Part shown: in pieces, positions 1 to 64,000 of the stretch
How the letters are laid out: the number at the start of each line of letters is the position of its first letter
Numbering within the stretch: the stretch's first letter is position 1
NCBI GenBank assembly: GCA_029553855.1
Contig: JAKPKE010000114.1
Location: forward strand, 1-64,000
Direction: 5' to 3'
Source of the DNA: Bacillota bacterium
Lineage (GTDB): Bacteria > Bacillota > Clostridia > Lutisporales > Lutisporaceae
Length of the DNA: 64,000 nucleotides
Notes under the pieces: generated by a model
Databases searched by the model: none
What the model was told of the DNA's origin: nothing
Seen by the model: only the letters and a program-made list of their open reading frames with translations
Made by a program: the position numbers and the translations under genes

Positions 1-9
1 AAATATATA

Positions 10-86
10 TGGTGGGACCGGCTGGGATCGAACCAGTGACCCCCACGATGTCAACGTGGTACTCTAACCAGCTGAGCTACGGTCCC
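10..86 (-). tRNA. tRNA-Val (anticodon GAC)
   Basis: On the minus strand a full cloverleaf can be read. The 7-bp acceptor GGGACCG pairs with CGGTCCC and is followed by A and an encoded CCA. The D arm is GCTC...GAGT, the anticodon stem CCACG/CGTGG closes a TTGACAT loop, and the T loop is TTCGATC. The anticodon GAC reads valine GUC/GUU codons. It is a single tRNA gene at the window edge, so a cluster could continue to the left. Confidence 0.95.
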
Positions 87-197
87 ACATTACTTTGTTA
101 TTATAACATTTATGATGCATGTGTTCAATACAATTATTAAGCAAAACAATTTTGCCATGTTTACCATAACCTGAAACAGCTTTTTAAGAGAATAATG

Positions 198-226
198 CCC
201 GATATCATTTCGATACCGGGCTTTTT
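198..226. terminator. hairpin terminator between gerW and tRNA-Val
   Basis: A 10-bp stem (GCCCGATATC with GATACCGGGC, one mismatch) starts just after the gerW stop codon. The U-tract is good in the plus direction (CTTTTT) and poor in the minus direction (ATTATTCT). It probably ends the leftward gerW transcript or acts in both directions. Confidence 0.55.
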
Positions 227-227
227 G

Positions 228-617
228 CTACTCACTCTTATCTTCTGTGCAGCATCCTTTTTCTTCTTTTTTAAGCTTGATTTTCTTTACTATTTCGGGA
301 ACCATGCTGACAAGCTTTTCAAGGTTTGTCCTGCCCTTTATCGGAAGCATTGTGACTGCATCATCCTTGATTACTATTACGGCATCCGGGGATATCCTGG
401 CGCCAACTCCTATTCCCGTCCCCATTCCGTCGTTTCCCTTTAAGTCTTTTCCGCCTCCTCCGCCACCGGCGCATCCAAATGATACCGTGATAATCGGAAT
501 TAGAGTTGTCTCCCCTACTATAATAGGCTCTCCTACTACTGTTTCCGTTTTCAGGAATTTTCCAAGATGATTGAATAATGTTTCCAGGCTTTCATTTATC
601 GGTGTTCTTTCTTCCAT
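228..617 (-). CDS. gerW: GerW/YtfJ family sporulation protein
   Basis: A 129-residue protein of the GerW (YtfJ) family, which in Bacillus is a forespore protein needed for normal germination. The family hallmarks are visible: an N-terminal LETLFNHLGKFLKTE segment, VGEPI, TLIPI.TVSFGCAGGGG, a glycine-rich middle, and G.GVGARISPDAVIVIK. The tail is lysine-rich and ends with a Cys pair. An AAAGGAGG ribosome site precedes the ATG. The DUF2953 gene lies directly upstream on the same strand, the same pairing as ytfI-ytfJ in Bacillus. The family assignment is firm; its molecular activity is not known from sequence. Confidence 0.93.
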   Translation of the reverse strand: MEERTPINESLETLFNHLGKFLKTETVVGEPIIVGETTLIPIITVSFGCAGGGGGGKDLKGNDGMGTGIGVGARISPDAVIVIKDDAVTMLPIKGRTNLEKLVSMVPEIVKKIKLKKEEKGCCTEDKSE

Positions 618-692
618 GATTTATATCCTCCTTTTATTATTCTCATACTTCTACACATATATTAATACACATATCCATGCAAAAGGTTTCAA

Positions 693-1355
693 TTATTCTT
701 TCTTTCTGAACAATATTTTCCTCACAGGCTTCTTTAAAACGGTCCTGACTGTCTGGTAAATCAGGCTTCCCATTATCACGCTGCCCCCGGCACGCAAATC
801 TATATCTATTTCCTCCCTGGTAAAATCCGGTGCCAGGCTTAGTCTTGCACCCGGAATAATACTGTTTATCGTTTCCAATACACCATACACTATTCCGGTA
901 AGGGACGGATCGTCAAATCCGTAGGTGCCATTCAGATAAAAATACTTGGGTTTTGCGATATTCAGTACTTTTATTAAATATTCCATAAATTCATTTAATA
1001 CTGCCCTATCAGTTATATCCTTTATACTAAATCCCTTCCCGCCTTTTTTTTCTTTCCCCTTCTTATCGGGTTGCTTTTTAATCTGTTCCTTTTTCTTTCC
1101 GGCCCCCGTACTTTTCAATTTATATATTTTCTTGTTAAGTATGCAAAAGCTGGTCTTGACATCTCCCCCTTCTATCTCAACATTAATTCCAAGCAGTTTC
1201 CATGCCCAGCTCATTACAAGCTTTGCTTTGAATCCATCTGCGGTCAGAACCTGTCCGGAGTAACCAAAGGGTATAAGAAGCAAAAGCAGAATCAGCCCTA
1301 TAATAAAAAACAGTAAATAAAGCAATATTTTAAAAATTATCAGTAGTATCGGCAC
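693..1355 (-). CDS. DUF2953 membrane-anchored protein (YtfI-like)
   Basis: A 220-residue protein that starts with GTG behind GGGGG at 8-nt spacing. Residues 1-30 form one hydrophobic anchor. A lysine-rich linker lies at roughly 80-110, and the C-terminal half carries the DUF2953 pattern (PKYFYLNGTYGFDDPSLTG, then LAPDFTREEIDID). Bacillus YtfI belongs to the same family and is also encoded beside YtfJ/GerW, so a spore-associated role is likely, but no activity can be assigned. The 13-nt gap to the upstream anti-sigma-like gene suggests cotranscription of the sigma factor, anti-sigma factor, DUF2953 and gerW genes. Confidence 0.85.
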   Translation of the reverse strand: MPILLIIFKILLYLLFFIIGLILLLLLIPFGYSGQVLTADGFKAKLVMSWAWKLLGINVEIEGGDVKTSFCILNKKIYKLKSTGAGKKKEQIKKQPDKKGKEKKGGKGFSIKDITDRAVLNEFMEYLIKVLNIAKPKYFYLNGTYGFDDPSLTGIVYGVLETINSIIPGARLSLAPDFTREEIDIDLRAGGSVIMGSLIYQTVRTVLKKPVRKILFRKKE

Positions 1356-1368
1356 CGTACATGCCCCC

Positions 1369-1809
1369 TTATCTTAAATTGGCCATAATCTTCCCAACTT
1401 TATCTTCCACAATGGATACAAGCAGGTTTCCGGCAGCGGAAACAGTCTTTTTTATTCCTTTTCCCAGAAGCTTGCTCCCGGGTATATATTTAATGAATTT
1501 CACCGAATTGCCCATAATATTATTTCCTGTCTTTATGCTTTTGCTTAATACATGTTTAAGCTTTTCTCTTTTATTCAGCCCGGATATGCACTCATCAACC
1601 AGTTCCGTTATCAGAAAATCAAGGCTTCCTGTTTCGGGTGCTTTATCAAAATAATTATCCAGCTCATTTTCCAGGGTCATGACAATATCCAATTCTCTCC
1701 TGCACTCGCCGCAGTAGTTTATATGTTCTTTCAGAAATATAAACTCAAGAGGATCAATGCTATTGTCTGCATACTTCTGTATTATCTCTCTGTCAAATCC
1801 GCAGTTCAT
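1369..1809 (-). CDS. putative zinc-finger anti-sigma factor
   Basis: A 146-residue protein starting at MNCGF. The in-frame ATG 15 nt upstream overlaps the GGGAGG ribosome site and is unlikely to be used. Residues 5-40 hold the ZAS motif HxxxCxxC (H, then YCGEC), typical of anti-sigma factors that bind ECF sigma factors. The remainder is helical with a mildly hydrophobic C-terminal part and no convincing transmembrane helix. It lies 63 nt downstream of an ECF sigma gene, the usual sigma/anti-sigma order. The role rests on the motif plus context; the sensed signal is unknown. Confidence 0.78.
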   Translation of the reverse strand: MNCGFDREIIQKYADNSIDPLEFIFLKEHINYCGECRRELDIVMTLENELDNYFDKAPETGSLDFLITELVDECISGLNKREKLKHVLSKSIKTGNNIMGNSVKFIKYIPGSKLLGKGIKKTVSAAGNLLVSIVEDKVGKIMANLR

Positions 1810-1872
1810 CCCTACACCTCCCATAATTCGTAAATCCCTTCCAAGGTAATGGGCTCAGAATAAATTATCTAC

Positions 1873-2436
1873 CTAATATGTTAAACCTTCCCTGAGTTTT
1901 TCTTTCAGTACATTTCTTGCTCTGTAAATATTAGTCTTGACACTGCCGATAGGCTCATTCAATACTGTTGATATTTCCTCATAACTTAACCCCTCATAGT
2001 ATCTAAGAACCAAAACCATCCTATGCTTGGGTTTGAGATACTTTATATTTTCTTTTATAAGTTGTCCCAATTCATTATTCAAGACTTCCGTTTCCACATC
2101 CATCTGGGCGGCAACTGTCTCTTCCAGCCCTTTATGTTCCTCACTCCCTGCATTAAGCGATATCGAATCGTATTTGCAGTCCCTTTTGAAGTTAAGGCAG
2201 GTATTGACCGCAATTTTCCTAAACCATGGGTGAAAGGGCATTTTTATGTCAAATCCCGATATATAATTGAACACTTTTATGTAAACTTCCTGGGCAATAT
2301 CCAATGCATCCTGTTCGTTCTGTACATAGCTGTAGCATAGCTTGTATAAGTATTTTTCATATATCTTAAAAAGCTCCACAAAAGCAGACTTGTCATACTT
2401 CTTGCAACGGGTTATTATGCCGGCTTCTACATACAC
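1873..2436 (-). CDS. ECF (group IV) RNA polymerase sigma factor
   Basis: A 187-residue sigma-70 family protein containing only regions 2 and 4. Region 2 includes QNEQDALDIAQEVYIKVF and PFHPWFRKIAVN; region 4 includes LKPKHRMVLVLRYYEGLSYEEIS and the PIGSVKTNIYRAR recognition helix. It starts with GTG at 7-nt spacing from GGAGG; no ATG is suitably placed. The putative anti-sigma gene follows. An ECF-type promoter lies just upstream, implying autoregulation. The length and domains match the SigW/RpoE-like class; the stimulus cannot be told from sequence. Confidence 0.95.
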   Translation of the reverse strand: MYVEAGIITRCKKYDKSAFVELFKIYEKYLYKLCYSYVQNEQDALDIAQEVYIKVFNYISGFDIKMPFHPWFRKIAVNTCLNFKRDCKYDSISLNAGSEEHKGLEETVAAQMDVETEVLNNELGQLIKENIKYLKPKHRMVLVLRYYEGLSYEEISTVLNEPIGSVKTNIYRARNVLKEKLREGLTY

Positions 2437-2462
2437 AATGCCACCTCCAGGTTATATAGTAT

Positions 2463-2491
2463 ACTACACAAAAAATCCGGAAATTGTTTCA
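2463..2491 (-). promoter_or_regulatory. ECF-type autoregulatory promoter
   Basis: On the minus strand TGAAAC (2486-2491) is followed after 17 nt by TGTAGTAT. This resembles the GAAAC...CGTA layout recognised by ECF sigma factors. It sits about 30 nt before the sigma gene's GTG start. Autoregulation is inferred from this match and position. Confidence 0.55.
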
Positions 2492-2569
2492 TCCTTTTAC
2501 ACCTTTTAAACTTTTAAAAAAAATTAAATTGGTAAAGCTAATCATAATTCATATGAAAGGATGATGCTT

Positions 2570-2989
2570 GTGAAGGTCAAACAAATTATGACCACCGATG
2601 TCAGCACCGTTGCGCCAAATGATACAGTTGTAAAAGCAGCATCAATTATGGGACAGCTAAATATCGGATCTGTGCCGGTTACTGAAGGCAATAAGGTTGT
2701 TGGTATTGTTACCGATAGAGATATAATACTTCGGGGAGTCGCAAAAGGTGAAACTCCAAATCAGAAAATTTCTGATGTAATGACACACAATGTTAAATTT
2801 GCTACCCCTGACATGGATGTACACGCGGCTGCAGATCTAATGGCAGAAAACCAGGTCAGGAGACTGCCTGTAATAGACATCGACAATCTTGTCGGTATTG
2901 TTGCAATAGGTGACCTGGCAGTTGAGAACATATTCGAAAATGAAGCAGGAGAAGCTCTTCATGATATTTCAATGGGTGCCAGGCATTAA
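2570..2989 (+). CDS. CBS-domain pair protein
   Basis: About 139 residues, almost entirely one tandem CBS (Bateman) module. CBS1 spans roughly residues 5-60 (VKQIMTTDVSTVAPNDTV...VGIVTDRDI) and CBS2 roughly 70-125 (VMTHNVKFATPDMDVHAAADLMAENQVRRLPV). I chose GTG 2570 because GAAAGG at 2555-2560 directly abuts the ATGATG at 2561 but is 9 nt from the GTG, giving the family-typical start MKVKQIMT. Stand-alone CBS pairs usually bind adenine nucleotides and regulate partners; none is evident here. A terminator follows at once, so it is monocistronic. Confidence 0.92.
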   Translation: MKVKQIMTTDVSTVAPNDTVVKAASIMGQLNIGSVPVTEGNKVVGIVTDRDIILRGVAKGETPNQKISDVMTHNVKFATPDMDVHAAADLMAENQVRRLPVIDIDNLVGIVAIGDLAVENIFENEAGEALHDISMGARH

Positions 2990-3000
2990 AATCTTTTTCG

Positions 3001-3031
3001 AAATCTCCGGAAAACCGGAGATTTTTATTTT
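3001..3031 (+). terminator. rho-independent terminator after the CBS gene
   Basis: A perfect 10-bp stem (AAATCTCCGG / CCGGAGATTT) with an AAAA loop is followed by TTATTTTA. It begins 11 nt after the CBS-protein stop codon. Confidence 0.92.
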
Positions 3032-3131
3032 AAAAGATATTCTCATTGATTATATTACCACTTATCTCCATAATATTAAACCTCTCGCATCACATTAATA
3101 TTTATATCAATATCAGGGAATTATAGACCAT

Positions 3132-3851
3132 ATGATTCTCAGTAAGGCAGAGGTGTATCTGTTGATTATTGTATTTGTAAGAACGCTGATTTTGTATATT
3201 GTTATTGTAATAGTGCTAAGGCTTATGGGAAAAAGGCAAATAGGACAGCTCCAGCCCTCTGAGCTTGTTGTCGCCTTAGTAATCGCTGATTTGGCAGCGG
3301 TACCTATGTCAAATGTGGGTATTCCCTTGCTTAACGGCATAATTCCCATAATAACGCTGTTTATTATGGAGGAGCTTTTGTCCTACACGTCCCTTAAAAG
3401 TGAAAAGGCCAGAGGTGTGATATGCGGTAAGCCCAGTATACTTATTGAACGCGGTGTAATTATGGAAGAAGAGCTTAGAAGAACCAGATACAATCTTAAT
3501 GACCTGCTGGAACAGCTAAGGCTCAAGAACTTTCCCAATATAGAGGACATTGATTATGCAATACTGGAAACCAGCGGACAATTAAGCGTAATACCTAAAC
3601 CGGAGAATAATCCCGTCACTTTGAAAGACATGTATATGCAGCCTAAAATGCAAAAATTGCCCGTCACTGTAATAATTGACGGAAAAATCAATTTGGATAA
3701 TCTTCATAAGGCGGGCTTAGGAAGTGATTGGCTTGAAAATGAACTAAAAGAGAATAAAATCAAATCCCCCGATACAGTATTTTTTGCATATATCAACCCG
3801 GAAAATAAATTTGTGTATCAGCTAAAAGGAAAACCTTCAAAATACAGATAA
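3132..3851 (+). CDS. DUF421 (YetF/YcaP-like) membrane protein
   Basis: A 239-residue protein with three N-terminal transmembrane helices (about residues 8-30, 45-60, 63-85). A soluble YetF domain follows, containing GKRQIGQLQPSELVVALVIADLAAVP, the VICGKPSILIERGVI signature and RYNLNDLLEQLR. DUF421 proteins are frequent in spore formers and some affect spore germination or envelope properties, but no biochemical activity is established. It is cotranscribed with the DUF4363 gene 18 nt downstream, a combination commonly seen in Clostridia. Family membership is clear; function is not. Confidence 0.9.
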   Translation: MILSKAEVYLLIIVFVRTLILYIVIVIVLRLMGKRQIGQLQPSELVVALVIADLAAVPMSNVGIPLLNGIIPIITLFIMEELLSYTSLKSEKARGVICGKPSILIERGVIMEEELRRTRYNLNDLLEQLRLKNFPNIEDIDYAILETSGQLSVIPKPENNPVTLKDMYMQPKMQKLPVTVIIDGKINLDNLHKAGLGSDWLENELKENKIKSPDTVFFAYINPENKFVYQLKGKPSKYR

Positions 3852-3869
3852 TAGGAAGGGTGCATCGAA

Positions 3870-4250
3870 TTGAGACCTCTAATAATCATTATTGTACTCG
3901 CATTGCTGGTTGTCACCGGAGGCTGTCTCACACTTAATGCTCTTAATTCCGAATCACAGAGGCTCAGCAGCAATCTTGAGGAGCTTGAACAGCATATAGA
4001 AAAGCAAAATTGGGATGAAGCATCAAAAAAACTTCAGGAATTCCGTGAGAAATGGGATAAAGTAAGCACCCTATGGACTATGCTCATTGATCACTATGAA
4101 ATTGACAATATAGAGTTGATCTTGTCCAGGCTTGTTTCCTACGCAAAAAACCATGATAAGGTTGAAGCTTTGTCTGAAATGTCCTCTTTGAAAACTTTGA
4201 TAAAACACATACCGGACAAAGAGTCCTTCAGTCTTAAAAACATTTTCTGA
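3870..4250 (+). CDS. DUF4363 family protein
   Basis: A 126-residue protein with one N-terminal membrane anchor (residues 4-20, ending GGC, so a lipoprotein form is possible) followed by helical, charged sequence (LEELEQHIEKQNWDEASKKLQEFREKW) of the DUF4363 type. It begins with TTG after AGGAAGGG. It lies immediately downstream of the DUF421 gene, and this recurring pairing suggests that the two work together at the membrane, possibly in the spore. No activity is known to me. Confidence 0.82.
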   Translation: MRPLIIIIVLALLVVTGGCLTLNALNSESQRLSSNLEELEQHIEKQNWDEASKKLQEFREKWDKVSTLWTMLIDHYEIDNIELILSRLVSYAKNHDKVEALSEMSSLKTLIKHIPDKESFSLKNIF

Positions 4251-4302
4251 TTGGGCAGGAATGCATAAAGAATCTCAGCTTTAATGCTCGGGTTTTATAT
4301 AT

Positions 4303-4331
4303 AAAAGAAAAAAATCGGTTTGCACCGATTT
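4303..4331 (-). terminator. terminator for the small 53-residue gene
   Basis: On the minus strand the stem AAATCGG/CCGATTT with a TGCAAA-type loop is followed by TTTTTTTCTTTTAT. It lies 8 nt downstream of the stop codon of the small gene. Confidence 0.85.
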
Positions 4332-4338
4332 ATCTAAC

Positions 4339-4500
4339 TTAAATAATTGGATTTGAAGCAGTATAACTTTCAATTTTCGAATTTTTGGCCAATGCCTCCC
4401 GTATTATTTTATTATTAGCCAGTTCTTCCTGAATTTTAATCAGTCTCTCTATCTTTGGATAGGCTTTCAGGTTCGAAAGTAATACTTTATTATTATCCAT
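4339..4500 (-). CDS. small hypothetical protein (53 aa)
   Basis: A 53-residue, helix-prone, charged protein starting MDNNKVLLSNLKAYPKIE. The start is supported by GAGGTG 5 nt upstream of the ATG. An in-frame extension upstream is possible from a TTG that has its own GGAGG, but this looks like a stacked ribosome site rather than coding sequence. A strong terminator follows, so the gene is a complete small transcription unit. I do not recognise the family. The roughly 300 nt upstream (4501-4797) hold AT-rich sequence with promoter-like TATAAT and no other gene. Confidence 0.55.
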   Translation of the reverse strand: MDNNKVLLSNLKAYPKIERLIKIQEELANNKIIREALAKNSKIESYTASNPII

Positions 4501-4797
4501 AATAACACCTCTTTCTCTCAAATTTGGTTGTGATAATAATAAGTTTTTCCTTTCTCTCTTGATCAACACCTCCAGATAATATAGAAATGTGTCTGAACAC
4601 AACCTAAATTTGCCGAATATTTATCGCTATAACATCGCTGACATTGATTATAGTTATATTATAACCTATTTATTCCTCAATTTCACGTTCACTAACCCTG
4701 CCAAAACGTGATTAATCATTCCTATCAGTATCTATTCGTTTTTAATCAATATAGCCTGCAGACTTTGTGGGAACTCCTCCTTATTCGGCTGTTTTCC

Positions 4798-5793
4798 TTA
4801 TATGTTCACTTTTTTAAACAGTGAATCGGTTATGGCAGCAGCTTCCTTGTCAAGCCTGCTGTCAAAGCTTTTCCCATTAAGGTAGCCTATATCTTCGTGT
4901 ACTCCTTCAAAGGTAACCCTGTATGCGTGCAGAAATTGATGCTTCAGATTGTACCTTTTCCTGAAGTACCTGTTAATGGCCATATCCCCGTATTTTACAT
5001 CCCCTGCAACAGGATGCCCCAGAGATGCAAAATGAGCTCTGATCTGATGGGATCTGCCTGTTACAAGCTCTACCTCCAAAAGGGAAAATTGCTCCCCCGG
5101 CTCTTCTATTCTTTCGGATATTCCTAATGTTCTATAAATAGTATGTATTTGTTTTCCTTCTCCACTATCTGCTTCTTTGACGGCAACCAGATTGCGGTCC
5201 TCGTCTTTTTTCAAGAAACCCTTTATTTCACCGAATTTTATCATCTTTCCTGCCACAATGCATAGATACAGTTTCTTTATCCGTCTCTCCCTTATGGAAT
5301 GATTTACTGCTTTTAAGGTTTTGTAGTTTTTTGCAATTATTACAATACCGCTGGTGTTCCTGTCCAACCTGTTGCATGCAGCAGGAGAAAAGGTACGTGA
5401 TTTGCATACAGACCCGTCTTGACTGTAAATATGGCTTAAAGCTCTATCAATAAGCGTATCGGTATCACCCGGCTTATCTGGATGGGTCAGCATTCCGGCC
5501 GGTTTACCGACAATAAGAATATTGTCATCCTCGTAAATTATATCCAGGCCTTTGTCCGGTTTTAATAAAGGCAGCTTCCGTGCCTCCTCGGTTTTGGGCA
5601 TTTCAATATACAGCTGCAGCAAATCCCCCTCATTAAGCATATAATTTTCTTTCGTCCTTGCCCCATTCACCTTAATCCTGTTTTTCCTGAAAAGCCTGTA
5701 GATATCTCCCAGGCTATAGTCCTTCAGAAATTTCCTGAGAAATCTGTCTACCCTTTGGCCTGCTTCATTTTCAGTTATCTTAACTTCGAACAT
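4798..5793 (-). CDS. RluA-family pseudouridine synthase
   Basis: A 331-residue enzyme that isomerises uridine to pseudouridine in rRNA or tRNA. An N-terminal S4-like RNA-binding region (residues 12-70, GQRVDRFLRKFLKDYSLGDI) precedes the catalytic domain with the motif NRLDRNTSG, in which the Asp is the nucleophile, and RSHQIRAHFASLGHPVAGD near residue 245. The usual HRLD histidine is Asn here (CNRLDR), a conservative variation seen in some members. The start follows GAGGTGAGTC. It is 13 nt downstream of the maoC-type gene in one operon. The target position (RluC or RluD type) cannot be set from sequence. Confidence 0.93.
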   Translation of the reverse strand: MFEVKITENEAGQRVDRFLRKFLKDYSLGDIYRLFRKNRIKVNGARTKENYMLNEGDLLQLYIEMPKTEEARKLPLLKPDKGLDIIYEDDNILIVGKPAGMLTHPDKPGDTDTLIDRALSHIYSQDGSVCKSRTFSPAACNRLDRNTSGIVIIAKNYKTLKAVNHSIRERRIKKLYLCIVAGKMIKFGEIKGFLKKDEDRNLVAVKEADSGEGKQIHTIYRTLGISERIEEPGEQFSLLEVELVTGRSHQIRAHFASLGHPVAGDVKYGDMAINRYFRKRYNLKHQFLHAYRVTFEGVHEDIGYLNGKSFDSRLDKEAAAITDSLFKKVNI

Positions 5794-5806
5794 GACTCAC
5801 CTCAAG

Positions 5807-6220
5807 CTACTCCCTGGGTGCGATAACCAGGGCTTCGCCTCCCAGCACTTCAACCCCATCCTGGTTATAGCAATTTGTTTTTATTCTTAATCTGCCTTTT
5901 TCAAGCTTTTCAGCTACTTCCACCACGGCTTTTATTGTATCTCCCATTTTTACCGGAGCCTTAAAGTTAAGCTGCTGTGAAAGATATATAGTTCCGGGTC
6001 CGGGAAGCTGCATCCCCAATACTGCAGATATTAATCCCGCTGTCAGCATTCCATGAACTATCCTGCCGCCGAATTTCGTGTTTTTCATGGCTTCATGGTT
6101 TATATGCGCGGGATTGAGATCTCCCGTAACTCCCGCGTACATATATACATCAGTCTCACTTATAGTCTTCTCGAAACTTGCGGTATCCCCGATACTAATC
6201 TGTTCAAACGTCTTGCCCAT
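5807..6220 (-). CDS. MaoC-family (R)-specific enoyl-CoA hydratase
   Basis: A 137-residue single hotdog-fold protein carrying the hydratase 2 motif: D34-L-N-P-A-H39 followed by INHEAMKNTKFGGRIVHGML. These supply the Asp/His catalytic pair and the serine-or-glycine loop of PhaJ-like (R)-hydratases, which hydrate trans-2-enoyl-CoA. The length matches stand-alone PhaJ/FabZ-like members. It begins after AAGGAGGAG and lies just upstream of the RluA-type gene. The physiological substrate is uncertain; a role in acyl-CoA or butyrate-type metabolism is a guess. Confidence 0.88.
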   Translation of the reverse strand: MGKTFEQISIGDTASFEKTISETDVYMYAGVTGDLNPAHINHEAMKNTKFGGRIVHGMLTAGLISAVLGMQLPGPGTIYLSQQLNFKAPVKMGDTIKAVVEVAEKLEKGRLRIKTNCYNQDGVEVLGGEALVIAPRE

Positions 6221-6344
6221 CTTATCTCCTCCTTCTATATCCTATACATATTAATATAACATAGGTCAGCGCTGTTTTAAACATTATTTGGCAATACCCC
6301 TGCAGCTGCACCGGAGTATTGGGATAATGACCTTCACCTATATT

Positions 6345-6557
6345 CTATTTATTCTTAGTTATGCCCAACAACCGGTTCCAGGTATGCCCTTTTTTACATT
6401 TATAAATGGCATATTCATAAATATTCTTGCCGTTGGCATTCCTCCTTCTTTTTCCCGAGTCCACAAAAATGACCTTTCTGCCGCAATTATGGCAATGCCT
6501 CATAGTAGTGTTGTCATCGGAAACATTTGTTAATTTCCAATGGTGTGTTCTTTTCAT
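6345..6557 (-). CDS. small zinc-ribbon protein (70 aa)
   Basis: A 70-residue basic protein with two metal-ligand pairs: CHNC (residues 22-25) and C-KKG-H near residue 54 (YKCKKGHTWNR). This forms a compact zinc ribbon able to bind nucleic acid or ribosomes. GGAGGG lies 10 nt before the ATG. The upstream leader contains a 10-codon open reading frame and mutually exclusive hairpins that could hide or expose this ribosome site. I do not recognise a named family; small ribbons of this type in Firmicutes are often ribosome-associated, which is only a suggestion. Confidence 0.7.
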   Translation of the reverse strand: MKRTHHWKLTNVSDDNTTMRHCHNCGRKVIFVDSGKRRRNANGKNIYEYAIYKCKKGHTWNRLLGITKNK

Positions 6558-6562
6558 ATTGT

Positions 6563-6603
6563 TCCTGCCCTCCTGTATAAGGGAGGAACATCTCTGTCCT
6601 CCC
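6563..6603 (-). promoter_or_regulatory. alternating hairpins around the zinc-ribbon ribosome site
   Basis: Three segments can pair in two exclusive ways on the transcript. GGGAGGA (6597-6603) pairs with TCCTCCC (6581-6587), and that same TCCTCCC can instead pair with GGAGGG (6568-6573), the ribosome site of the 70-residue gene. The first pairing leaves the site free; the second hides it. This is the geometry of a translational attenuator. Function is inferred from complementarity only. Confidence 0.5.
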
Positions 6604-6607
6604 TATG

Positions 6608-6640
6608 TTAATTCAGGTTTGACAGGTTGTTTGCCGGCAT
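6608..6640 (-). CDS. possible leader peptide MPANNLSNLN
   Basis: A 10-codon reading frame preceded by an excellent ribosome site (AAGGAGGTG, 5-6 nt before ATG). It ends 5 nt before the first segment of the alternating hairpins that overlap the next gene's ribosome site. Four of ten residues are Asn. A stalled or terminating ribosome here would change which hairpin forms, so it is a plausible regulatory leader. It could also be a chance frame. Confidence 0.4.
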   Translation of the reverse strand: MPANNLSNLN

Positions 6641-6660
6641 AAAAGCACCTCCTTAAAAAT

Positions 6661-6686
6661 GAAAAAACCGTGCAAAATAGCACGGT
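6661..6686 (-). terminator. rho-independent terminator of the RNA candidate
   Basis: Minus strand: ACCGTGC / GCACGGT, a perfect 7-bp stem with a TATTTT loop, followed by TTTTTTC. It lies about 265 nt downstream of the clpB stop codon. Confidence 0.93.
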
Positions 6687-6895
6687 CAATTTATGATTTA
6701 AATCCCGCCCAAAGGGGCAGGATGAACAAAGCTGCGCATCTGCTGCGAGGCTACCGATACCACTATCTTAACTATTCAATATTGTAAAGGGTACAGCAAC
6801 TAAACCTTTATACAAATAAAAGCCATACCTCATTACTATTCAATTGCAATTAGTTAAGCTATAGACGGCATTGGACTTCCTCGCTTTTGTTATTC
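6687..6895 (-). ncRNA. candidate structured non-coding RNA downstream of clpB
   Basis: This stretch has no gene but is framed by its own promoter (-35 TTGCAT, 17 nt, -10 TATATT) and a strong terminator, predicting a transcript of about 235 nt including the terminator stem. Complementary segments suggest a fold. GCGAGG near the 5' end pairs with CCTCGC (enclosing stem), CTTAACTA pairs with TAGTTAAG, an AAAGG/CCTTT hairpin lies inside, and ATCCTGCCC/GGGCGGGAT forms a stable hairpin near the 3' end. The 5' motif GCGAGGAAGTCC looks like RNase P's GAGGAAAGTCC, but rnpB is elsewhere in the window. It could be 6S RNA, a raiA-motif RNA or something unnamed; I cannot decide. Confidence 0.6.
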
Positions 6896-6901
6896 ATACA
6901 G

Positions 6902-6930
6902 AATATAACACAAAAGCCTTTCTAATGCAA
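6902..6930 (-). promoter_or_regulatory. sigma-A promoter of the RNA candidate
   Basis: Minus strand TTGCAT (6925-6930), 17-nt spacer, TATATT (6902-6907). Initiation is expected near 6895. It starts 22 nt beyond the clpB stop codon, so it is separate from the clpB promoter. Confidence 0.65.
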
Positions 6931-6951
6931 TCCCGGAAATTATCTCAAGGC

Positions 6952-9549
6952 TTAGGCTTTTGTGAACTTCAGGTCTCCTTCGTCTGCGTCGATGAGTATA
7001 TTATCCCCATCCGTCATTTCCCCGGAAATTAAAGCCCTGCCTATAGAAGTTTCCATCTTTCTCTGTATGAATCTCTTCAAGGGCCTTGCCCCATACACCG
7101 GATCATAGGAATTATTTATAATATAGTTCTTGGCATCATCGCTAAGTGCAATCTCTATGTTCCTGTCCTTAAGCCTATGTGCAATCTGTTCAAAAATCAG
7201 GTCGATTATTTTAACTATCTGCTCTTTAAGCAGCGGCTTAAAGAATACTATTTCATCCACCCTGTTTAAAAATTCAGGCCTGAAATGCCTCTTAAGCTCT
7301 TCATTCACTGCCTTTTCTGCTTCAGGCTTCAGCAATCCGTTTTTGTCTACTCCTTCCAAAAGATACATGCTGCCTATGTTTGAAGTCATTATTATTACAG
7401 TATTCTTGAAATCCACAGTTCTTCCCTGGCTATCCGTCAATCTTCCGTCATCAAGTATCTGAAGAAAAATATTGAACACATCATGATGCGCCTTCTCTAT
7501 CTCGTCAAACAGCAGTACCGAGTACGGCTTCCTCCTGACTGCTTCCGTAAGCTGTCCTCCTTCATCATACCCTATATATCCCGGAGGTGCGCCAATAAGC
7601 CTTGCAACAGTATGCTTTTCCATATATTCAGACATATCTATCCTTATAATATTATCCTCGCTGTCAAAAAGTGCTTCAGCAAGAGTTTTTGCCAGTTCAG
7701 TCTTTCCCACTCCGGTAGGTCCCAGGAAAATAAAGGAGCCTATAGGCCTTTTGGGATCCTTCAAACCGCTTCTCGCCCTTATTACCGCATCTGCTACGGC
7801 AGAAACCGCTTCTTCCTGCCCGATGACCCTTCTGTGAAGTATTTCATCCAGTTTCAACAGCTTTTCCTTTTCGTTTTCCATAAGCCTTTTTACGGGTATT
7901 CCTGTCCACTTGGATATTATCTCGGATATCTCCTCATCGGTAACCTCTTCTCTTAGAAGCTGCCCCATGCCCTGCATCTTCTCAAGGTTCGACTTTTCCG
8001 AATTCAGTCTTTTTTCCAGTTCTGTTAGCCTTCCATACTTTAATTCCGCAACCTTATTAAGGTCGTACCTGAGCTCAGCTTTCTCTATTTCCGCTTTTGT
8101 TTCCTCGATTTCCCTCTTTATTTCGCGGATGTTCATTATATTTCCCTTTTCAAGCTCCCATTGAGCCTTCATGGCATCTCCTTTGGACTTCAGCTCCGAA
8201 AGCTCCTGATTCAAGGCCTCCAGCCTTTCTTCAGACTGTTTGTCGCTCTCCTTTTTTAGAGCTTCCCGCTCAATTTCCAGCTGCATTATCCTCCTCATTA
8301 TTTCATCAAGCTCACTCGGCATGCTGTCTATTTCGGTGCGCAGCATAGCGGCAGCTTCATCGATAAGGTCTATTGCCTTATCCGGAAGAAATCTGTCGCT
8401 GATATACCTGTTTGAAAGAACTGCAGCCGATATCAAAGCATTGTCCTGTATTCTTACCCCATGGTGAACCTCAAATTTTTCCTTAAGACCCCGGAGAATC
8501 GATATTGTATCCTCCACGCCCGGAGCCTCTATAAGTATCGGCTGGAACCGTCTTTCAAGGGCTGCATCCTTTTCTATATGCTTCCTGTATTCATCCAGAG
8601 TCGTTGCTCCTATACAATGCAATTCTCCCCTCGCAAGCATGGGCTTCAACAGATTGCCTGCGTCCATTGCCCCTTCGGCTTTTCCGGCTCCTACAATATT
8701 ATGAATCTCGTCAATGAATAATACTATTCTCCCATTTGACTTCTCAATTTCCTTGAGCACCGCCTTGAGCCGTTCCTCAAATTCTCCCCTGTATTTAGCA
8801 CCGGCTATAAGGGCACCCATGTCAAGGGAAAATATTGTTTTGTCCTTCAGCCCCTCCGGCACATCGCCCTTCATGATTCTTTGGGCCAAGCCCTCTATTG
8901 CGGCAGTTTTCCCTACACCGGGCTCACCGATAAGCACGGGGTTATTTTTTGTCCTTCTGGATAGTACCCTGATTATCCTTCTTATTTCATTATCCCTGCC
9001 TATTACCGGATCAAGCTTTCCTTTACGTGCATCCTCTACCAGATCACGACCAAACTTCTGAAGCGCCTCATAGGTTTCTTCCGGGTTCTGGCTGGTAATT
9101 CTCTGATTGCTCCTTACAGTTGACAGTTCTTTCAGGAACTTTTCCTTTGTTATGCCATATTTTTTAATTATTTTTGAAGAAGGAGTGTTCGTTTCATCAA
9201 TTAATGCCAAAAATATATGCTCTACACTTGTATATTCATCCTGAAAATTTTCTGCTTCCTCTTCAGCTTTTATGAATAATTCCTCAAACCTTCTGGAAAC
9301 ATAAGGAGAGGCTGCAGTAGTTCCGTAGATTTTCGGGATTTTATCAAGAATATCCGAAAGATCCTTAAAATAGAAATCATAGGGTACGTTCATTTTTGAC
9401 AACAACTTTGGAATTAAACCATCGGTCTGGGAGGCTATTGCATAATGCAAATGCTCACCTTCAATGGTCTGATGGTTATATTTAACGGCAAGGCTTTGCG
9501 ATTCTATAACTGCCTCCTGTGCTTTTTGGGTTAATTTATTAATATCCAT
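6952..9549 (-). CDS. clpB: ClpB AAA+ disaggregase
   Basis: An 865-residue Hsp100 chaperone that, with DnaK, extracts polypeptides from aggregates in the cytoplasm. The order is canonical. A double Clp-N domain (1-145) leads into NBD1 with Walker A GEPGVGKT near 208 and Walker [15 protein letters not shown]. The long M-domain coiled coil spans about 405-525, and NBD2 follows with Walker [20 protein letters not shown] and [30 protein letters not shown]-terminal small domain ends the protein. The length is normal. GGAGGG precedes the ATG. CtsR boxes between promoter and start show heat-shock control. It is monocistronic by position. Confidence 0.98.
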
Positions 9550-9564
9550 AATCTATCCCTCCAA

Positions 9565-9588
9565 CTTTGACTTTGACCTTCTTTGACC
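9565..9588 (-). promoter_or_regulatory. CtsR operator (heptad repeats) of clpB
   Basis: Minus strand GGTCAAA-GAA-GGTCAAA (9572-9588) is an exact match to the CtsR direct heptad consensus with 3-nt spacing. A third heptad-like GTCAAAG follows immediately (9565-9571). The box lies between the -10 element and the ribosome site, where a repressor would block transcription. Confidence 0.93.
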
Positions 9589-9597
9589 TTTAACTAA

Positions 9598-9626
9598 TTT
9601 ATATCATATTTATAAAAACAATGCAA
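9598..9626 (-). promoter_or_regulatory. clpB sigma-A promoter
   Basis: Minus strand TTGCAT (9621-9626), 17-nt spacer, TATAAA (9598-9603). The CtsR repeats start 10 nt downstream of the -10 hexamer. Confidence 0.75.
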
Positions 9627-9771
9627 GATATATATAACGCAAAAATTCTAAAGTCGAATCGGCTGTGCAGGATTATTTATTGAGAAATATATAATAATGG
9701 AACTATAACAATTATATTACACTAATATTATTTTCTTTTTTAGCAAAACATAATATCAGGAGGTGATATAA

Positions 9772-9972
9772 ATGGCAAGGACCAACCGAAAAGTAGTACC
9801 TCAAGCAACAGCTGCTCTTGATAGGATGAAATTCGAAGTGGCATCCGAAGTGGGCGTTAATTTGAAGGAAGGCTATAATGGCGATATCGCAGCAAGAGAT
9901 GCAGGCAGAGTCGGAGGAAACATGACCAGAAAATTAATCGAGACGGCTGAAAGAAGCATGTCCGGTAGATAA
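9772..9972 (+). CDS. alpha/beta-type small acid-soluble spore protein
   Basis: A 66-residue SASP that coats forespore DNA in the A-like form and protects it from UV and heat. It carries both family signatures: the GPR protease site region KFEVASEVGVNL, with cleavage expected within EVASE, and the C-terminal GxxGGxMTRKLIE block (RVGGNMTRKLIETAERSM). AGGAGGTG lies 7 nt before the ATG. Expression would be expected under the forespore sigma factor SigG, whose gene is at 38 kb. A terminator follows, so it is a single-gene unit. Confidence 0.97.
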   Translation: MARTNRKVVPQATAALDRMKFEVASEVGVNLKEGYNGDIAARDAGRVGGNMTRKLIETAERSMSGR

Positions 9973-9986
9973 TATTTAGAATTAAT

Positions 9987-10020
9987 AAAAGGCCGACCTT
10001 TCCAAGGCTGGCCTTTTTAT
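9987..10020. terminator. bidirectional terminator between SASP and the B12 operon
   Basis: A 13-bp stem (AAAGGCCGACCTT / AAGGCTGGCCTTT, one mismatch) is followed by TTTAT in the plus direction and TTTATTAATT in the minus direction. It sits between two converging genes and can end both. Confidence 0.92.
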
Positions 10021-10038
10021 GCTGTGAGCAGCGGCAAG

Positions 10039-11694
10039 TTAAGCCGAAGCTGTATTACATCCCTCAACACCCAGTAGTTCTTCAATTCTCTCTTTTTCTG
10101 TCACAACCCTGTCAAGCTTTCTGGAATATGCCATGCACTTGCCTTCTACAATTCTTGTCTCCAATGTGCCCTTGGCACTGGGGTTTCCTCGTAAATGCGG
10201 CGCATCTATAATTCCCTTTCTTATAATATCCTCCAATACTTTCGGATCACTCCAAGGGTCTTTGCTTTCGGGATATAGCATTTGGATGGTATTCAGCAAG
10301 AATTCTGCTTCTTTTATCAGCTCATGCTTTCTCTGTTCAACTTCCCTATCCTGGCTCATATCCGCCATTCCGTCCAGAACGGAACGAATAACACCCCTTA
10401 CGATTTTTGTGCTTTCGATTACATCTTCAGGTTTTGCTGCATGATCCGCCTCACTGAAACCTACAACATGTACAATATGAGGCTTAATGCTCATAGCCAT
10501 ATATGTAGATGCAGCCAGCTGTCCTTTTGCAACGTCCAAATCGGCACTCAGGCTTGCCAATCCTGCCCTGACTTGCCTATATGTCTTAAATCTGCTATCT
10601 TCCAAGGACTCTATTAACTCTACCTTTGCCAGCATTTTGGCCAGATCCATTTTGTGGTGCATTGCCGGCGGGACATTAAACATATACTGCGCAATATAGT
10701 CTTTTACGCCCGCTTTCTTTGCATTGTAAGCTGCCAGAAATGCCATTGCAACACCGATTGTATCATGGGCATCACGCAGACTCCAATGATGGGCTTCATT
10801 TACCTCGATAGGTATACCCCACCCGGCATGAAGACTCATCAGCTGCTGTCCTTCGGCTATAGATTCGTGCACAGGTCTGGTGCCCCTGCCGTCCAGAACG
10901 TTATACCAGCATAGAGGCACTGCACACCAGGCATTATAGATGGTATCCCTGAGCACTTCGGCAAACCTGAATACATCTGCTGTTCCGCTGTAGCATCTGA
11001 GCAGCGGGAAATTGCCTCGTCTGGAAGCATCATATAATTTATTAAAATCTTCAATGCTTCTTATGGGGACACCGCCGGCGCCGTTCAGATCCGGATTAAT
11101 CTTATCAGGTGAAAAAAAGAACTGTTGTGTGTTCTGATCCGGCCCTATTGAGATAATATCCAGAGTCTTGGACTTCGCTATCATCTTGACTCCCTCAATT
11201 GTATCCTCCAAAGAAGGCAGTCCGAAATGATGCCTTAGCACAGGATAAGGGTATTTGCCGCTTATCCTGTCAACAATATTGTCCGCGTAGGAAACCTCAA
11301 TCTCTTTGAGATTTCTTCCCCTCAGGTAATTAATTACATCATCCAGGTCTTCTGTTCCATCAAATATGGCAGAAAGATATGGGAATTTCCCGGCAACCTC
11401 TGCTACAGGCTTTGTACCGCCAAAAATCCATTTAATATCTGTAAGACCCTTTTCCTGAATATGCATTTCCAGTTCTTTCAGCAAAGGTTCAACATTCCGG
11501 GGAGTGAGACGAAATCCAATCGCTACTACATCAGGCTTTATTTCTATGGTTTTCTCAACAAGCTTATCAATGCTTACTGCCGGACCAAGAAAGGATGTTT
11601 GATACCCTTCCTGTTCGGCAAGCCTGAGAAAATTAACTATGCCGCCGACGTGAACACAATTGCCGATAGCTGCTCCCAGATATTTTTTCATCAT
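10039..11694 (-). CDS. cobalamin-binding mutase-like enzyme
   Basis: A 551-residue protein combining a B12-binding Rossmann domain (about 1-130) with a long C-terminal region (about 190-490) that resembles the TIM-barrel part of glutamate-mutase-type enzymes. In the B12 domain the base-off histidine is H15 in NCVHVGG. The usual DxHxxG Asp is Cys, and the later GG is in WIFGGTKP. The ATGATG start overlaps the stop of the opine dehydrogenase gene (ATGA), implying translational coupling; AGGAGGTG lies before it. It is last in the c-di-AMP riboswitch operon. The two parts are normally separate chains in glutamate mutase, so this fused form is a distinct family. Isomerase activity is inferred; the substrate is unknown. 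Confidence 0.72.
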   Translation of the reverse strand: MMKKYLGAAIGNCVHVGGIVNFLRLAEQEGYQTSFLGPAVSIDKLVEKTIEIKPDVVAIGFRLTPRNVEPLLKELEMHIQEKGLTDIKWIFGGTKPVAEVAGKFPYLSAIFDGTEDLDDVINYLRGRNLKEIEVSYADNIVDRISGKYPYPVLRHHFGLPSLEDTIEGVKMIAKSKTLDIISIGPDQNTQQFFFSPDKINPDLNGAGGVPIRSIEDFNKLYDASRRGNFPLLRCYSGTADVFRFAEVLRDTIYNAWCAVPLCWYNVLDGRGTRPVHESIAEGQQLMSLHAGWGIPIEVNEAHHWSLRDAHDTIGVAMAFLAAYNAKKAGVKDYIAQYMFNVPPAMHHKMDLAKMLAKVELIESLEDSRFKTYRQVRAGLASLSADLDVAKGQLAASTYMAMSIKPHIVHVVGFSEADHAAKPEDVIESTKIVRGVIRSVLDGMADMSQDREVEQRKHELIKEAEFLLNTIQMLYPESKDPWSDPKVLEDIIRKGIIDAPHLRGNPSAKGTLETRIVEGKCMAYSRKLDRVVTEKERIEELLGVEGCNTASA

Positions 11695-12821
11695 GCTACC
11701 ACACCTCCTGTAGCATATACTTCACCGCTTATGACATAGCTCTTTATTTCATCAAGAGACAGCCCCAAAAGCCCCATGTCAACGACCTTTCTTCCTGACT
11801 TGTAATAGTCTTCCCCATGGATGACGGATGCTATTTGTATAATGGAATTTATTGTCGGTGTTTCTATTTCCAGATACTGTCCCATATCGGCAATTGGAAC
11901 GAGGCTTTGGGGAACATCCTCAAATATGTATCTTGTGTCCAAAGAAGCCGGCGCCTTGATGCCCCAATACCCTTTGACATTTGACAAAGCTTCGCAAAGT
12001 GTGTCCCCATAAGCATCATATGTATAGCCCAGCCATTCTCTCAGGGAAACAACTTCTGCCCCAAGAGCATCGGCTACCTGCATCCTTTCATAATCCACCT
12101 CTTCGATTATCTTTGCAACAGTAGGCGTGATACCGTCAATATAATACAGGAAGTCTCCTTTCGTGCTTTCAATCCTTCCACAGTTCAGAATTGTCGGAAT
12201 AGGGTGAAGTATCGCACCGATATTGTTAAAACTTGTGTCCAGTACACTATTTGTTTCAACAAATTCAGGTATGATATGATTGATTATCCCTATGAACTCC
12301 TTCGTTCTGACTGCCGGCAAAGCCGCCACCTTTACCTCATTTTTCCTGCTCAGTATTGCTACTTTTCCTTCCTCTATCACCCTGCATGCAAAAAGTAAAG
12401 TCTGCGCCTCTACCATACATACATCCTTCCCGGGATTGATATTTTGTATAATATTTTTGAATTCCAGGGCCCCCCCGGTTCTTCCTGGATTAAGAACAAT
12501 GTACTGACCCGAAGCAACATGGGGAGCAATAAGACCGGCGATATATTTATGGGCACTGGCCGGAACCGCGACCATGATAATATCTGCGCCGTTAATTGCA
12601 TGCTCTATGCTGTTTGTAACAATATTAATATATCCCCTGCCGGATATGCAGCCTTCCATTTCAATAAAACCTTGTTTTTGAATTTTTTCTACCTTTGTAA
12701 TTGTACGATTATAAAGATTTACTTTGTAACCGAGATGGGCCAGATAAGCAGCTATTCCCTGTCCCCCGTGGCCTCCTCCGATTACCGCAAAGTTGAGCTG
12801 TCTTTTTGAATTGTCAAACAT
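11691..12821 (-). CDS. octopine/nopaline (opine) dehydrogenase family protein
   Basis: A 376-residue two-domain oxidoreductase. The N-terminal NAD(P) Rossmann fold has GGGHGGQG at about 15-22 and the NPGRTGG loop near 115. The C-terminal octopine-DH domain (about 190-340) has the conserved Asn/His signature NNIGAILHPIPTILN, whose His is catalytic in characterised members. Family enzymes reductively couple an amino group to a 2-oxo acid, giving N-(carboxyalkyl) amino acids. It is the middle gene of the operon, 16 nt after the ATP-grasp gene and overlapping the B12 gene by 4 nt. Substrates are unknown. Confidence 0.9.
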   Translation of the reverse strand: MFDNSKRQLNFAVIGGGHGGQGIAAYLAHLGYKVNLYNRTITKVEKIQKQGFIEMEGCISGRGYINIVTNSIEHAINGADIIMVAVPASAHKYIAGLIAPHVASGQYIVLNPGRTGGALEFKNIIQNINPGKDVCMVEAQTLLFACRVIEEGKVAILSRKNEVKVAALPAVRTKEFIGIINHIIPEFVETNSVLDTSFNNIGAILHPIPTILNCGRIESTKGDFLYYIDGITPTVAKIIEEVDYERMQVADALGAEVVSLREWLGYTYDAYGDTLCEALSNVKGYWGIKAPASLDTRYIFEDVPQSLVPIADMGQYLEIETPTINSIIQIASVIHGEDYYKSGRKVVDMGLLGLSLDEIKSYVISGEVYATGGVVA

Positions 12822-12837
12822 TTGGCTTCCTCCTTTA

Positions 12838-13836
12838 TCATAAACTTTTATTACTGCTTTCTATTCTTGCTATTGCCTCATTAAGTATCCGAACAATCAA
12901 GTCTTCATAAGACATGTGCGCTGCTTCCGCCATCTTGGGCAAATCGCTGTACCCCGGTTTGAGCCCCGGCAGGCTGTTGATTTCTATTACATAAGGTTTC
13001 TCCTCCCTCATGAGGACGTCTGCTCTGGCAATGTCCCTGCATCCTAATGCATCAAAGGCCCTGGATACATTTTCTTTCAATGTTTTCTCCGTCTCAAGGC
13101 TCAGGGGTGCCGGACAATAGTATTTCGTCTGTTCTCCAAATTCTGTTTTTACTTCGAATGTGTAAAATCTGCCGTATTCCTCGGGAACATCCTTAAAGTC
13201 GATTTCCATAATAGGCAAAATTGTTTTATTTGCACCATTGCCTATTATTCCTACAGTGAATTCCCTGCCTTCAATAAATTCCTCTGCAATGGCCGGCGGC
13301 TGGTACAGCGCCAAAAGCTCCCGGATCTTATTAAATAAGGACTCCTCACTGTAAACCACACTGTCTTTATGGATTCCAAATCCTGAACCCTCACATCCCG
13401 GTTTTACAATCATAGGAAAAACCAGATTGGAATCTAATTTTTCTTTTCCGTCTTGAAATACCTGAAAGGCAGGTGTAGAAACATTATGAAATCGAAAAAT
13501 CTGCTTTGCCATTGCCTTGTTAAGGGCCAGACTGTGGGCAAGAACTCCGGAACCTACATATGGTATTCCCAGCATCTCCAATATTGCAGGTATCTGGGAC
13601 TGCCTGCTCTCCCCTTTTATGCCCGTGCTCAGATTAAAGGCAATATCAACATCACTTTTCATAAGTTTCTCTATAATTTTTTCATCTGCAACAATCTTTT
13701 CTGTTTCATACTTTTTGCAGAGAATTTTATAAATACTATCTGCTGTCACCTCTTTTTGCTCGTTGGAATGCCACGCCTCCGTGTTGTTTACTTCCAGATT
13801 TGGCTTATCAGTTATTAAACCGATTTTGTAGTCCAT
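12838..13836 (-). CDS. ATP-grasp ligase of the D-Ala-D-Ala ligase superfamily
   Basis: About 332 residues. The start is MDYKIG behind GGGGGG; the ATG 15 nt upstream overlaps that site and is unlikely. An N-terminal preATP-grasp domain (LVEKLM..DVDIAFNLSTG, GIPYVGSG) precedes the ATP-grasp core (KPGCEGSGFGI near 150) and the metal-binding end IEINSLPGLKPGYS. This is the Ddl fold, which makes an amide bond through an acyl phosphate. A housekeeping Ddl is not expected in this setting, and the opine dehydrogenase and B12 enzyme neighbours suggest a dedicated ligation step. It is the first gene of the operon, about 200 nt after the riboswitch terminator. Substrates are not predictable. Confidence 0.87.
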   Translation of the reverse strand: MDYKIGLITDKPNLEVNNTEAWHSNEQKEVTADSIYKILCKKYETEKIVADEKIIEKLMKSDVDIAFNLSTGIKGESRQSQIPAILEMLGIPYVGSGVLAHSLALNKAMAKQIFRFHNVSTPAFQVFQDGKEKLDSNLVFPMIVKPGCEGSGFGIHKDSVVYSEESLFNKIRELLALYQPPAIAEEFIEGREFTVGIIGNGANKTILPIMEIDFKDVPEEYGRFYTFEVKTEFGEQTKYYCPAPLSLETEKTLKENVSRAFDALGCRDIARADVLMREEKPYVIEINSLPGLKPGYSDLPKMAEAAHMSYEDLIVRILNEAIARIESSNKSL

Positions 13837-14039
13837 TATGATTCCCCCCATTTACCGATATTCTCTATTTTTTTAACCTTTGTAACAATAAAGTTCACAC
13901 CTGCTGCAGAATTTTGGGTACAAAAAACAAAGGAATTGTACAATGTAAAAATTCACTGAATACTAACACATTTTAAGATGGTGAAAGCTAAGTAGAAATT
14001 TAAATATGCTATAGATCAGGTTTATTGAAAAGAAGATTG

Positions 14040-14071
14040 AATAAAAGAAGCTGTGGAGATTTCCACAGCTT
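14040..14071 (-). terminator. riboswitch expression-platform terminator
   Basis: Minus strand AAGCTGTGGA / TCCACAGCTT, a perfect 10-bp stem with an AATC loop, then CTTTTATT. It follows the c-di-AMP aptamer by about 25 nt and precedes the first gene by about 200 nt, so it should be the switch-controlled intrinsic terminator. Confidence 0.88.
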
Positions 14072-14094
14072 TTGCTTACAGCAATCCAAGATAA

Positions 14095-14265
14095 AAGTCT
14101 CATATGCAACAAGACTTATCCCATCCTTGCTCCTATCTCCTTCTCTCTACGCTTACGAGGTTAGCTGACGGATTCGGATCGAAAGAAGTTGACCCTACTC
14201 TATGTATCATAGAGATTCACCCCATAAATTGGTTCCCCCGCTTCTTATGAATTCAGCGCATTGCA
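14095..14265 (-). ncRNA. c-di-AMP riboswitch (ydaO-yuaA type)
   Basis: The minus strand contains the ydaO core almost verbatim: GGGGGAACCA, TGGGGTGAATC, AGGGTCAACTT, then ATCCGAATCCGTCAGC and TAACCTCGTAAGC, followed by the GAAGGAG strand. These blocks form the two-fold pseudo-symmetric aptamer that binds two c-di-AMP molecules. A terminator follows, so the arrangement is that of a transcriptional OFF switch: high c-di-AMP should stop expression of the ATP-grasp, opine dehydrogenase and B12 genes. Boundaries are approximate. Confidence 0.96.
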
Positions 14266-14286
14266 ATATTCAGTTTGATTTAACTA

Positions 14287-14315
14287 ATTCTAACATATGT
14301 CACAAGCTTTGTAAA
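14287..14315 (-). promoter_or_regulatory. promoter of the riboswitch operon
   Basis: Minus strand TTTACA (14310-14315), 17-nt spacer, TAGAAT (14287-14292). Initiation would fall near 14280, just before the aptamer. Confidence 0.65.
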
Positions 14316-14482
14316 TGAACTTTTCCCAAAGTCAGGTGTTAATTTTTTAACACTTTACCGGCAAAATTAGTGTTCCCATAATTTACTTTTATATTCCATA
14401 TTGCTATGCTATACTATATTTAAATTATAGGAAAAGCCAAATCAATACTCGGTGATTTCCAGTCATAGGCATGTAGTTGATA

Positions 14483-14512
14483 AAATGGCACAGCGTTTTG
14501 GCTATGCCATTT
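14483..14512 (+). other. hairpin in the leader of the exchanger gene
   Basis: AAATGGCA (14483-14490) pairs with TGCCATTT (14505-14512) around a 14-nt loop, followed by the weak U-tract CTGTTTAT. It lies 70 nt before the exchanger start, in the roughly 265-nt leader between the riboswitch promoter and that gene. It may be a weak terminator or attenuator. I see no known riboswitch consensus here. Confidence 0.4.
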
Positions 14513-14582
14513 CTGTTTATCCGGTTGCTAGAACTTAGCCGTTGCATATACACTGTAAAATAAATATGAAAGGGGTATGCCA

Positions 14583-15953
14583 ATGGGTTTTAATTTTGCA
14601 GAATGGCTGATGGAGCCGTTTGTCTTGATGTTTATTGCTGTAGCCGCAGGCTTATTATTTGGAAAAATAAAATTTGGAAAATTCAACTTTGGAATTTCAG
14701 GGGCCTTGTTTACCGGGCTTATTATCGGATGGTTCATTTATAGATATGCCGGCAGCGTATTACTAAATGACAATTCTAATAAATCAGCACAAAAACTGAT
14801 AGATTCAGGAGTTATCGACAACGGTTTTTTTACTATGTTCCTGGTGTTATTTGTTGTTGCGGTAGGGTTGTTGGCTGCAAAGGATCTGGATATTGTAATT
14901 AAAAAGTACGGCGTGAAATTCATTGTACTTGGTGTTTTAATTACATTCGTAGGAGCAGCTGCAACGTATTGTTTGACAGTTTTATTGGAGGATGCGAACC
15001 CTTATGAAGTATCAGGGGTTTATACCGGAGCCTTGACAAGCTCTCCGGGTCTTGCGGCAGCTATTGAAACGGCAAATATACAAGCAGCAATGAGAATTGA
15101 GCACTATGATTCTCTGAGTATGGATGAAAAGGCTAAAATAATATCAATAATAGATAAAAATCTTGACCCATCAGCGGTAACAGCTTTGACGGAGGATCAG
15201 AAAATGCAATTTGTCAAGAATGCTGTGGCAGGTGTCGGTACAGGTTATGCAATCACTTATGCCTTTGGAGTGCTGATTGTTATTTTTTCAGTAACCTTCT
15301 TCCCCATGATCTTCAGGATTGATATTGAAGAAGAAAAAAAGGCATTCAGCATGGAAATGTCGGAAGCCAGAGCCTCTTTTTCCAGGAAAGAAATTAAAGA
15401 AGTCGATTTTGATTTAATCGGTTTCATCGCTGCATGCCTATTTGGTTATACAATAGGACTAATTGTTATCAGGTTTAGTGCAATAGGCTTTAAAGATTTC
15501 AGCCTAAGTGCAACAGGAGGTGCGCTCATTGGTTCCTTAATACTTGGATATATCGGGAAAATCGGGTTTATATACTTTAGAATGAACAGTAAGGTTTTAG
15601 GCGTTATTCGCCAGATGTCTTTAGCCTTCTTCTTAGCCATCGTAGGCTTGAAAAATGGCTATAAAGTGTTCGAGGCAATTGCCGCATCAGGCGCTTATCT
15701 TGTTCTTGTATCGTTAGTCGTTGGATTTGCAGCAATAATGGCTGGGTATATTGTAGGCAGGTACGTTTTCAAAATCAACTGGATTATGCTGTCAGGAGCC
15801 ATTTGCGGTGGTATGACTTCCACTCCCGGTCTCGGGGCGGCAATAGATGCCATCGGCAGTGACGACCCCGCAGCGGGATATGGCGCGGCTTATCCTTTTG
15901 CACTGCTGGGAATGGTTTTGTTTACTATAATATTATATACCCTGCCCATGTAG
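14583..15953 (+). CDS. aspartate-alanine exchanger (AAEx/AspT-YidE) family transporter
   Basis: A 456-residue polytopic membrane protein with about ten transmembrane helices. It carries the two inverted copies of the Asp-Al_Ex domain, each with its signature: GALTSSPGLAAA in the first half and GGMTSTPGLGAA in the second. A soluble loop near 170-210 and a charged stretch (EEEKKAFSMEMSEARASF) separate the halves. The start at 14583 has AGGGG at 7-nt spacing; the ATG 6 nt earlier is too close. Family members exchange aspartate or related acids for alanine or succinate. Divergence from the riboswitch operon suggests it may move that pathway's substrate or product. Confidence 0.88.
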   Translation: MGFNFAEWLMEPFVLMFIAVAAGLLFGKIKFGKFNFGISGALFTGLIIGWFIYRYAGSVLLNDNSNKSAQKLIDSGVIDNGFFTMFLVLFVVAVGLLAAKDLDIVIKKYGVKFIVLGVLITFVGAAATYCLTVLLEDANPYEVSGVYTGALTSSPGLAAAIETANIQAAMRIEHYDSLSMDEKAKIISIIDKNLDPSAVTALTEDQKMQFVKNAVAGVGTGYAITYAFGVLIVIFSVTFFPMIFRIDIEEEKKAFSMEMSEARASFSRKEIKEVDFDLIGFIAACLFGYTIGLIVIRFSAIGFKDFSLSATGGALIGSLILGYIGKIGFIYFRMNSKVLGVIRQMSLAFFLAIVGLKNGYKVFEAIAASGAYLVLVSLVVGFAAIMAGYIVGRYVFKINWIMLSGAICGGMTSTPGLGAAIDAIGSDDPAAGYGAAYPFALLGMVLFTIILYTLPM

Positions 15954-15975
15954 TAAATTGCAGCCCATACAAAGA

Positions 15976-16018
15976 GACTCCTTTACAGCTTTTTGCCATA
16001 AAGGAGTCAGTTTTTTAT
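15976..16018 (+). terminator. terminator after the exchanger gene
   Basis: GACTCCTTTA (15976-15985) pairs perfectly with TAAAGGAGTC (15999-16008); TTTTTTATTT follows shortly after. Confidence 0.93.
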
Positions 16019-16065
16019 TTACCTATAAATTTCTACTGTTTCCAAGGTCCGCGCTTTGAACCGGC

Positions 16066-16485
16066 TTAGGGCCTGCTTTCTACTATATTGAACCTCTCAT
16101 CGACTTTTTCCATTAAAATATTGTTGTTTACTATCTGCCTTTCATGGTATCCCCTGCCGATTATTCCAACCTCATCATATGCTGTGATTTCGAAGAACAG
16201 CGTGTTTTTATTGACTTCCACAAGCTTTGCTGTTACATACACTTCCATTCCTTCTTTAGTCGGGCACAAGTGTTCAATCTCAATTTTCCTCCCAATTGTT
16301 ATGTAGTCCTCAGGGAGTAAGGGATCAATGGTATTCACAGCGGCCTCGATCATTAATGCCGCCAGAATCGGTGTTGCCATTAAATTTTTTAAAGCTCCGC
16401 TTCCGTAGTTAAACGCAGTATCTTCCCGGGTTATAACCTTTTGAACTGATTTTGACATTCCAACGTTAAATTCCGGTAAATTCAT
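16066..16485 (-). CDS. FlK-like hotdog thioesterase
   Basis: A 139-residue hotdog protein of the fluoroacetyl-CoA thioesterase (FlK)-like family. The pattern is V-TREDTAFNYGSGALKNLMATPILAALMIEAA, then DYITIGRKIEIEHLCPTKEGMEVYVTAKL and VGIIGRGYHERQIVN. Likely catalytic positions are the ATP Thr, MIEAA Glu and EIEH His. AGGGGGTG precedes the ATG. It lies 64 nt after pyrI and could be cotranscribed, but its function is unrelated to pyrimidines. Such clostridial proteins probably hydrolyse an acyl-CoA; the acyl group is unknown. Confidence 0.82.
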   Translation of the reverse strand: MNLPEFNVGMSKSVQKVITREDTAFNYGSGALKNLMATPILAALMIEAAVNTIDPLLPEDYITIGRKIEIEHLCPTKEGMEVYVTAKLVEVNKNTLFFEITAYDEVGIIGRGYHERQIVNNNILMEKVDERFNIVESRP

Positions 16486-16549
16486 ATCAACACCCCCTTT
16501 TCCTTATTATACCACATTATTTCCATTATGTCACACATCTTAAATCGTA

Positions 16550-16981
16550 TTAAACACTGTAAGATGTCAACTCCTCACAGTAGCTGCACTGATAATAAAT
16601 CTTCCCGTTTGAGTGGGCAAGCCTGAACTTAGGGCTGACATACCCGTCAGAATTGCTTACACATCTTGGGTTCTTGCATTTAAACAGACCCTGAACCTCT
16701 TCGGGTATGCTGACAGTCATCTTATTGATTATTTTATCGTTTTCAATAATATTTACCGTTAAATTAGGGTCAATAAGCCCAAGCATTGTAAGGTCCACAT
16801 CTATCTTGTTCTCAATCTTTATGATATCCTTCCTGCCAAGCTTTCTGCTTGGTACATTTATAAGGAGTACCACAGGAAACTTCACCTCATCAAGCTTAAG
16901 CTTATCAAAAATCTTAATTCCATTTCCTGCAGCTATATGGTCTATCACAATTCCGCAGAAAATACTATTTACTTTCAACAT
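16550..16981 (-). CDS. pyrI: aspartate carbamoyltransferase regulatory chain
   Basis: About 143 residues. The N-terminal nucleotide-binding domain ([37 protein letters not shown]) is followed by a zinc domain with four Cys (CKNPRC at about 108-113 and CSYC near 137). It binds PyrB trimers to form the allosteric ATCase dodecamer sensitive to CTP/ATP. The start overlaps the end of pyrB by 17 or 23 nt. I favour the second ATG (MLKVNS), 9 nt after GGGGG; the first gives two extra residues. Confidence 0.96.
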
Positions 16982-17909
16982 TTGCATTCACCCCCAATAA
17001 AAGCGCTATCAGCGCCATTCTTACATATATCCCGTATTCAGCCTGTCTAAAATATACAGCTCTTTCATCATCATCAACATCATAGCCTATCTCATTAACC
17101 CTTGGAAGAGGATGCATTACTATCAGATCCTCCCGGGCATTTTTCAGTTTGTTCCTGTCCAATATATAACTGTCCTTAAGCCTCATATAGTCAGCTTCGT
17201 TGAAGAACCTTTCCTTTTGTATTCTTGTCATATACAGTACATCAACCCGGCCAATCACTTCTTCAAGATTTTCTGTCTCGTGAAAGCATACATCATGCTT
17301 CTCCGTCAGACTGAACCTCAAGTGTTCCGGCAGCCTGAGCTCCGAAGGTGATATCAACTCGAAACATGATCCCTTATAACGCGCCATAACGCTTATAAGC
17401 GAATGGACGGTCCTTCCGAACATAAGATCACCGCAAAAGGCAATTGTATGATTTTCCAATGTTCCCTTATACCGCCTTATGGTAAGCAAATCTGTCAACG
17501 TCTGTGTAGGATGCTGATGTCCGCCATCTCCCCCGTTTATTACCGGTATTAAGGAGTATTCGGCTGCAAGCCTGGGTGCTCCCTCTTTCGGATGGCGCAT
17601 TACCGCGATATCGGCATAGGTACTTAGCACCCGTATGGTGTCCGCTATGCTCTCTCCCTTAGCAACTGAGCTTGTATTTGCGTCGGAAAACCCAAGTACC
17701 GTCCCACCCAATCTGAGCATTGCCGATTCAAAACTAAGCCTTGTTCTCGTACTGGGTTCATAAAAAAGTGTTCCGAGGATTTTCCCTTTGCAAATGTCTG
17801 AAAATGCATCCTTGTTCTCTATTACTCTGTCCGCCAGATCGTAAATTTCGTCAAGCTCCTCCAAGCTGAAATCGTTAGGGTCAATTAAGTGCCTGCCCTT
17901 TAAGCTCAT
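16965..17909 (-). CDS. pyrB: aspartate carbamoyltransferase catalytic chain
   Basis: A 314-residue enzyme forming N-carbamoyl-L-aspartate from carbamoyl phosphate and aspartate, the committed pyrimidine step. Seen motifs are [13 protein letters not shown] (carbamoyl-phosphate loop), the 80s loop [21 protein letters not shown], and the 240s region [11 protein letters not shown] with HPLPRVNEI. The size is typical for a PyrB that partners with PyrI. AGGAGG is 8 nt from the ATG and lies within a PyrR recognition element. The upstream leader also holds a terminator and a second PyrR element. It is first in a pyrB-pyrI operon. Confidence 0.98.
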
Positions 17910-17927
17910 GTACTTATCCTCCTTCTT

Positions 17928-17941
17928 AGCCTCACAGGACT
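17928..17941 (-). promoter_or_regulatory. PyrR-binding element 2, adjoining the pyrB ribosome site
   Basis: The minus-strand RNA reads AGUCCUGUGAGGCU, matching the PyrR binding-loop consensus ARUCCnGnGAGGyU. The pyrB ribosome site AAGAAGGAGG starts 2 nt downstream. PyrR bound here could also hinder translation initiation. Confidence 0.85.
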
Positions 17942-17987
17942 ATCATTTAAAGGTTAACCATTTTGGTAGAACAAATGCGGCTTCTAC

Positions 17988-18022
17988 AATAAATAAACCT
18001 TCACGCCCGCGGCATGAAGGTT
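17988..18022 (-). terminator. pyr leader attenuator terminator
   Basis: Minus strand AACCTTCA / TGAAGGTT, perfect 8-bp stem with a GC-rich loop (GCCGCGGGCG), then TATTTATT. It lies between the two PyrR elements and is the expected UMP/UTP-responsive attenuation stem. Confidence 0.8.
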
Positions 18023-18059
18023 ATACCTATCACATAAGTACAATATCCGGCTCCTTCTT

Positions 18060-18073
18060 AGCCTCACGGGGCT
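18060..18073 (-). promoter_or_regulatory. PyrR-binding element 1 in the pyr leader
   Basis: The minus-strand RNA reads AGCCCCGUGAGGCU, close to the PyrR consensus. It is flanked by the same CCTTTAA...AAGAAGGAG context as element 2, so the two leader blocks look like a duplication. Confidence 0.83.
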
Positions 18074-18097
18074 AAATTAAAGGTTTTCTTTTTTTTA

Positions 18098-18126
18098 AAG
18101 ATAACACAACAAAAAACCGTTGTCAA
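18098..18126 (-). promoter_or_regulatory. pyrB sigma-A promoter
   Basis: Minus strand TTGACA (18121-18126), a 17-nt spacer, and TATCTT (18098-18103). The -35 is perfect. Transcription would begin near 18090, giving a leader of about 180 nt. Confidence 0.85.
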
Positions 18127-18252
18127 TGAGAAAATTGAAAAATAATTACTTACTGTTTTTCTATATATTTGAAAACATTATTAAATTACCCCCAAATTTA
18201 TTATTAGCTTACGAATTCTATATTAGAATCAGAAAAACAAGGAGGAAATCTT

Positions 18253-20664
18253 ATGTTAAAGAAAAGGTTAATGTCATTGGGAATTGCAGTAATATTAATA
18301 CTCTCTTCCTTAAATACTACAGTTATAGCAGCGGGTTTTTGCGAACAAGCCCCGGGTGCAAAGGCATCGATGAATCTTATAAATCCAGGCAAAGACAAAA
18401 ACAATAATGGGGTAAACTACAAATTCTATGATTTGAAAGACGTTGCCTGGGCTTTCAATGCCATTGAAAAATTAGCCCTTAAAGGAATACTGAACGGCGT
18501 AGGCCAAGGGATGTTTGCGCCTCAAAACAAAGTCACACATTTAGAGGCCCTTGCAATGGTATTGAGACTGACAGGGGATGAAAATGAAGCTGAGAACAGG
18601 AAAAACCAGAAACACAGTCAATACAAAGGTCCTACTCCGACTTGGGGCCTCGGGTATATATTTGTAGCTATAGAAAAGGGAATACTTCTTCCGGAAGAAC
18701 TTGGCGATTTCAATTTTAACACTCCCGCAAAGCGCCACGAAATAGCAAAATATATAATCAGGGCATTGGGCAAGACTGACGAAGCATTGAAGTATATGGA
18801 TAAAGAGCTTTCATTCAAGGATAGCAGCAGTGTGCCGAAGAAGTCGGTAGGTTATGTATACCTTGTAAATAAATTGGGGATTATGATCGGTGATAACAAC
18901 AATAAATTCAATCCTATGGAACCTGTAACAAGGGCGGAGATGGCTGTCCTATTGGACAGGGCCGAAGGAGATTTTGAGCTTCCGGATACTGATTACAGGA
19001 AAAACAATATAGTATTTGTACAAGCGGATACAAATAAAAATAAAATCACAGTAAATATTAAAGGGAGCACTGTTACTTATGATGTGCTTTCAGGTGCTCA
19101 GATTTACAGAAATGGTTCTTTTGGTACTATAGATGATCTGGTAAAAGGAGATATACTCCAGATTATACTTAATGACAACAAAAAAGTAATATTTATTGAA
19201 GTTTTAAAGGGTACCGAAAATGATGATGATGATGAAGAAACAGAAATATCCTTCAGCAAAGTATCCTATAACAACCTTCCCACGGCTCTCCAGGATGAGG
19301 TTGACAGGCTCAAATCTGCAAAGAACTACAAAGCATATGAATATGACAGCTATATATACCTGATGGCTTTCATGGGCAGGCAGAAAACCGGAGGCTATTC
19401 CGTCAGCATAGAAGACGTAACAAAAACTGAGAAAAACGGTAATTATACAATCAGAGCAGAAGTGTATTCCGATACGCCTTCATCAGGATCCTATGTCACC
19501 CAGTCAATTACTTACCCATATACCGTTGTAAGATTTAAGAGCTTCAGCAAAATCAAGAGTGTTATATTTACCGATACCGACGGGGACAAAATCAAAGAGG
19601 TTAACATAGAAAAACCTGTTGAAGTCTCTACCGTAAAAGGTGTAATTTATGACCTGATTTCAAGCAGCAAGACAATAAAGGTTGAAAAGTCGGACGGATC
19701 CAAGATGAGCTACACCATCCCCTCCTCCGCCAAGATCACAGTAAACGGTTACGAGAATTCAAGTTTCTCCGACCTTTGGAAAGACATGAATGTTGAGCTT
19801 GAAATAAAAAATGATGTGGTCACAAAGGTAATAGCAGACGGAAAGACAGAAGACAGTATCTCCTTCAAGGCTGTTGAATACAACAACCTCGCAACGCACC
19901 TGAAGGATCAGGTGGACAGTCTTAAGCTTTCTCGAAACTATAAAGCCTTTGAATATGAAAACAGCATATATCTTATAGCCACACTTGGCAAAAAAACGGC
20001 ATCGGGCTATGAAATAGCCTTTGAGGCCCTTGATAAGATATCAGACGGCAGCAAATTCATTGTCAGGGCTGAAGTATCAGTAGTTACTCCTTTTCCGTCT
20101 GAAGGCACCAAAACAGTATATCCGTACAGCATTGTAAAGTTTAGTAAATTCAGCAATATAAGCAAAGTAAGGTTTGTGGACGAGGATGGCAGCAAACTGG
20201 CTGATTCGAATATAGTTAAGCTTGCTGATACTTATGAAGTAACCGGAAAAATAAACAAAATCAATACGGCGAAGAAAAACATCGAGGTTGAGAAATCAGA
20301 CGGCACGGTTATAACCCTTTCAGTTCCTGAAGATGCTCAGATTACAGTAAATAAGGATGATAAGGCATTCAAGGATCTTAAGACAGGCATGACTGTGAAA
20401 ATAGAGATAGTTGACGACATAGTTGCAAAGATTGACGCAGAAGATAAAAATCTTGAACTTACCGGAGAGCTTTCAGGTATAACAATAACTGAAGAAAAAA
20501 AGATCACAGTGAAGATAGACGGAAAAAACAAGACTTATACAGTGGATTCAAGTGTTGTGATAATAATCGACGGTGAGGATAACAAAAGTGTTGAAGATCT
20601 TACTGTAGGCGACAGGCTCACCCTTTCCTTCATAAACGGCACCCTGATACAAATTGCAAAATAG
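18253..20664 (+). CDS. secreted S-layer-homology protein with repeated beta modules
   Basis: An 803-residue surface protein. A signal peptide (1-27) is followed by three SLH repeats (about 58-106, 130-173, 187-237) that anchor to secondary cell-wall polymer. Four short repeats of the type KI.V...DG....Y.(V/I)...A.I follow at about 253-320, 455-525, 660-725 and 735-803. Alternating with them are two copies of a PrcB-C-like domain (about 335-450 and 535-655), each starting IxF..V.YNNL and containing S-GYxxxxE. An acidic run (DDDDEE) precedes the first copy. AAGGAGG is 7 nt before the ATG. The ligand is unknown; role as an S-layer-associated or adhesin-like protein is inferred. Confidence 0.88.
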   Translation: MLKKRLMSLGIAVILILSSLNTTVIAAGFCEQAPGAKASMNLINPGKDKNNNGVNYKFYDLKDVAWAFNAIEKLALKGILNGVGQGMFAPQNKVTHLEALAMVLRLTGDENEAENRKNQKHSQYKGPTPTWGLGYIFVAIEKGILLPEELGDFNFNTPAKRHEIAKYIIRALGKTDEALKYMDKELSFKDSSSVPKKSVGYVYLVNKLGIMIGDNNNKFNPMEPVTRAEMAVLLDRAEGDFELPDTDYRKNNIVFVQADTNKNKITVNIKGSTVTYDVLSGAQIYRNGSFGTIDDLVKGDILQIILNDNKKVIFIEVLKGTENDDDDEETEISFSKVSYNNLPTALQDEVDRLKSAKNYKAYEYDSYIYLMAFMGRQKTGGYSVSIEDVTKTEKNGNYTIRAEVYSDTPSSGSYVTQSITYPYTVVRFKSFSKIKSVIFTDTDGDKIKEVNIEKPVEVSTVKGVIYDLISSSKTIKVEKSDGSKMSYTIPSSAKITVNGYENSSFSDLWKDMNVELEIKNDVVTKVIADGKTEDSISFKAVEYNNLATHLKDQVDSLKLSRNYKAFEYENSIYLIATLGKKTASGYEIAFEALDKISDGSKFIVRAEVSVVTPFPSEGTKTVYPYSIVKFSKFSNISKVRFVDEDGSKLADSNIVKLADTYEVTGKINKINTAKKNIEVEKSDGTVITLSVPEDAQITVNKDDKAFKDLKTGMTVKIEIVDDIVAKIDAEDKNLELTGELSGITITEEKKITVKIDGKNKTYTVDSSVVIIIDGEDNKSVEDLTVGDRLTLSFINGTLIQIAK

Positions 20665-20678
20665 TTATACTACTCTTC

Positions 20679-20711
20679 AAGGCAGCTGGATTCAGCTGCC
20701 TTCTTCTTTTT
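20679..20711 (+). terminator. terminator after the SLH gene
   Basis: AAGGCAGCTG / CAGCTGCCTT, a perfect 10-bp stem with a GATT loop, followed by CTTCTTTTT. Confidence 0.92.
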
Positions 20712-20733
20712 AAATCCCGCACCCCCTTATCTG

Positions 20734-20793
20734 TATATGTCGTGAAATGTTTCGTGCCATTTGAATTCAATGTAATTTGTTTGGCACGAAACA
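20734..20793. repeat. dispersed palindromic repeat, copy 1
   Basis: GTTTCGTGCC and GGCACGAAAC form an inverted repeat around an AT-rich centre, and the whole 45-nt block recurs nearly unchanged at 40907-40955. TATATGTCGTGAAA lies just before it, and the same ATATGTCGTG motif also flanks the second copy. It sits in the gap before spoVB and partly overlaps an unlikely upstream extension of that gene. Confidence 0.85.
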
Positions 20794-20869
20794 GATAAAT
20801 ACTGTTAATATTGTACCGGCTGTCAAAATATTATATGTATTACAGATACTAATTTTGGGGGTATATACA

Positions 20870-22405
20870 TTGGGAAAGCTCACGTACATACAAGGGGCAT
20901 TTATTCTGACAGCGACTAATCTTGTTACGGGTTCCATATCCTTCGTATTCAGGGTATTTCTCACCAGAGCAATCGGTTCAGAAGGAATAGGAGTATATCA
21001 GCTCATTCTTCCTTTGTATCTGCTGTTTATTACATTGGTTTCGGGAGGAGTGATAACTGCCGTTTCAAAGCTAATTGCAGAACAAGTTCCCGGAAGAAAC
21101 TACAGGAATATGTATAAAATAATAAAAATCAGCGAAATTACAATAGGCATATGGAGCCTCGCGCTCTGTATCCTGATATTCTTTAATACCGATTACCTTG
21201 CAAATCATGTGCTTAAAGACAATAGAACACAGCTATCAGTTTTGGTCTTTACCCCTGCGGTATTCTTTATCTCTTTAAGTGCAGTACTGAAAGGCTATTT
21301 TTTTGGACTTCAGGATGTCAACCCCCCGGCTTTTATTGATATTCTGGAAAAGCTTATCAGAGTCGTAGGGCTTCTTTTGACTACATACTATCTGCTGCCT
21401 TTCGGCATTGAATATGTCTGTGCGGGTGTGATGGCCGGAATGGCCGCGGGAGAGCTTATCAGCCTTTTCCTTCTATATCTGCAATACAAAATCAGAAGGC
21501 CTGTAGTTTCAACACGGACAGACACCGACTTAACTGCAAAAATTATCGTCAGAATACTGAAAACAGCCTTGCCTTTGTCTTTAAGCGGCGCATTGACAAC
21601 TATCATGGACATGGTTATTGCAATTATAGTACCCATGCAGCTCCGTCTGGCAGGATACAGCAACTCAAACGCATTATCGCTTTACGGACAGGTGACCGGT
21701 ATGGTAATGCCACTGCTTTTCTTTCCTTTTATAATAATATCTTCTCTCGGCATTACGCTGGTTCCCGCAATAACCGCCTCCTACACTGCCGGCAATTGGA
21801 CGGCGCTGAATAAGAAATGCAACGATTCCCTTAAAATTACCTCAGTAATTGCGTTTGCATCTACTGCGCTCTTTATAATTTTCCCCTGGGAACTCTGCCG
21901 AATATTTTTCAAATGCCCTGAAGCGGGAAATATGCTTTTCCTGATGGCTTTCGTCTGTATCTTTGAATACTGGCAGTTCACCCTTTTTGCAGTGTTGAAC
22001 GGTATCGGCATGCAACACGTGGTTTTGAAAAATTCCATACTGCATATTATTATTTCTGTTGCATGTTCATATTTCCTTATACCAATTCCCTCAATAGGAA
22101 TATATGGATTTGTAATCGGCTTCTGTGCAAGTGCAGTATTGATTTGCCTGTGGAATCTTATGGACATAAAGCGCGTCCGCCGGATAAGAATAGAATACGG
22201 AAATTCATTGCTTAAGCCTTTTATTGCATTTATTGTGATGCTTACCGCAATCAAGCACTGCAATTATTATCTGATAACGAACAATATCCGCAGTTCTAAT
22301 ATGATTATTTCAAGTCTGGCAGGGCTTGTCTGCTTTTTTCTTGTGCTTATCCTTACGGGAGCAATTACCTTGAAACAGCTTAAGAGCACCTTTGCAATAA
22401 AATAA
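20870..22405 (+). CDS. spoVB: SpoVB-type lipid flippase (MOP/MATE-like)
   Basis: A 511-residue polytopic protein of the MVF/polysaccharide-transport superfamily, with about 14 transmembrane helices. The start is TTG 20870, 7 nt after GGGGG, giving MGKLTYIQGAFILTATNLVTG, which aligns with the SpoVB/MurJ N terminus. Signature positions include FRVFLTRAIGSEGIGVYQL and LPLSLSGALTTIMDMV. SpoVB acts in spore cortex formation by moving lipid-linked precursors across the membrane; MurJ-like activity is possible. An open frame continues upstream of the start into the dispersed repeat, but this is probably not translated. It is not linked to a cortex operon here. Confidence 0.88.
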   Translation: MGKLTYIQGAFILTATNLVTGSISFVFRVFLTRAIGSEGIGVYQLILPLYLLFITLVSGGVITAVSKLIAEQVPGRNYRNMYKIIKISEITIGIWSLALCILIFFNTDYLANHVLKDNRTQLSVLVFTPAVFFISLSAVLKGYFFGLQDVNPPAFIDILEKLIRVVGLLLTTYYLLPFGIEYVCAGVMAGMAAGELISLFLLYLQYKIRRPVVSTRTDTDLTAKIIVRILKTALPLSLSGALTTIMDMVIAIIVPMQLRLAGYSNSNALSLYGQVTGMVMPLLFFPFIIISSLGITLVPAITASYTAGNWTALNKKCNDSLKITSVIAFASTALFIIFPWELCRIFFKCPEAGNMLFLMAFVCIFEYWQFTLFAVLNGIGMQHVVLKNSILHIIISVACSYFLIPIPSIGIYGFVIGFCASAVLICLWNLMDIKRVRRIRIEYGNSLLKPFIAFIVMLTAIKHCNYYLITNNIRSSNMIISSLAGLVCFFLVLILTGAITLKQLKSTFAIK

Positions 22406-22592
22406 GCAGAAAATGGCTTTCTCAAATATATCTAAATTGCATCCGCCTGCCCGTATAGTACTTGCATACTCAACGCCATCGTAATAATGTACGGATAACG
22501 GAGAATCATCAGCGAGAAGGAAGATTAAGCAATAAGTTCCCATATCAATATTCCCCCATAACGGCTTGTCTTATATTAATTTTGATATATGT

Positions 22593-23636
22593 TTATTTCT
22601 TTGGTAGTAACAGTTTTTTATCTGTCCGTTGGCTCATGCCTTTGAGATTATTATAACTATAAATCAAGGCTGATTCATAGTTTGATGAACTCTTCCTATA
22701 AATCCGTAACGAATATATATTACCAAGATTCTGCATCCGTTGTAGCTTGTACCATGCGTTAACATTCATTTCTTCTGAAATATTATTTGTCAAATCGGTT
22801 ATCCTCACATTGCATTCACCCTGTGCAAAACGTACATCCCCACGTTTCCATGTTGATGATAGAATTTCTATTCCATAATTGCCTTCTTTTCTATATAAAT
22901 TTTCCAAAGTAGCTTTTAGTTCATTATCTGTTTTCTCTTTAAACTCCTCTTCAGTTAGCATCTTCTTAATGTTCAAAAACTCCAGATATTTGTCAGGTGC
23001 ATTGCTGCTGCCAGCTAGCGAATAAACGCTATCATCATTCTTACTTAGATATGTAAATTCAAGGTTTATTGAGCTGTCCATATAATTCCATATTTCTTGA
23101 AACTTATTGTTTAAACCGCCTTTTTCTGTTGCATGCAATACAAGTTTATCGCCATCAGCAATCTCCCATTTACCAGCATATAAGTAGCCTATCTCCTTGC
23201 CTAGCTCATCGAAATAGTGAATAGCAAAGAGATTATCTTTCGTAAACGTAATGTTGTATGGTTCATTGACAAGTTCCCATGTGCCAATCATGCCCTCAGC
23301 TTTCAGCTGGGGAACAGAAATATTCTCCTCTGCTTCTGTTATCTCTTCCTGGTCTTGATATATATATACATTTTGATTAGACTCATATCTGCTATTCAGC
23401 ATGCTCTTTATGGATATAATTGAAATTATCACAATTGCTAAACATGTAATTGCAATTATTAGAGTACTTTTCTTTCTCCTTGCAGTTTTAGTTTTTTCCC
23501 TTGAAATATCAGCTATATTTATTTCAATACGCTTGCCAGCTTCTTCACTTTTTAGACCACTTATGGCAGCAGCTCCACACTTACTACATAGCTTTGACCC
23601 CTCTTCAAGCTTGCTTCCGCAATTAGCACAATTCAT
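22593..23636 (-). CDS. zinc-ribbon membrane protein, lipocalin-like C-terminal part
   Basis: About 347 residues. It starts MNCANCG after GGAGGAGAT; the ATG 24 nt upstream lacks a ribosome site. An N-terminal double-Cys zinc ribbon (CANC...CSKC, residues 3-24) is followed by a basic stretch, one transmembrane helix (about 65-85) and an extracytoplasmic region containing GTWELV, FTKDN..AIHYF, GKWEI and LVLHA, resembling lipocalin-like/DUF beta-strand repeats. It is divergently transcribed from an XRE regulator with palindromes in between, so it is probably that regulator's target. I do not recognise a specific function. The 187 nt between it and spoVB contain nothing I can name. Confidence 0.7.
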   Translation of the reverse strand: MNCANCGSKLEEGSKLCSKCGAAAISGLKSEEAGKRIEINIADISREKTKTARRKKSTLIIAITCLAIVIISIISIKSMLNSRYESNQNVYIYQDQEEITEAEENISVPQLKAEGMIGTWELVNEPYNITFTKDNLFAIHYFDELGKEIGYLYAGKWEIADGDKLVLHATEKGGLNNKFQEIWNYMDSSINLEFTYLSKNDDSVYSLAGSSNAPDKYLEFLNIKKMLTEEEFKEKTDNELKATLENLYRKEGNYGIEILSSTWKRGDVRFAQGECNVRITDLTNNISEEMNVNAWYKLQRMQNLGNIYSLRIYRKSSSNYESALIYSYNNLKGMSQRTDKKLLLPKK

Positions 23637-23672
23637 TTTATATCTCCTCCTCAAATGCATGTCTTTATAATA

Positions 23673-23691
23673 AAAGTGTAAATTATACTTT
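23673..23691. promoter_or_regulatory. imperfect dyad near the zinc-ribbon gene
   Basis: AAAGTGTA...TATACTTT forms an imperfect inverted repeat 37 nt upstream of the zinc-ribbon gene, with half-sites like those of the perfect dyad at 23763. It is a possible regulator-binding site. Confidence 0.45.
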
Positions 23692-23762
23692 TATTATAAA
23701 GAAGTGTATCTGGAAGTACAAGTAAAATTTCTACTAATAATTTGAAATTTTATACATTCAAT

Positions 23763-23777
23763 AGTGTATTATACACT
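23763..23777. promoter_or_regulatory. perfect dyad operator AGTGTAT-T-ATACACT
   Basis: A 15-nt perfect palindrome (AGTGTAT, central T, ATACACT) lies 56 nt before the XRE regulator start, in the intergenic region between divergent genes. It shares GTGTA/TACAC half-sites with the dyad at 23673. It is likely bound by the adjacent XRE protein, by inference. Confidence 0.55.
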
Positions 23778-23832
23778 TTTGATTTGTGTTCTCACCTTAT
23801 AAAGATTGCTACATTATACTTGGGTGATGAAT

Positions 23833-24168
23833 ATGATTGAAGTAGATTACAAAAAGCTCGGTGCCAGAATACGCACAGCTAGGGATAATAAAAACCTTAC
23901 TCAGGAGAAGCTTGCCGAATTAACCGGATTATCAAATAATTATATAAGTAATATAGAGCGCAAGCGTTCAAAGCCCAGCATTGAAACGCTTATAAAAATC
24001 TGTAATGTTCTTGAGATTACTCCTGACCAGATTTTACTTGATTCTATTTACATGTCTAGGGAATATATCCGTGATGATATTGCTAAGAAGCTTTCCAAGT
24101 GTTCCGATAAAAGCATGCTGCTTATTTCCAGCCTCATTGATGTTATAATCGAGCAGCAGGATAAATAA
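23833..24168 (+). CDS. XRE-family HTH transcriptional regulator
   Basis: About 111 residues. Residues 8-62 form a lambda-Cro/C1-type helix-turn-helix (LGARIRTARDNKNLTQEKLAELTGLSNNYISNIERKRSKPSIETLIKICNVL). A short helical tail follows, with no ligand domain seen. The ATG at 23833 was chosen for 6-nt spacing after GGGTG; two in-frame ATG/GTG alternatives sit just before. It is divergent from the zinc-ribbon membrane protein and flanked by two related palindromes, so it probably controls both. Members of this size are often repressors. Confidence 0.88.
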   Translation: MIEVDYKKLGARIRTARDNKNLTQEKLAELTGLSNNYISNIERKRSKPSIETLIKICNVLEITPDQILLDSIYMSREYIRDDIAKKLSKCSDKSMLLISSLIDVIIEQQDK

Positions 24169-24278
24169 TAACGTTATTTCCATGCATTACAATTCATCTT
24201 TTATATCCCCATATTAATCTTTCACAACATGTTGTTGCTTTGTCTAAATTCATATACTATATATTGCTTTTTTAAACA

Positions 24279-24305
24279 TAAAAATAGCCCTGATTCCTCA
24301 GGGCT
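24279..24305 (-). terminator. rnpB terminator
   Basis: Minus strand AGCCCTGA / TCAGGGCT with a GGAA loop, then ATTTTTATG. It starts about 10 nt after the mature 3' end of RNase P RNA. Confidence 0.92.
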
Positions 24306-24315
24306 AATGATGTAT

Positions 24316-24730
24316 GAGTAAGTCTATAAGCCGGGTTCTGTATTAAATGATCATCTATCTAGGCTTGCCGTCGCCGACAAGCTCAAGCGACCTAACCCGG
24401 AGACGGAACGGGCCGTTCCTGTCAAAGCAAAGCTCTGACTGCCTCTCTATTTGGTCTTGCTCCAGGTGGGGTTTACATAGCCGGCCAGTTACCTGACCGC
24501 TGGTGAGCTCTTACCTCGCCTTTCCACCCTTACTGACTGGGAGGTGGGATGTGGGATGTGAGATTTCATCTTCCCTCTCACCTCTCACCTCACACCTCTC
24601 AGCCAGCGGTATCTCTCTGTTGCACTATCCTTAGAGTCGCCTCTACCGGGTATTACCCGGCACCATGCCCTGCGGAGCCCGGACTTTCCTCGTATACATC
24701 AAAGTATATACGCGATCATCTGGCTTACTC
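24316..24730 (-). ncRNA. rnpB: RNase P RNA (type A)
   Basis: The RNA subunit of RNase P, which cleaves tRNA 5' leaders. The minus strand shows the universal CR blocks: GAGGAAAGTCCGGGCTCC, GGGTAATACCC, AGTGCAACAGAGAG, and the 3' block ATACAGAACCCGGCTTATAG. P1 is GAGTAAG (24724-24730) with CTTACTC (24316-24322). The layout is type A, unlike the Bacillus type B. The P12 region (about 24537-24604) is enlarged by heptanucleotide repeats: GAGGTGA units on one arm and CACATCC units on the other, predicted to pair as an extended imperfect helix. Length about 415 nt. Confidence 0.97.
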
Positions 24731-24757
24731 ATAAACAATATTGAATTCCAGATACTT

Positions 24758-24786
24758 ATTATATATCCGATACACTGTATAGTCAA
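24758..24786 (-). promoter_or_regulatory. rnpB promoter
   Basis: Minus strand TTGACT (24781-24786), a 17-nt spacer and a perfect TATAAT (24758-24763). It begins about 28 nt upstream of the mature RNase P RNA. Confidence 0.88.
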
Positions 24787-24846
24787 CATGGTATATATAG
24801 CTGCTATGTAAAAGCTATACCGGTTTGGCATTTCAAGTCTGCTGTA

Positions 24847-25557
24847 TCAAGGCTTTCGATAATACAGCAATCTTCCGCAGTTCTGGCATTTCAAATCCTG
24901 ATCGCCGCTCTTTATAGCCTCGTAATCCATGGCCGGCACTTCCATCCTGCAGCCGCAGCATATGCGCCTTTCTACCAGGGCAATAGGATCGGCATATGTT
25001 TTAGTTAATCTATTGAATACTTCGTAACTTTCCTTGTCAATTTCATTTTTGATACTGTCAATCCTGGGGCTAAGCTCTTCCTTTTGTGCTTTAAGCTCTT
25101 CAATTGCCTTATCATAGGCATCTTTGCTGATAAGATATTTCTTTTTGATAAATGCAAGTCGTTTTTGTGTTTCAATAAGCTCCTTATTGATATTATCTGC
25201 TTCATTCATAAGTCCTATTATGTCATTTTCTGTCGCTTGCTTTTTTTCTTCAATTTTATCAAGCTGTTTCTCAATATTCTCCAATTTTTTGACTGTATCT
25301 GTCTCTTTGCTGAATTTGATTTCTTCAGAAGCTTTCTTATTGTATTCCAGGTTCTTTATCTCATTGCTTTTGGCTTCCTGTCTGTAAGCATTTTTTTTCA
25401 GCTGATCCTCGCCTTTCAGATATTCATCTTTGAGCCTTTTGTATTCCTCTTTAAGCTTGCCCAAATCCTTAGCCTCATTCAGCTCTCTAAGCCTGTTTAA
25501 AACAGCATCCATTTCCTTCTGCAAACCCTGAAGCTCATAAAGCATCTTCAAATCCAT
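24847..25557 (-). CDS. C4-type zinc-ribbon coiled-coil protein
   Basis: A 236-residue protein of the zf-RING_7 family. A long antiparallel coiled coil (about 10-175, repeated KKLENIEKQLDKIEEKK-type heptads) ends in a zinc ribbon with CCGCRMEV near 200 and CQNCGRLLYY at the C terminus. Such proteins are thought to bind nucleic acid and recur beside nif3 and trmK. ATG 25557 is preferred, with AAGGAG 8 nt upstream; a TTG codon just before it is in frame. It lies 55 nt downstream of the nif3-type gene, probably in one operon. The precise role is not established. Confidence 0.88.
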   Translation of the reverse strand: MDLKMLYELQGLQKEMDAVLNRLRELNEAKDLGKLKEEYKRLKDEYLKGEDQLKKNAYRQEAKSNEIKNLEYNKKASEEIKFSKETDTVKKLENIEKQLDKIEEKKQATENDIIGLMNEADNINKELIETQKRLAFIKKKYLISKDAYDKAIEELKAQKEELSPRIDSIKNEIDKESYEVFNRLTKTYADPIALVERRICCGCRMEVPAMDYEAIKSGDQDLKCQNCGRLLYYRKP

Positions 25558-25612
25558 CAAACCATCTCCTTTAACCTGTTTTAAATAAAAAATAGGAACA
25601 GAAAAACTATTC

Positions 25613-26422
25613 CTATAATACTCTCAATATTTCCATATTTGCATTCGATTCAACCACATCCGCATCAAGCTTAAGCTCTTGAAATTTATTCCTTAAATAT
25701 TCAGCTATGTGCTTTATCATTATCTTTTCTGTAGCATAATGGCCCGCATCAATCACACACAATCCCATTTCCAATGCATCAAGAACCCCGTGGTATTGCA
25801 TATCTCCCGTTACAAGCACATCCGCTCCGGCAAACCTGGCACTATTTATATACTTGCTGCCTGAGCCATTAATAAGTGCAACTTTCTTAATCTTCCTGTT
25901 CGGATCCCCTGCAAAGCTTACATGACCGGTCCCCAATAAGGTTTTCACATTTTCGGCATACATTAAGAGCGTTGTTTCTTTTTCAAGCACGGCAATTCTC
26001 CCAATGCCCATAATCCTGCTTTCATAAGCAGTTTCCTCTAATATGCTGAAGTCAGAAAAGCCAAGTTCCTTTGCAAATACATCGTTTAACCCGTCTTGTG
26101 CTATATCATAATTAGTATGCATACAATAGAGAGCTATATTGTTTTTTATAAGGCTTATTATCTTTCTTCCAGTTGCATTATCCGTATTCACCCTTTTTAT
26201 TCCGTTAAAAATCATAGGATGGTGTGATACTATCATGTCGGCTTTTCTTTCGACAGCTTCTTCAATAACCCATTCCGGAACATCCAGGCATACTATGACT
26301 CTTTCGATCTTCCGTCTGCCGTCTCCTACAAGCAAGCCTACATTGTCCCAGCCTTCGGCAAGCCCCTTAGGGGCTAATTCTTCCAAGATACCGGCTATGG
26401 TCTGGCATTTTACTGTACCCAT
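25613..26422 (-). CDS. NIF3/DUF34 dinuclear metal-centre protein (YqfO type)
   Basis: A 269-residue NIF3 (GTP cyclohydrolase I type 2-like) protein. Motifs include GWDNVGLLVGD, VIVCLDVPEWVIEEA, the metal-binding DMIVSHHPMIFNGIK and YCMHTNYDIAQDGLN in the N-terminal half, and VLVTGDMQYHGVLDA with IDAGHYATE toward the end. It forms a hexameric toroid with two metal ions per subunit. It lacks the extra mid-domain of the longer Bacillus YqfO. The start overlaps the 3' end of trmK by 13 nt, with GGGAGG before the ATG. Its cellular role is poorly understood; a metal-handling or metabolite-repair function has been proposed for the family. Confidence 0.93.
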   Translation of the reverse strand: MGTVKCQTIAGILEELAPKGLAEGWDNVGLLVGDGRRKIERVIVCLDVPEWVIEEAVERKADMIVSHHPMIFNGIKRVNTDNATGRKIISLIKNNIALYCMHTNYDIAQDGLNDVFAKELGFSDFSILEETAYESRIMGIGRIAVLEKETTLLMYAENVKTLLGTGHVSFAGDPNRKIKKVALINGSGSKYINSARFAGADVLVTGDMQYHGVLDALEMGLCVIDAGHYATEKIMIKHIAEYLRNKFQELKLDADVVESNANMEILRVL

Positions 26423-27120
26423 TGCAACACCTCCCTATAGAAGTCTGTCAGTTCTTTGCACTCCTCAACTCTTTCCCTGCAGTTTTTACTATACATGCCC
26501 TCCAAATCCGCTATCACCTTTTCCAACCCGCTTATTTTCTTATTTATGTATTCCGCGGCGAGGGGATGTTTTTTTTGGATTATCTTATCTCCAATAAGCA
26601 ATAACCCTTTTGCTTCCCTTACTTTCCCTATAGACTTTGCCCAGATGACTTCATATATTTTATCCTGCTCTTTTACCAGTTCTTCATCAATTATATCAAA
26701 TCCGTGCTCAAATAGCCATTTCCTTATCTTGTCCGAATCCCTCATAGGCTGCAGAATTAACAGTTTGGCACTCTCCGCAGTCCCCGAATTTGCATCCAAA
26801 ATATCCCTGATAAGAATTCCTCCCATGCCTGCAATAACAATTACTTCTGCTTCCCCCGGCCTGATAGCTTCCAGGCCGTTTCCCCGACGCACTGTTATCT
26901 TTGACTCGAATCCATGGATTTTTATTCTTTTTTTTGATATTTTCACCGGCCCGATATTTATATCGGTAGCAACAGCATTTTTTACATATTTGTTTTTTAT
27001 CAGAAATATCGGAAGATATGCATGGTCTGATCCTATATCCGCGACCGAATCGTAACCTCGTATGCTCTCTGCTATTATTTCCAATCTAGGAGAAAGCTTC
27101 AATTCTTTTGTATCTCCCAT
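26410..27120 (-). CDS. trmK: tRNA (adenine-22-N1)-methyltransferase
   Basis: About 236 residues. A Rossmann-fold SAM methyltransferase (SVADIGSDHAYLPIFLI, AVATDINIGPVKISKKRI, VIVIAGMGGILIRDIL, LILQPMRDSDKIRKWL) followed by a C-terminal coiled-coil (about 180-236), as in Bacillus TrmK (YqfN). It makes m1A22 in tRNA. ATG 27120 is chosen because the upstream GTG abuts its ribosome site. The arrangement trmK-nif3 (overlapping) and the zinc-ribbon gene is conserved in Firmicutes near rpoD-dnaG, which here lie just upstream across two tRNA genes. Confidence 0.94.
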   Translation of the reverse strand: MGDTKELKLSPRLEIIAESIRGYDSVADIGSDHAYLPIFLIKNKYVKNAVATDINIGPVKISKKRIKIHGFESKITVRRGNGLEAIRPGEAEVIVIAGMGGILIRDILDANSGTAESAKLLILQPMRDSDKIRKWLFEHGFDIIDEELVKEQDKIYEVIWAKSIGKVREAKGLLLIGDKIIQKKHPLAAEYINKKISGLEKVIADLEGMYSKNCRERVEECKELTDFYREVLQWVQ

Positions 27121-27244
27121 TACAGTTCCCGGCACCTTTCCCGGACACTTGCATCTGCAGTATCACTTCTTTTATTCATTATACTATAATTTACTGATTT
27201 TTTTATTATTAATTAGGAAAAATACATACCGAGGGGTGAAAAAT

Positions 27245-27415
27245 ATGAAAAAGAAAATGCATTTAAAACCTGAAACAATTCAAAAATTCAAATGGGGAGG
27301 GACCTCAAAAGAATGGGAGGATGAGGCAGATAGATTGTCTAACCAGCTTAAAACCATGGAAGTAATAAATGATATAATTGAAAAACAGGATTGTGAAAGT
27401 GATGAAAAAACCTGA
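27245..27415 (+). CDS. small hypothetical protein (56 aa)
   Basis: A 56-residue charged protein (KKKMHLKPETIQKFKWGG, then an acidic helical tail ending KQDCESDEKT). GAGGGG lies 8 nt before the ATG, and a hairpin directly overlaps the stop. It is oppositely oriented to its neighbours. I do not recognise it; the ribosome site and terminator support expression. A longer frame to the left is not needed. Confidence 0.6.
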   Translation: MKKKMHLKPETIQKFKWGGTSKEWEDEADRLSNQLKTMEVINDIIEKQDCESDEKT

Positions 27416-27432
27416 TACAGCGTATCAGGTTA
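27403..27432. terminator. bidirectional hairpin between small gene and tRNAs
   Basis: AACCTGATAC / GTATCAGGTT, perfect 10-bp stem with a short loop. The minus direction has TTTTTT right after it, a proper terminator for the two tRNA genes. The plus direction has only ATATAT. Confidence 0.82.
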
Positions 27433-27446
27433 TATATCATCATAAA

Positions 27447-27523
27447 TGGTGGGCCTTCAGGGACTCGAACCCCGGACCAACCGGTTATGAGCCGGTTGCT
27501 CTAACCAACTGAGCTAAAGGCCC
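27447..27523 (-). tRNA. tRNA with CAT anticodon (Met or Ile2)
   Basis: A complete cloverleaf: acceptor GGGCCTT pairing with AAGGCCC, D arm GCTC...GAGC, anticodon loop CTCATAA between CCGG and CCGG, T loop TTCGAGT, encoded CCA. The acceptor and anticodon arms do not look like initiator tRNA. Elongator Met and lysidine-modified Ile2 cannot be told apart with certainty here. Confidence 0.93.
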
Positions 27524-27527
27524 AAAA

Positions 27528-27603
27528 TGGCTCCCCAAGTTGGACTCGAACCAACGACCCTGCGGTTAACAGCCGCATGCTCTACCGACTGAGCTATTGA
27601 GGA
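27528..27603 (-). tRNA. tRNA-Asn (anticodon GTT)
   Basis: Acceptor TCCTCAA / TTGGGGA, anticodon stem TGCGG/CCGCA closing loop CTGTTAA, T loop TTCGAGT, encoded CCA after discriminator G. It is 4 nt from the CAT tRNA and shares its transcript, with both ended by the hairpin at 27403-27432. Confidence 0.95.
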
Positions 27604-27687
27604 ACTTTAAACTGACAAATATTATTTTACTTACTTTCATTACGAAAGTCAACAGTAAATTTCATAACATTTTGGTTTTTCCGGGTA

Positions 27688-28776
27688 TTATTCAAGGAAA
27701 TCTTTTAATTTCTTGCTCCTGCTCGGGTGTCTGAGTTTTCTCAACGCTTTCGCCTCGATCTGCCTTATACGCTCCCTTGTAACGTTGAACTCTTTACCCA
27801 CTTCCTCCAATGTTCTTGCTCTCCCGTCCTCCAAGCCGAACCTTAGCTTAAGCACCTTTTCCTCCCTTGGGGTCAAAGTGTCAAGTACCTCCATAAGCTG
27901 CTCCTTAAGCAATGTAAAGGCCGCCGATTCGGCCGGCGCAGGAGCATCCTCGTCAGGTATGAAGTCCCCCAGGTGGCTGTCTTCCTCTTCACCGATGGGG
28001 GTTTCAAGGGAAACGGGCTCCTGGGCTATTTTCATAATCTCCCTGACCTTATCCTCTGTCATTCCCATTTCAATGGCGATTTCTTCCGGAAGAGGATCTC
28101 TTCCAAGCTCCTGGAGGAGTTGTCTTGAAACCCTGATAAGCTTGTTTATGGTTTCTACCATATGCACAGGAATTCTGATAGTCCTCGCCTGGTCGGCAAT
28201 AGCTCTCGTAATTGCCTGCCTTATCCACCAAGTGGCATAAGTGCTGAATTTAAAACCTTTTGTATGGTCGAACTTTTCTACTGCTTTTATGAGTCCGAGA
28301 TTGCCTTCCTGAATAAGATCCAGAAACAGCATACCTCTTCCGACATATCTCTTTGCAATGCTGACTACCAGTCTAAGGTTTGCTTCAGTAAGCTTTTTTT
28401 TGGCATCGGAATCATTCTTCTGTATTTTATTTGCCAGGTCCACCTCTTCCTCAGGGCTTAACAGGGGCACTTTTCCTATTTCCTTAAGGTACATCCTTAC
28501 CGGGTCATCTATACTGATACCTTCGGGAATGCTTATCTCAATGTCTACTTCTTCGGCATCTTCATCAAGAGGCGAAATATCAAGATCACTTTCTACGGCT
28601 CCAACCACATCTATACCTTTAGTCTCGAGATATTCGTATAATTTGTCTATCTGTTCGGGATCCATCTCCACTTCCTCAAAGGTATCCATTATTTCTTTAT
28701 ATGTGAGCGTTCCATTTTTTTTGCCCTTATCAACTAACTCTTTTATATTATTTATTTTTATTTCTTCTGTTTTCAT
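27688..28776 (-). CDS. rpoD: primary sigma factor SigA/RpoD
   Basis: A 362-residue housekeeping sigma factor. It has region 1.1 ([18 protein letters not shown]), 1.2 ([23 protein letters not shown]), 2.1-2.4 ([28 protein letters not shown]..., [14 protein letters not shown]), 3 ([14 protein letters not shown]) and 4 ([37 protein letters not shown]). Like other Gram-positive SigA it lacks the large insertion of E. coli sigma-70. GGGAGGGG is just before the ATG. It starts 2 nt after the dnaG stop codon, the dnaG-rpoD macromolecular synthesis operon without rpsU. Confidence 0.98.
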
Positions 28777-28778
28777 TG

Positions 28779-30569
28779 TTATCCCCTCCCTTCCGGAAAT
28801 CTCCTTCTCCTCTTCTGCAATTCTTTGATCTCGACAAAGAATGCATTTGCTTCTTCTTTCCTTCCCACAAGATACATCTCTTCCATTTTAATTATCATTT
28901 CCTGGATTCGTCTATCCAATCTCGAGTGCTTTACTCTTTCAATGCTGGATTTTATCAGCTTATCTATATCTGCATCCGGCAGTTTATAGCTGAAAATCTC
29001 CGCTACCTTTGACTTTTCATCATCACTATTAAAGAAACCAATGATTTCACCTGCCGTTACCGGCTTATCCTCCTTTGAGTATTTTTGAATGATTTCTGCA
29101 ATCTTAATATGCATGTCATTAGAAAAATCAGTTGGTTCCAAGGTTTCAAAAATATCTTTTACTTTCTCGTAATAATAAATACATATATTCAGTAGATAAA
29201 TCTCCGCTGTAATCTCGCCTTTTTTTAATTCCACCTCTGCTTTTTTACTATTTATTATATTATGTTTATTATTTCCATTTTTATTCTTATTACGAAGCCT
29301 ATTCAGCTCTGCATATAAAGCTGCCTCATTTACCTGCATAATGCCCGAATATTTTTTAATATAAGCATCTACCTCGACATTGCTTATTACATCCTTTAGA
29401 ATCTCAGAAAAACCCTTTGTAAATACTATTCTATCCTGTATATTATTTATGTCCAAATTCCTTCTTAAATTCTCAATTTTATATTCAATAAGGGAAACAC
29501 TCCCTTTTATTTTTTCTCTGAAAGCCTCAATTCCTTCTTTTCTTATATATTCATCAGGGTCTCTGCCGGAAGGCAAACTTAAAACCCTGACTACACAGCC
29601 CTCATTCTCAAGAATGGATAGTCCTTTCATTGTAGCGTTCTGCCCTGCCAAATCGGAATCATAAGAAATTATTATCTCATTTGAAAACCGTTTCAGAAGC
29701 TTGGCTTGATTTTCCGTAAAAGCCGTTCCCAGAGAAGCAACTGCATTTTCCACTCCAAACTGATGCAAGGCAATTGTATCCATATAACCTTCAACTATAA
29801 TAATATTTTCAAGGTTTTGTATCTTTTTTACAAAATTCAAGCCGTAAATATTATAACCCTTGTTAAAAACAGGGGTATCGGGTGAATTGAGATACTTGGG
29901 CTTTGAATCTCCTATAACCCTTCCCCCAAAAGCAATAACATTTCCCTTAAGGTCTATTATCGGAAACATAACCCTGTTTCTGAACTTGTCGCAGTACCCC
30001 TCTTTGTCCCTGCCTTTAACAATAAGTCCGGCCTTGTAAAGAAGCTCAGTGCCATAGCCCTTCCTTTTCATGAAATCTATAAGTTCATGCCATCTGTCCG
30101 GAGCAAATCCCAGGCCGAATTTCTTGATTATTGCATCGCTCAGGCCCCTTTTCTTAAGGTACTGCGATGCCTTGTCCCCATTATTGAGATTGCTGTAAAA
30201 AAACCTTGCGGCTTCAGTATTCAGCTTATATAATGTTTTTCTAAGTTTCGCCATTTCCAACTGTTTGGGATCCTTATCCTCTTCCAGTTGTATGCCGGAT
30301 CTTTCGGCAAGTAGTTTAACTGCCTCTATAAAACTGATTTTTTCGATTCTTTGTATAAAAGTAATTACATTGCCTCCAACTCCGCACCCAAAACAGTTGA
30401 ATATCTGTTTTGAAAATGACACGCTGAAGGATGGTGTCTTTTCAGAATGGAAAGGACATAACGCCATATAGTTGCTGCCTTTTTTTTTCAATGTCATATA
30501 TTCCGAAATGACATCCACTATATCATTTTTTTCGATTATCTCAGAAATCTTATCTTCTGAGAAAAGCAT
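28779..30569 (-). CDS. dnaG: DNA primase
   Basis: About 596 residues. A CHC2 zinc-binding domain ([11 protein letters not shown]...CFGCG, about residues 35-65), the catalytic core with the TOPRIM motif [17 protein letters not shown] near 255 and the DSD-like [12 protein letters not shown], then a C-terminal DnaB-binding helical domain. It makes RNA primers at the replication fork. The start is MLFSEDKI, 7 nt after AAAGGTGG; a GTG four codons upstream is part of that ribosome site. It is followed immediately by rpoD. Confidence 0.97.
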
Positions 30570-30650
30570 TGGCTTTTCCACCTTTTATCTCAATTGAACC
30601 ATGGTAATATGCCACCCATAACTGATTCATATATTTATTCTCCATTTATT

Positions 30651-31106
30651 TTAAATATCCTTCATATTTTGTGAAATTAGAAAGCTAAGTGATTTTTCAA
30701 ATCTACTGTCATCTCTTTTTGTACGCCTTGCAGGACCTTTGACCCTCCCTCCGCCCCGTCTCACGGCTCCGGCTACATACCTTTCAAAAAGAAGCTTGTC
30801 AATATTGTCCTCACAAAATATCATCCCATTAAATGAAATCGCCCGGGCTTTCTTGGCAAGTATCAGGGATGCAAGTCCAAAATCCCCCGTCACAACTATA
30901 TCCCCCTCCGATACTTTATTGATTATTGCCATATCCACTGCCTGAGATACATTGTCAACCATTATTTTTTCTACATAAGCATCGTTGGAATAGCAGCTGT
31001 GATGACATGTACTGTGAAAGAAAACAACTCTTATTCCATATGTTTTTGCTATTCTCTCAATCAAAGAAGTAACAGGGCAGGCATCCCCGTCTACCAGTAT
31101 TATCAT
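30651..31106 (-). CDS. YaiI/YqxD family protein (DUF188)
   Basis: A 151-residue DUF188 protein with a PIN-like fold. It has MIILVDGDACPVTSLIERIA, VVFFHSTCHHSC, VSQAVDMAIINKVSEGDIVVTGDFGLASL and the C-terminal RGGGRVKGPARRTKRDDSRFEKSLS. Bacillus yqxD sits beside dnaG in the same way. The start is chosen after TTGGGG 9 nt upstream, discarding a 26-residue non-conserved extension. It may be a nuclease by fold, but activity is unproven. Confidence 0.93.
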   Translation of the reverse strand: MIILVDGDACPVTSLIERIAKTYGIRVVFFHSTCHHSCYSNDAYVEKIMVDNVSQAVDMAIINKVSEGDIVVTGDFGLASLILAKKARAISFNGMIFCEDNIDKLLFERYVAGAVRRGGGRVKGPARRTKRDDSRFEKSLSFLISQNMKDI

Positions 31107-31226
31107 ATTAATACCCCAATAATTCTCTATGAATTGATGTACCGAAATAACTTTTATTCGACATAAATTTTGAATATCCTTCATTGTATATAATATTCAG
31201 CGAATTAAGCCGGCCTCATACATCAA

Positions 31227-32222
31227 TTACACCTGCCAGGGGGAGGGAATGAACAATCGGGTAAAAATACTTATTGCAAAACTGTCTGACATGCCAGCTA
31301 TGTAATCACATGCAAGCCTTTCTATATCCACAGCTTTGAGTCTTTCGATTTCAGAGGGTATTTCATCAGGATTCTGTATATAGTACTCATACAGGCTTTT
31401 TATAATATTCTTTGCTTTCTTCTCCTCTTTCTTGGCAGCCGAACCAACATATACATTTTCGAACATGAATTTTCTAAGCTCGTTGGTAGTCCGGTTTACA
31501 ATACTGCTCATCAATATTTCATTCCTGCCGATACTTTCGTTTATAATATCGGTTATCATTGTATTTATTCTTTCTTTATGAGTAAATCCGAGAATCCTTA
31601 TACACTCTTCAGGTATTGAAGATGCTTCCAATATACCGCCCCTGATCGCATCATCAATATCATGATTTATATATGCAATCCTATCTGAAAAATATACGAT
31701 TTTACCCTCTAAGGTTTCAGGTTCCGCATCCCCGGTATGTTTCAAAATACCGTCTTTGACCTCATATGTCAGGTTGAGGCCTTTGCCTCCCTCCAATATT
31801 TCTACGACCCTAAGGCTTTGTTCGTTGTGCTTGAAGCCCCCGGGATGAACTTCATCCAGAGCATTCTCCCCGGCATGGCCAAAAGGCGTATGCCCCAAGT
31901 CATGGCCAAGGGCTATTGCTTCAGTCAGATCTTCATTCAATCTGAGCGCCCTGGCAATGGTACGTGCTATCTGTGATACCTCAAGGGTATGAGTCAGTCT
32001 AGTCCTGTAATGATCTCCTTCCGGGGATATAAATACCTGAGTCTTGTGCTTAAGCCTTCTGAATGCCTTTGAATGCAGTATCCTGTCCCTGTCTCTCTGA
32101 TAATCTGTCCTTATATCGCACTTTATTTCTTCTATTAGCCGCCCCTTTGTGTTTATGCTCAGGGCAGCATATTTCGAAAGATTTTGTTTTTCTATGTTCT
32201 CAGTTATTTCTCTTATTTTCAC
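31227..32222 (-). CDS. dgt: dGTPase-like HD-domain triphosphohydrolase
   Basis: About 331 residues. An HD-domain nucleotide hydrolase of the short (type 2) dGTPase class: DRDRILHSKAFRRLKHKTQVF, THTLEVSQIARTIARAL, the metal site ALGHDLGHTPFGHAGE, and FSDRIAYINHDIDDAI. It hydrolyses dNTPs to deoxynucleosides and triphosphate, affecting dNTP pools. The start is GTG 32222, 8 nt after GGGAG; 69 upstream in-frame residues look non-coding. It lies upstream of yaiI and dnaG-rpoD, the order seen in many Clostridia. Confidence 0.93.
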   Translation of the reverse strand: MKIREITENIEKQNLSKYAALSINTKGRLIEEIKCDIRTDYQRDRDRILHSKAFRRLKHKTQVFISPEGDHYRTRLTHTLEVSQIARTIARALRLNEDLTEAIALGHDLGHTPFGHAGENALDEVHPGGFKHNEQSLRVVEILEGGKGLNLTYEVKDGILKHTGDAEPETLEGKIVYFSDRIAYINHDIDDAIRGGILEASSIPEECIRILGFTHKERINTMITDIINESIGRNEILMSSIVNRTTNELRKFMFENVYVGSAAKKEEKKAKNIIKSLYEYYIQNPDEIPSEIERLKAVDIERLACDYIAGMSDSFAISIFTRLFIPSPWQV

Positions 32223-32457
32223 AGAAACATCTCCCTTGAAAATCCTGATACGTATAAATAGTATTTGATTGTAATATACAACAAATTTTAAAAATCTCCT
32301 TTCCCTTAACAAAACTTTTTCACAAGCAGGGAATTTTGCTGCAGTCAAATCCCACCGCAAACTCGAACTATATAAAATTGTTAAAAAATTAGCAGGAATT
32401 TTCGTATATCTATAGAATAGGTAACACATGATATGAAGTATATCGAACTGAAATGGA

Positions 32458-32598
32458 CAAATATCATAAATTCTTGCGAATTTATGATATAATATGCTAT
32501 CGCATATTATATGCTTTATTTAATTGCCCGTGCGATTTTTTGCTCCGCAAAACGCACATGGGCAAATATCATAAATTCTTGCGAATTTATGATATAAT
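32458..32598. repeat. duplicated palindromic element before gdhA
   Basis: A 36-nt sequence starting CAAATATCATAAATTC is repeated exactly at 32458-32493 and 32563-32598. Each copy is itself a dyad (ATCATAAATTC-TTGC-GAATTTATGAT) ending in TATAAT. Between them lie two more hairpins: AATATG/CATATT at 32491-32508, and GCCCGTGCG with CGCACATGGGC at 32526-32563. It fills most of the 450-nt gap between dgt and gdhA and resembles a small mobile or regulatory repeat. Confidence 0.85.
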
Positions 32599-32674
32599 GA
32601 TGTTGTGCTAATAATTAGCAATTATGCCAGCATAATTTGCATATTATTAAAACTATATTTAGGAGGTTAGAAAA

Positions 32675-33928
32675 ATGTCACATCAGGACAATTTGAATCC
32701 ATTACTGAACGCCCAGAAACAAGTAAAGGTTGCTTGTGATAAGTTGGGCTTGGATGCTAAGGTTTATGAGCTTTTAAAACAACCAACGAAAGTACTTGAG
32801 GTAGCTATTCCAGTTAAAATGGATGACGGCTCAATCAGAGTATTTACAGGATACAGGGCTCAGCATAATGACGCCGTAGGCCCTACAAAAGGTGGAATCA
32901 GGTTCCATCAGAATGTCAGCAGGGATGAGGTTTGCGCCCTATCAATATGGATGACCTTTAAATGCTGCGTTACCGGAATTCCCTATGGTGGAGGAAAAGG
33001 CGGGATTATAGTTGATCCGACAACATTATCCCCCGGTGAACTTGAAAGATTAAGCAGAGGCTATATTCAGGCAATATATAAGATGATAGGCGATCAGGTA
33101 GATATACCCGCACCGGATGTGGGCACAAACGGACAAATTATGGCATGGATGGTTGACGAATACAATAAGCTTGTCGGTCACAGCTCTTTAGGAGTTATTA
33201 CCGGAAAGCCGGTTGAATTCGGAGGCTCACTGGGCAGGACTGCAGCTACCGGATTCGGAGTAGCTGTTGTAGCAAGAGAAGCTGCCAAGAAACTGGGATT
33301 TGACTTTAAAGGCGCGACAATTGCCGTCCAAGGCATTGGCAATGTAGGAAGCCATACCGCCCTGAATCTGCAAAAGCTTGGGGGCAAAATCGTAGCTGTT
33401 TGCGAATGGAATGGATCGGTATACGATGAAAACGGTCTCGATATTGCAGCCTTAGTGGCTTATATGAGACAAAACAAGAAAATCGTTGGATTCCCGGGTT
33501 CAAAGGAAATTACAAAAGAAGAATTCTTTGCATTGCCGGTTGACATTCTTGTTCCTGCTGCTCTGGAAAATCAGATAACCGCCGAAGTCGCAGAGACAAT
33601 AAAAGCAAGGCTTGTATGCGAAGCTGCAAACGGTCCTACCACTCTTGACGGTGACGAAGTAATCAATAAGAAGGGTTTGCTTCTGACACCCGATATTCTG
33701 ACAAATGCCGGAGGGGTTACAGTATCATATTTTGAATGGGTACAGAACCTATATGGCTACTACTGGACAGAAAAAGAAGTTGAAGAAAAAGAAGAAAGGG
33801 CTATGGTTGAAGCATTCAACGCCATATATGCAATAAAAGAAGAATTCAATGTTTCAATGAGAGAAGCGGCCTATATGTTCTCAGTAAAGAAGGTTGCTGC
33901 GGCAATGAAGGTTAGAGGCTGGTATTAA
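32675..33928 (+). CDS. gdhA: glutamate dehydrogenase (Glu/Leu/Phe/Val family)
   Basis: A 417-residue NAD(P)-dependent enzyme interconverting glutamate and 2-oxoglutarate plus ammonium. Catalytic motifs: TKGGIRFHQNVSRDEV, the lysine loop GIPYGGGKGGIIVDP, and PAPDVGTNGQIMAWMVDEY. The Rossmann domain has VQGIGNVGSH and VCEWNGSVYD, followed by EAANGPTT. The length fits hexameric GDH of the RocG/GudB type. AGGAGG precedes the ATG. It is monocistronic, preceded by duplicated palindromes with TATAAT and followed by a strong terminator. Confidence 0.96.
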   Translation: MSHQDNLNPLLNAQKQVKVACDKLGLDAKVYELLKQPTKVLEVAIPVKMDDGSIRVFTGYRAQHNDAVGPTKGGIRFHQNVSRDEVCALSIWMTFKCCVTGIPYGGGKGGIIVDPTTLSPGELERLSRGYIQAIYKMIGDQVDIPAPDVGTNGQIMAWMVDEYNKLVGHSSLGVITGKPVEFGGSLGRTAATGFGVAVVAREAAKKLGFDFKGATIAVQGIGNVGSHTALNLQKLGGKIVAVCEWNGSVYDENGLDIAALVAYMRQNKKIVGFPGSKEITKEEFFALPVDILVPAALENQITAEVAETIKARLVCEAANGPTTLDGDEVINKKGLLLTPDILTNAGGVTVSYFEWVQNLYGYYWTEKEVEEKEERAMVEAFNAIYAIKEEFNVSMREAAYMFSVKKVAAAMKVRGWY

Positions 33929-33960
33929 AAAACAGGATACATATATAATATGTTTCAAAA

Positions 33961-33997
33961 ACAAAGAGACCTGTGGAAATCCGCAGGTCTCTTTGTT
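33961..33997 (+). terminator. gdhA terminator
   Basis: AAAGAGACCTG pairs with CAGGTCTCTTT around a short internal stem and is followed by GTTTG. The stem is long; the T-run is modest. Confidence 0.88.
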
Positions 33998-34003
33998 TGT
34001 CGA

Positions 34004-34055
34004 CAAATATGTATTGTCAACCATTGTTTAAAACATGGTTGACAATACATATTTG
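34004..34055 (+). promoter_or_regulatory. BirA operator upstream of bioY
   Basis: Two perfect 21-nt arms flank a 10-nt centre. The inner half-sites TTGTCAACC (34014-34022) and GGTTGACAA (34037-34045) with 14-nt spacing match the BirA biotin operator layout. The right half-site contains the -35 hexamer of the bioY promoter, so biotinyl-AMP-bound BirA would block RNA polymerase. Confidence 0.9.
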
Positions 34056-34067
34056 CTGATATATAAT
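34039..34067 (+). promoter_or_regulatory. bioY consensus promoter
   Basis: TTGACA (34039-34044), 17-nt spacer, TATAAT (34062-34067): both hexamers are perfect. It overlaps the BirA operator. Confidence 0.93.
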
Positions 34068-34111
34068 AATCTCTGTAATCAGTAATGGAATTAAAGCTTT
34101 GGGAGGTTAAT

Positions 34112-34657
34112 ATGAGAAGATTATTCACAATTCGGGATTTATGCTATATTTCACTGTTTTCTACGTTAATAGCCGTTTCAGGGTATATCTCGCTGCCTCT
34201 CCCCTTCTCCCCGGTCCCTGTAACTGCCCAAACTCTTGCAGTTATGCTTTCAGGGAGCCTGCTGCCCGTAGGGCACACCTTTACAAGCCTTATCATTTTC
34301 CTAATGATGGGAGCAATTGGTTTGCCGATATTCTCAGGGGGCACCTCCGGCCTGGGCGCTATTGCCGGCAAGACAGGCGGTTATCTTATAGGCTTTCTGG
34401 CTGGGGCAACCCTCATATCGTTAGTAAAAGGTAAAAAACCGGGCTTTTTTCGGCTTCTGGCAATTAATGCAACCGGCGGTATTCTCGTGGTATACACCTT
34501 TGGCGTATTATGGCTGAACTATATCACCGGAATCGGCATTCGAAAGGCGATTATTTTTGGTGCCCTTCCTTTCATTCCGGGGGATATTGTCAAAATATTG
34601 GCAGCTGCAGTTATTACTTTGAGGCTTAATAAACACATAAGGATTGAAGCTGAATGA
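34112..34657 (+). CDS. bioY: biotin transporter substrate-binding S component
   Basis: A 181-residue BioY protein with about six transmembrane helices. It contains the family signature VPVTAQTLAVMLSGSLL, the GGTSGLGAIAGKTGGYLIGF block and the conserved GDIVK near the C terminus. It captures biotin for ECF-type uptake with the shared EcfT/A module, which is not in this window. The start is MRRLF, 5 nt after GGGAGG; the earlier ATG lacks a ribosome site. A BirA operator controls it. Confidence 0.96.
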   Translation: MRRLFTIRDLCYISLFSTLIAVSGYISLPLPFSPVPVTAQTLAVMLSGSLLPVGHTFTSLIIFLMMGAIGLPIFSGGTSGLGAIAGKTGGYLIGFLAGATLISLVKGKKPGFFRLLAINATGGILVVYTFGVLWLNYITGIGIRKAIIFGALPFIPGDIVKILAAAVITLRLNKHIRIEAE

Positions 34658-34696
34658 TTTAACCCGGATATACCTTATGCCATCCCTCCTAGGCTT

Positions 34697-35197
34697 TTAG
34701 TATATGATTTTACACACTGCCTTTTGCTTTTTCTGACTTCTTTTTACATCGATTATCCTTTGGTTTCCAGAACCCCTGTAGGCAAGAGCAAGATCTTTCT
34801 GCTCTTCCTTGTAAGGCCCGTCTATCAGTATGTCAACAAGCCCCAGGAGATCTATCCGGCTTCTATCTTTGCTTTTTATAAGTTCTTCATAGGTAAAGCC
34901 CGTATAACATATAATATTAGTGTTGGCTTCTCTAAGTTTTTTCGCAATATGTATAAATGCATCAGCCTGAAGAAAGGGCTCTCCCCCGGAGAAGGTCACC
35001 CCATCAATATATTTACTTTGCTTAATATCTTCGATGATATAAGCTGTGTCTATCCCATAGCCTCCGTCCAATGAATGGGTATCGGGGTTATGACAGCCTT
35101 TGCAGCAATGGCTGCAGCCCTGGGCAAATATCACATATCTGAAACCAGGGCCGTCAACTACACTCTCTTTAACAATGCCGGCAACTCTCAATTCCAT
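34697..35197 (-). CDS. nrdG: anaerobic RNR-activating radical SAM protein
   Basis: A 166-residue radical SAM enzyme with CSHCCKGC (CxxxCxxC) near residues 30-37 binding a 4Fe-4S cluster, and GGEPFLQ downstream. It generates the glycyl radical on NrdD. The size is normal. It is 13 nt downstream of nrdD, with AGGAGG before the ATG, and belongs to the nrdR-nrdD-nrdG operon. Confidence 0.96.
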   Translation of the reverse strand: MELRVAGIVKESVVDGPGFRYVIFAQGCSHCCKGCHNPDTHSLDGGYGIDTAYIIEDIKQSKYIDGVTFSGGEPFLQADAFIHIAKKLREANTNIICYTGFTYEELIKSKDRSRIDLLGLVDILIDGPYKEEQKDLALAYRGSGNQRIIDVKRSQKKQKAVCKIIY

Positions 35198-35210
35198 GGT
35201 ATATTTCCTC

Positions 35211-37232
35211 CTACAGTGTATGCTTTACCCTGTCTGCAAGTTCTGCCTGCTTGGCGTCATTAAATCTGTCAATGGTTGACAGATAGCCGGTAATCCTTCT
35301 GATTCTTCTTATATCATCACTTCCGCAGCTGAAACAACTGCCGTCGATTATTCCTGAGACTCCGCAGTTTCTGCACTCATCTATGGGGAAGTTGACTCCT
35401 GCGTAGCCTATATCGCATTTTGCCATATGCTTCAATATCTTTTCAAAGGCCTGCAAATTGTTCTTCGGTGAAGAGGGCAGCTCAACATAAGAAATATGCC
35501 CTGCCGCACATAGCTTATGAAAGGGAGCTTCTTTGGAAATCTTATCGAATATGCTTGTCTGATAATTGACAGGAAGATGGAAGGAGTTTGTGTAATATGC
35601 CTTATCCGTAACTCCCTTTACCATCCCGAATTCCTTTCTGTCCTTCTCAATGAATCTTCCGCTTATACCCTCTGCCGGGGTAGCGTAAGCGACAAAATTC
35701 ATATCATATTGCTCTTTGTAGTTGTCTGCAGCCTTTTTGATACCTTCTATTATTTGGTACCCAATCTTCCAGGATTCCTCGTCTTCCCCATGATGATTTC
35801 CTGTGAGCACGATAAGGGTTTCTGCAAGTCCAATGAAGCCTATCGCCAAGGTCCCATTCTTTATTGCTTCTCTTATCTCATCCTGATCCTTTAAATTTTC
35901 TGAGCCCATATAAAGCTTCTGCCCCATAAGAAAAGGCAGATCCTTCACCTTAAGCGAAGCAATGACATTAAACCTGTGTAAAAGCTGTCTGCTGCATAAA
36001 TCCAGAATGCTATCCAATTCAACGAAGAAAGCATCTATATCCCTTGTTCTTAAAGCAATCCTGGGAAGGTTAACAGTAACGGGAGCGATATTCCCTCTGC
36101 CTGCTGATATTTCGGCTCCATGCCTGTTTGCAATTACCCTTGAACGGCATCCCATGTAGGAGACCTCATCTCCAAAGCGGCTGTTGAAGCTGGAATCCAT
36201 AAAACTGAATGTAGGATTCATCCTCTTGGATGCAACACTCATAGCCAACCTGAACAAATCATAGTTGGGATCTTCCGCATCCATATTTATTCCTTTTCTC
36301 AGCCTGAACACCAGATTGGGGAATATTGGGCTTTCACCTTTTCCCAGGCCATTATCAAAGGCTCTTAGCACTGCCTCGATTACCTTTCTTCCTTCAGGAG
36401 TTGTATCCGTTCCCAGGTTGATGCTGCTGAAAGGCACCTGCGCTCCGGCCCTGCTGTGCATTGTATTAAGATTATATATCAATCCCTCTATTGCCTGGAA
36501 TATTTCGTCGTCAGTCGTACCCGGACATTGATTCCTAATCACTTCACCCATGCTTTTGTCAAAATGCGGAAAACTCTGGCCTCCGAACATGTCATTCTGA
36601 TTGCTCTGAAGTATGATAGCCGCCTGTGCAGCTGCAGAACTTATCCTTTTGGGCGGTCTGATAAAGCCATAGCCCGTATTGAAACCATTTGTCAACAGCT
36701 TGGTAAGATCTATCTGAAGGCAGTTTAATGTCTTGCTATAGTAATCCAGATCATGTATGTGAATATCCCCTGAGATATGGGCTCTGCTCATTTCCTCGGG
36801 AATAACATTGTTAAGATAATAATGTTTGCTGGCTGCCGATGCAATCTGAAGCATCTTAGCGGATGGGGAATTCCCTACATTTGCATTATCCCTGCTAGTT
36901 TCCACCAATATATCCTTGACAATATCCATTAACTCACTTTTCGCATCTCTTATCCTGGTTCTCTTGGACCTATACAATATGTATGCCTTGGCAGTTTTTG
37001 CATGACCTGTCTCTATAAGCACCTTTTCTACAGCGTCCTGAATTGTTTCCACATCCGGGATCTCACAATTGCTATGTTTAAAAAGATAGGATATCACTCT
37101 TTCGGTCAAATTCTCTGAGGTCTCATAGTCTTCTCCGCCTACTTGCCTCGCTGCTTTGAATATAGCACTGGTAATCTTCTCCTTAGTAAAATCTACAACT
37201 CTTCCGTCTCTTTTGCGTATCTTTGCGAACAC
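35211..37232 (-). CDS. nrdD: class III anaerobic ribonucleotide reductase
   Basis: About 673 residues. An N-terminal ATP-cone (KIRKRDGRVVDFTKEKITSAI, to about 95) precedes the ten-stranded catalytic barrel (GDIHIHDLDYYSKTLNCLQIDL, GCRSRV) and a C-terminal zinc site (CRNCG...CFSCG). The glycyl-radical loop RRITGYLSTIDRFN is 30 residues from the end. It reduces NTPs to dNTPs without oxygen, using formate or thiol reductant. The start is GTG 37232, 6 nt after AGGGGG, 10 nt past the nrdR stop. It is controlled by NrdR, its own operon leader gene. Confidence 0.97.
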   Translation of the reverse strand: MFAKIRKRDGRVVDFTKEKITSAIFKAARQVGGEDYETSENLTERVISYLFKHSNCEIPDVETIQDAVEKVLIETGHAKTAKAYILYRSKRTRIRDAKSELMDIVKDILVETSRDNANVGNSPSAKMLQIASAASKHYYLNNVIPEEMSRAHISGDIHIHDLDYYSKTLNCLQIDLTKLLTNGFNTGYGFIRPPKRISSAAAQAAIILQSNQNDMFGGQSFPHFDKSMGEVIRNQCPGTTDDEIFQAIEGLIYNLNTMHSRAGAQVPFSSINLGTDTTPEGRKVIEAVLRAFDNGLGKGESPIFPNLVFRLRKGINMDAEDPNYDLFRLAMSVASKRMNPTFSFMDSSFNSRFGDEVSYMGCRSRVIANRHGAEISAGRGNIAPVTVNLPRIALRTRDIDAFFVELDSILDLCSRQLLHRFNVIASLKVKDLPFLMGQKLYMGSENLKDQDEIREAIKNGTLAIGFIGLAETLIVLTGNHHGEDEESWKIGYQIIEGIKKAADNYKEQYDMNFVAYATPAEGISGRFIEKDRKEFGMVKGVTDKAYYTNSFHLPVNYQTSIFDKISKEAPFHKLCAAGHISYVELPSSPKNNLQAFEKILKHMAKCDIGYAGVNFPIDECRNCGVSGIIDGSCFSCGSDDIRRIRRITGYLSTIDRFNDAKQAELADRVKHTL

Positions 37233-37242
37233 TTGATTCCCC

Positions 37243-37698
37243 CTACCTTTCGTCAATTATTTTATTCAGTTCCTCCAAAAAAATATTGATATCTTTGAAT
37301 TGCCTATAAACTGAAGCAAATCGCACATAAGCTACATCATCAATTTTTTTAAGTCTGTTCATGACCAGTTCTCCAATTTTCTTGCTGTCTATTTCTTTCT
37401 CCATTAAATTGTATAGTTCTTTTTCAATAGAATCTGTTACCTCCTCAATCTGAGAAATTGAAACAGGCCTTTTCTCACATGCCCTCAAAATCCCGTTCAT
37501 TATTTTATTCCTCTGATAAAGTTCTCTTCGCCCATCCTTTTTGACAATTATCAAGGGCACCTGTTCAATTTTTTCATAGGTAGTAAACCTCTTTAAACAC
37601 CTTTCGCACTCCCGCCTTCTTCTTATTGCCGCATCCTCATCAGTAGGCCTTGAATCAACTACCTTGCTTTCGCAAAATCCACAATAAGGGCATTTCAA
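37243..37698 (-). CDS. nrdR: NrdR transcriptional repressor
   Basis: A 151-residue regulator with an N-terminal zinc ribbon (CPYCG...CERC, residues 3-34) and an ATP-cone ([22 protein letters not shown], about 48-140) that senses ATP/dATP. It represses ribonucleotide reductase genes. It starts with TTG at 37698, 4-5 nt after GAGGGGG; no ATG fits. It heads the nrdR-nrdD-nrdG operon, and an NrdR-box-like palindrome lies in its promoter region, so autoregulation is likely. Confidence 0.96.
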
Positions 37699-37791
37699 TT
37701 GTCCCCCTCCCCTCTAATTATATGTAATATTTTGTCATAACAACAGGGTTTACATTACTATTCCCATGAGTCTCTATTCCTATTTTTTACA

Positions 37792-37815
37792 ACAATATAT
37801 TGTGCTATATTGTAT
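37792..37815 (-). promoter_or_regulatory. NrdR-box-like palindrome with overlapping promoter
   Basis: A 12-nt palindrome ACAATATATTGT (37792-37803) matches the core of NrdR boxes, and a partial second copy ACAATATAG adjoins it. The only promoter I see here (TTACTA, 17 nt, TACAAT, minus strand) overlaps the second copy. Classical NrdR boxes are about three helical turns apart; this pair is one turn apart. Confidence 0.5.
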
Positions 37816-37856
37816 TATACTATACATGATATAGTAAAACCATCCCCCTAACGCTT

Positions 37857-37882
37857 AAAAAAATGCACCTTTTTAGGTGCAT
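37857..37882 (-). terminator. terminator after ymxH
   Basis: Minus strand ATGCACCT / AGGTGCAT with an AAAA-type loop, then TTTTTT. It ends the leftward transcript from ymxH before nrdR. Confidence 0.92.
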
Positions 37883-37912
37883 ATGGTCGATTATGTAATT
37901 TTCCGTGGAGTA

Positions 37913-38152
37913 TTAATATCCTCCCCCGTCTATAAGAATTACGTCGGTTCCTATTTTCTTTATACTCTCCCAGTTGATCACTATATCGCTTTCCTTGCTG
38001 AACAACCCTAAAATCCTGCCCGTACCCGGTACTACAATTGCATCAATCATGCCCTTATCCATATCGATTTCCACGTCATACACAGCTCCTAACCTTTTGC
38101 CGTCGCTGATGCTGATTACTTCCATTTGTTTGAGCTCTGATACCTTAAGCAT
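37913..38152 (-). CDS. YlmC/YmxH family PRC-barrel sporulation protein
   Basis: A 79-residue PRC-barrel protein (LKQMEVISISDGKRLGAVYDVEID, then MIDAIVVPGTGRILGLFSKESDIVINWESIKKIGTDVIL). This small family is common in endospore formers, and members lie next to sigG or in the ylm division cluster. GGGGGGAT precedes the ATG. It follows sigG by 24 nt and shares its transcript and terminator. Biochemical role unknown; a structural or regulatory sporulation role is likely. Confidence 0.93.
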   Translation of the reverse strand: MLKVSELKQMEVISISDGKRLGAVYDVEIDMDKGMIDAIVVPGTGRILGLFSKESDIVINWESIKKIGTDVILIDGGGY

Positions 38153-38176
38153 TTGATCCCCCCCATATTTGTTTGG

Positions 38177-38947
38177 CTATATATATTTTCTCATATGCCC
38201 GAGGGCCGTTTTCTCCAGTCGTGAAACCTGGGCTTGTGAAATTCCTATTTCTTCCGCCACTTCCATCTGTGTTCTTCCCTCGAAAAATCTAAGGTTCAAT
38301 ATCAACTTTTCCCTGTCATTGAGTTTTTTCATAGCTTCCTTAAGGGCTATGTTTTCCAGCCAATCATCATCGGTGTTCTTGTCGTCAGACACCTGATCCA
38401 CTACATATATAGCATCACCGCTGTCATGATATATAGGCTCAAAAAGTGATACAGGATCCTGAATTGCATCCAACGCAAACACCACTTCTTCTACCGGAAG
38501 TTTGAGCTCATTAGCGATTTCCGACACAGTTGGTTCCTTTGAATTTCTGCATATAAGCATATCTCTGACCTGAAGTGCTTTGTAGGCAATATCCCGCAAA
38601 GACCTGCTGACTCTTATTGAGTTGTTGTCCCTCAAGTATCTTCTTATTTCTCCAATAATCATAGGTACGGCATAGGTTGAAAATCTAACATTCTGACTCA
38701 AATCGAAATTGTCGATAGCTTTAATAAGACCTATACAACCCACCTGAAAAAGGTCATCAACATATTCCCCTCTGTTGTTAAATCTTTGAATAACGCTTAG
38801 TACAAGCCTTAGGTTTCCTTTTATGAATTCTTCCCTTGAGGTCTGATCCCCCTGCTGCATCTTTTTCAGCAATTCAACCATTTTATCATTAGAGAGAACG
38901 GGCAGTTTTGAAGTATTTACTCCGCAGATTTCTACTTTGTTAAGCAT
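38177..38947 (-). CDS. sigG: forespore sigma factor SigG
   Basis: A 256-residue late forespore sigma factor. The N-terminal hallmark NKVEICGVNTSKLPVL matches SigG and binds its anti-sigma factors. Region 2 (GNLRLVLSVIQRFNNRGEYVDDLFQVGCIGLIKAIDNFDL) and the SigG/F-type DNA-binding segment (STYAVPMIIGEIRRYLRDNN) are highly conserved, and region 4 ends TQMEVAEEIGISQAQVSRLEK. Start MLNKVEIC is chosen by homology; 16 extra upstream residues are unsupported. It lies 113 nt after sigE, the spoIIG layout of Bacillus and Clostridium. It would activate the SASP gene at 9.8 kb. Confidence 0.97.
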   Translation of the reverse strand: MLNKVEICGVNTSKLPVLSNDKMVELLKKMQQGDQTSREEFIKGNLRLVLSVIQRFNNRGEYVDDLFQVGCIGLIKAIDNFDLSQNVRFSTYAVPMIIGEIRRYLRDNNSIRVSRSLRDIAYKALQVRDMLICRNSKEPTVSEIANELKLPVEEVVFALDAIQDPVSLFEPIYHDSGDAIYVVDQVSDDKNTDDDWLENIALKEAMKKLNDREKLILNLRFFEGRTQMEVAEEIGISQAQVSRLEKTALGHMRKYI

Positions 38948-39060
38948 AACACAAGCACACCCTTTTCTTAATGTTGACATATTAATTATTACCATAGGCC
39001 AACTTTATTATTCATTATGGGGCTTGTATCAGATGCCTTGCACCGAACATTTTTCCAGCT

Positions 39061-39795
39061 TTATACCATGCGGCTTATCTCCTTCTTCAATCGCTTTATT
39101 ATCCTCTTTTCCAGCCTGGATATGTATGATTGTGATATCCCCAGCATATCTGCGACTTCCTTCTGAGTTTTCTCCACTCCGTCATTTAATCCGAAACGAA
39201 GTTCCATAATTTTCTTCTCCCTATCGGACAGCTTTTTCAGGGCAATCTCTAAAAGTTGCTTATCTATCTCATCCTCAAGGTATCTATAAATAATATCATT
39301 ATCAGTGCCCAGAATATCCGAAAGTAGCAATTCATTTCCATCCCAGTCTATGTTTAACGGCTCATCAAAGGATATTTCAGTTTTCGTTTTGTTGTTTCTG
39401 CGAAGATACATGAGTATCTCGTTTTCTATACATCGTGATGCATATGTAGCAAGTTTTATTTTTTTGTCGGGATCAAATGTGTTTACTGCCTTAATCAATC
39501 CTATAGTGCCGATGGATACCAGATCTTCAACCCCGACCCCGGTATTTTCAAATTTTCTTGCAATGTATACCACAAGTCTCAGATTTCTTTCGATAAGTAT
39601 AGATCTGACTACTTCCTCGTCTCCCTTAAGACGTGATAAAAGGAAGTTTTCCTCTTCATTCTCCAAAGGAGGGGGCAGAGCCTCGCTTCCGCCTATATAA
39701 TGAATCCATGTTTCTTTATAGGCCTTAAAGAGCTGCAGTATTCTGATTATAATTATGTGTTTTAATAAATTCAATCCTCTAAATCCCTTTTTCAC
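39061..39795 (-). CDS. sigE: mother-cell sigma factor SigE precursor
   Basis: A 244-residue pro-sigma factor. Residues 1-27 form the amphipathic pro-sequence ([15 protein letters not shown]) removed by SpoIIGA. The rest is sigma-70 regions 2-4: [59 protein letters not shown], and [23 protein letters not shown]. It starts with GTG, 8 nt after GGAGG. It sits between spoIIGA (its protease) and sigG in the conserved spoIIG locus, and controls early mother-cell genes. Confidence 0.97.
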
Positions 39796-39870
39796 GTTCT
39801 AAACCTCCATTTTGTATTGATTCAGCTTCAAATCTTCGGGGTGAAGTTTTTCTTTATGCTAAATATCATT

Positions 39871-40776
39871 TCAGCTCTCCTTAAGCATTTCGGGATGTAT
39901 CAATGCATTATACTCCCCATCCCTTGACAGACTTTGCCTATATATTGCAATTATTATGTTTTTCAGCTGTATTTTTTTTTCACTATCGAATATTGTTACT
40001 GTATCGGGCTTGAATCCTAAGAGCATACCGTTTTCTTTTCCCAGTGACTTGAAAGGAATGACCCTGAACCTTGTAGCCCATTTTGAAATTGCCATGATTT
40101 CTGCTATTGCACTTAAATTATTTTCAGGGCAGCATTCAAAAATTCTATGTATATTATCGGGCATCATTGTTTTGATTGTGTCATACTCCGCTATCATGAC
40201 AGGTGCATTAGTTATCGGATCCTTTAGGGAATTCCCCGTGTCAACAAGGGCATTCAGGCATAATTGCTTATTGTCAAAACGCATCTCTACCTTTAATATT
40301 ATTTTCTCCCTTTTTATCCTATGCTGTATGTAATCCCAGCTGTACTTAACAGTGAAGCAGGCTGCAGCAACTGAAATGAATAATATTTTTACAGGAAAGC
40401 CGCTTATATAAGATATCCCGTTTTTAGTTAGATCAAGCCCGTTTATGAAATAGAACAATCCGAAGGCAGCGCCTCCGAATATGAAAGAAATAATGTAGAA
40501 GGTCCCGGTTAACTTAATCAGCAGGCTGATATGTGCGGGAGTGTATGCGACTATTACTATAAACAGTGAAAACAGTACTTTCATGAAAAAACTGAATAAA
40601 TACCTGTAGCCGGGGAAATAGGATAATACTGCATAAACCGCCCCAAATGCCGAAGCGATCAGAAGCTTTACTTTTGAGTAGCTGTACCGGGCAAGTCTTG
40701 CAGTACTCCATAAAATCAGGTAGTTCATTATTAAGTTTTCCAACAGTATGACATCGGCATAAACATAAGTCTCCAC
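39871..40776 (-). CDS. spoIIGA: SpoIIGA sigma-E processing peptidase
   Basis: A 301-residue membrane protease. Five hydrophobic helices (about 5-160) are followed by a soluble aspartic protease domain with the catalytic motif LVDTGNSLKDP near residue 183. It cleaves the SigE pro-sequence in the mother cell once signalled by SpoIIR. I set the start at GTG 40776 (METYVYADVILLENL), matching the Bacillus N terminus; AGGA is 8 nt upstream. The open frame continues upstream into palindromic repeats and is not coding. It is translated just ahead of sigE (75-nt gap). Confidence 0.94.
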   Translation of the reverse strand: METYVYADVILLENLIMNYLILWSTARLARYSYSKVKLLIASAFGAVYAVLSYFPGYRYLFSFFMKVLFSLFIVIVAYTPAHISLLIKLTGTFYIISFIFGGAAFGLFYFINGLDLTKNGISYISGFPVKILFISVAAACFTVKYSWDYIQHRIKREKIILKVEMRFDNKQLCLNALVDTGNSLKDPITNAPVMIAEYDTIKTMMPDNIHRIFECCPENNLSAIAEIMAISKWATRFRVIPFKSLGKENGMLLGFKPDTVTIFDSEKKIQLKNIIIAIYRQSLSRDGEYNALIHPEMLKES

Positions 40777-40811
40777 AATTTCATTCCTTGTCCTTATATA
40801 AATTACATTAT

Positions 40812-40896
40812 ATATGTCGTGAAAAAGATTTATCATTACAAAATTAGTTGATGCGTCTAATTTTGTACTATCAAATATGTATTTTCCACGACATAT
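40812..40896. repeat. 85-nt nested palindrome upstream of spoIIGA
   Basis: ATATGTCGTG at the left end matches CACGACATAT at the right end. Inside, TACAAAATTAG pairs with CTAATTTTGTA around TTGATGCGT. The terminal motif also precedes the dispersed repeat copy at 20734. It lies about 35 nt upstream of the spoIIGA start and may be an inserted miniature element or an operator region. Confidence 0.8.
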
Positions 40897-40906
40897 GAAT
40901 GGCGGA

Positions 40907-40955
40907 AAATGTTTCGTGCCATTTGAATTCAATGTAATTTGTTTGTCACGAAACA
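40907..40955. repeat. dispersed palindromic repeat, copy 2
   Basis: This block matches 20745-20793 nearly base for base; the only clear difference in the shared core is GTCACGAAAC in place of GGCACGAAAC. GTTTCGTG and CACGAAAC form the inverted arms. It directly adjoins the nested palindrome at 40812-40896. Confidence 0.87.
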
Positions 40956-41116
40956 TATAGCTACCTATGACAATTATATAGGAAATGCCGTAAATTTCCT
41001 GTCATTTTTGGTAGTCGAATTGAATAATAGAATCATTTTTATCGACAATATTTTTCCGAACAACCATAACACCAAAAGCCTGGTATCTACAACTAATATA
41101 TATATTCCGGCTGCAC

Positions 41117-41145
41117 AAAAAAAGAACCGGAATAAATGGTTCTTT
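41117..41145 (-). terminator. second terminator downstream of ftsZ
   Basis: Minus strand AAAGAACC / GGTTCTTT then TTTTTTTG. It lies about 90 nt after the ftsZ stop codon, beyond a first hairpin. Confidence 0.88.
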
Positions 41146-41176
41146 AGCTGCCAATACATATTTGGAGAAAAATGCG

Positions 41177-41223
41177 AAAAGGGGTATCGCTGACTATTGT
41201 CCGATAGTCTGCGATACCCCTTT
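41177..41223 (-). terminator. first terminator downstream of ftsZ
   Basis: Minus strand AAAGGGGTATCGC / GCGATACCCCTTT, a 13-bp outer stem, with an inner GACTATCGG/CCGATAGTC-like hairpin, then TTCGCATTTTT. The two tandem terminators isolate the dcw operon from spoIIGA. Confidence 0.88.
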
Positions 41224-41235
41224 AATATACTGTTC

Positions 41236-42321
41236 TTACTTGAATCTGTTCCTCAAAAATGTGGGTATGTCAATATCCTCATTTCCATAGTTGGATGTCT
41301 TCTGCCAATCTTTCTTTTCCTCCGGAGCACCTATAACTTCGATTTTTCTTTGGAAAGGTGTTCCAAAACCTCCCTCAAAACCCGTTGCAATAACGGTAAT
41401 TCTGATTTCGTCCTGCATAGCTTCATCAATGACGGCACCAAAGATGATATTCGCATCCGGATCTGCGGATTGGAATACAAGATCTGCGGCCTCATTGACC
41501 TCGAATATGCCCAGGTCCATACCACCTGTAATATTGAGAAGAACGCTTTTGGCCCCTTCAATGCAAGTCTCCAGCAGAGGGCTGTGTATTGCCTGCTTCA
41601 CTGCCTCTGAACCTCTGTTCTCGCCGCTGGCTTTCCCGATACCCATATGGGCATAACCTTTATTAAGCATAATGGTCTTCACATCCGCAAAGTCAAGATT
41701 CACAAGACCGGGAACAGCGATGAGATCTGAAATACCCTGTACCCCTTGCCTCAAAACATCGTCGGCTATTCTGAAGGCTTCCATTATTGACGACTTCTTG
41801 TCCACTATCTGAAGCAGCCTGTCATTGGGAATTGTCACGAGAGTATCAACCTTGTCCTTCATATCCTCGAGGCCTTTTTCGGCTTGAATTTTCCTTACCT
41901 TGCCTTCAAATCCGAATGGCCTGGTAACTACACCTACCGTAAGTATCCCAAGCTCCCTGGCAATCTGGGCAATGATTGGCGCAGCTCCTGTCCCGGTACC
42001 GCCCCCCATACCCGCCGTTACAAATATCATATCTGCTCCGCTAAGTACCTTCTTAATGTCCTCATAGCTTTCTTCCGCGGCTCTCTTTCCGATTTCCGGA
42101 TTTGCTCCTGCACCAAGACCCTTGGTAAGCTTTTCGCCAATCTGCAGTTTATTTGGAGATAATGACATATATAAGGTCTGCTTATCTGTATTTATGGCAT
42201 AAAACTCAACACCCTTAAGACCTGCATTAATCATTCTATTTATTGCATTATTCCCGGCCCCGCCGACACCGACAACCTTAATCTGCGCAACAGAGTTCAT
42301 ATCTACATCAAATTCAAGCAC
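41236..42321 (-). CDS. ftsZ: cell division GTPase FtsZ
   Basis: A 361-residue tubulin homologue that polymerises into the Z ring. It has [13 protein letters not shown] (G1), the tubulin signature [12 protein letters not shown] near 105, T7 loop [10 protein letters not shown] (about 205), and a C-terminal peptide [10 protein letters not shown] for SepF/FtsA/ZapA binding. The start is GTG at 42321, 7 nt after GGGAGG, giving [16 protein letters not shown] like Bacillus FtsZ. The ORF's earlier TTG overlaps the ribosome site. It is last in the dcw transcript and followed by two terminators. Confidence 0.98.
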
Positions 42322-42438
42322 AACATACCCTCCCAACTTTACATCTATTGTATACGATTAAAATAGTTGACGAAATTAATTCATCATAATAAGTTCAACA
42401 CATCTCTTTATTATCCTTTATTTTTTACAATTTTAATG

Positions 42439-42780
42439 TTATTTTTTTTTGAAACTCATAAGCAAATACCTGCGTATAATGGCAAAATTCTGGAACAGCC
42501 TTACCCCAAATGCAAAAATAGCCGCATAATATATGGGCACCCCCAAATGATCCCCTATATATGTAAGTATTGCAGCCAAGACTGCATTACCGAAAAAACC
42601 GGAGATAAATATTTCGATATTGAAGGTCTTTTCTATACTGGACCTTATTCCCCCGAATACTGAATCCAAAGCTGCAAGGATTGCTACCGACATATAACTT
42701 GAGTATTGAATCGGTATGGTTACCGGTGACAACAGTCCTATTGCCATTCCTATAAGCAGCCCGATAATGGGTATTATCAT
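42439..42780 (-). CDS. sbp: small basic protein (SBP, DUF1290)
   Basis: A 113-residue membrane protein with three or four hydrophobic segments (IIPIIGLLIGMAIGLL, YSSYMSVAILAALDSVFGGIR, FISGFFGNAVLAAILTYIGD) and a basic C terminus, the DUF1290/Sbp signature. It is always found between divIB-type genes and ftsZ in Firmicutes. Its ATGA start overlaps the upstream DUF881 stop. The role in division is inferred from location only. Confidence 0.93.
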   Translation of the reverse strand: MIIPIIGLLIGMAIGLLSPVTIPIQYSSYMSVAILAALDSVFGGIRSSIEKTFNIEIFISGFFGNAVLAAILTYIGDHLGVPIYYAAIFAFGVRLFQNFAIIRRYLLMSFKKK

Positions 42781-43508
42781 TTTTCTTCACCGTCCTCAGT
42801 TTTTCTTTGATGTCTTAACTTGCTCTGACCCCTGTAACCGGTTATAGTAAGGTTTTCTACCTTTTCTATTTCAACCTGTATACCTGTATATTCCATATAA
42901 AGTTCTATATAGCTTTCCGGAGCCAGTGCCGAAGCCTCAAGAACCTTCGGATCGCCTATAGCCTTTATAACAAACGGAACTGTATGCCTTTTGCCGTCAA
43001 TATTGATTGTTGGTCCGCCGCATCTTATACCGGTAGTAGCAGTGACCCTTTCATCATTTATTGATATTGCCTCTGCCCCTGCCATTTTGAGTTCGTTGAT
43101 TATTTCAAGGATGTCAAGATCGTGTATAAGATACCATGCAATATCTCCGCCCTCAACAACCTCCTGCTTGCTATCATTTAACGTCATAACAATTCCCGGT
43201 CCCTGTACCGTGCTGTAGTTGGAATAATTCCGCGCCTTTTCCAGCTCATTCTTCATAATTCCGAAGGCACTTCCCGTATCTTCCACCTCTGCCTTATACT
43301 CAGCAAGCCTCATTGCCTGTTCTCTTATGGAATCGTTAAGCTGTTTATTTTCCACTTCCATATTATTAATCTCATTCTGCAAATCCAGGAGCTTTGGTAT
43401 GGTTACTATGCCCTGATAGGTAATGTTGGATTTTAACTGCACTGCGGTAATAAATCCAATAATGGCTGCCAATATGAATAAATAGTATTTATATGCTTTC
43501 CCGTTCAT
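42777..43508 (-). CDS. DUF881 family division-cluster protein (second copy)
   Basis: About 243 residues. A single N-terminal transmembrane helix (YKYYLFILAAIIGFITAVQL) leads into a coiled coil (about 40-85) and the DUF881 domain (GPGIVMTLNDS, LEIINELKMAGAEAISINDERV, VIKAIGDPKVLE, YTGIQVEIEK). I prefer ATG 43508, just past the previous gene's stop, although an earlier ATG with its own GAGAGG is in frame. It is paralogous to the next gene upstream, and both lie between ftsQ and sbp-ftsZ. Function unknown; divisome-associated by context. Confidence 0.9.
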   Translation of the reverse strand: MNGKAYKYYLFILAAIIGFITAVQLKSNITYQGIVTIPKLLDLQNEINNMEVENKQLNDSIREQAMRLAEYKAEVEDTGSAFGIMKNELEKARNYSNYSTVQGPGIVMTLNDSKQEVVEGGDIAWYLIHDLDILEIINELKMAGAEAISINDERVTATTGIRCGGPTINIDGKRHTVPFVIKAIGDPKVLEASALAPESYIELYMEYTGIQVEIEKVENLTITGYRGQSKLRHQRKTEDGEEK

Positions 43509-43509
43509 A

Positions 43510-44229
43510 TTAGTGGGATTCTCCCTCTTTAATAACTTTTGCATATTTCCTCTCAATAACTCCGCTATACTTCAGTATTTTGACAGCCTGCTCCTGTGTT
43601 ATTGTCACTGCAACCCCTGTGTTCTCAAACTCTTCTACAATTCCTTCCCTTAATCTTAAAGCAGCCTCAAGGGTTTTGGGATCTCCGATAGCCTTGAATA
43701 TGAAAGGCGGAGCAAAGGAAACAGTGTTGATATTTATGTGTATTCCGCCTACCTGACGAATTTCCGAAGTAGAAATGATCCTCTGCCCGTTTATCGAAAC
43801 CGCTTCAGCCCCTGCGGCATTAAGTTCGTTTAAAAGCTCCAGCAGCATTGAATATGAAATCAGAGGATAGTTTACTTTCTCGCTGAATTTTAAATCATCC
43901 ACTATCACCGTAATTCCTGATCCTTCAACATCCTCCAAACCTGCTATTATTCTTGCCTGGTCAAGTTCCGTTTTCAGGATTTTTGCAGATACGCTGCCTT
44001 GGGATGCGCTATCCTCATATTCCTTGATTTTCGATTCGTAGTCCTTCTTGACATTCTGCAGCTTTGCATTTTCTTCCCTTATTTTCTTAAGCTGCGATGC
44101 AAGCTCCCTCGCTCTGTATTCAGATACAGGGCCAACACCTTGCTTTACGGTTCTGAACTGAATTGAGACCATAAGACCCAGCACTACGCATACAAAAGCA
44201 ATTGCAATTTGATATTTGGTATTTTTCAT
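43510..44229 (-). CDS. DUF881 family division-cluster protein (first copy)
   Basis: A 239-residue protein of the same architecture: N-terminal transmembrane helix (IAIAFVCVVLGLMVSIQF), coiled coil (LASQLKKIREENAKLQNVKKDYESKI), DUF881 domain with GSGITVIVDDLKFS, LLELLNELNAAGAEAVSINGQRI and FKAIGDPKTLEAALR. The start is MKNTKYQ, 8 nt after GGAGG. The tandem arrangement with the following paralogue is typical of Clostridia/Bacilli ylxW-ylxX-like loci. Molecular role unknown. Confidence 0.92.
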   Translation of the reverse strand: MKNTKYQIAIAFVCVVLGLMVSIQFRTVKQGVGPVSEYRARELASQLKKIREENAKLQNVKKDYESKIKEYEDSASQGSVSAKILKTELDQARIIAGLEDVEGSGITVIVDDLKFSEKVNYPLISYSMLLELLNELNAAGAEAVSINGQRIISTSEIRQVGGIHININTVSFAPPFIFKAIGDPKTLEAALRLREGIVEEFENTGVAVTITQEQAVKILKYSGVIERKYAKVIKEGESH

Positions 44230-44265
44230 TCTATTGTCCTCCATCCTGTATCCTTATCGGCTCAA

Positions 44266-44979
44266 TCACTCAGGTTTAAAAACCGGGTTCCCGCTGTGGC
44301 TCATCTCAATAGTACCTCTAAGATTCTGCTTTTTCAAATCCTCTACTATGGATTTTATAAAACCGATTTTATAATTTATGTTGTCAATGTCGCCTATGTT
44401 TGCTTTTATGCCTTCCCTGATCCCCAATCTGATATTCGATAATTCGGAAATATCTATCTCGGATATCAGGCCGAGCATTCCTGCACCTTTGATCTCTTTA
44501 ATCATCAAAGTGGTTGTAGAGAATTGTTCCTTATGATCTATGCTCAAAATCTCACCGACTTTGAATGTATCAAATTTCAGCCCTTTTACCACCGGCAAAT
44601 CCGGATGTTTCATTGCCGGATTAATTTCCAATATCATACCTTCATCATCAATATTGAGATAAGAACCTACATAAGGCACGTATGCCATGATTTCCCTTTC
44701 AATTATTTCAATAATGACCTTATTGGGCATAATCCTTTTTATTTTAATCATTTTGACGTAAGGATTCTGAAAAATACTCTTCATTGAGTTTCTTTTATTT
44801 ATCCTGAATATATTTTCTCCATAGTATATTGATGATAATTTTATTATTTCTTCTCTGGTTACATTATTGTTCCCGTTTACTGTCAGAAACTTTATTTGAA
44901 AAAAGCTGGAAGATAGAAAAAACACCATAAATATGCAGATAATGAATAAAAAAACTACATATTTAAACCTTCCTTTCAT
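44266..44979 (-). CDS. ftsQ: divisome protein FtsQ/DivIB
   Basis: A 237-residue bitopic protein: cytoplasmic start, one transmembrane helix (VVFLFIICIFMVFFLSSSFF), a POTRA domain (about 33-100, FLTVNGNNNVTREEIIKLSSIYYGENIFRI) and a beta domain (about 105-230). Shorter and less charged than Bacillus DivIB. It scaffolds FtsL-DivIC. AGGAG precedes the ATG. It lies downstream of murA in the cluster. Confidence 0.93.
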   Translation of the reverse strand: MKGRFKYVVFLFIICIFMVFFLSSSFFQIKFLTVNGNNNVTREEIIKLSSIYYGENIFRINKRNSMKSIFQNPYVKMIKIKRIMPNKVIIEIIEREIMAYVPYVGSYLNIDDEGMILEINPAMKHPDLPVVKGLKFDTFKVGEILSIDHKEQFSTTTLMIKEIKGAGMLGLISEIDISELSNIRLGIREGIKANIGDIDNINYKIGFIKSIVEDLKKQNLRGTIEMSHSGNPVFKPE

Positions 44980-45133
44980 ATTTTCACTCCTAAATCAAAA
45001 TGCCCATTATAGTTAGATATGCTTGTCCCCGCTGTGCTTAAAAATTAACACTGCATACAATCCGGCTTGATACTCCAAAAAACAAAGTCGCAAAAATGCA
45101 GGTTTAATATTGAAAACAATGATGAAGATATAG

Positions 45134-46387
45134 TTAAACCCTGTGTATATCAGCGCCTAATTTAATCAGTTTATTTTCTAGTCTATCATATCCTCTGTCT
45201 ATATGCAATTTCACATTATCTACCACTGTAGTCCCTTCCGCCGCCAGTCCTGCCAGCACCAGTGCAGCCCCTCCCCTTAAATCGCCGGCTCTGACCTCAG
45301 CCCCTGTAAGCTTTTTCACTCCGCGCACAATAGCAGTCCTTCCGTCAACCTTTATACTGGCGCCCATTTTCATAAGCTCCTCAACATGCTTGTATCTGCT
45401 TTCAAATACCGTCTCGATAAATATGCTTGTGCCTTTGGCTATTGTCATAACGGCCATCATCTGTGCCTGCATATCTGTAGCAAATCCCGGGTATGGCAGG
45501 GTTTTTATCACCTCTGCCGCCTTTGGTTTCCTATTGCACATTATTTGCAGGCTATTCTGATATTCTGTAATGATGCATCCTGTCTCTGAAAGTTTAGACG
45601 ATACAGATTTCAAATGATCCGTTATTACATTATTCAAAACAACATTCCCGCCGGTTATGGCAGCAGCTGACATGAGGGTTCCCGCAACAATTCTGTCCGG
45701 TATGACGGTATGCTCTACATCACGGAATTCTTTCACCCCTTCAATCTTTACAGTGCTGGTCCCGGCCCCTGTTATTCTGGCTCCCATTCCATTCAGGAAG
45801 TTTTGTAAATCCACAATTTCCGGTTCCTTGGCGGCATTTTGTATTATTGTCACTCCTTCAGCCGTTGTGGCAGCAAGCATTATGTTTTCAGTGGCGCCTA
45901 CGCTGGGATAGTCAAGGTTTATCTCTACGCCTCTCAGTTTGTCGCACTCGCAGCTTATATACCCATGGGCTTCGATAATCTTGGTTCCCATCTTTCTTAA
46001 ACCGAACAAATGAATGTCTATAGGCCTTGGCCCTATTTCGCAACCTCCTGGATAGCTTATTTTTACTTTTCCGTTCCTGGCAAGCATTGCCCCCATCAGG
46101 ATTATCGATGACCTCATTTCCCTCACCGGTTTTTCCGGTATTAAGGTATCCAAACTATTATTGGATTTCACAATTAGCGTATTATTCTCAAACAGACACT
46201 TGCAGCCTATAGTCCGGAGAAGCCCTATCAGCGAATCTACGTCCTTTAGCTCCGGAACATTATGGATAACCGATTCCTTTCCGTTTATTATGGTAGCTGC
46301 AAGTACGGGCAATACAGAATTCTTTGATCCATCGACTCTTACATCTCCTTCAAGTCTATGCCCGCCGACTATAATGTACCTATCCAT
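45134..46387 (-). CDS. murA: UDP-GlcNAc 1-carboxyvinyltransferase
   Basis: About 417 residues. It transfers enolpyruvate from PEP to UDP-GlcNAc, the first committed peptidoglycan step. Substrate lysine is in DGSKNSVLPVLAA (about K22). The flexible loop carries the catalytic cysteine in SYPGGCEIGPRPIDIHLFG (fosfomycin target), and LRGGAALVLAGLAA lies near the end. The start MDRYIIVGGHRL follows GGGGGTG; nine upstream residues are not conserved. It sits between murG and ftsQ. A second MurA paralogue elsewhere is common in Firmicutes. Confidence 0.97.
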   Translation of the reverse strand: MDRYIIVGGHRLEGDVRVDGSKNSVLPVLAATIINGKESVIHNVPELKDVDSLIGLLRTIGCKCLFENNTLIVKSNNSLDTLIPEKPVREMRSSIILMGAMLARNGKVKISYPGGCEIGPRPIDIHLFGLRKMGTKIIEAHGYISCECDKLRGVEINLDYPSVGATENIMLAATTAEGVTIIQNAAKEPEIVDLQNFLNGMGARITGAGTSTVKIEGVKEFRDVEHTVIPDRIVAGTLMSAAAITGGNVVLNNVITDHLKSVSSKLSETGCIITEYQNSLQIMCNRKPKAAEVIKTLPYPGFATDMQAQMMAVMTIAKGTSIFIETVFESRYKHVEELMKMGASIKVDGRTAIVRGVKKLTGAEVRAGDLRGGAALVLAGLAAEGTTVVDNVKLHIDRGYDRLENKLIKLGADIHRV

Positions 46388-46437
46388 CAACGATTTACAC
46401 CCCCGGGAAGCCATTATTATTCAATCATATTAATATA

Positions 46438-47577
46438 CTATGCACTACTTCCAAAGGTGTTACTGGGTTTGTCATGGACAAGTTCCCGGACAGCTTTTAC
46501 AATCGCATAAGCCGCATCCGTCCTGCCCAACTTTTTACTTTGTGCTTTCATTTGTTCCATCTTTCCGTTTTTGCTCAGCATATTGGAAACCTCATTAGTC
46601 AAAATATCGGCATCCAGATCCCTTTCCAATATTACTATTGCGGCACCGTTCTTCTCCAATGCCCTCGCATTATATTCCTGATGGTTATCGGTGGCATAGG
46701 GATATGGGATCAATATGGAAGGCTTGCCCAACGCCGTCAACTCAGACAGGGTGCTGGCTCCGCACCTGCTTATTACGATATCGGATGCAGCCAAAGCATA
46801 AGGCATATTATAAATGAAAGGCATTACCTTAAGATATCCGGTATCCAGTGCTATCTCTTCACTGTTATAAAGCCTGATAATATCTTCATATTGCGTTTCT
46901 CCCGTCATATGAAGCATTTGAAAGCTTTTATCGGTAATACATTTCTTTGCAAGGGGCAGTACGCTTTCGTTCAGTCTTTTGGCACCTCTGCTTCCTCCTA
47001 CTACAAGTATCACGGGAAGCCCCTTTAAAAAGCCAAACTCCTTCAGCCCTTCCTCCCTGCTTACATCCAAAATGTCGCTTCGAATGGGGTTTCCTGTCAC
47101 AACCACCTTACTGTTTTTAGGAAAGTACTCCTTTGCTTCGAAAAAGCTCACTGCAACAATATCAACAATTCTGGAAAGCATCTTGTTTGTTAGTCCGGGG
47201 AAAGCATTTTGCTCATGTATCAGGGTTGGTATTCCCATCAATGCAGCAGCAAGCAGAACCGAGCCGCATGCATAACCTCCGGTTCCTATTACTACATCCG
47301 GCTTAAATTCTTTTATGATCTTCGATACTTTAAACAGGCTGATAAATGATTCTCCCACCGCTGCGACATTCCCAAAACTAAGCCTGCGCTCGAAGCCCCT
47401 TACCTTTATTCTTTTCAGCTCAAAGCCTTCCTTAGGTACAATACTGTTTTCCAATCCTCTTTCTGATCCAATAAACAGTATCTCTGCATCGGTATATTGC
47501 TTTTTTATTTCTTCTCCTATGGATACCGCAGGATAGATATGTCCCCCTGTCCCGCCTCCGGAAAGTATAACTCTCAT
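46438..47577 (-). CDS. murG: UDP-GlcNAc:lipid I GlcNAc transferase
   Basis: A 379-residue GT28 glycosyltransferase that converts lipid I to lipid II at the inner membrane face. It has the N-terminal GGGTGGHIYPA loop, the second G-loop VVGGSRGAKRLNESV, and the donor-site SRCGASTLSELTALGKPSILIPYPYATDNHQEYNA. GGGAGTTGATTCA precedes the ATG, which comes 4 nt after the ftsW-type gene. The last ten residues (HDKPSNTFGSSA) are a short family-typical tail. Confidence 0.97.
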   Translation of the reverse strand: MRVILSGGGTGGHIYPAVSIGEEIKKQYTDAEILFIGSERGLENSIVPKEGFELKRIKVRGFERRLSFGNVAAVGESFISLFKVSKIIKEFKPDVVIGTGGYACGSVLLAAALMGIPTLIHEQNAFPGLTNKMLSRIVDIVAVSFFEAKEYFPKNSKVVVTGNPIRSDILDVSREEGLKEFGFLKGLPVILVVGGSRGAKRLNESVLPLAKKCITDKSFQMLHMTGETQYEDIIRLYNSEEIALDTGYLKVMPFIYNMPYALAASDIVISRCGASTLSELTALGKPSILIPYPYATDNHQEYNARALEKNGAAIVILERDLDADILTNEVSNMLSKNGKMEQMKAQSKKLGRTDAAYAIVKAVRELVHDKPSNTFGSSA

Positions 47578-47581
47578 TGAA

Positions 47582-48694
47582 TCAACTCCCGTCAGTTTTA
47601 ACTGTTTTGGATATATTCAGCAGAATCCCCATATTAACCATTACAAACAGCAGGGATGAACCTCCCGAGCTTATAAATGGAAGGGAAATCCCCGTAGTTG
47701 GTATAGTGACTGTTGCGACGGCTATGTTAAGAGTTGCCTGTATCGCAATCATGCATGTAATCCCGGTTGCAAGCAAGCAGCCGAAAGTATCGGGGCAGGA
47801 CAGCGCAATCCGCAGCCCCCTCCATATTAACAGCAAAAACAGAATAACTATTGTAGCAGTTCCTATGAACCCTAATTCTTCGCCGATAATAGAGAATATG
47901 AAGTCATTCTGGGGCTCCGGTATATAAAAGAACTTTTGGCGGCTGTTTCCGAGCCCCAACCCGAAAATCCCCCCGGAGCCAAGAGCATATAGGGACTGTA
48001 TTGCCTGATATCCTGTATTCAGCGGATCCGCCCAGGGATCCAGATAAGAAGTAATACGGTTAAGCATATAAGGTTTTTTCTTTATTATATATCCTACTGC
48101 AGGTATAATAGGAATAATCCAGCCCATAAGATAGACTATTTTTGTCCCTGCTGCAAACAGCATGGCAAAGGTTATCATCACTATGCTTCCTGCCATGCTT
48201 AAATTGGGCTCAAGTATTATCAAAACAAAATATAGCCCCATTAAAAGAACATATGGCAGGACTCCGTGTCTGAAGCTCCTTATTTTCCCTTTCTTGTTGC
48301 TTATACTTTTTGCCATGAATATTATCAATGCAAACTTTGCAAACTCGGAGGGCTGCATTGTCTGTGATCCGATTTTGATCCATCTTGCGGCATTATTTGC
48401 GCTGTATCCGATCCCAGGTACGAATACCGCTATCAAAAGAAGTACGCTAATAATCAGCAGCAACCCCGCAAATCTTCCCAGTATCCTGTAATCAAACCTG
48501 CTCATAAACATCATTGCGAAAATACCGATAACAGCGAAAAAGCCTTGAGATTTCAGGTAGCGATACCTGTCATTATACTTCATAAAGGAGGAAATGGAGC
48601 TGGCGCTAAAAACCATTGCCACACCTAACGCAAGTAAAATCAGTACTGTTACCAGTAATGTAAAATCAATATTATTTTTATTCCTTACAGCCAT
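47582..48694 (-). CDS. spoVE: SEDS glycosyltransferase FtsW/SpoVE
   Basis: A 370-residue SEDS peptidoglycan polymerase with about ten transmembrane helices. Signature segments are VFSASS near the N terminus, QPSEFAKFALI, NRITSYLDPWADPLNTGYQAIQSLYALGSGGIFGLGLGNSRQK, PEPQNDFIFSIIGEELGFIG, and TTGISLPFISSGGSSL at the end. Its position between murD and murG matches spoVE of Bacillus, but it might be the vegetative FtsW here. It probably partners with the SpoVD-type PBP encoded upstream. Confidence 0.93.
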   Translation of the reverse strand: MAVRNKNNIDFTLLVTVLILLALGVAMVFSASSISSFMKYNDRYRYLKSQGFFAVIGIFAMMFMSRFDYRILGRFAGLLLIISVLLLIAVFVPGIGYSANNAARWIKIGSQTMQPSEFAKFALIIFMAKSISNKKGKIRSFRHGVLPYVLLMGLYFVLIILEPNLSMAGSIVMITFAMLFAAGTKIVYLMGWIIPIIPAVGYIIKKKPYMLNRITSYLDPWADPLNTGYQAIQSLYALGSGGIFGLGLGNSRQKFFYIPEPQNDFIFSIIGEELGFIGTATIVILFLLLIWRGLRIALSCPDTFGCLLATGITCMIAIQATLNIAVATVTIPTTGISLPFISSGGSSLLFVMVNMGILLNISKTVKTDGS

Positions 48695-48723
48695 CAGGAA
48701 TCCCCCTTATGAAAATATGGTCA

Positions 48724-50097
48724 CTAGTATCTAGTATCCAGTGTCTTAAGTTCTTTCACACAATCCTTGAAGAGTCTGCCTCTCTCCTCAAAATTGCTGA
48801 ACATATCCCAGCTGGCACAAGCCGGGGAAAGCAGCACACAATCACCGGGTCTTGCCAGAGTATGGCACTTTTGCACTGCCTCTCTCATGCCTTTTACTTT
48901 ATATGTATTTATAAACCCATGCTTATGGGCTGTCTTTTCCAGTTTATCAGCGGTCTTGCCTATAAGTACCATATGCTTGACTACATTGCCAAAAGCTTCT
49001 ATGAAATCATCAAATCCGCTTCCCTTGTCATAACCCCCGGCGATTATTACAGTAGGCCTTTTCATTGCTTCTATCGCCTTAATTGAAGCATCGATATTAG
49101 TTCCCTTCGAATCATTATAGTATATAACCCCTTCAATCTCTTCAACATATTCTATTCTATGCTCTACGCCTTTAAAACTTTCAAGTGCGGCTCCGATTGT
49201 TGAAGCAGGTACCCCCATACAATATGCCATAAGAGCTGCAGCCAGAGCATTTTCAAGGTTGTGCCTTCCCGGAATATATATTTTATCCTTATGTATTATT
49301 GTCTCTTTTTTATTTCCTACCCTGACAACTATATTGTCATTTTCCAGAAATGCTCCCTGTGCTACCTCCTCCTTCCTGCTGAACAACAGGACCCTGCTTC
49401 TGGGCATGCCTGCAAGTTTGGAGGTTTCAGGGTCATCCCGGTTAAGTATTGTGTAATCATTTTTATCTTGATTTATAAATATTCTGCTTTTGATATCGAT
49501 GTAATTTTCCATGGACTTATGCCTGTTCAAATGGTCGGGAGTAATATTAAGAATTGCCGATACCGTAGGTTTGAACCTTGATGTGGATTCCAGCTGAAAG
49601 CTGCTTACTTCAAGAGCAAAAATATCTTCCGGCCCGGCGTTCTCTACTTCAAGAATCATCGTATTACCTATGTTCCCGGTAATAAACGTCCTTTTGCCGG
49701 CGGCCTTCATAATCTCCCCCAAGAGAGCCGTAGTAGTTGTTTTACCGTTTGTGCCGGTTATTGCGGCAATAGGAGCGGATGCAAGACGAAATGCCAGCTC
49801 GATCTCGCTTATTACTTCTTTTCCTAAAGCTTTCGCCCTCTGTACCAAGGGAATATCCAAGGGCACTCCGGGGCTTATTACGATAAAATCGCAATCCTCC
49901 GCCAGCTTTGCCGGATGCCCGCCTGCAACAAGTTTAATAGGGAGCTGTTCTATTTCTGAAATTACCCCCGCCAGTTCATCGGTTTTTTTAAAATCATTCA
50001 GTATAACATCAGCGCCTAAACGGCTTAACAATTTTACTACTGGTATTCCCGTAACTGCAGCCCCAATAACCAGAACCTTTTTGCCCGCGATTTGCAT
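48724..50097 (-). CDS. murD: UDP-MurNAc-L-alanine:D-glutamate ligase
   Basis: A 457-residue Mur ligase that adds D-Glu. N-terminal Rossmann domain (KVLVIGAAVTGIPVVKLLSRLGA), ATP P-loop TGTNGKTTTTALLGEI near 113, LNITPDHLNRHKSMENY, and the C-terminal domain with VIAGGYDKGSGFDDF. GGAGG lies 10 nt before the ATG. The last codons (LDTRY) fall in an iterated GATACTAG sequence also seen in altered form upstream of the gene, so the C-terminal tip may derive from a repeat. Confidence 0.97.
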   Translation of the reverse strand: MQIAGKKVLVIGAAVTGIPVVKLLSRLGADVILNDFKKTDELAGVISEIEQLPIKLVAGGHPAKLAEDCDFIVISPGVPLDIPLVQRAKALGKEVISEIELAFRLASAPIAAITGTNGKTTTTALLGEIMKAAGKRTFITGNIGNTMILEVENAGPEDIFALEVSSFQLESTSRFKPTVSAILNITPDHLNRHKSMENYIDIKSRIFINQDKNDYTILNRDDPETSKLAGMPRSRVLLFSRKEEVAQGAFLENDNIVVRVGNKKETIIHKDKIYIPGRHNLENALAAALMAYCMGVPASTIGAALESFKGVEHRIEYVEEIEGVIYYNDSKGTNIDASIKAIEAMKRPTVIIAGGYDKGSGFDDFIEAFGNVVKHMVLIGKTADKLEKTAHKHGFINTYKVKGMREAVQKCHTLARPGDCVLLSPACASWDMFSNFEERGRLFKDCVKELKTLDTRY

Positions 50098-50117
50098 AAG
50101 CCATTTTCCTCCAATAT

Positions 50118-50181
50118 ATTTTACCCCGTGCCCTGTACAGGCGAATACTGTTCGCCCCTACTCCCCTCGTATCTCGTATCT
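50118..50181. repeat. intergenic repeat-like block between mraY and murD
   Basis: It contains an inverted repeat GGCGAA-TACTG-TTCGCC (50140-50156) and a direct repeat CTCGTAT-CTCGTAT (50167-50180). The same GATACxAG iteration occurs at the murD stop codon (48724-48740). It interrupts an otherwise gene-tight operon and looks like a dispersed repeat insertion. Confidence 0.6.
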
Positions 50182-50185
50182 CAGT

Positions 50186-51163
50186 TTATGATAATCCCAA
50201 TATTCCAATCAGCGATAAAATTATGGTTATTATTATGAACACTGACACAATCTTTGATTCAGCCCATCCATTAAGCTCAAAATGGTGATGAAGAGGGGCC
50301 ATTTTAAAAAGTCTCTTTCCCCCCGTTTTCTTAAAATATACTACCTGCATTATCACCGATAATCCTTCCAGAACATATACCGCTCCTACAATAAGAATGA
50401 AGAAGGGGAGTCTGGTTATAACAGCGAGGGCAGCTATGGCACCCCCCAAGGCCAATGAACCCGTATCCCCCATAAAGACCTGTGCGGGATGTGAATTGAA
50501 TCTCAAAAATCCAAGCAAGGCGCCTATCATTGCACCCGAAAATACAAGCAGCCCGGAATTTTTTAACGCAAGGGCTATTACCGAGAAAAACCCCAGTATT
50601 ACCACAGTAGTCCCCCCTGCCAGACCGTCAAGTCCATCTGTAAGGTTAACACAGTTTACTGTGGATACCAGCACAAAAACTATAAAGGGTATGTATAATG
50701 CCCCCAGGTCAATAAATTCCCCGGTAAACGGCATCAGCACCCTTGTGCCTGCCTGTGATATTCCGGAGGCAACAAAAGCCATAAAAACTGATACCAGGAG
50801 CTGGGCTATTATTTTCTGATAAGCTCTGAGTCCTAATGATCTTTTATGCTTGATTTTAATATAATCATCTACAAAACCTATAATTCCAAAAAGAACAGTA
50901 GTAATAAGCACCAAAAACATATCTTTGTCTTTTGAAAAAGCCAAAGCAACAACCATAGCCGGTACAATAATAATTAATCCCCCCATTGTTGGGGTTCCTG
51001 TCTTTATCAAATGACTGCGAGGTCCGTCCCCTCTGATCATCTGCCCGAATTTCAATTTGGTAAGTAAAGGGATGAAAACCGGCCCCGACACCAGGGCCAA
51101 TATAAAAGCAGAAATAATGCATATAATATAGATCTGGTATTCACCGGACATCAAATCGTACAT
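50186..51163 (-). CDS. mraY: phospho-MurNAc-pentapeptide transferase
   Basis: A 325-residue integral membrane enzyme with ten transmembrane helices that makes lipid I. The conserved blocks are GDGPRSHLIKTGTPTMGG, the catalytic GFVDDYIKIKHKRSLGLRAYQKI, VNCVNLTDGLDGLAGG with its DGLDGLA Asp residues, FMGDTGSLALGG and MAPLHHHFELNGW. ATG at 51163, 10 nt after AGAGGGG; a TTG just before is the ORF edge. It follows murF by 6 nt. Confidence 0.97.
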   Translation of the reverse strand: MYDLMSGEYQIYIICIISAFILALVSGPVFIPLLTKLKFGQMIRGDGPRSHLIKTGTPTMGGLIIIVPAMVVALAFSKDKDMFLVLITTVLFGIIGFVDDYIKIKHKRSLGLRAYQKIIAQLLVSVFMAFVASGISQAGTRVLMPFTGEFIDLGALYIPFIVFVLVSTVNCVNLTDGLDGLAGGTTVVILGFFSVIALALKNSGLLVFSGAMIGALLGFLRFNSHPAQVFMGDTGSLALGGAIAALAVITRLPFFILIVGAVYVLEGLSVIMQVVYFKKTGGKRLFKMAPLHHHFELNGWAESKIVSVFIIITIILSLIGILGLS

Positions 51164-51169
51164 CAAAGA

Positions 51170-52546
51170 CTATCCCCTCTCACATAAGTAGTCGACTATA
51201 TATTCCATTTTCATTCCTCTTGAACCTTTAACAAGAACTGTATCACCGGGTCTGGCAATCCCTTCGATACATCCCGCCGCCTCTTTCACAGAAGAAAAGG
51301 CAAATATACTGTTACTACCCATTCCCGATGCCAGCCATCCTTTTTTTATATCGTCAGAGAAATTTCCTGCCGCTATTAAAATGTTGATCCCTGAAGAGGC
51401 TGCATACATCGCGATTTTGTAATGCTCTTCCCCGGAGATATCCCCCAGTTCAAGCATATCCCCAAGCACGCATATGTTCTTTCCTTCCGATTTCAAGGAG
51501 CACAATGCATCAATCGCCGCTTTCATAGACTCGGGGTTTGCATTATACACATCACTGACAAGTCTGATGCCGCTTCTCAGCTTCATAATATCCATCCTCA
51601 TTTTTGAGGGTCTAAAACTCTTAAGGCCCTCTTTTATACTCTCGGCCTCCATGTCGAAAAGCCTTGCAACGGCAATAGCCGACAAGGCATTATATACATT
51701 ATGCATTCCCGGAAGCATAACACAGAAATCTGATTTCACATTGTCCAAATCAACGGAAAAGTTTATTCCCTCTTCCCCCTTCTCCTCTATTGCGTATGCA
51801 TATATATCATTGTCCTTATCCAAACCATACTTTATTACTCTATACTTTTCGGAATAAAGACGACTAAGCATGTCATTATCCCCGTTTATTACTGCAGTAT
51901 TGTTTTTATTGAAAAACGAAAATATCTCGAGCTTAGCCTTCAGGATGTTTTCCCTTGAACCCAGCTTTTCAATATGAGCAATGCCTACATTGGTTATTAC
52001 CCCTACATCCTGCCTTACGATATCCGAAAGCAGCCTTATTTCCCCCGGACTGTTCATTCCCATTTCCAATACCGCTATCTCATGGTCGGGACGGAGCCCC
52101 AGAAGTGTCAAAGGCATGCCGATTGCATTATTGAAATTCCCCTCGGTCTTCAGCACTTTATACTTTTGGGAAAGCACCGATGCTATCATATCCTTTGTGG
52201 TAGTCTTCCCGGAGCTTCCGGTTACAGCCACAAAAGGAATCTTGAACTTGTTCCTGTGATACCCGGCAATATCCTGCAGCGCCCTATAGGTATCCTTTAC
52301 TAATATGTACGGGGTACTGCACCCACTTAACGGTTTCTGAGCTATTATCAAAGCAGCACCTTTTTTTGCAGCACTGTCAATAAAATCATGTCCGTCGAAG
52401 CTTTCTCCTTTTAATGCTATGAACATATCCCCGACATTAATGCTTCTGCTGTCAATACTCACCCCTGAAATCTTCAGGCCTTCCCCCGGGTTTACAAGCT
52501 TTCCCAGGGTTGCCTTCACGATTTCTTCAATGCGTAAAACTTCCAT
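51170..52546 (-). CDS. murF: UDP-MurNAc-tripeptide:D-Ala-D-Ala ligase
   Basis: A 458-residue Mur ligase that adds D-Ala-D-Ala to the tripeptide. N-terminal MurF domain (GVSIDSRSINVGDMFIALKGESFDGHDFI), P-loop VTGSSGKTTTKDMI near 113, INVGIAHIEKLGSRENI, and the C-terminal VLGDMLELGDISGEEHY. Start ATG overlaps the murE stop codon (TAATG), with GGAGG in front. It makes the pentapeptide used by MraY downstream. Confidence 0.97.
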   Translation of the reverse strand: MEVLRIEEIVKATLGKLVNPGEGLKISGVSIDSRSINVGDMFIALKGESFDGHDFIDSAAKKGAALIIAQKPLSGCSTPYILVKDTYRALQDIAGYHRNKFKIPFVAVTGSSGKTTTKDMIASVLSQKYKVLKTEGNFNNAIGMPLTLLGLRPDHEIAVLEMGMNSPGEIRLLSDIVRQDVGVITNVGIAHIEKLGSRENILKAKLEIFSFFNKNNTAVINGDNDMLSRLYSEKYRVIKYGLDKDNDIYAYAIEEKGEEGINFSVDLDNVKSDFCVMLPGMHNVYNALSAIAVARLFDMEAESIKEGLKSFRPSKMRMDIMKLRSGIRLVSDVYNANPESMKAAIDALCSLKSEGKNICVLGDMLELGDISGEEHYKIAMYAASSGINILIAAGNFSDDIKKGWLASGMGSNSIFAFSSVKEAAGCIEGIARPGDTVLVKGSRGMKMEYIVDYLCERG

Positions 52547-54003
52547 TATACTTCCTCCCTCAGAAGCTCTTCGATAATTTCTCTTTCATCAAAGGGGATT
52601 GTCCTGTCCTTCAAAACCTGATAAGTTTCATGCCCTTTACCCGCCAGCAAAACTATGTCATCAGGTTTTGCCATAGAAAGCGCAAATTTAATTGCATCCC
52701 TTCTGTTTTCTATACAAATATAGTCACAGCCTGTAGATTTTATTCCAACTTCCGCCTGCCTGATTATATCAATAGGTTCTTCAGACCTTGGATTGTCCGA
52801 TGTAATAACACAATAATCCGACATTTCACCTGCAACATTGCCCATTATCGGTCTCTTTTCCTTGTCCCTGTCTCCGCCGCAGCCGAATAACGTTATGATT
52901 CGACCTTTGGCGTATTGCTTCACAGAGGCTAAGATATTCCGCAACCCGTCAGGAGTATGGGCATAATCAATTATAACCGTATAAGGGGTATCTGTCTTGA
53001 CTATTTCCGACCTGCCGGGAACAACACCTGCTTTACTCAGACCTTCCTTTATCACTTCTTTTCTTATGCCCTCCGCATATGCTGCCGAAGCTGCAGCCAG
53101 AGCGTTATATACGCTGAATTTCCCCGGTATCCTTATATACAGCTCTGTCTCATATTCGGGAGTTACAAAAGTGAATTTCACTCCCTTGGAAGTAATATCA
53201 ATATTTTTTGCCATAATATCGGCCTTATTATCTATGCCGTAGGTAATAAGAGGTGTCTCCAATTTTTTTATTTCTTCGGCAATCATACGTCCGTGCTCAT
53301 CATCTATGTTTACTATGTTGGTGCCCTTTGTCATGTAAAAGAGCTTTTTCTTTGCATTCATGTAGTTCAAAATAGTCTTATGAAAATCCAGATGGTCCTG
53401 GGTCAGGTTTGTAAAAACTCCGGTCCTGAAATTACAGCCTTCTACCCTCCCCAGCTCAAGGGAATGGGAGGAAACTTCCATGACGACATAATCAATGCTT
53501 CTATCTGCCATCTCCCTGAACAGGCTTTGAAGATCCAGCGACTCGGGAGTAGTCCTTGAGGAAACATAGACCTTATCGCCTATTTGTGTGGAAATAGTCC
53601 CTAGAAGCCCTATTTTTTGATTATTGACCTCCATTATGGATTTTATCAGATACGTAGTGGTTGTTTTCCCGTTGGTTCCCGTAATACCGATAAGCTTAAG
53701 CTTCTGTGACGGGTTTCCGTAAAAATTTGATGCAAGTATCGGCATAGCGGATCTGGAGCTATTTACTCTCACTACCGCTCTTCCCTCTATGTGGATGTCT
53801 TTCTCTACAACAAAAGCTGCTGCTCCCTTCTGCAGTGCATCATTGATATAACTGTGACCGTCATAGGCATACCCGACGACACAAATAAAAAGGTTCCCTT
53901 TCATTATTTTTCTGGAGTCGTATACCATTCCGCTTATTTCTATATCAAGATTCCCCTTGGCTGAAACTATATCAATGCCTTTTAATATTTCTCGCAGCTT
54001 CAT
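52546..54003 (-). CDS. murE: UDP-MurNAc-dipeptide:meso-DAP ligase
   Basis: A 485-residue Mur ligase. N-terminal domain GMVYDSRKIMKGNLFICVVGYAYDGHSYI, P-loop ITGTNGKTTTTYLI near 112, FTNLTQDHLDFHKTILNY, and the amino-acid-selective motif DNPRSEEP, which specifies meso-diaminopimelate rather than lysine. Start MKLREIL, 6 nt after GGGGGG; the longer in-frame extension is unsupported. A strong terminator-like hairpin lies between spoVD and this gene, so murE may also have its own promoter. Confidence 0.97.
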   Translation of the reverse strand: MKLREILKGIDIVSAKGNLDIEISGMVYDSRKIMKGNLFICVVGYAYDGHSYINDALQKGAAAFVVEKDIHIEGRAVVRVNSSRSAMPILASNFYGNPSQKLKLIGITGTNGKTTTTYLIKSIMEVNNQKIGLLGTISTQIGDKVYVSSRTTPESLDLQSLFREMADRSIDYVVMEVSSHSLELGRVEGCNFRTGVFTNLTQDHLDFHKTILNYMNAKKKLFYMTKGTNIVNIDDEHGRMIAEEIKKLETPLITYGIDNKADIMAKNIDITSKGVKFTFVTPEYETELYIRIPGKFSVYNALAAASAAYAEGIRKEVIKEGLSKAGVVPGRSEIVKTDTPYTVIIDYAHTPDGLRNILASVKQYAKGRIITLFGCGGDRDKEKRPIMGNVAGEMSDYCVITSDNPRSEEPIDIIRQAEVGIKSTGCDYICIENRRDAIKFALSMAKPDDIVLLAGKGHETYQVLKDRTIPFDEREIIEELLREEV

Positions 54004-54124
54004 ATTATCCCCCCTTATACAACCATTATTGACATGTTTTGACGTCAATATGCCTTTAATGCTTACATAGACCGCTTCGTTGCCCCAGTTATATTCATCC
54101 TATTAATTATCTATCACCTTTTAC

Positions 54125-54169
54125 AAAAAGGCAACCAAAATTAAAGGGTTTCCTTAATTTCGTTGCCTT
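54125..54169 (-). terminator. terminator-like hairpin inside the dcw cluster
   Basis: Minus strand AAGGCAACgAAATTAA pairs with TTAATTTTgGTTGCCTT around GGAAACC, followed by TTTGTAAAAGG (the stem itself ends in TT). It lies 14 nt after the spoVD stop. It would divide mraZ-spoVD from murE-ftsZ or act as an attenuator. Confidence 0.8.
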
Positions 54170-54185
54170 GGCAGCAAGTGTAAAA

Positions 54186-56159
54186 TTATTCTATAGGTTT
54201 AGCATACAAAATTACGATAGACCCTTCATTTATATCAGCTCCGGGTTTCGGGGTCTGATCCAGTATTTTTGACTCCATATTATGCTCATACTCCGTATCC
54301 ACACTGTACTTAAGCTTGTATTTGGCCAATTCTTTTATGGCATCCTTAAGGGCTATGTTTCTAACTTCGGGCACCTTGACAAGAGGCTTCTGCATAAGCT
54401 TCTGCTCTTCCTCGGTATACTGGGGTTTGACATCCAGGTATCTCAGGGAATCATATATTATACTTTTGGCTACCGGTGCTGCAATTACACCGCCAAAATG
54501 CTGCGCTCCTCCGGGTTCATCAATAACCACCAGCACAGAAATTTTTGGATCGTTGGCAGGGGCAAAACCGCAGAAGGATGAAACAAATTTTCCGGAAACA
54601 TATATCCCGCCTTCAGCTTTTTGGGCCGTACCCGTCTTCCCAGCCACCTTGTATCCTGGTATATAGGAAGATGCTGTCGGCGCCACTGCATATTCAAGAA
54701 TCTGTCTCATTGTCGCCGCAGTCTCTTTGGATATTACCTGCCTTACTATACGGGATTGGAATTCGTGAATCGTTTTCCCTTCATTATCAATTACCTTTTT
54801 TGCAATCCTGGGCTCCATAAGATAACCATCGTTAGCAATGGCAGAGACAGCCGTTATCAATTGAATAGGTGTTACCGATATGCCCTGACCGAAAGCGTTA
54901 TTTGCAAGTTCTACAGGTCCAATTCCGCTCAGACTTCTCACTATTCCGCCTGCCTCCCCCGGCAATCTTACATTTGTGGGGGTCCCAAACCCAAAAGCTT
55001 TTATGTATTTATAGAACTTTTCCTTTCCAAGCCTTTGCCCAACCTCAACAAATACCGGGTTGCAGGAATTTTTGACAGCCTCTACAAAGGTCTGGTTTCC
55101 ATGGGGATTATAGCTCCTCCAGCATTTTATTTTTTTGCCCGCTACTATAATATGTCCTATGCAGTTAAAATGATCATCCGGCTTCACCACATTTTCCTCC
55201 AGCCCTGCAGAAGATGTAACTACCTTGAAGGTGGAACCGGGTTCGTATGAATCCGATATTGCAGGATTCCTCCATATCTTGAAAAGAGCTTCCAGCTGGT
55301 CCTTGTCGCTTAATGAATCCCATTTATCTTTAAGCTCCTCCGGAATTTTACGGGGGTCATTATTATCAAAGTCAGGCTTTACTGCCATCGCCAGAATATC
55401 CCCGGTCCTGGGCTCCATTACTATTGCAGTGACCCTCTTTGCTTTATTCTCTATCAATGCATTGAGAGCAGCCTTCTCAGCAAAATGCTGTATTACTTCA
55501 TCCACAGCCAGCACAAGATCCAATCCGTCCTGGGGCTCGTAGTATTTGGTATCACTCCCGGGGAGCATCTGCCCATGAGCATCAGTCATAACTATGTTCC
55601 TGCCCGGAAAGCCATTCAAGTATTTCTCATAGGTAAGCTCCACCCCGTCCTGCCCCTGGTTGTCCGGGTTAGTAAAACCCAATATATAAGAAGCAAAGTT
55701 GCTTTGGGGGTAAAATCTCATGCTGTCGTCGTTAAAGACAATCCCTGCAAGTTCCTTCTCTCTTAGAAGCTTTACCTTGTCGTTATCCACCTTCTTCTTG
55801 ATAAGCACGGTATCCTTCTTGGCAGTCATCTTTTGAGCTACTGTATCCTTGTCTATTCCAAGAACCTCCGAAAGAGCGGTTATAACCGCCTCCTTATCCT
55901 TGATCATGGCCGGCCGTACGTATACCTCATATGCCGTTGCGCTGACCGCCAGCTTTTTCAGGTTTCTGTCATATATTATCCCTCTTTTGGATTTAATGGG
56001 AATATCTCTTGTCCACTGTTCCAGTGCCTTTTGCTGATACTCCGTGCTGTTTATTATCTGTATAAATGTAAGCCTTCCCAAAAGCCCCACGTAAATGACA
56101 AAAAAAGCAAAGAAGATAAATACTATTCTTCTTTTAATAATCACCTTAATGCCGGACAA
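54186..56159 (-). CDS. spoVD: SpoVD-type penicillin-binding protein
   Basis: About 657 residues. A short cytoplasmic end and one transmembrane helix (about 12-32) precede the PBP dimer domain (IPIKSKRGIIYDRNLKKLAVS) and the class B transpeptidase with SxxK in EPGSTFKVV (about 305), SxN in VKNSCNPVF and KTG in VAGKTGTAQ. One C-terminal PASTA domain (about 595-655) is present, as in SpoVD but unlike plain FtsI. The start is TTG 56159, 8 nt after AGGTGG, beyond the ORF's first ATG. Without a second class B PBP in this cluster, it may serve in vegetative or spore septation. Confidence 0.94.
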   Translation of the reverse strand: MSGIKVIIKRRIVFIFFAFFVIYVGLLGRLTFIQIINSTEYQQKALEQWTRDIPIKSKRGIIYDRNLKKLAVSATAYEVYVRPAMIKDKEAVITALSEVLGIDKDTVAQKMTAKKDTVLIKKKVDNDKVKLLREKELAGIVFNDDSMRFYPQSNFASYILGFTNPDNQGQDGVELTYEKYLNGFPGRNIVMTDAHGQMLPGSDTKYYEPQDGLDLVLAVDEVIQHFAEKAALNALIENKAKRVTAIVMEPRTGDILAMAVKPDFDNNDPRKIPEELKDKWDSLSDKDQLEALFKIWRNPAISDSYEPGSTFKVVTSSAGLEENVVKPDDHFNCIGHIIVAGKKIKCWRSYNPHGNQTFVEAVKNSCNPVFVEVGQRLGKEKFYKYIKAFGFGTPTNVRLPGEAGGIVRSLSGIGPVELANNAFGQGISVTPIQLITAVSAIANDGYLMEPRIAKKVIDNEGKTIHEFQSRIVRQVISKETAATMRQILEYAVAPTASSYIPGYKVAGKTGTAQKAEGGIYVSGKFVSSFCGFAPANDPKISVLVVIDEPGGAQHFGGVIAAPVAKSIIYDSLRYLDVKPQYTEEEQKLMQKPLVKVPEVRNIALKDAIKELAKYKLKYSVDTEYEHNMESKILDQTPKPGADINEGSIVILYAKPIE

Positions 56160-56185
56160 ATTAATACACCACCTTTGGAACAACC

Positions 56186-56683
56186 TTAATCTAATACGTT
56201 GAGGATATTATTTATCACAGCTTTTGTATATGCTATGTATTTATTCTCCTGTAAATCGTTTATGTTGTAAAAATCGTTGTCCTCCTTATCATCTGCTTGT
56301 ACTGAATTCTTAACATTTACATAAGCTATCTGATTCCGGACATCAGGGTACTGCATACCAAGCTCTTCAATCGCTGTTTTCTCGAGTGCTTCAAGATTAA
56401 CCGCCTTCATAAGCTGTACATTTAAATCGGTATTCTCCTTCACTGCCACATCATATTCCTTTTGCAGGTTGGTTATATTATAGTTAATCTCGGCTATATA
56501 AGCATAGCGTGAAATAATAAAAATGCTCAACCCAAAAACAAACAATATACTCATAAGATGAGTCTTGGGTTTAGCTTTTTTCTGTGCTTTTTTTCGGGGT
56601 TTTGCAATTGGCTCTGAAATTTGCTCCAATTCAAGCTGCTCATATCTGCTGTAGTCATATGCACTATTGTCTGCTTTTAACAT
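56186..56683 (-). CDS. ftsL: FtsL-like divisome protein
   Basis: A 165-residue bitopic protein with a basic cytoplasmic region (KPRKKAQKKAKPKTH), one transmembrane helix (LMSILFVFGLSIFIISRYAYI) and a leucine-zipper coiled coil (ITNLQKEYDVAVKENTDLNVQLMKAV) extending to a variable tail. The position between rsmH and the PBP is diagnostic because FtsL is poorly conserved in sequence. GGGGGGAAT precedes the ATG. Confidence 0.9.
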   Translation of the reverse strand: MLKADNSAYDYSRYEQLELEQISEPIAKPRKKAQKKAKPKTHLMSILFVFGLSIFIISRYAYIAEINYNITNLQKEYDVAVKENTDLNVQLMKAVNLEALEKTAIEELGMQYPDVRNQIAYVNVKNSVQADDKEDNDFYNINDLQENKYIAYTKAVINNILNVLD

Positions 56684-56695
56684 TCTTATTCCCCC

Positions 56696-57661
56696 CTAAC
56701 CCCTTTTAGAACTCACTCTTTCAGCTGCTCTGAGCTTAGCACTTTTTGCCCTTGTATTCACGGAAAGCTCCTCCTCTCCGGCAGTTACGGGTTTTTTTGT
56801 AAGCACCCTGAGGATAGGTTCCTTCCCACAAACACATACCGGCAGCTGAGGCGGGCATGTACACGGTCTTTCCATATTGTTAAAAAGGGTTTTTACTATT
56901 CTGTCTTCAAGGGAATGAAAGGTTATTACCACCAGCCTTCCCCCCGGCTTCAGAATTTCAGCCGCACTGACCACTGCCTGCTCCAAAGCCCCAAGCTCGT
57001 CATTAACCGCTATCCTTAGGGCCTGGAATGTCCTTTTGGCGGGATGGCCTCCCTCTCTCCGCGCGGCTGCGGGAATCGCCTTCTTAACAATATTCACCAG
57101 CTTAAAGGTAGTGTCGATTTCTCCTTTTTTTCTTTCCTCTATAATAAACCTGGCAATCCTTGCCGCCCACTTTTCCTCGCCATAATCCCTGAGTATCCGC
57201 ACAAGCTCACGTTCTTCACTATTATTCACAATATATGAAGCATCATGGCCGCTGTCCGTGTCCATCCTCATATCCAGGGGACCGTCATTCATGTAACTGA
57301 AACCCCTCTCCCCCTCGTCAAGCTGATGAGAGGATACCCCTATATCAAGTAAAACTCCGTCAACTTTTTTAAACCCGTTTTCATTGGCTATTTCTTTTAA
57401 ATCTCTGAAATTGCCGCGGATAATAATTACATTGTCTTTATATGCCTCGAGCCGCTTTTTTGATGCCCCTGTTGCATTGGGGTCCTGGTCAATGCCTACA
57501 AGCATTCCCCCGGGGACAATCCTTTTTAATATTTCAATCGAATGTCCTGCCCCCCCAAGGGTTCCGTCAATATAAATGCCGTCCTGCCTCGGGTTAAGGT
57601 ATTCCAAGGTTTCATCCAGAAGCACAGGTGTATGTTCAAAACTCAATGTCATCTGCCCCAC
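56696..57661 (-). CDS. rsmH: 16S rRNA m4C1402 methyltransferase
   Basis: About 320 residues. A SAM methyltransferase (HTPVLLDETLEYL, YIDGTLGGAGHSIEILK, DQDPNA, GVLLDIGVSSHQLDEGERGFSY) with an inserted helical domain and the ending VITFHSLEDRIVK, then CTCPPQLPVCVCG and LTKKPV. It methylates C1402 at the ribosomal P site. Two starts are possible: GTG 57661 with AAGGA upstream, or ATG 57652 three codons later (MTLSFEHTPV). It follows mraZ by 12 nt. Confidence 0.97.
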   Translation of the reverse strand: MGQMTLSFEHTPVLLDETLEYLNPRQDGIYIDGTLGGAGHSIEILKRIVPGGMLVGIDQDPNATGASKKRLEAYKDNVIIIRGNFRDLKEIANENGFKKVDGVLLDIGVSSHQLDEGERGFSYMNDGPLDMRMDTDSGHDASYIVNNSEERELVRILRDYGEEKWAARIARFIIEERKKGEIDTTFKLVNIVKKAIPAAARREGGHPAKRTFQALRIAVNDELGALEQAVVSAAEILKPGGRLVVITFHSLEDRIVKTLFNNMERPCTCPPQLPVCVCGKEPILRVLTKKPVTAGEEELSVNTRAKSAKLRAAERVSSKRG

Positions 57662-57673
57662 ATATCCTTTTTT

Positions 57674-58105
57674 CTATATTCCGAGCTGTGACATTTTCTC
57701 CGCCACATCTTCATAGCTAATATTTGCATCGCTATTGAATTTATTCCATTCTTCCCTGCTCCAAATTTCAATTCGGGTCGAAACGCCTATGATAACAAGC
57801 TCCTTGTCAATCCTGGCGTATTCTTTAAGGTTATTAGGCATTAATATCCTGCCCTGCTTGTCCAGCTCACATTCACAGGCTCCGGCAAAAAAGAACCTTA
57901 CAAAGGCTCTTGCATCCTTATTTGTCATAGGAAGGCTCTTCAGCTTATCCTCCACTACGCTCCATTCCTTTGAAGAGTATATGAAAAGGCAGTTATCCAA
58001 ACCCTTGGTCATAACGAAGCTTTCCCCTAACTTTTCTCTGAATTTAGAAGGCATTATGACCCTGTTCTTAGCATCCAGGGTATGCTGATATTCGCCTATA
58101 AACAT
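57674..58105 (-). CDS. mraZ: transcriptional regulator MraZ
   Basis: A 143-residue protein made of two SpoVT/AbrB-like domains, each with the DxxxR motif: [15 protein letters not shown] (about 10-25) and [15 protein letters not shown] (about 83-97). It forms a ring and binds direct repeats in its own promoter to repress the dcw operon. Start [10 protein letters not shown] matches the family; 16 extra residues upstream are not conserved. AAAGGCGGTGAGTAT precedes the ATG. It is the first gene of the cluster, preceded by three spaced repeats. Confidence 0.97.
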
Positions 58106-58149
58106 ATACTCACCGCCTTTCAATGCCGTGGATTTATATTCATATCGTA

Positions 58150-58176
58150 CCACTTTACTCCACTTTAGTCCACTTT
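58150..58176 (-). promoter_or_regulatory. MraZ operator: three AAAGTGG repeats
   Basis: The minus strand has AAAGTGG at 58170-58176, 58160-58166 and 58150-58156, exactly 10 bp apart with 3-nt spacers. This matches the AAAGTG(G/T)N3 direct-repeat box described for MraZ in Mollicutes. It lies 45-70 nt before mraZ. Confidence 0.9.
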
Positions 58177-58229
58177 ATGACATATTCTATATAAATAACG
58201 AAATTCCTTCTTCATTTTTATCAAAAAGG

Positions 58230-58273
58230 AAAAAAAATAAAAATGATACAAAAGGCCTATATCCCTTTGTACC
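58230..58273 (-). terminator. lgt terminator
   Basis: Minus strand GGTACAAA-GG pairs with CC-TTTTGTATC (one bulge, one G-U) and is followed by ATTTTTATTTTTTTT. It separates lgt from the mraZ promoter. Confidence 0.82.
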
Positions 58274-58297
58274 ATTAATCTTTTCTTTGAAACTATT

Positions 58298-59023
58298 CTA
58301 TTTCATCTTCCTTCGGTGAATCAGTATAGCGGTAAAGCTTGCTGCTATTGCCACGCTTATGATCTGAGCCTGCCTCATCCCCATAAACATAAGGCTGTCT
58401 GTTCTCAAGCCCTCAATCCAAAACCTTCCTATGGAATATAGTATCCCATAAAGCAGGAATATCTCTCCGTCAACCTTCTTCTTTTTTCTGTGAAAAAGCA
58501 GAAATATAAAGACTCCTATATTCCATAGCGATTCATATAAAAAGGTAGGGTGTACCTTTACCCCTTCCACCATTATGCCCCAGGGCAAATCTGTCGGTCC
58601 CCCGTGAGATTCCGCATTTACGAAATTGCCCCATCTCCCTATTGCCTGACCAAGTATTATTGACGGAGCCGTAATATCCGCAGTCTCCCAGAAAGACATA
58701 TTCTTCACTCTTGTAAATACATATCCGGTGAACACTGCCGCTATAAGAGCTCCATGAATTGCAAGGCCGCCTTCCCTGATATTTATCATCTTCATTATGT
58801 CGCCTTTGTAATAATTCCATTCAAAAATAACATAATAAAGCCTCGCCCCGATCACAGCCATAGGGACGCACCACAAAGCCAGATCGATTATATTCTCGGG
58901 ATTATGCCCCAGCCTTTTTGCTTCATAGTACGCCAGCAGTACTCCTGCCATTATTCCTGTCGAAAGCAGAATGCCATACCATCTTACCCCAATCCCAAAT
59001 ATCTCAAAAGCCACGGGATTCAC
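58298..59023 (-). CDS. lgt: prolipoprotein diacylglyceryl transferase
   Basis: About 241 residues with seven transmembrane helices. The family signature GRWGNFVNAESHGG (about 140) and HPTFLYESLWN are present, plus VRWYGILLSTG at the start and SIGRFWIEGLR near the end. It attaches diacylglycerol to lipobox cysteine of exported lipoproteins. GTG 59023 (VNPVAFE) is preferred because AGGGGG is 7 nt upstream; the ATG two codons earlier is too close. Monocistronic, ended by the terminator before mraZ. Confidence 0.96.
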   Translation of the reverse strand: MNPVAFEIFGIGVRWYGILLSTGIMAGVLLAYYEAKRLGHNPENIIDLALWCVPMAVIGARLYYVIFEWNYYKGDIMKMINIREGGLAIHGALIAAVFTGYVFTRVKNMSFWETADITAPSIILGQAIGRWGNFVNAESHGGPTDLPWGIMVEGVKVHPTFLYESLWNIGVFIFLLFHRKKKKVDGEIFLLYGILYSIGRFWIEGLRTDSLMFMGMRQAQIISVAIAASFTAILIHRRKMK

Positions 59024-59131
59024 AGCCATTCCCCCTATCTTGTCTTACGCCGTACATTTATAGTATTTGTCTTTACTGTATTATTATAATTACTTTTTAT
59101 ATCGGCTGTCAAATTCTATTAGGGCAGACAG

Positions 59132-59956
59132 CTACTCGCCGGCAATATCAAGTACTCCGCTGACCGTCTCAATTACCGATGAATAGTTCTTACCCTGCAT
59201 ATAATCGTCATAAGCTAAATATAAAGCCCATATCAAACGCCACATATCTCCATCGGCATATGTTATTTTGAGTCCCAGGTCATTCAACGCTTCCTTCCTG
59301 TTTATGCAATAACCGTGGGAGAAATATTTCTCGGTCATAACCTTGGTCACCAGCTTCGCCTTTTCCTTGTTTTCCTTGAACATATTATTCTCAAGCAGAG
59401 CTTCTGCATACTGATAGGATGCTTTGATAGACTTCTCGTAATCTCCAAGAATCCATGGATCAAGTTTATTGGAAATAGGATACAGCACCGAAGCTGTAAT
59501 CTTGGGATCTTTGCTTTGCAGGAGCTTTTCTTCCATAAAATCTATGCACAGTCTTATTGACTGGACGGGAACCCATAAATCCGTATACAGCGGGTGTCTG
59601 ACAAGGGGATCTATAGGCCCCAGCTCGGAAATCGGGCCCATTACAATCTCATCTGCCCCAATAGCAACCATTGTAGCAGCGCTCTTGGCGACAAAGGGTA
59701 TTATAACGCTGAATTTGTCACAAAACTCCCTGATCAGGTTTACTATCTTGTAAGGGGTATCTACGGCACCTCCATAGCTGGTCAAAAAAAGATCCAGCCT
59801 TTCTGTTTTTCCTATGCCGCAAAGCTGTTTGTACAATGGAACCAATACATAATCATCCATCGGGGAATAGGATATATATGACAGTATTCTGGAATCTCGC
59901 ATTTTTTCAATACTTCTGAGCAGGCTTAACCTTTTTTTATTTGTGATCTTCAGCAT
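59132..59956 (-). CDS. SDH-type serine protease-like protein (Clp fold)
   Basis: A 274-residue protein of the serine dehydrogenase proteinase family (SDH_sah), with the ClpP/crotonase-like fold: DLFLTSYGGAVDTPYKIVNLIRE, FVAKSAATMVAIGADEIVMGPISELGPIDP, a helical arm (about 130-200), and HGYCINRKEALNDLGLKI. The serine in AKSAATM is the likely nucleophile. It has no signal peptide, so it is probably cytoplasmic or membrane-peripheral. The start follows AGGAGG. Its targets are unknown; it stands 108 nt upstream of lgt. Confidence 0.85.
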   Translation of the reverse strand: MLKITNKKRLSLLRSIEKMRDSRILSYISYSPMDDYVLVPLYKQLCGIGKTERLDLFLTSYGGAVDTPYKIVNLIREFCDKFSVIIPFVAKSAATMVAIGADEIVMGPISELGPIDPLVRHPLYTDLWVPVQSIRLCIDFMEEKLLQSKDPKITASVLYPISNKLDPWILGDYEKSIKASYQYAEALLENNMFKENKEKAKLVTKVMTEKYFSHGYCINRKEALNDLGLKITYADGDMWRLIWALYLAYDDYMQGKNYSSVIETVSGVLDIAGE

Positions 59957-60185
59957 GTGAAACCTCCTCCTGCCCATAAAATCTGACCGTTACAAACCAT
60001 AAAACAATATAAATGCCATCCTGAACAAGGAGAAGCATCCTAAGTCTTCAGGTATCAGCAGTTTTTCTACTAAACATAATATGTGGCCTTTATTATTTTG
60101 TGAGGGATGAAACCAATAATAATATTGGGTTCAGGCCATTATTATTGAAAGTATAAATAAGGCCAATATTGAAATAATACTATTA

Positions 60186-60206
60186 AATGTCCTGACGGGA
60201 CATTTC
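60186..60206 (+). other. hairpin just upstream of an unknown gene
   Basis: AATGTCC-TGAC-GGGACATT, a near-perfect 8-bp hairpin, ends 4 nt before the GGGAGG ribosome site of the next gene. It may affect translation or be a leftover terminator. The rest of the 267-nt gap from 59957 is AT-rich with an AATATTGG...CCAATATT inverted repeat. Confidence 0.4.
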
Positions 60207-60223
60207 TCTGGGAGGTGAGGCTT

Positions 60224-60844
60224 GTGCCTCTGTTGAACGATAGTGAACTGATAAGCATCAAGCTCTCGATTATAAAAGACTTGGAAAAGACGTTGAAAAT
60301 GGTATATGAGCACCAGTATAGAAACATATTGTCCAAAATAGTAAGCAATAAGAAAAGATTTATCAAGAGGCGCCTTCCGGTGGATGTCTCAGAGGACATA
60401 TGCAGATATGACTCTCTTGCCGCCGGGCTTACCAATTATCTGATAAATATTTTTGATGTGTTTGGAGAAAGCGCAGTACTGAATGCGAAGAAAACTTTTG
60501 AAGAAAACGGATACAAGTGGGGAAAAAAATTGAGGAAAAAACTTTCCCCGCATTTCAACACTAATGATATGGACTACCTTATAAGGTTCCTTTATATTAA
60601 TGTTCCTGAGGCAGACAGCATAGAAATGTCAGAGGGTGGCTTGATCTGGCATTTGAGTAAAATAAACCAGAATACATTGAATGAAGGCTATGTGAGATTC
60701 CACCCCAAATTCTACGATATAAAAGCCGCTTGGCTTAAATCCTTCATCAAGTCCTTTACCTCCCGGTATACAAGCATTTTTGAAAAGAAAAGCGAAGACG
60801 ATGAGGAAATAATCACTGCTATAGGACTTAAGGAAGAGATATAA
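60224..60844 (+). CDS. hypothetical protein (206 aa)
   Basis: A soluble, mostly helical 206-residue protein (LNDSELISIKLSIIKDLEKTLK, LTNYLINIFDVFGESAVLNAKKTFEENGYKWGKKLRKKL, then NTLNEGYVRFHPKFYDIK). No signal peptide or transmembrane segment is seen. GTG 60224, 8 nt after GGGAGG, is chosen over the GTG overlapping that site. The NAKKTFEENGYKWGKKL stretch faintly recalls L-2-amino-thiazoline-carboxylate hydrolase-like proteins, but I would not name it so. It is a single gene flanked by repeats. Confidence 0.6.
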   Translation: MPLLNDSELISIKLSIIKDLEKTLKMVYEHQYRNILSKIVSNKKRFIKRRLPVDVSEDICRYDSLAAGLTNYLINIFDVFGESAVLNAKKTFEENGYKWGKKLRKKLSPHFNTNDMDYLIRFLYINVPEADSIEMSEGGLIWHLSKINQNTLNEGYVRFHPKFYDIKAAWLKSFIKSFTSRYTSIFEKKSEDDEEIITAIGLKEEI

Positions 60845-60849
60845 AAAAG

Positions 60850-60893
60850 TGACGGATAACACGGAACACACGGAATTCTCACGGAATGACACG
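60850..60893. repeat. CACGGAA-type short tandem repeats
   Basis: CACGGAA-like units recur imperfectly (ACACGGAAC, ACACGGAAT, TCACGGAAT, ACACGG) downstream of the unknown gene, followed by similarly iterated CAGTGAATTT/CAGTGTTTT at about 60925-60945. It resembles the short iterated repeats near murD and in rnpB. It is intergenic and does not code. Confidence 0.55.
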
Positions 60894-60972
60894 GTTGGGT
60901 ATAGTATTTGACCCGCCGTGAATTCAGTGAATTTCAGTGTTTTCGGTGTTACCCGTACCTTATTTCATATTT

Positions 60973-61632
60973 CTATAGCTCGTTTATTATGCTGACGGAA
61001 GCACTGGCTCCGATCCTTGTCGCCCCCGCTTCAATCATTTGTAATGCACTTTCCAGATTCCTTATTCCCCCTGCAGCCTTAACACCCATATTCGGCCCTA
61101 TAGTCCTCCGCATGAGGACTACATCCTCAACTGCAGCGCCGCTGGCGGAAAAACCAGTGGAAGTTTTTACGAAATCCGCACCGGATTTCTTCGAAAGCTC
61201 GCAGGCAGTAACCTTTTCATCGTCAGTAAGTAGACAGGCCTCTATTATAACCTTTAACAGCGCCTTTCCCCTGCATACATCTGCTACTGCCTTTATGTCT
61301 TCCTCCACTATCTCAGGCTTCCCTGATTTCAAAGCTCCGATATTAATGACCATATCTATTTCGTCAGCTCCGTTTTCAATAGCCTGAGCCGCTTCAAAAG
61401 CTTTGACTTCCTTTGTTGTCGCTCCTAAAGGAAAGCCTACGACTGTACAAACCTTTACTTCCGTTCCGTGCAGAAAGGAATCAGCCAGCTTCACATAACA
61501 AGGGTTCACACATACTGACGCGAATTTGTGTTCCAAGGCCTCCCTGCAGAGTTTGATTATATCTCCTTCTTTTGCGTCAGGCTTTAAAGCCGTATGGTCT
61601 ATATAACCGGCTAATTCTATCTTGTTCATTTC
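60973..61632 (-). CDS. deoC: deoxyribose-phosphate aldolase
   Basis: A 219-residue class I aldolase splitting 2-deoxyribose 5-phosphate into glyceraldehyde 3-phosphate and acetaldehyde. [15 protein letters not shown] opens the barrel, [21 protein letters not shown] follows, and the Schiff-base lysine lies in [16 protein letters not shown] near 150. VKAAGGIRN is the phosphate loop. The start MNKIEL is 6 nt after GGGGG. It follows pduL by 22 nt. Confidence 0.96.
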
Positions 61633-61654
61633 TTTCCCCCATTTCAAGTGCCGC

Positions 61655-62227
61655 TTATCTTACTATTTCTCCCATTACGCTGTTTTGTATTCCGGCAGCA
61701 TTTCCTTCTTCTATATCAATATGCATATCCAAAGCGTAAGTAGGATGTACTCTGACTACTACATTTTCCAGGACAACTGCCCTTTCGTCCCCTATTCTTA
61801 CTTTTATGATATCCCTGTCTTTGAGGCCGAACTTTTCGGAATCACTTGTATGCAAATGCAAATGTCTTGCAGCAACTATCACGCCCTCTTCTATTGTTAC
61901 CTGCCCCTTGGGTCCGATAATCGTGCAGCCCGGTGTTCCCTGTATATTGCCCGAGGGCCTTACCATAGCTTCTACTCCCATGGCTCTTGCATCAAACATC
62001 GAAATCTCCACCTGGGTAACCGGCCTTACCGGTCCTAATATTCTTACCCCTTTAAGAGTTGATCTTGGACCTGCAATGTCTACCTTCTCATCACAGGCAT
62101 ACTGGCCCGGCTGTGAAAGATCCTTGACATTGGTAAGCTCGTGGCCCTTGCCGAATAGTATTTCAAGATGCTCCTGTGAAACATGAATATGTCTGTTCGA
62201 CATATTGACAGGTATTAAATTTTCCAT
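61655..62227 (-). CDS. pduL: PduL-type phosphate acyltransferase
   Basis: A 190-residue PduL phosphotransacylase, with two zinc-binding beta-barrel halves: [17 protein letters not shown] (about 10-25) and [20 protein letters not shown] (about 116-135), plus ARHLHL histidines. It converts acyl-CoA to acyl phosphate, analogous to Pta. No N-terminal encapsulation peptide for a microcompartment is seen, so it is likely cytosolic. Between scfB and deoC, it may handle acetyl-CoA made from deoC-derived acetaldehyde. Confidence 0.95.
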
Positions 62228-62253
62228 AATAATCCCTCCTATAAATTATAGTT

Positions 62254-63603
62254 TTATTTTAATGATTCATATGCCCTAATCATTATTGCACACTCTATTC
62301 TCTTTCTCTGCAGCTTGCATTCAATCTCATAAGGTTCCTTGAGATTATTGTTGAATGCCGCCGCATTTGCCTGGCATCCCCCGCTGCAGTAAAATTTGGC
62401 CCAGCATTTCATGCATTTTCCCTTATGGTAGACTGTGTTCTCAAAGAACTCCTTCTGAAGCTCCTTGTTGGCAACGCCCCTCCAAACGTCTCCCATAAGG
62501 TATTCCCGCCTGCCTACAAACTGATGGCATGGATAAAGCTCCCCATCCGGAGTAACAGCAAAATACTCAACCCCCGAGCCGCAGGAAGACACCCTCTTGT
62601 AGATGCACGGGCCTCCGTCCAAATCCACATTGAAATGATAATATCTAAAACCTTTGCCTTTATCATTATATTCGATATATCTTTCGGCAAGCTTGTCATA
62701 TTCCTGATAAATCTTTGGCACATGTTCCTCACGGAGGGCATAGCTCTTTTCATTTTCGGCAACAACGGGCTCTATTGAAATCTCTCTGAAGCCCTCATCC
62801 GCCAGATGCAGCACATCACTGCAAAAATCCAGGTTGTTGGCCGTAAAGGTCCCCCTTACATAATAGCTTTTATCTCCCCGGGAGTCTGCGACACTTTTTA
62901 TTTTCGGCATAATGCTGTCATAAGTGCCGGAACCGTCAACAAGTTTCCTCATGCGGTCATTTACCTGTTTTCTTCCGTCCAGGCTCAACACTATATTGTC
63001 CATGTTTTCATTGATAAATTCCGCAATTTCCTCATTCAGCAGGGTTCCATTAGTTGTTATTGTGAAGCCTGTTTTCTTTCCGTATTCCTTTTCTCTTTCC
63101 CTTGTATAACGAACCGTTTCCTTTATTACATCAAAATTCATAAGGGGCTCCCCGCCGAAAAAATCAACCTCCAGCCTTTTCCGGGGTCCCGAGGTATTAA
63201 GTAAAAAATCAATAGCCTTTGATGCCACCTCAAAAGGCATCAGCTTTCGCCCGCCGTGATATCCTCCCGTCTGCGCAAAGCAGTAACCGCACCGCATATT
63301 GCAGTCATGTGCAATATTCAGGCACAATGCCTTGGTATGAGTATCCCTTTTTTCTTTTAATACCCTGTCCATGTAAGTATCTTCAGAATACAAAAGTCCC
63401 TGCTTTTCAAGCTCTTTTATTTCGTCCCATGCTTCCCTGATACTGAATTCTTTGTATTTGCCTCCAAGCTTCTCTATTATGCTTTCAACGCTGCCGGGAT
63501 AATAGTCCAGCATGTCCCAGATAATCTGGTCGATTACATGCACCGTTCCGCTATTCACATCTATAACAATTTTCAAGCCGTTCTGCTCATACTTGTGCAG
63601 CAT
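62254..63603 (-). CDS. scfB: SCIFF-peptide thioether maturase (radical SAM/SPASM)
   Basis: A 449-residue radical SAM enzyme closely resembling CteB of C. thermocellum. An N-terminal RRE-like domain (about 1-90) leads into the radical SAM cluster CNMRCGYC (about 102-109) and FFGGEPLMNF. The C-terminal SPASM/twitch domain has CGSGVEYFAVTPDGELYPCHQFVG and CMKCWAKFYCSGGC. It forms Cys-to-Thr-type thioether links in the six-Cys SCIFF peptide. The precursor gene scfA, normally just upstream, is not found in the 400 nt before it. GGGGG precedes the ATG. It leads an scfB-pduL-deoC unit. Confidence 0.93.
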   Translation of the reverse strand: MLHKYEQNGLKIVIDVNSGTVHVIDQIIWDMLDYYPGSVESIIEKLGGKYKEFSIREAWDEIKELEKQGLLYSEDTYMDRVLKEKRDTHTKALCLNIAHDCNMRCGYCFAQTGGYHGGRKLMPFEVASKAIDFLLNTSGPRKRLEVDFFGGEPLMNFDVIKETVRYTREREKEYGKKTGFTITTNGTLLNEEIAEFINENMDNIVLSLDGRKQVNDRMRKLVDGSGTYDSIMPKIKSVADSRGDKSYYVRGTFTANNLDFCSDVLHLADEGFREISIEPVVAENEKSYALREEHVPKIYQEYDKLAERYIEYNDKGKGFRYYHFNVDLDGGPCIYKRVSSCGSGVEYFAVTPDGELYPCHQFVGRREYLMGDVWRGVANKELQKEFFENTVYHKGKCMKCWAKFYCSGGCQANAAAFNNNLKEPYEIECKLQRKRIECAIMIRAYESLK

Positions 63604-63666
63604 AAATAGCCCCCAAAATTTAATGATTTTCTTGCAATTTTATAGTCTTTCTGTACGTACATGACT

Positions 63667-63695
63667 ATTTTATTATAATTTGTATAACGTGTCAA
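63667..63695 (-). promoter_or_regulatory. scfB promoter
   Basis: Minus strand TTGACA (63690-63695, perfect), 17-nt spacer, TAAAAT (63667-63672). It starts right after the terminator of the DUF1858 gene. Confidence 0.8.
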
Positions 63696-63699
63696 ACGT

Positions 63700-63722
63700 A
63701 AAAAAGCCGTCCCAAGGACGGC
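63700..63722 (-). terminator. DUF1858 gene terminator
   Basis: Minus strand GCCGTCC / GGACGGC, perfect 7-bp stem with a TTG-type loop, then TTTTTT. It begins 5 nt after the stop codon, so the DUF1858 gene is a single transcription unit. Confidence 0.94.
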
Positions 63723-63727
63723 AAATG

Positions 63728-63919
63728 CTACTGCAAAGCTTTATTGAGATCATCCAGCAATTCATCCGGATTCAACCTGTATCTGAGAGCAGCCTGCTCT
63801 ACCGTCATATAAAGAGCTCCGCCTCAGCCGAAGCATTTTATGCTGTGATTTACAAATACTTCCTCGAGCTGCGGGTATTTATACAATAAGTCGTCTATAA
63901 CCATACTTTTTTCTATCAT
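63728..63919 (-). CDS. DUF1858 protein with in-frame TGA: candidate selenoprotein (CxxU)
   Basis: A 63-residue protein if TGA at 63824-63826 is read through. The frame gives MIEKSMVIDDLLYKYP, LEEVFVNHSIKCFG, then TGA, then GGALYMTVEQAALRYRL and NPDELLDDLNKALQ, a complete DUF1858 domain on both sides. The family usually has a CxxC redox motif (CxGC); here the second Cys is exactly the TGA, giving CFGU. A hairpin AGAGCA-GGC-TGCTCT (63786-63800) lies 24-38 nt after the TGA, fitting a bacterial SECIS. GGGGGTG precedes the ATG and a terminator follows. The alternative is a nonsense pseudogene, but the position argues for selenocysteine. Confidence 0.7.
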
Positions 63920-63960
63920 TTTTTCACCCCCATCTATTATATGCATTTTGTACTGATGAT

Positions 63961-63981
63961 ATATACCTATACGGGGTATAT
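63961..63981. promoter_or_regulatory. dyad upstream of the DUF1858 gene
   Basis: ATATACC (63961-63967) and GGTATAT (63975-63981) with a 7-nt centre form a perfect inverted repeat with a GGGG/CCCC tract. Half-sites of this kind (TACC...GGTA) occur in operators of CsoR/CstR-family sensors. It lies about 42 nt before the start. The assignment is a similarity judgement only. Confidence 0.4.
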
Positions 63982-64000
63982 GTTGTTTAATAATATAATA

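Follow-up and report, generated by a model that had tools for sequence, protein, structure and literature searches.

The window, a 64,000-nucleotide stretch of a Bacillota genome (contig JAKPKE010000114.1, positions 1 to 64,000), contains three closely packed genes, here called LIG, ODH and MUT, behind a structured leader. The elements of the locus, listed in the direction of transcription, are as follows.

14287..14315, minus strand: promoter-like element, TTTACA-17-TAGAAT with TG before the -10 (consensus match only, 10/12)
14135..14268, minus strand: c-di-AMP riboswitch aptamer of the ydaO/yuaA type, RF00379 (covariance model)
14048..14071, minus strand: intrinsic-terminator-like hairpin 3' of the aptamer, 10-bp stem, loop of 4, T-rich tail
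12838..13851, minus strand: LIG, Ddl-like ATP-grasp ligase, 337 aa
11691..12821, minus strand: ODH, opine dehydrogenase, 376 aa
10039..11694, minus strand: MUT, putative single-chain adenosylcobalamin mutase, 551 aa
11407..11679, minus strand: B12-binding domain of MUT, aa 6-96, with the axial His15 in CxHxxG (PF02310)
10075..11277, minus strand: MutE-like barrel of MUT, about aa 140-540 (Foldseek and hhalign)

The coordinates of the initial annotation were right, and the tight or overlapping packing that it described is confirmed by a 16-base gap between LIG and ODH and a 4-base overlap between ODH and MUT. Its three class names, a Ddl-like ATP-grasp protein, an opine dehydrogenase and a single-chain B12 mutase-like protein, agree with matches to PF07478, PF02317 and PF02310, the last together with the barrel. 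An AspT-like permease gene (14577-15953) is divergent and lies outside the riboswitch transcript. The genome also encodes three DAC (c-di-AMP synthase) domains.

The aptamer scores 105.4 bits in cmscan (E 4.8e-24; gathering score 38), covering positions 1-134 of the 134 in the model, and a genome-wide RF00379 search returned the same score. The hairpin, read 14071..14048, is located between the aptamer and LIG, the first gene, where it forms a putative expression platform; it is also present in the minimum free energy (MFE) fold of the leader. This fold is mildly more stable than those of shuffled sequences (z -1.63), and the evidence for the aptamer is the covariance score, not MFE stability. 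In the region, promoter-like sites occur no more often than in shuffles, so that the argument for the promoter is its position, not its match. The ydaO-type aptamer claimed earlier is therefore present at a high score, and the promoter and terminator claimed with it can be placed as promoter-like and terminator-like elements. The aptamer would be expected to bind c-di-AMP and to act with OFF polarity.

ODH matches PF02317 at 1e-44 (152 bits, cut-off 30). Its closest solved relative is 1bg6, N-(1-D-carboxylethyl)-L-norvaline dehydrogenase (CENDH); the match (E 8e-76, residues 10-362) extends over nearly the whole chain. Residues H206, R297 and D302 are invariant in 16 sequences, and presumably represent the catalytic His-Asp pair (H206 and D302) and the substrate arginine (R297). 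ODH is accordingly classed, from its sequence, as a CENDH-type opine dehydrogenase. It shares whole-length homology and the conserved His, Arg and Asp with CENDH and octopine dehydrogenase (1bg6, 3c7a), 3c7a itself being distant, but differs from both in its genomic partner. Opine dehydrogenases also make staphylopine-type metallophores; a metallophore pathway is nevertheless highly improbable here, given a CENDH-like PF02317 enzyme, control by c-di-AMP and not by metal, and neighbourhoods in which neither nicotianamine-synthase-like nor recurrent metal-transport genes were seen.

LIG matches the Ddl C-terminal ATP-grasp domain (PF07478) at 2e-35, and this domain is what it has in common with D-Ala-D-Ala ligase. 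It reaches only 178 bits against TIGR01205 (cut-off 245.65), and the N-terminal motif GGxSxExxV, present in two of three local Ddls, is found in none of 21 LIGs. In a tree the LIG clade is separate from Ddl, and a true Ddl scoring 373 bits lies on another contig of the same genome (C303). A role of LIG as the cell's D-Ala-D-Ala ligase is thus rejected.

At 3e-7, the PF02310 match of the window's MUT just misses the Pfam cut-off, which homologues exceed. His15 is kept in every aligned row covering the position; of the B12 motif DxHxxG, both His and Gly are kept in all covering rows, while the Asp is mostly Cys and is present in two loci (L152, L158) and in an L057-type branch. Since a PDB sequence search with MUT gave matches to B12 domains only, the barrel was recognised through structure and profile comparison. 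The best Foldseek match of an AlphaFold2 model (mean pLDDT 86) is glutamate mutase epsilon (1cb7_B, E 2.9e-15), and hhalign against real GlmE gives an E of 1.8e-8 over 388 columns. PF06368 is matched directly by 4 of 18 MUT homologues, at up to 1e-6. Against the MutE equivalog TIGR01503, however, four of 33 MUT members match at all (best E 1.4e-5), whereas real GlmE proteins score 432-829 bits with a cut-off of 390.

Three arginines of GlmE (R66, R100 and R149), which we take to be the claw that holds glutamate, align at 17% identity, a remote level, with H156, Q190 and Y235 of MUT, all invariant. R154 and R233, two residues before H156 and Y235, are also invariant. MUT is assigned as related to glutamate mutase, with a putatively remodelled substrate site, in an alignment that is remote and whose register may be off by two. 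It resembles glutamate mutase (GlmS/GlmE; 1cb7) in its B12 domain, its homologous barrel and its association with MutL, which partners B12 mutases: a reactivase-type MutL adjoins MUT in 11 loci, and L172 has MutL and MUT in one 1,233-aa frame. It differs in being a single chain with the B12 domain first, in the Cys that mostly replaces the motif aspartate, in the absence of the claw arginines at the aligned positions and in its pairing with an opine dehydrogenase.

Identity with glutamate mutase is disfavoured, since the claw arginines are not aligned and TIGR01503 scores are far under the cut-off. The same two observations weigh on a variant of the methylaspartate pathway of glutamate fermentation, with MUT as a fused glutamate mutase; the barrel homology and the MutL linkage would fit such a variant, but the neighbourhoods show no recurrent methylaspartase-like gene, and we consider it improbable. 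With D-ornithine 4,5-aminomutase and lysine 5,6-aminomutase, MUT has the fold in common and a similar B12 domain. The IKHGG segment of OraE, presumably the holder of the PLP lysine, falls however at an insertion absent from MUT, which disfavours a PLP/B12 aminomutase (OraE, KamDE). The only MutL of the window genome sits in an operon named from its sequences as of the D-ornithine-aminomutase type; a dedicated MutL for MUT was therefore rejected in this genome, and it is possible that MUT shares the MutL of that operon.

The initial annotation had proposed that clostridial genomes be searched for co-occurrence of these families and for the riboswitch upstream, and both were found. Within the class to which the window belongs, 21 of 391 genomes carry MUT; a broader sample of the phylum gave 87 of 398, and MUT is also present in Thermotogota. 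Among 100 genomes, 96 have ODH and MUT as same-strand neighbours; of the four that do not, one is a contig end. Sedimentibacter acidaminivorans is one carrier of the MUT-ODH pair. The gene order varies (ODH-MUT, MUT-ODH, LIG-ODH-MUT and ODH-LIG-MutL-MUT), which favours a functional over a merely inherited linkage. Third partners are more variable. Of the 100 loci, 19 (9 families) include an ATP-grasp ligase, Ddl-like or other, and 9 (7 families) have an asparagine-synthase-like (AsnB-like) protein next to MUT-ODH or close by; none of the 100 has both. The gene trio as a conserved unit had to be rejected, as most loci have no LIG: what survives of the earlier proposal is a widespread MUT-ODH pair, in which LIG is optional and is replaced in other lineages by an AsnB-like amidotransferase.

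In the 100 MUT-carrying genomes there are 145 RF00379 matches. The riboswitch lies upstream of the first gene, on the same strand, in 37 of the 92 loci with enough upstream sequence (17 families, 24 genera), at a distance of 5-805 nt (median 109); the window and an Alkaliphilus locus (L027) are two further cases. About 0.02 loci would be expected by chance, given 145 riboswitches, an 850-base interval, one strand and genomes of about 2.6 Mb. No match on the opposite strand was listed within the fetched loci. More than half of the MUT-ODH loci are without a riboswitch, including the trios of Lutispora (among them that of Lutispora thermophila DSM 19022) and Thermotogota, and the leader of L045 is a fluoride riboswitch.

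Where the genes are separated, the riboswitch is found with the separated genes. Three genomes have an isolated MUT (G659, G735 and G694; L192, L196 and L202), and in each of them ODH is located elsewhere, directly behind its own c-di-AMP riboswitch, and G743 has a second, riboswitch-controlled ODH (L226). LIG stands alone behind its own riboswitch in three genomes of one genus (G539, G613 and G506; L189, L222 and L223), and in G723 and G429 AsnB-like genes, too, have their own riboswitches (L224, L230 and L231). That split genes keep the same regulator is the strongest argument that LIG, ODH and MUT probably serve one pathway. A second type of c-di-AMP-related regulator is seen at L047, where a GntR-TrkA_C gene (BusR architecture) and CdAMP_rec start one run with MUT-ODH and there is no riboswitch; at L035 a GntR-TrkA_C gene takes its place immediately upstream of MUT. 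In lactic acid bacteria and streptococci, BusR has been described as a regulator of the uptake of compatible solutes (PMC6108528, PMC5919688). The riboswitch, the gene linkage, the co-regulation and the enzyme classes are well supported by these comparisons, and we regard a regulatory association with c-di-AMP and a functional linkage of the genes as very highly probable.

Within these genomes, c-di-AMP riboswitches also precede genes for wall-hydrolase-like and peptidoglycan-binding-protein-like products, and the link to c-di-AMP therefore does not single out osmolytes. The riboswitch is likewise seen before K+/Na+ transporter-like genes, named from sequence. The main rival to an osmolyte pathway is an envelope metabolite: an unusual opine or amino acid would be attached by ligation to peptidoglycan or to a glycan at the cell surface, and c-di-AMP control would reflect wall remodelling. 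The regular occurrence of wall-type targets would suit it, as would the Ddl-like nature of LIG, and opine-type amino acids are present in some O-antigens. Polysaccharide genes surround some relatives (L054, L034 and L096): in L054, ODH-ATP-grasp-MUT is part of a polysaccharide-type cluster, and L034 and L096 have a PylC-like ATP-grasp protein beside MUT-ODH, with a DegT-type aminotransferase-like gene (name from sequence). Most riboswitch-controlled loci, however, lack LIG, with AsnB in its place at others, the association with BusR and CdAMP_rec points to osmolytes, and no Mur or glycosyltransferase genes recur beside the common locus type. An envelope role is on balance unlikely, though it deserves more weight than the other alternatives.

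A catabolic or salvage function, in which ODH works oxidatively to split imported opines or peptides and MUT rearranges the released acid, is suggested by transporters. A dipeptide-type ABC transporter and an N-acyl-D-amino-acid-deacylase-like gene (named from sequence) lie upstream of ODH-MUT at L045, oligopeptide ABC genes lie beside ODH and MUT-MutL at L172, and Opp-type transporters are found under c-di-AMP riboswitches in G639, G764, G659, G620 and G310 (SBP_bac_5 is shown for L193). Import of a solute is often found together with its synthesis, however, so that these transporters also fit an osmolyte pathway; third partners that form amides at the expense of ATP suit synthesis, and expression at low c-di-AMP suits accumulation. 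We therefore consider catabolism rather unlikely, and less probable than an envelope role.

The reading that we prefer, with a probability of roughly 0.55, is that the operon directs the c-di-AMP-repressed synthesis of an amino-acid-derived compatible solute. At low c-di-AMP (low K+, osmotic stress) transcription would pass the terminator, whereas c-di-AMP, as a signal of sufficient K+ and turgor, would bind the leader and cause the terminator to form. MUT, as an adenosylcobalamin (AdoCbl) radical mutase of the glutamate mutase type, would act on an amino or dicarboxylic acid by rearranging its carbon skeleton, and ODH would join an amino acid to a 2-oxo acid by reductive N-alkylation, giving an opine-type secondary amine; the proposal allows these two steps in either order. 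LIG, or the AsnB-like amidotransferase in other lineages, would then convert a carboxylate to an amide in an ATP-dependent capping step, and the capped product would be a less charged or weakly charged solute. We infer the osmolyte role and, with it, the reductive direction of ODH, the OFF polarity, the step order, the substrates and the product. The sequence of mutase, N-alkylation and ATP-dependent amide formation at low c-di-AMP that had been suggested for the three genes is retained in outline, with the MUT-ODH pair as its unit.

Parts of this scheme can be compared with known systems. In the NAGGN osmolyte pathway (asnO/ngg), asnO is responsible for amidation, and the mutual exclusion of LIG and AsnB may be likened to this amidation logic. 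An AsnB-like amidotransferase is the putative capping enzyme in sister loci, but no ngg gene was seen, and in the window LIG takes the place of AsnB. The pyrrolysine set (PylB/PylC/PylD), in which PylB is a radical SAM enzyme, has a similar logic of mutase, ATP-grasp ligase and dehydrogenase, and the N domain of the L034 and L096 ligases is PylC-like; the present loci differ in having no radical SAM PylB and a dehydrogenase of another family. A parallel in regulation comes from Dehalobacter, where a c-di-AMP (and Na+) riboswitch gates, as an OFF switch, the lysine 2,3-aminomutase for N-epsilon-acetyl-beta-lysine (PMC9337991). There too a c-di-AMP riboswitch precedes a mutase for an amino-acid-derived osmolyte, as we propose here, but the mutase of the window would be AdoCbl-dependent and not radical SAM, an opine dehydrogenase is added and the end enzyme is another.

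A c-di-AMP riboswitch on an osmolyte mutase gene (PMC9337991) and the action of c-di-AMP and BusR on osmolyte uptake (PMC6108528, PMC5919688) are thus already known. In the literature searched, nothing was found that links c-di-AMP to opine dehydrogenase, to glutamate mutase, to asparagine synthase or to ATP-grasp proteins, nor any description of a mutase-opine dehydrogenase set under c-di-AMP, in agreement with the initial annotation's statement that the trio was undescribed as a system; the gene tables of Nelson et al. 2013 and of the older ydaO survey, both outside this search, may contain the genes. We suggest tentatively, at somewhat less than even odds, that the loci represent a new and widespread class of opine-type, skeleton-rearranged, amide-capped solutes made with a new AdoCbl mutase family, and that they are among the commonest targets of the c-di-AMP riboswitch in Clostridia-type carriers.

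In Gram-positive bacteria, c-di-AMP governs K+ and osmolyte uptake. If the proposed scheme is true, a whole biosynthetic pathway would be added to its reach; the carrier lineages include anaerobes of the gut and rumen as well as thermophilic ones. MUT represents a B12-dependent mutase family, and solving its substrate would reveal a new AdoCbl reaction and probably also a new solute.

In one of the fetched loci (L172), the mutase (MUT) and MutL, the partner protein of B12 mutases, appear to be fused, with a single frame of 1,233 aa at L172:5306-9007 holding both; genes for the opine dehydrogenase (ODH) and an oligopeptide ABC transporter are its neighbours. Two loci from one genus carry an ornithine-racemase-like Ala_racemase_N protein (L126:9927-10988 and L136:3632-4693) near the ligase, ODH and MUT genes, and likewise a GNAT acetyltransferase close by. 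Other types of ATP-grasp protein adjoin the MUT-ODH pair at L034:2191-3393, L096:9022-10248 and L054:9722-10918, the types being a PylC-like N domain (L034 and L096) and ATPgrasp_Ter; the L054 protein is encoded amid polysaccharide-type genes. These may be envelope-directed paralogues.

Two further features were located in the window:

14577-15953, + strand: divergent 458-aa permease resembling AspT/YidE; the AspT model is longer, at 562 positions
17989-18087, - strand: ordinary PyrR binding site, 5' of an aspartate-carbamoyltransferase-like gene

The window's genome (G000) has a second, weak match to the c-di-AMP riboswitch RF00379 on contig C7 (31649-31776, locus L201), which at 28.6 bits is below the cut-off; the gene 3' of it resembles peptidoglycan-binding proteins.

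Riboswitches also precede ODH-MUT in other genomes. A tandem pair of c-di-AMP riboswitches is found in G437 (L111:9549-9938). In G150 a fluoride riboswitch (RF01734, 50 bits, L045:7364-7425) lies directly 5' of the genes, adjoining a dipeptide-type ABC transporter cluster. Opp-type peptide transporters are encoded immediately 3' of c-di-AMP riboswitches in five genomes with MUT-ODH (L185, L188, L193, L219 and L220), and it is possible that these riboswitch-linked transporters provide an uptake route for the proposed solute of the MUT-ODH pathway.
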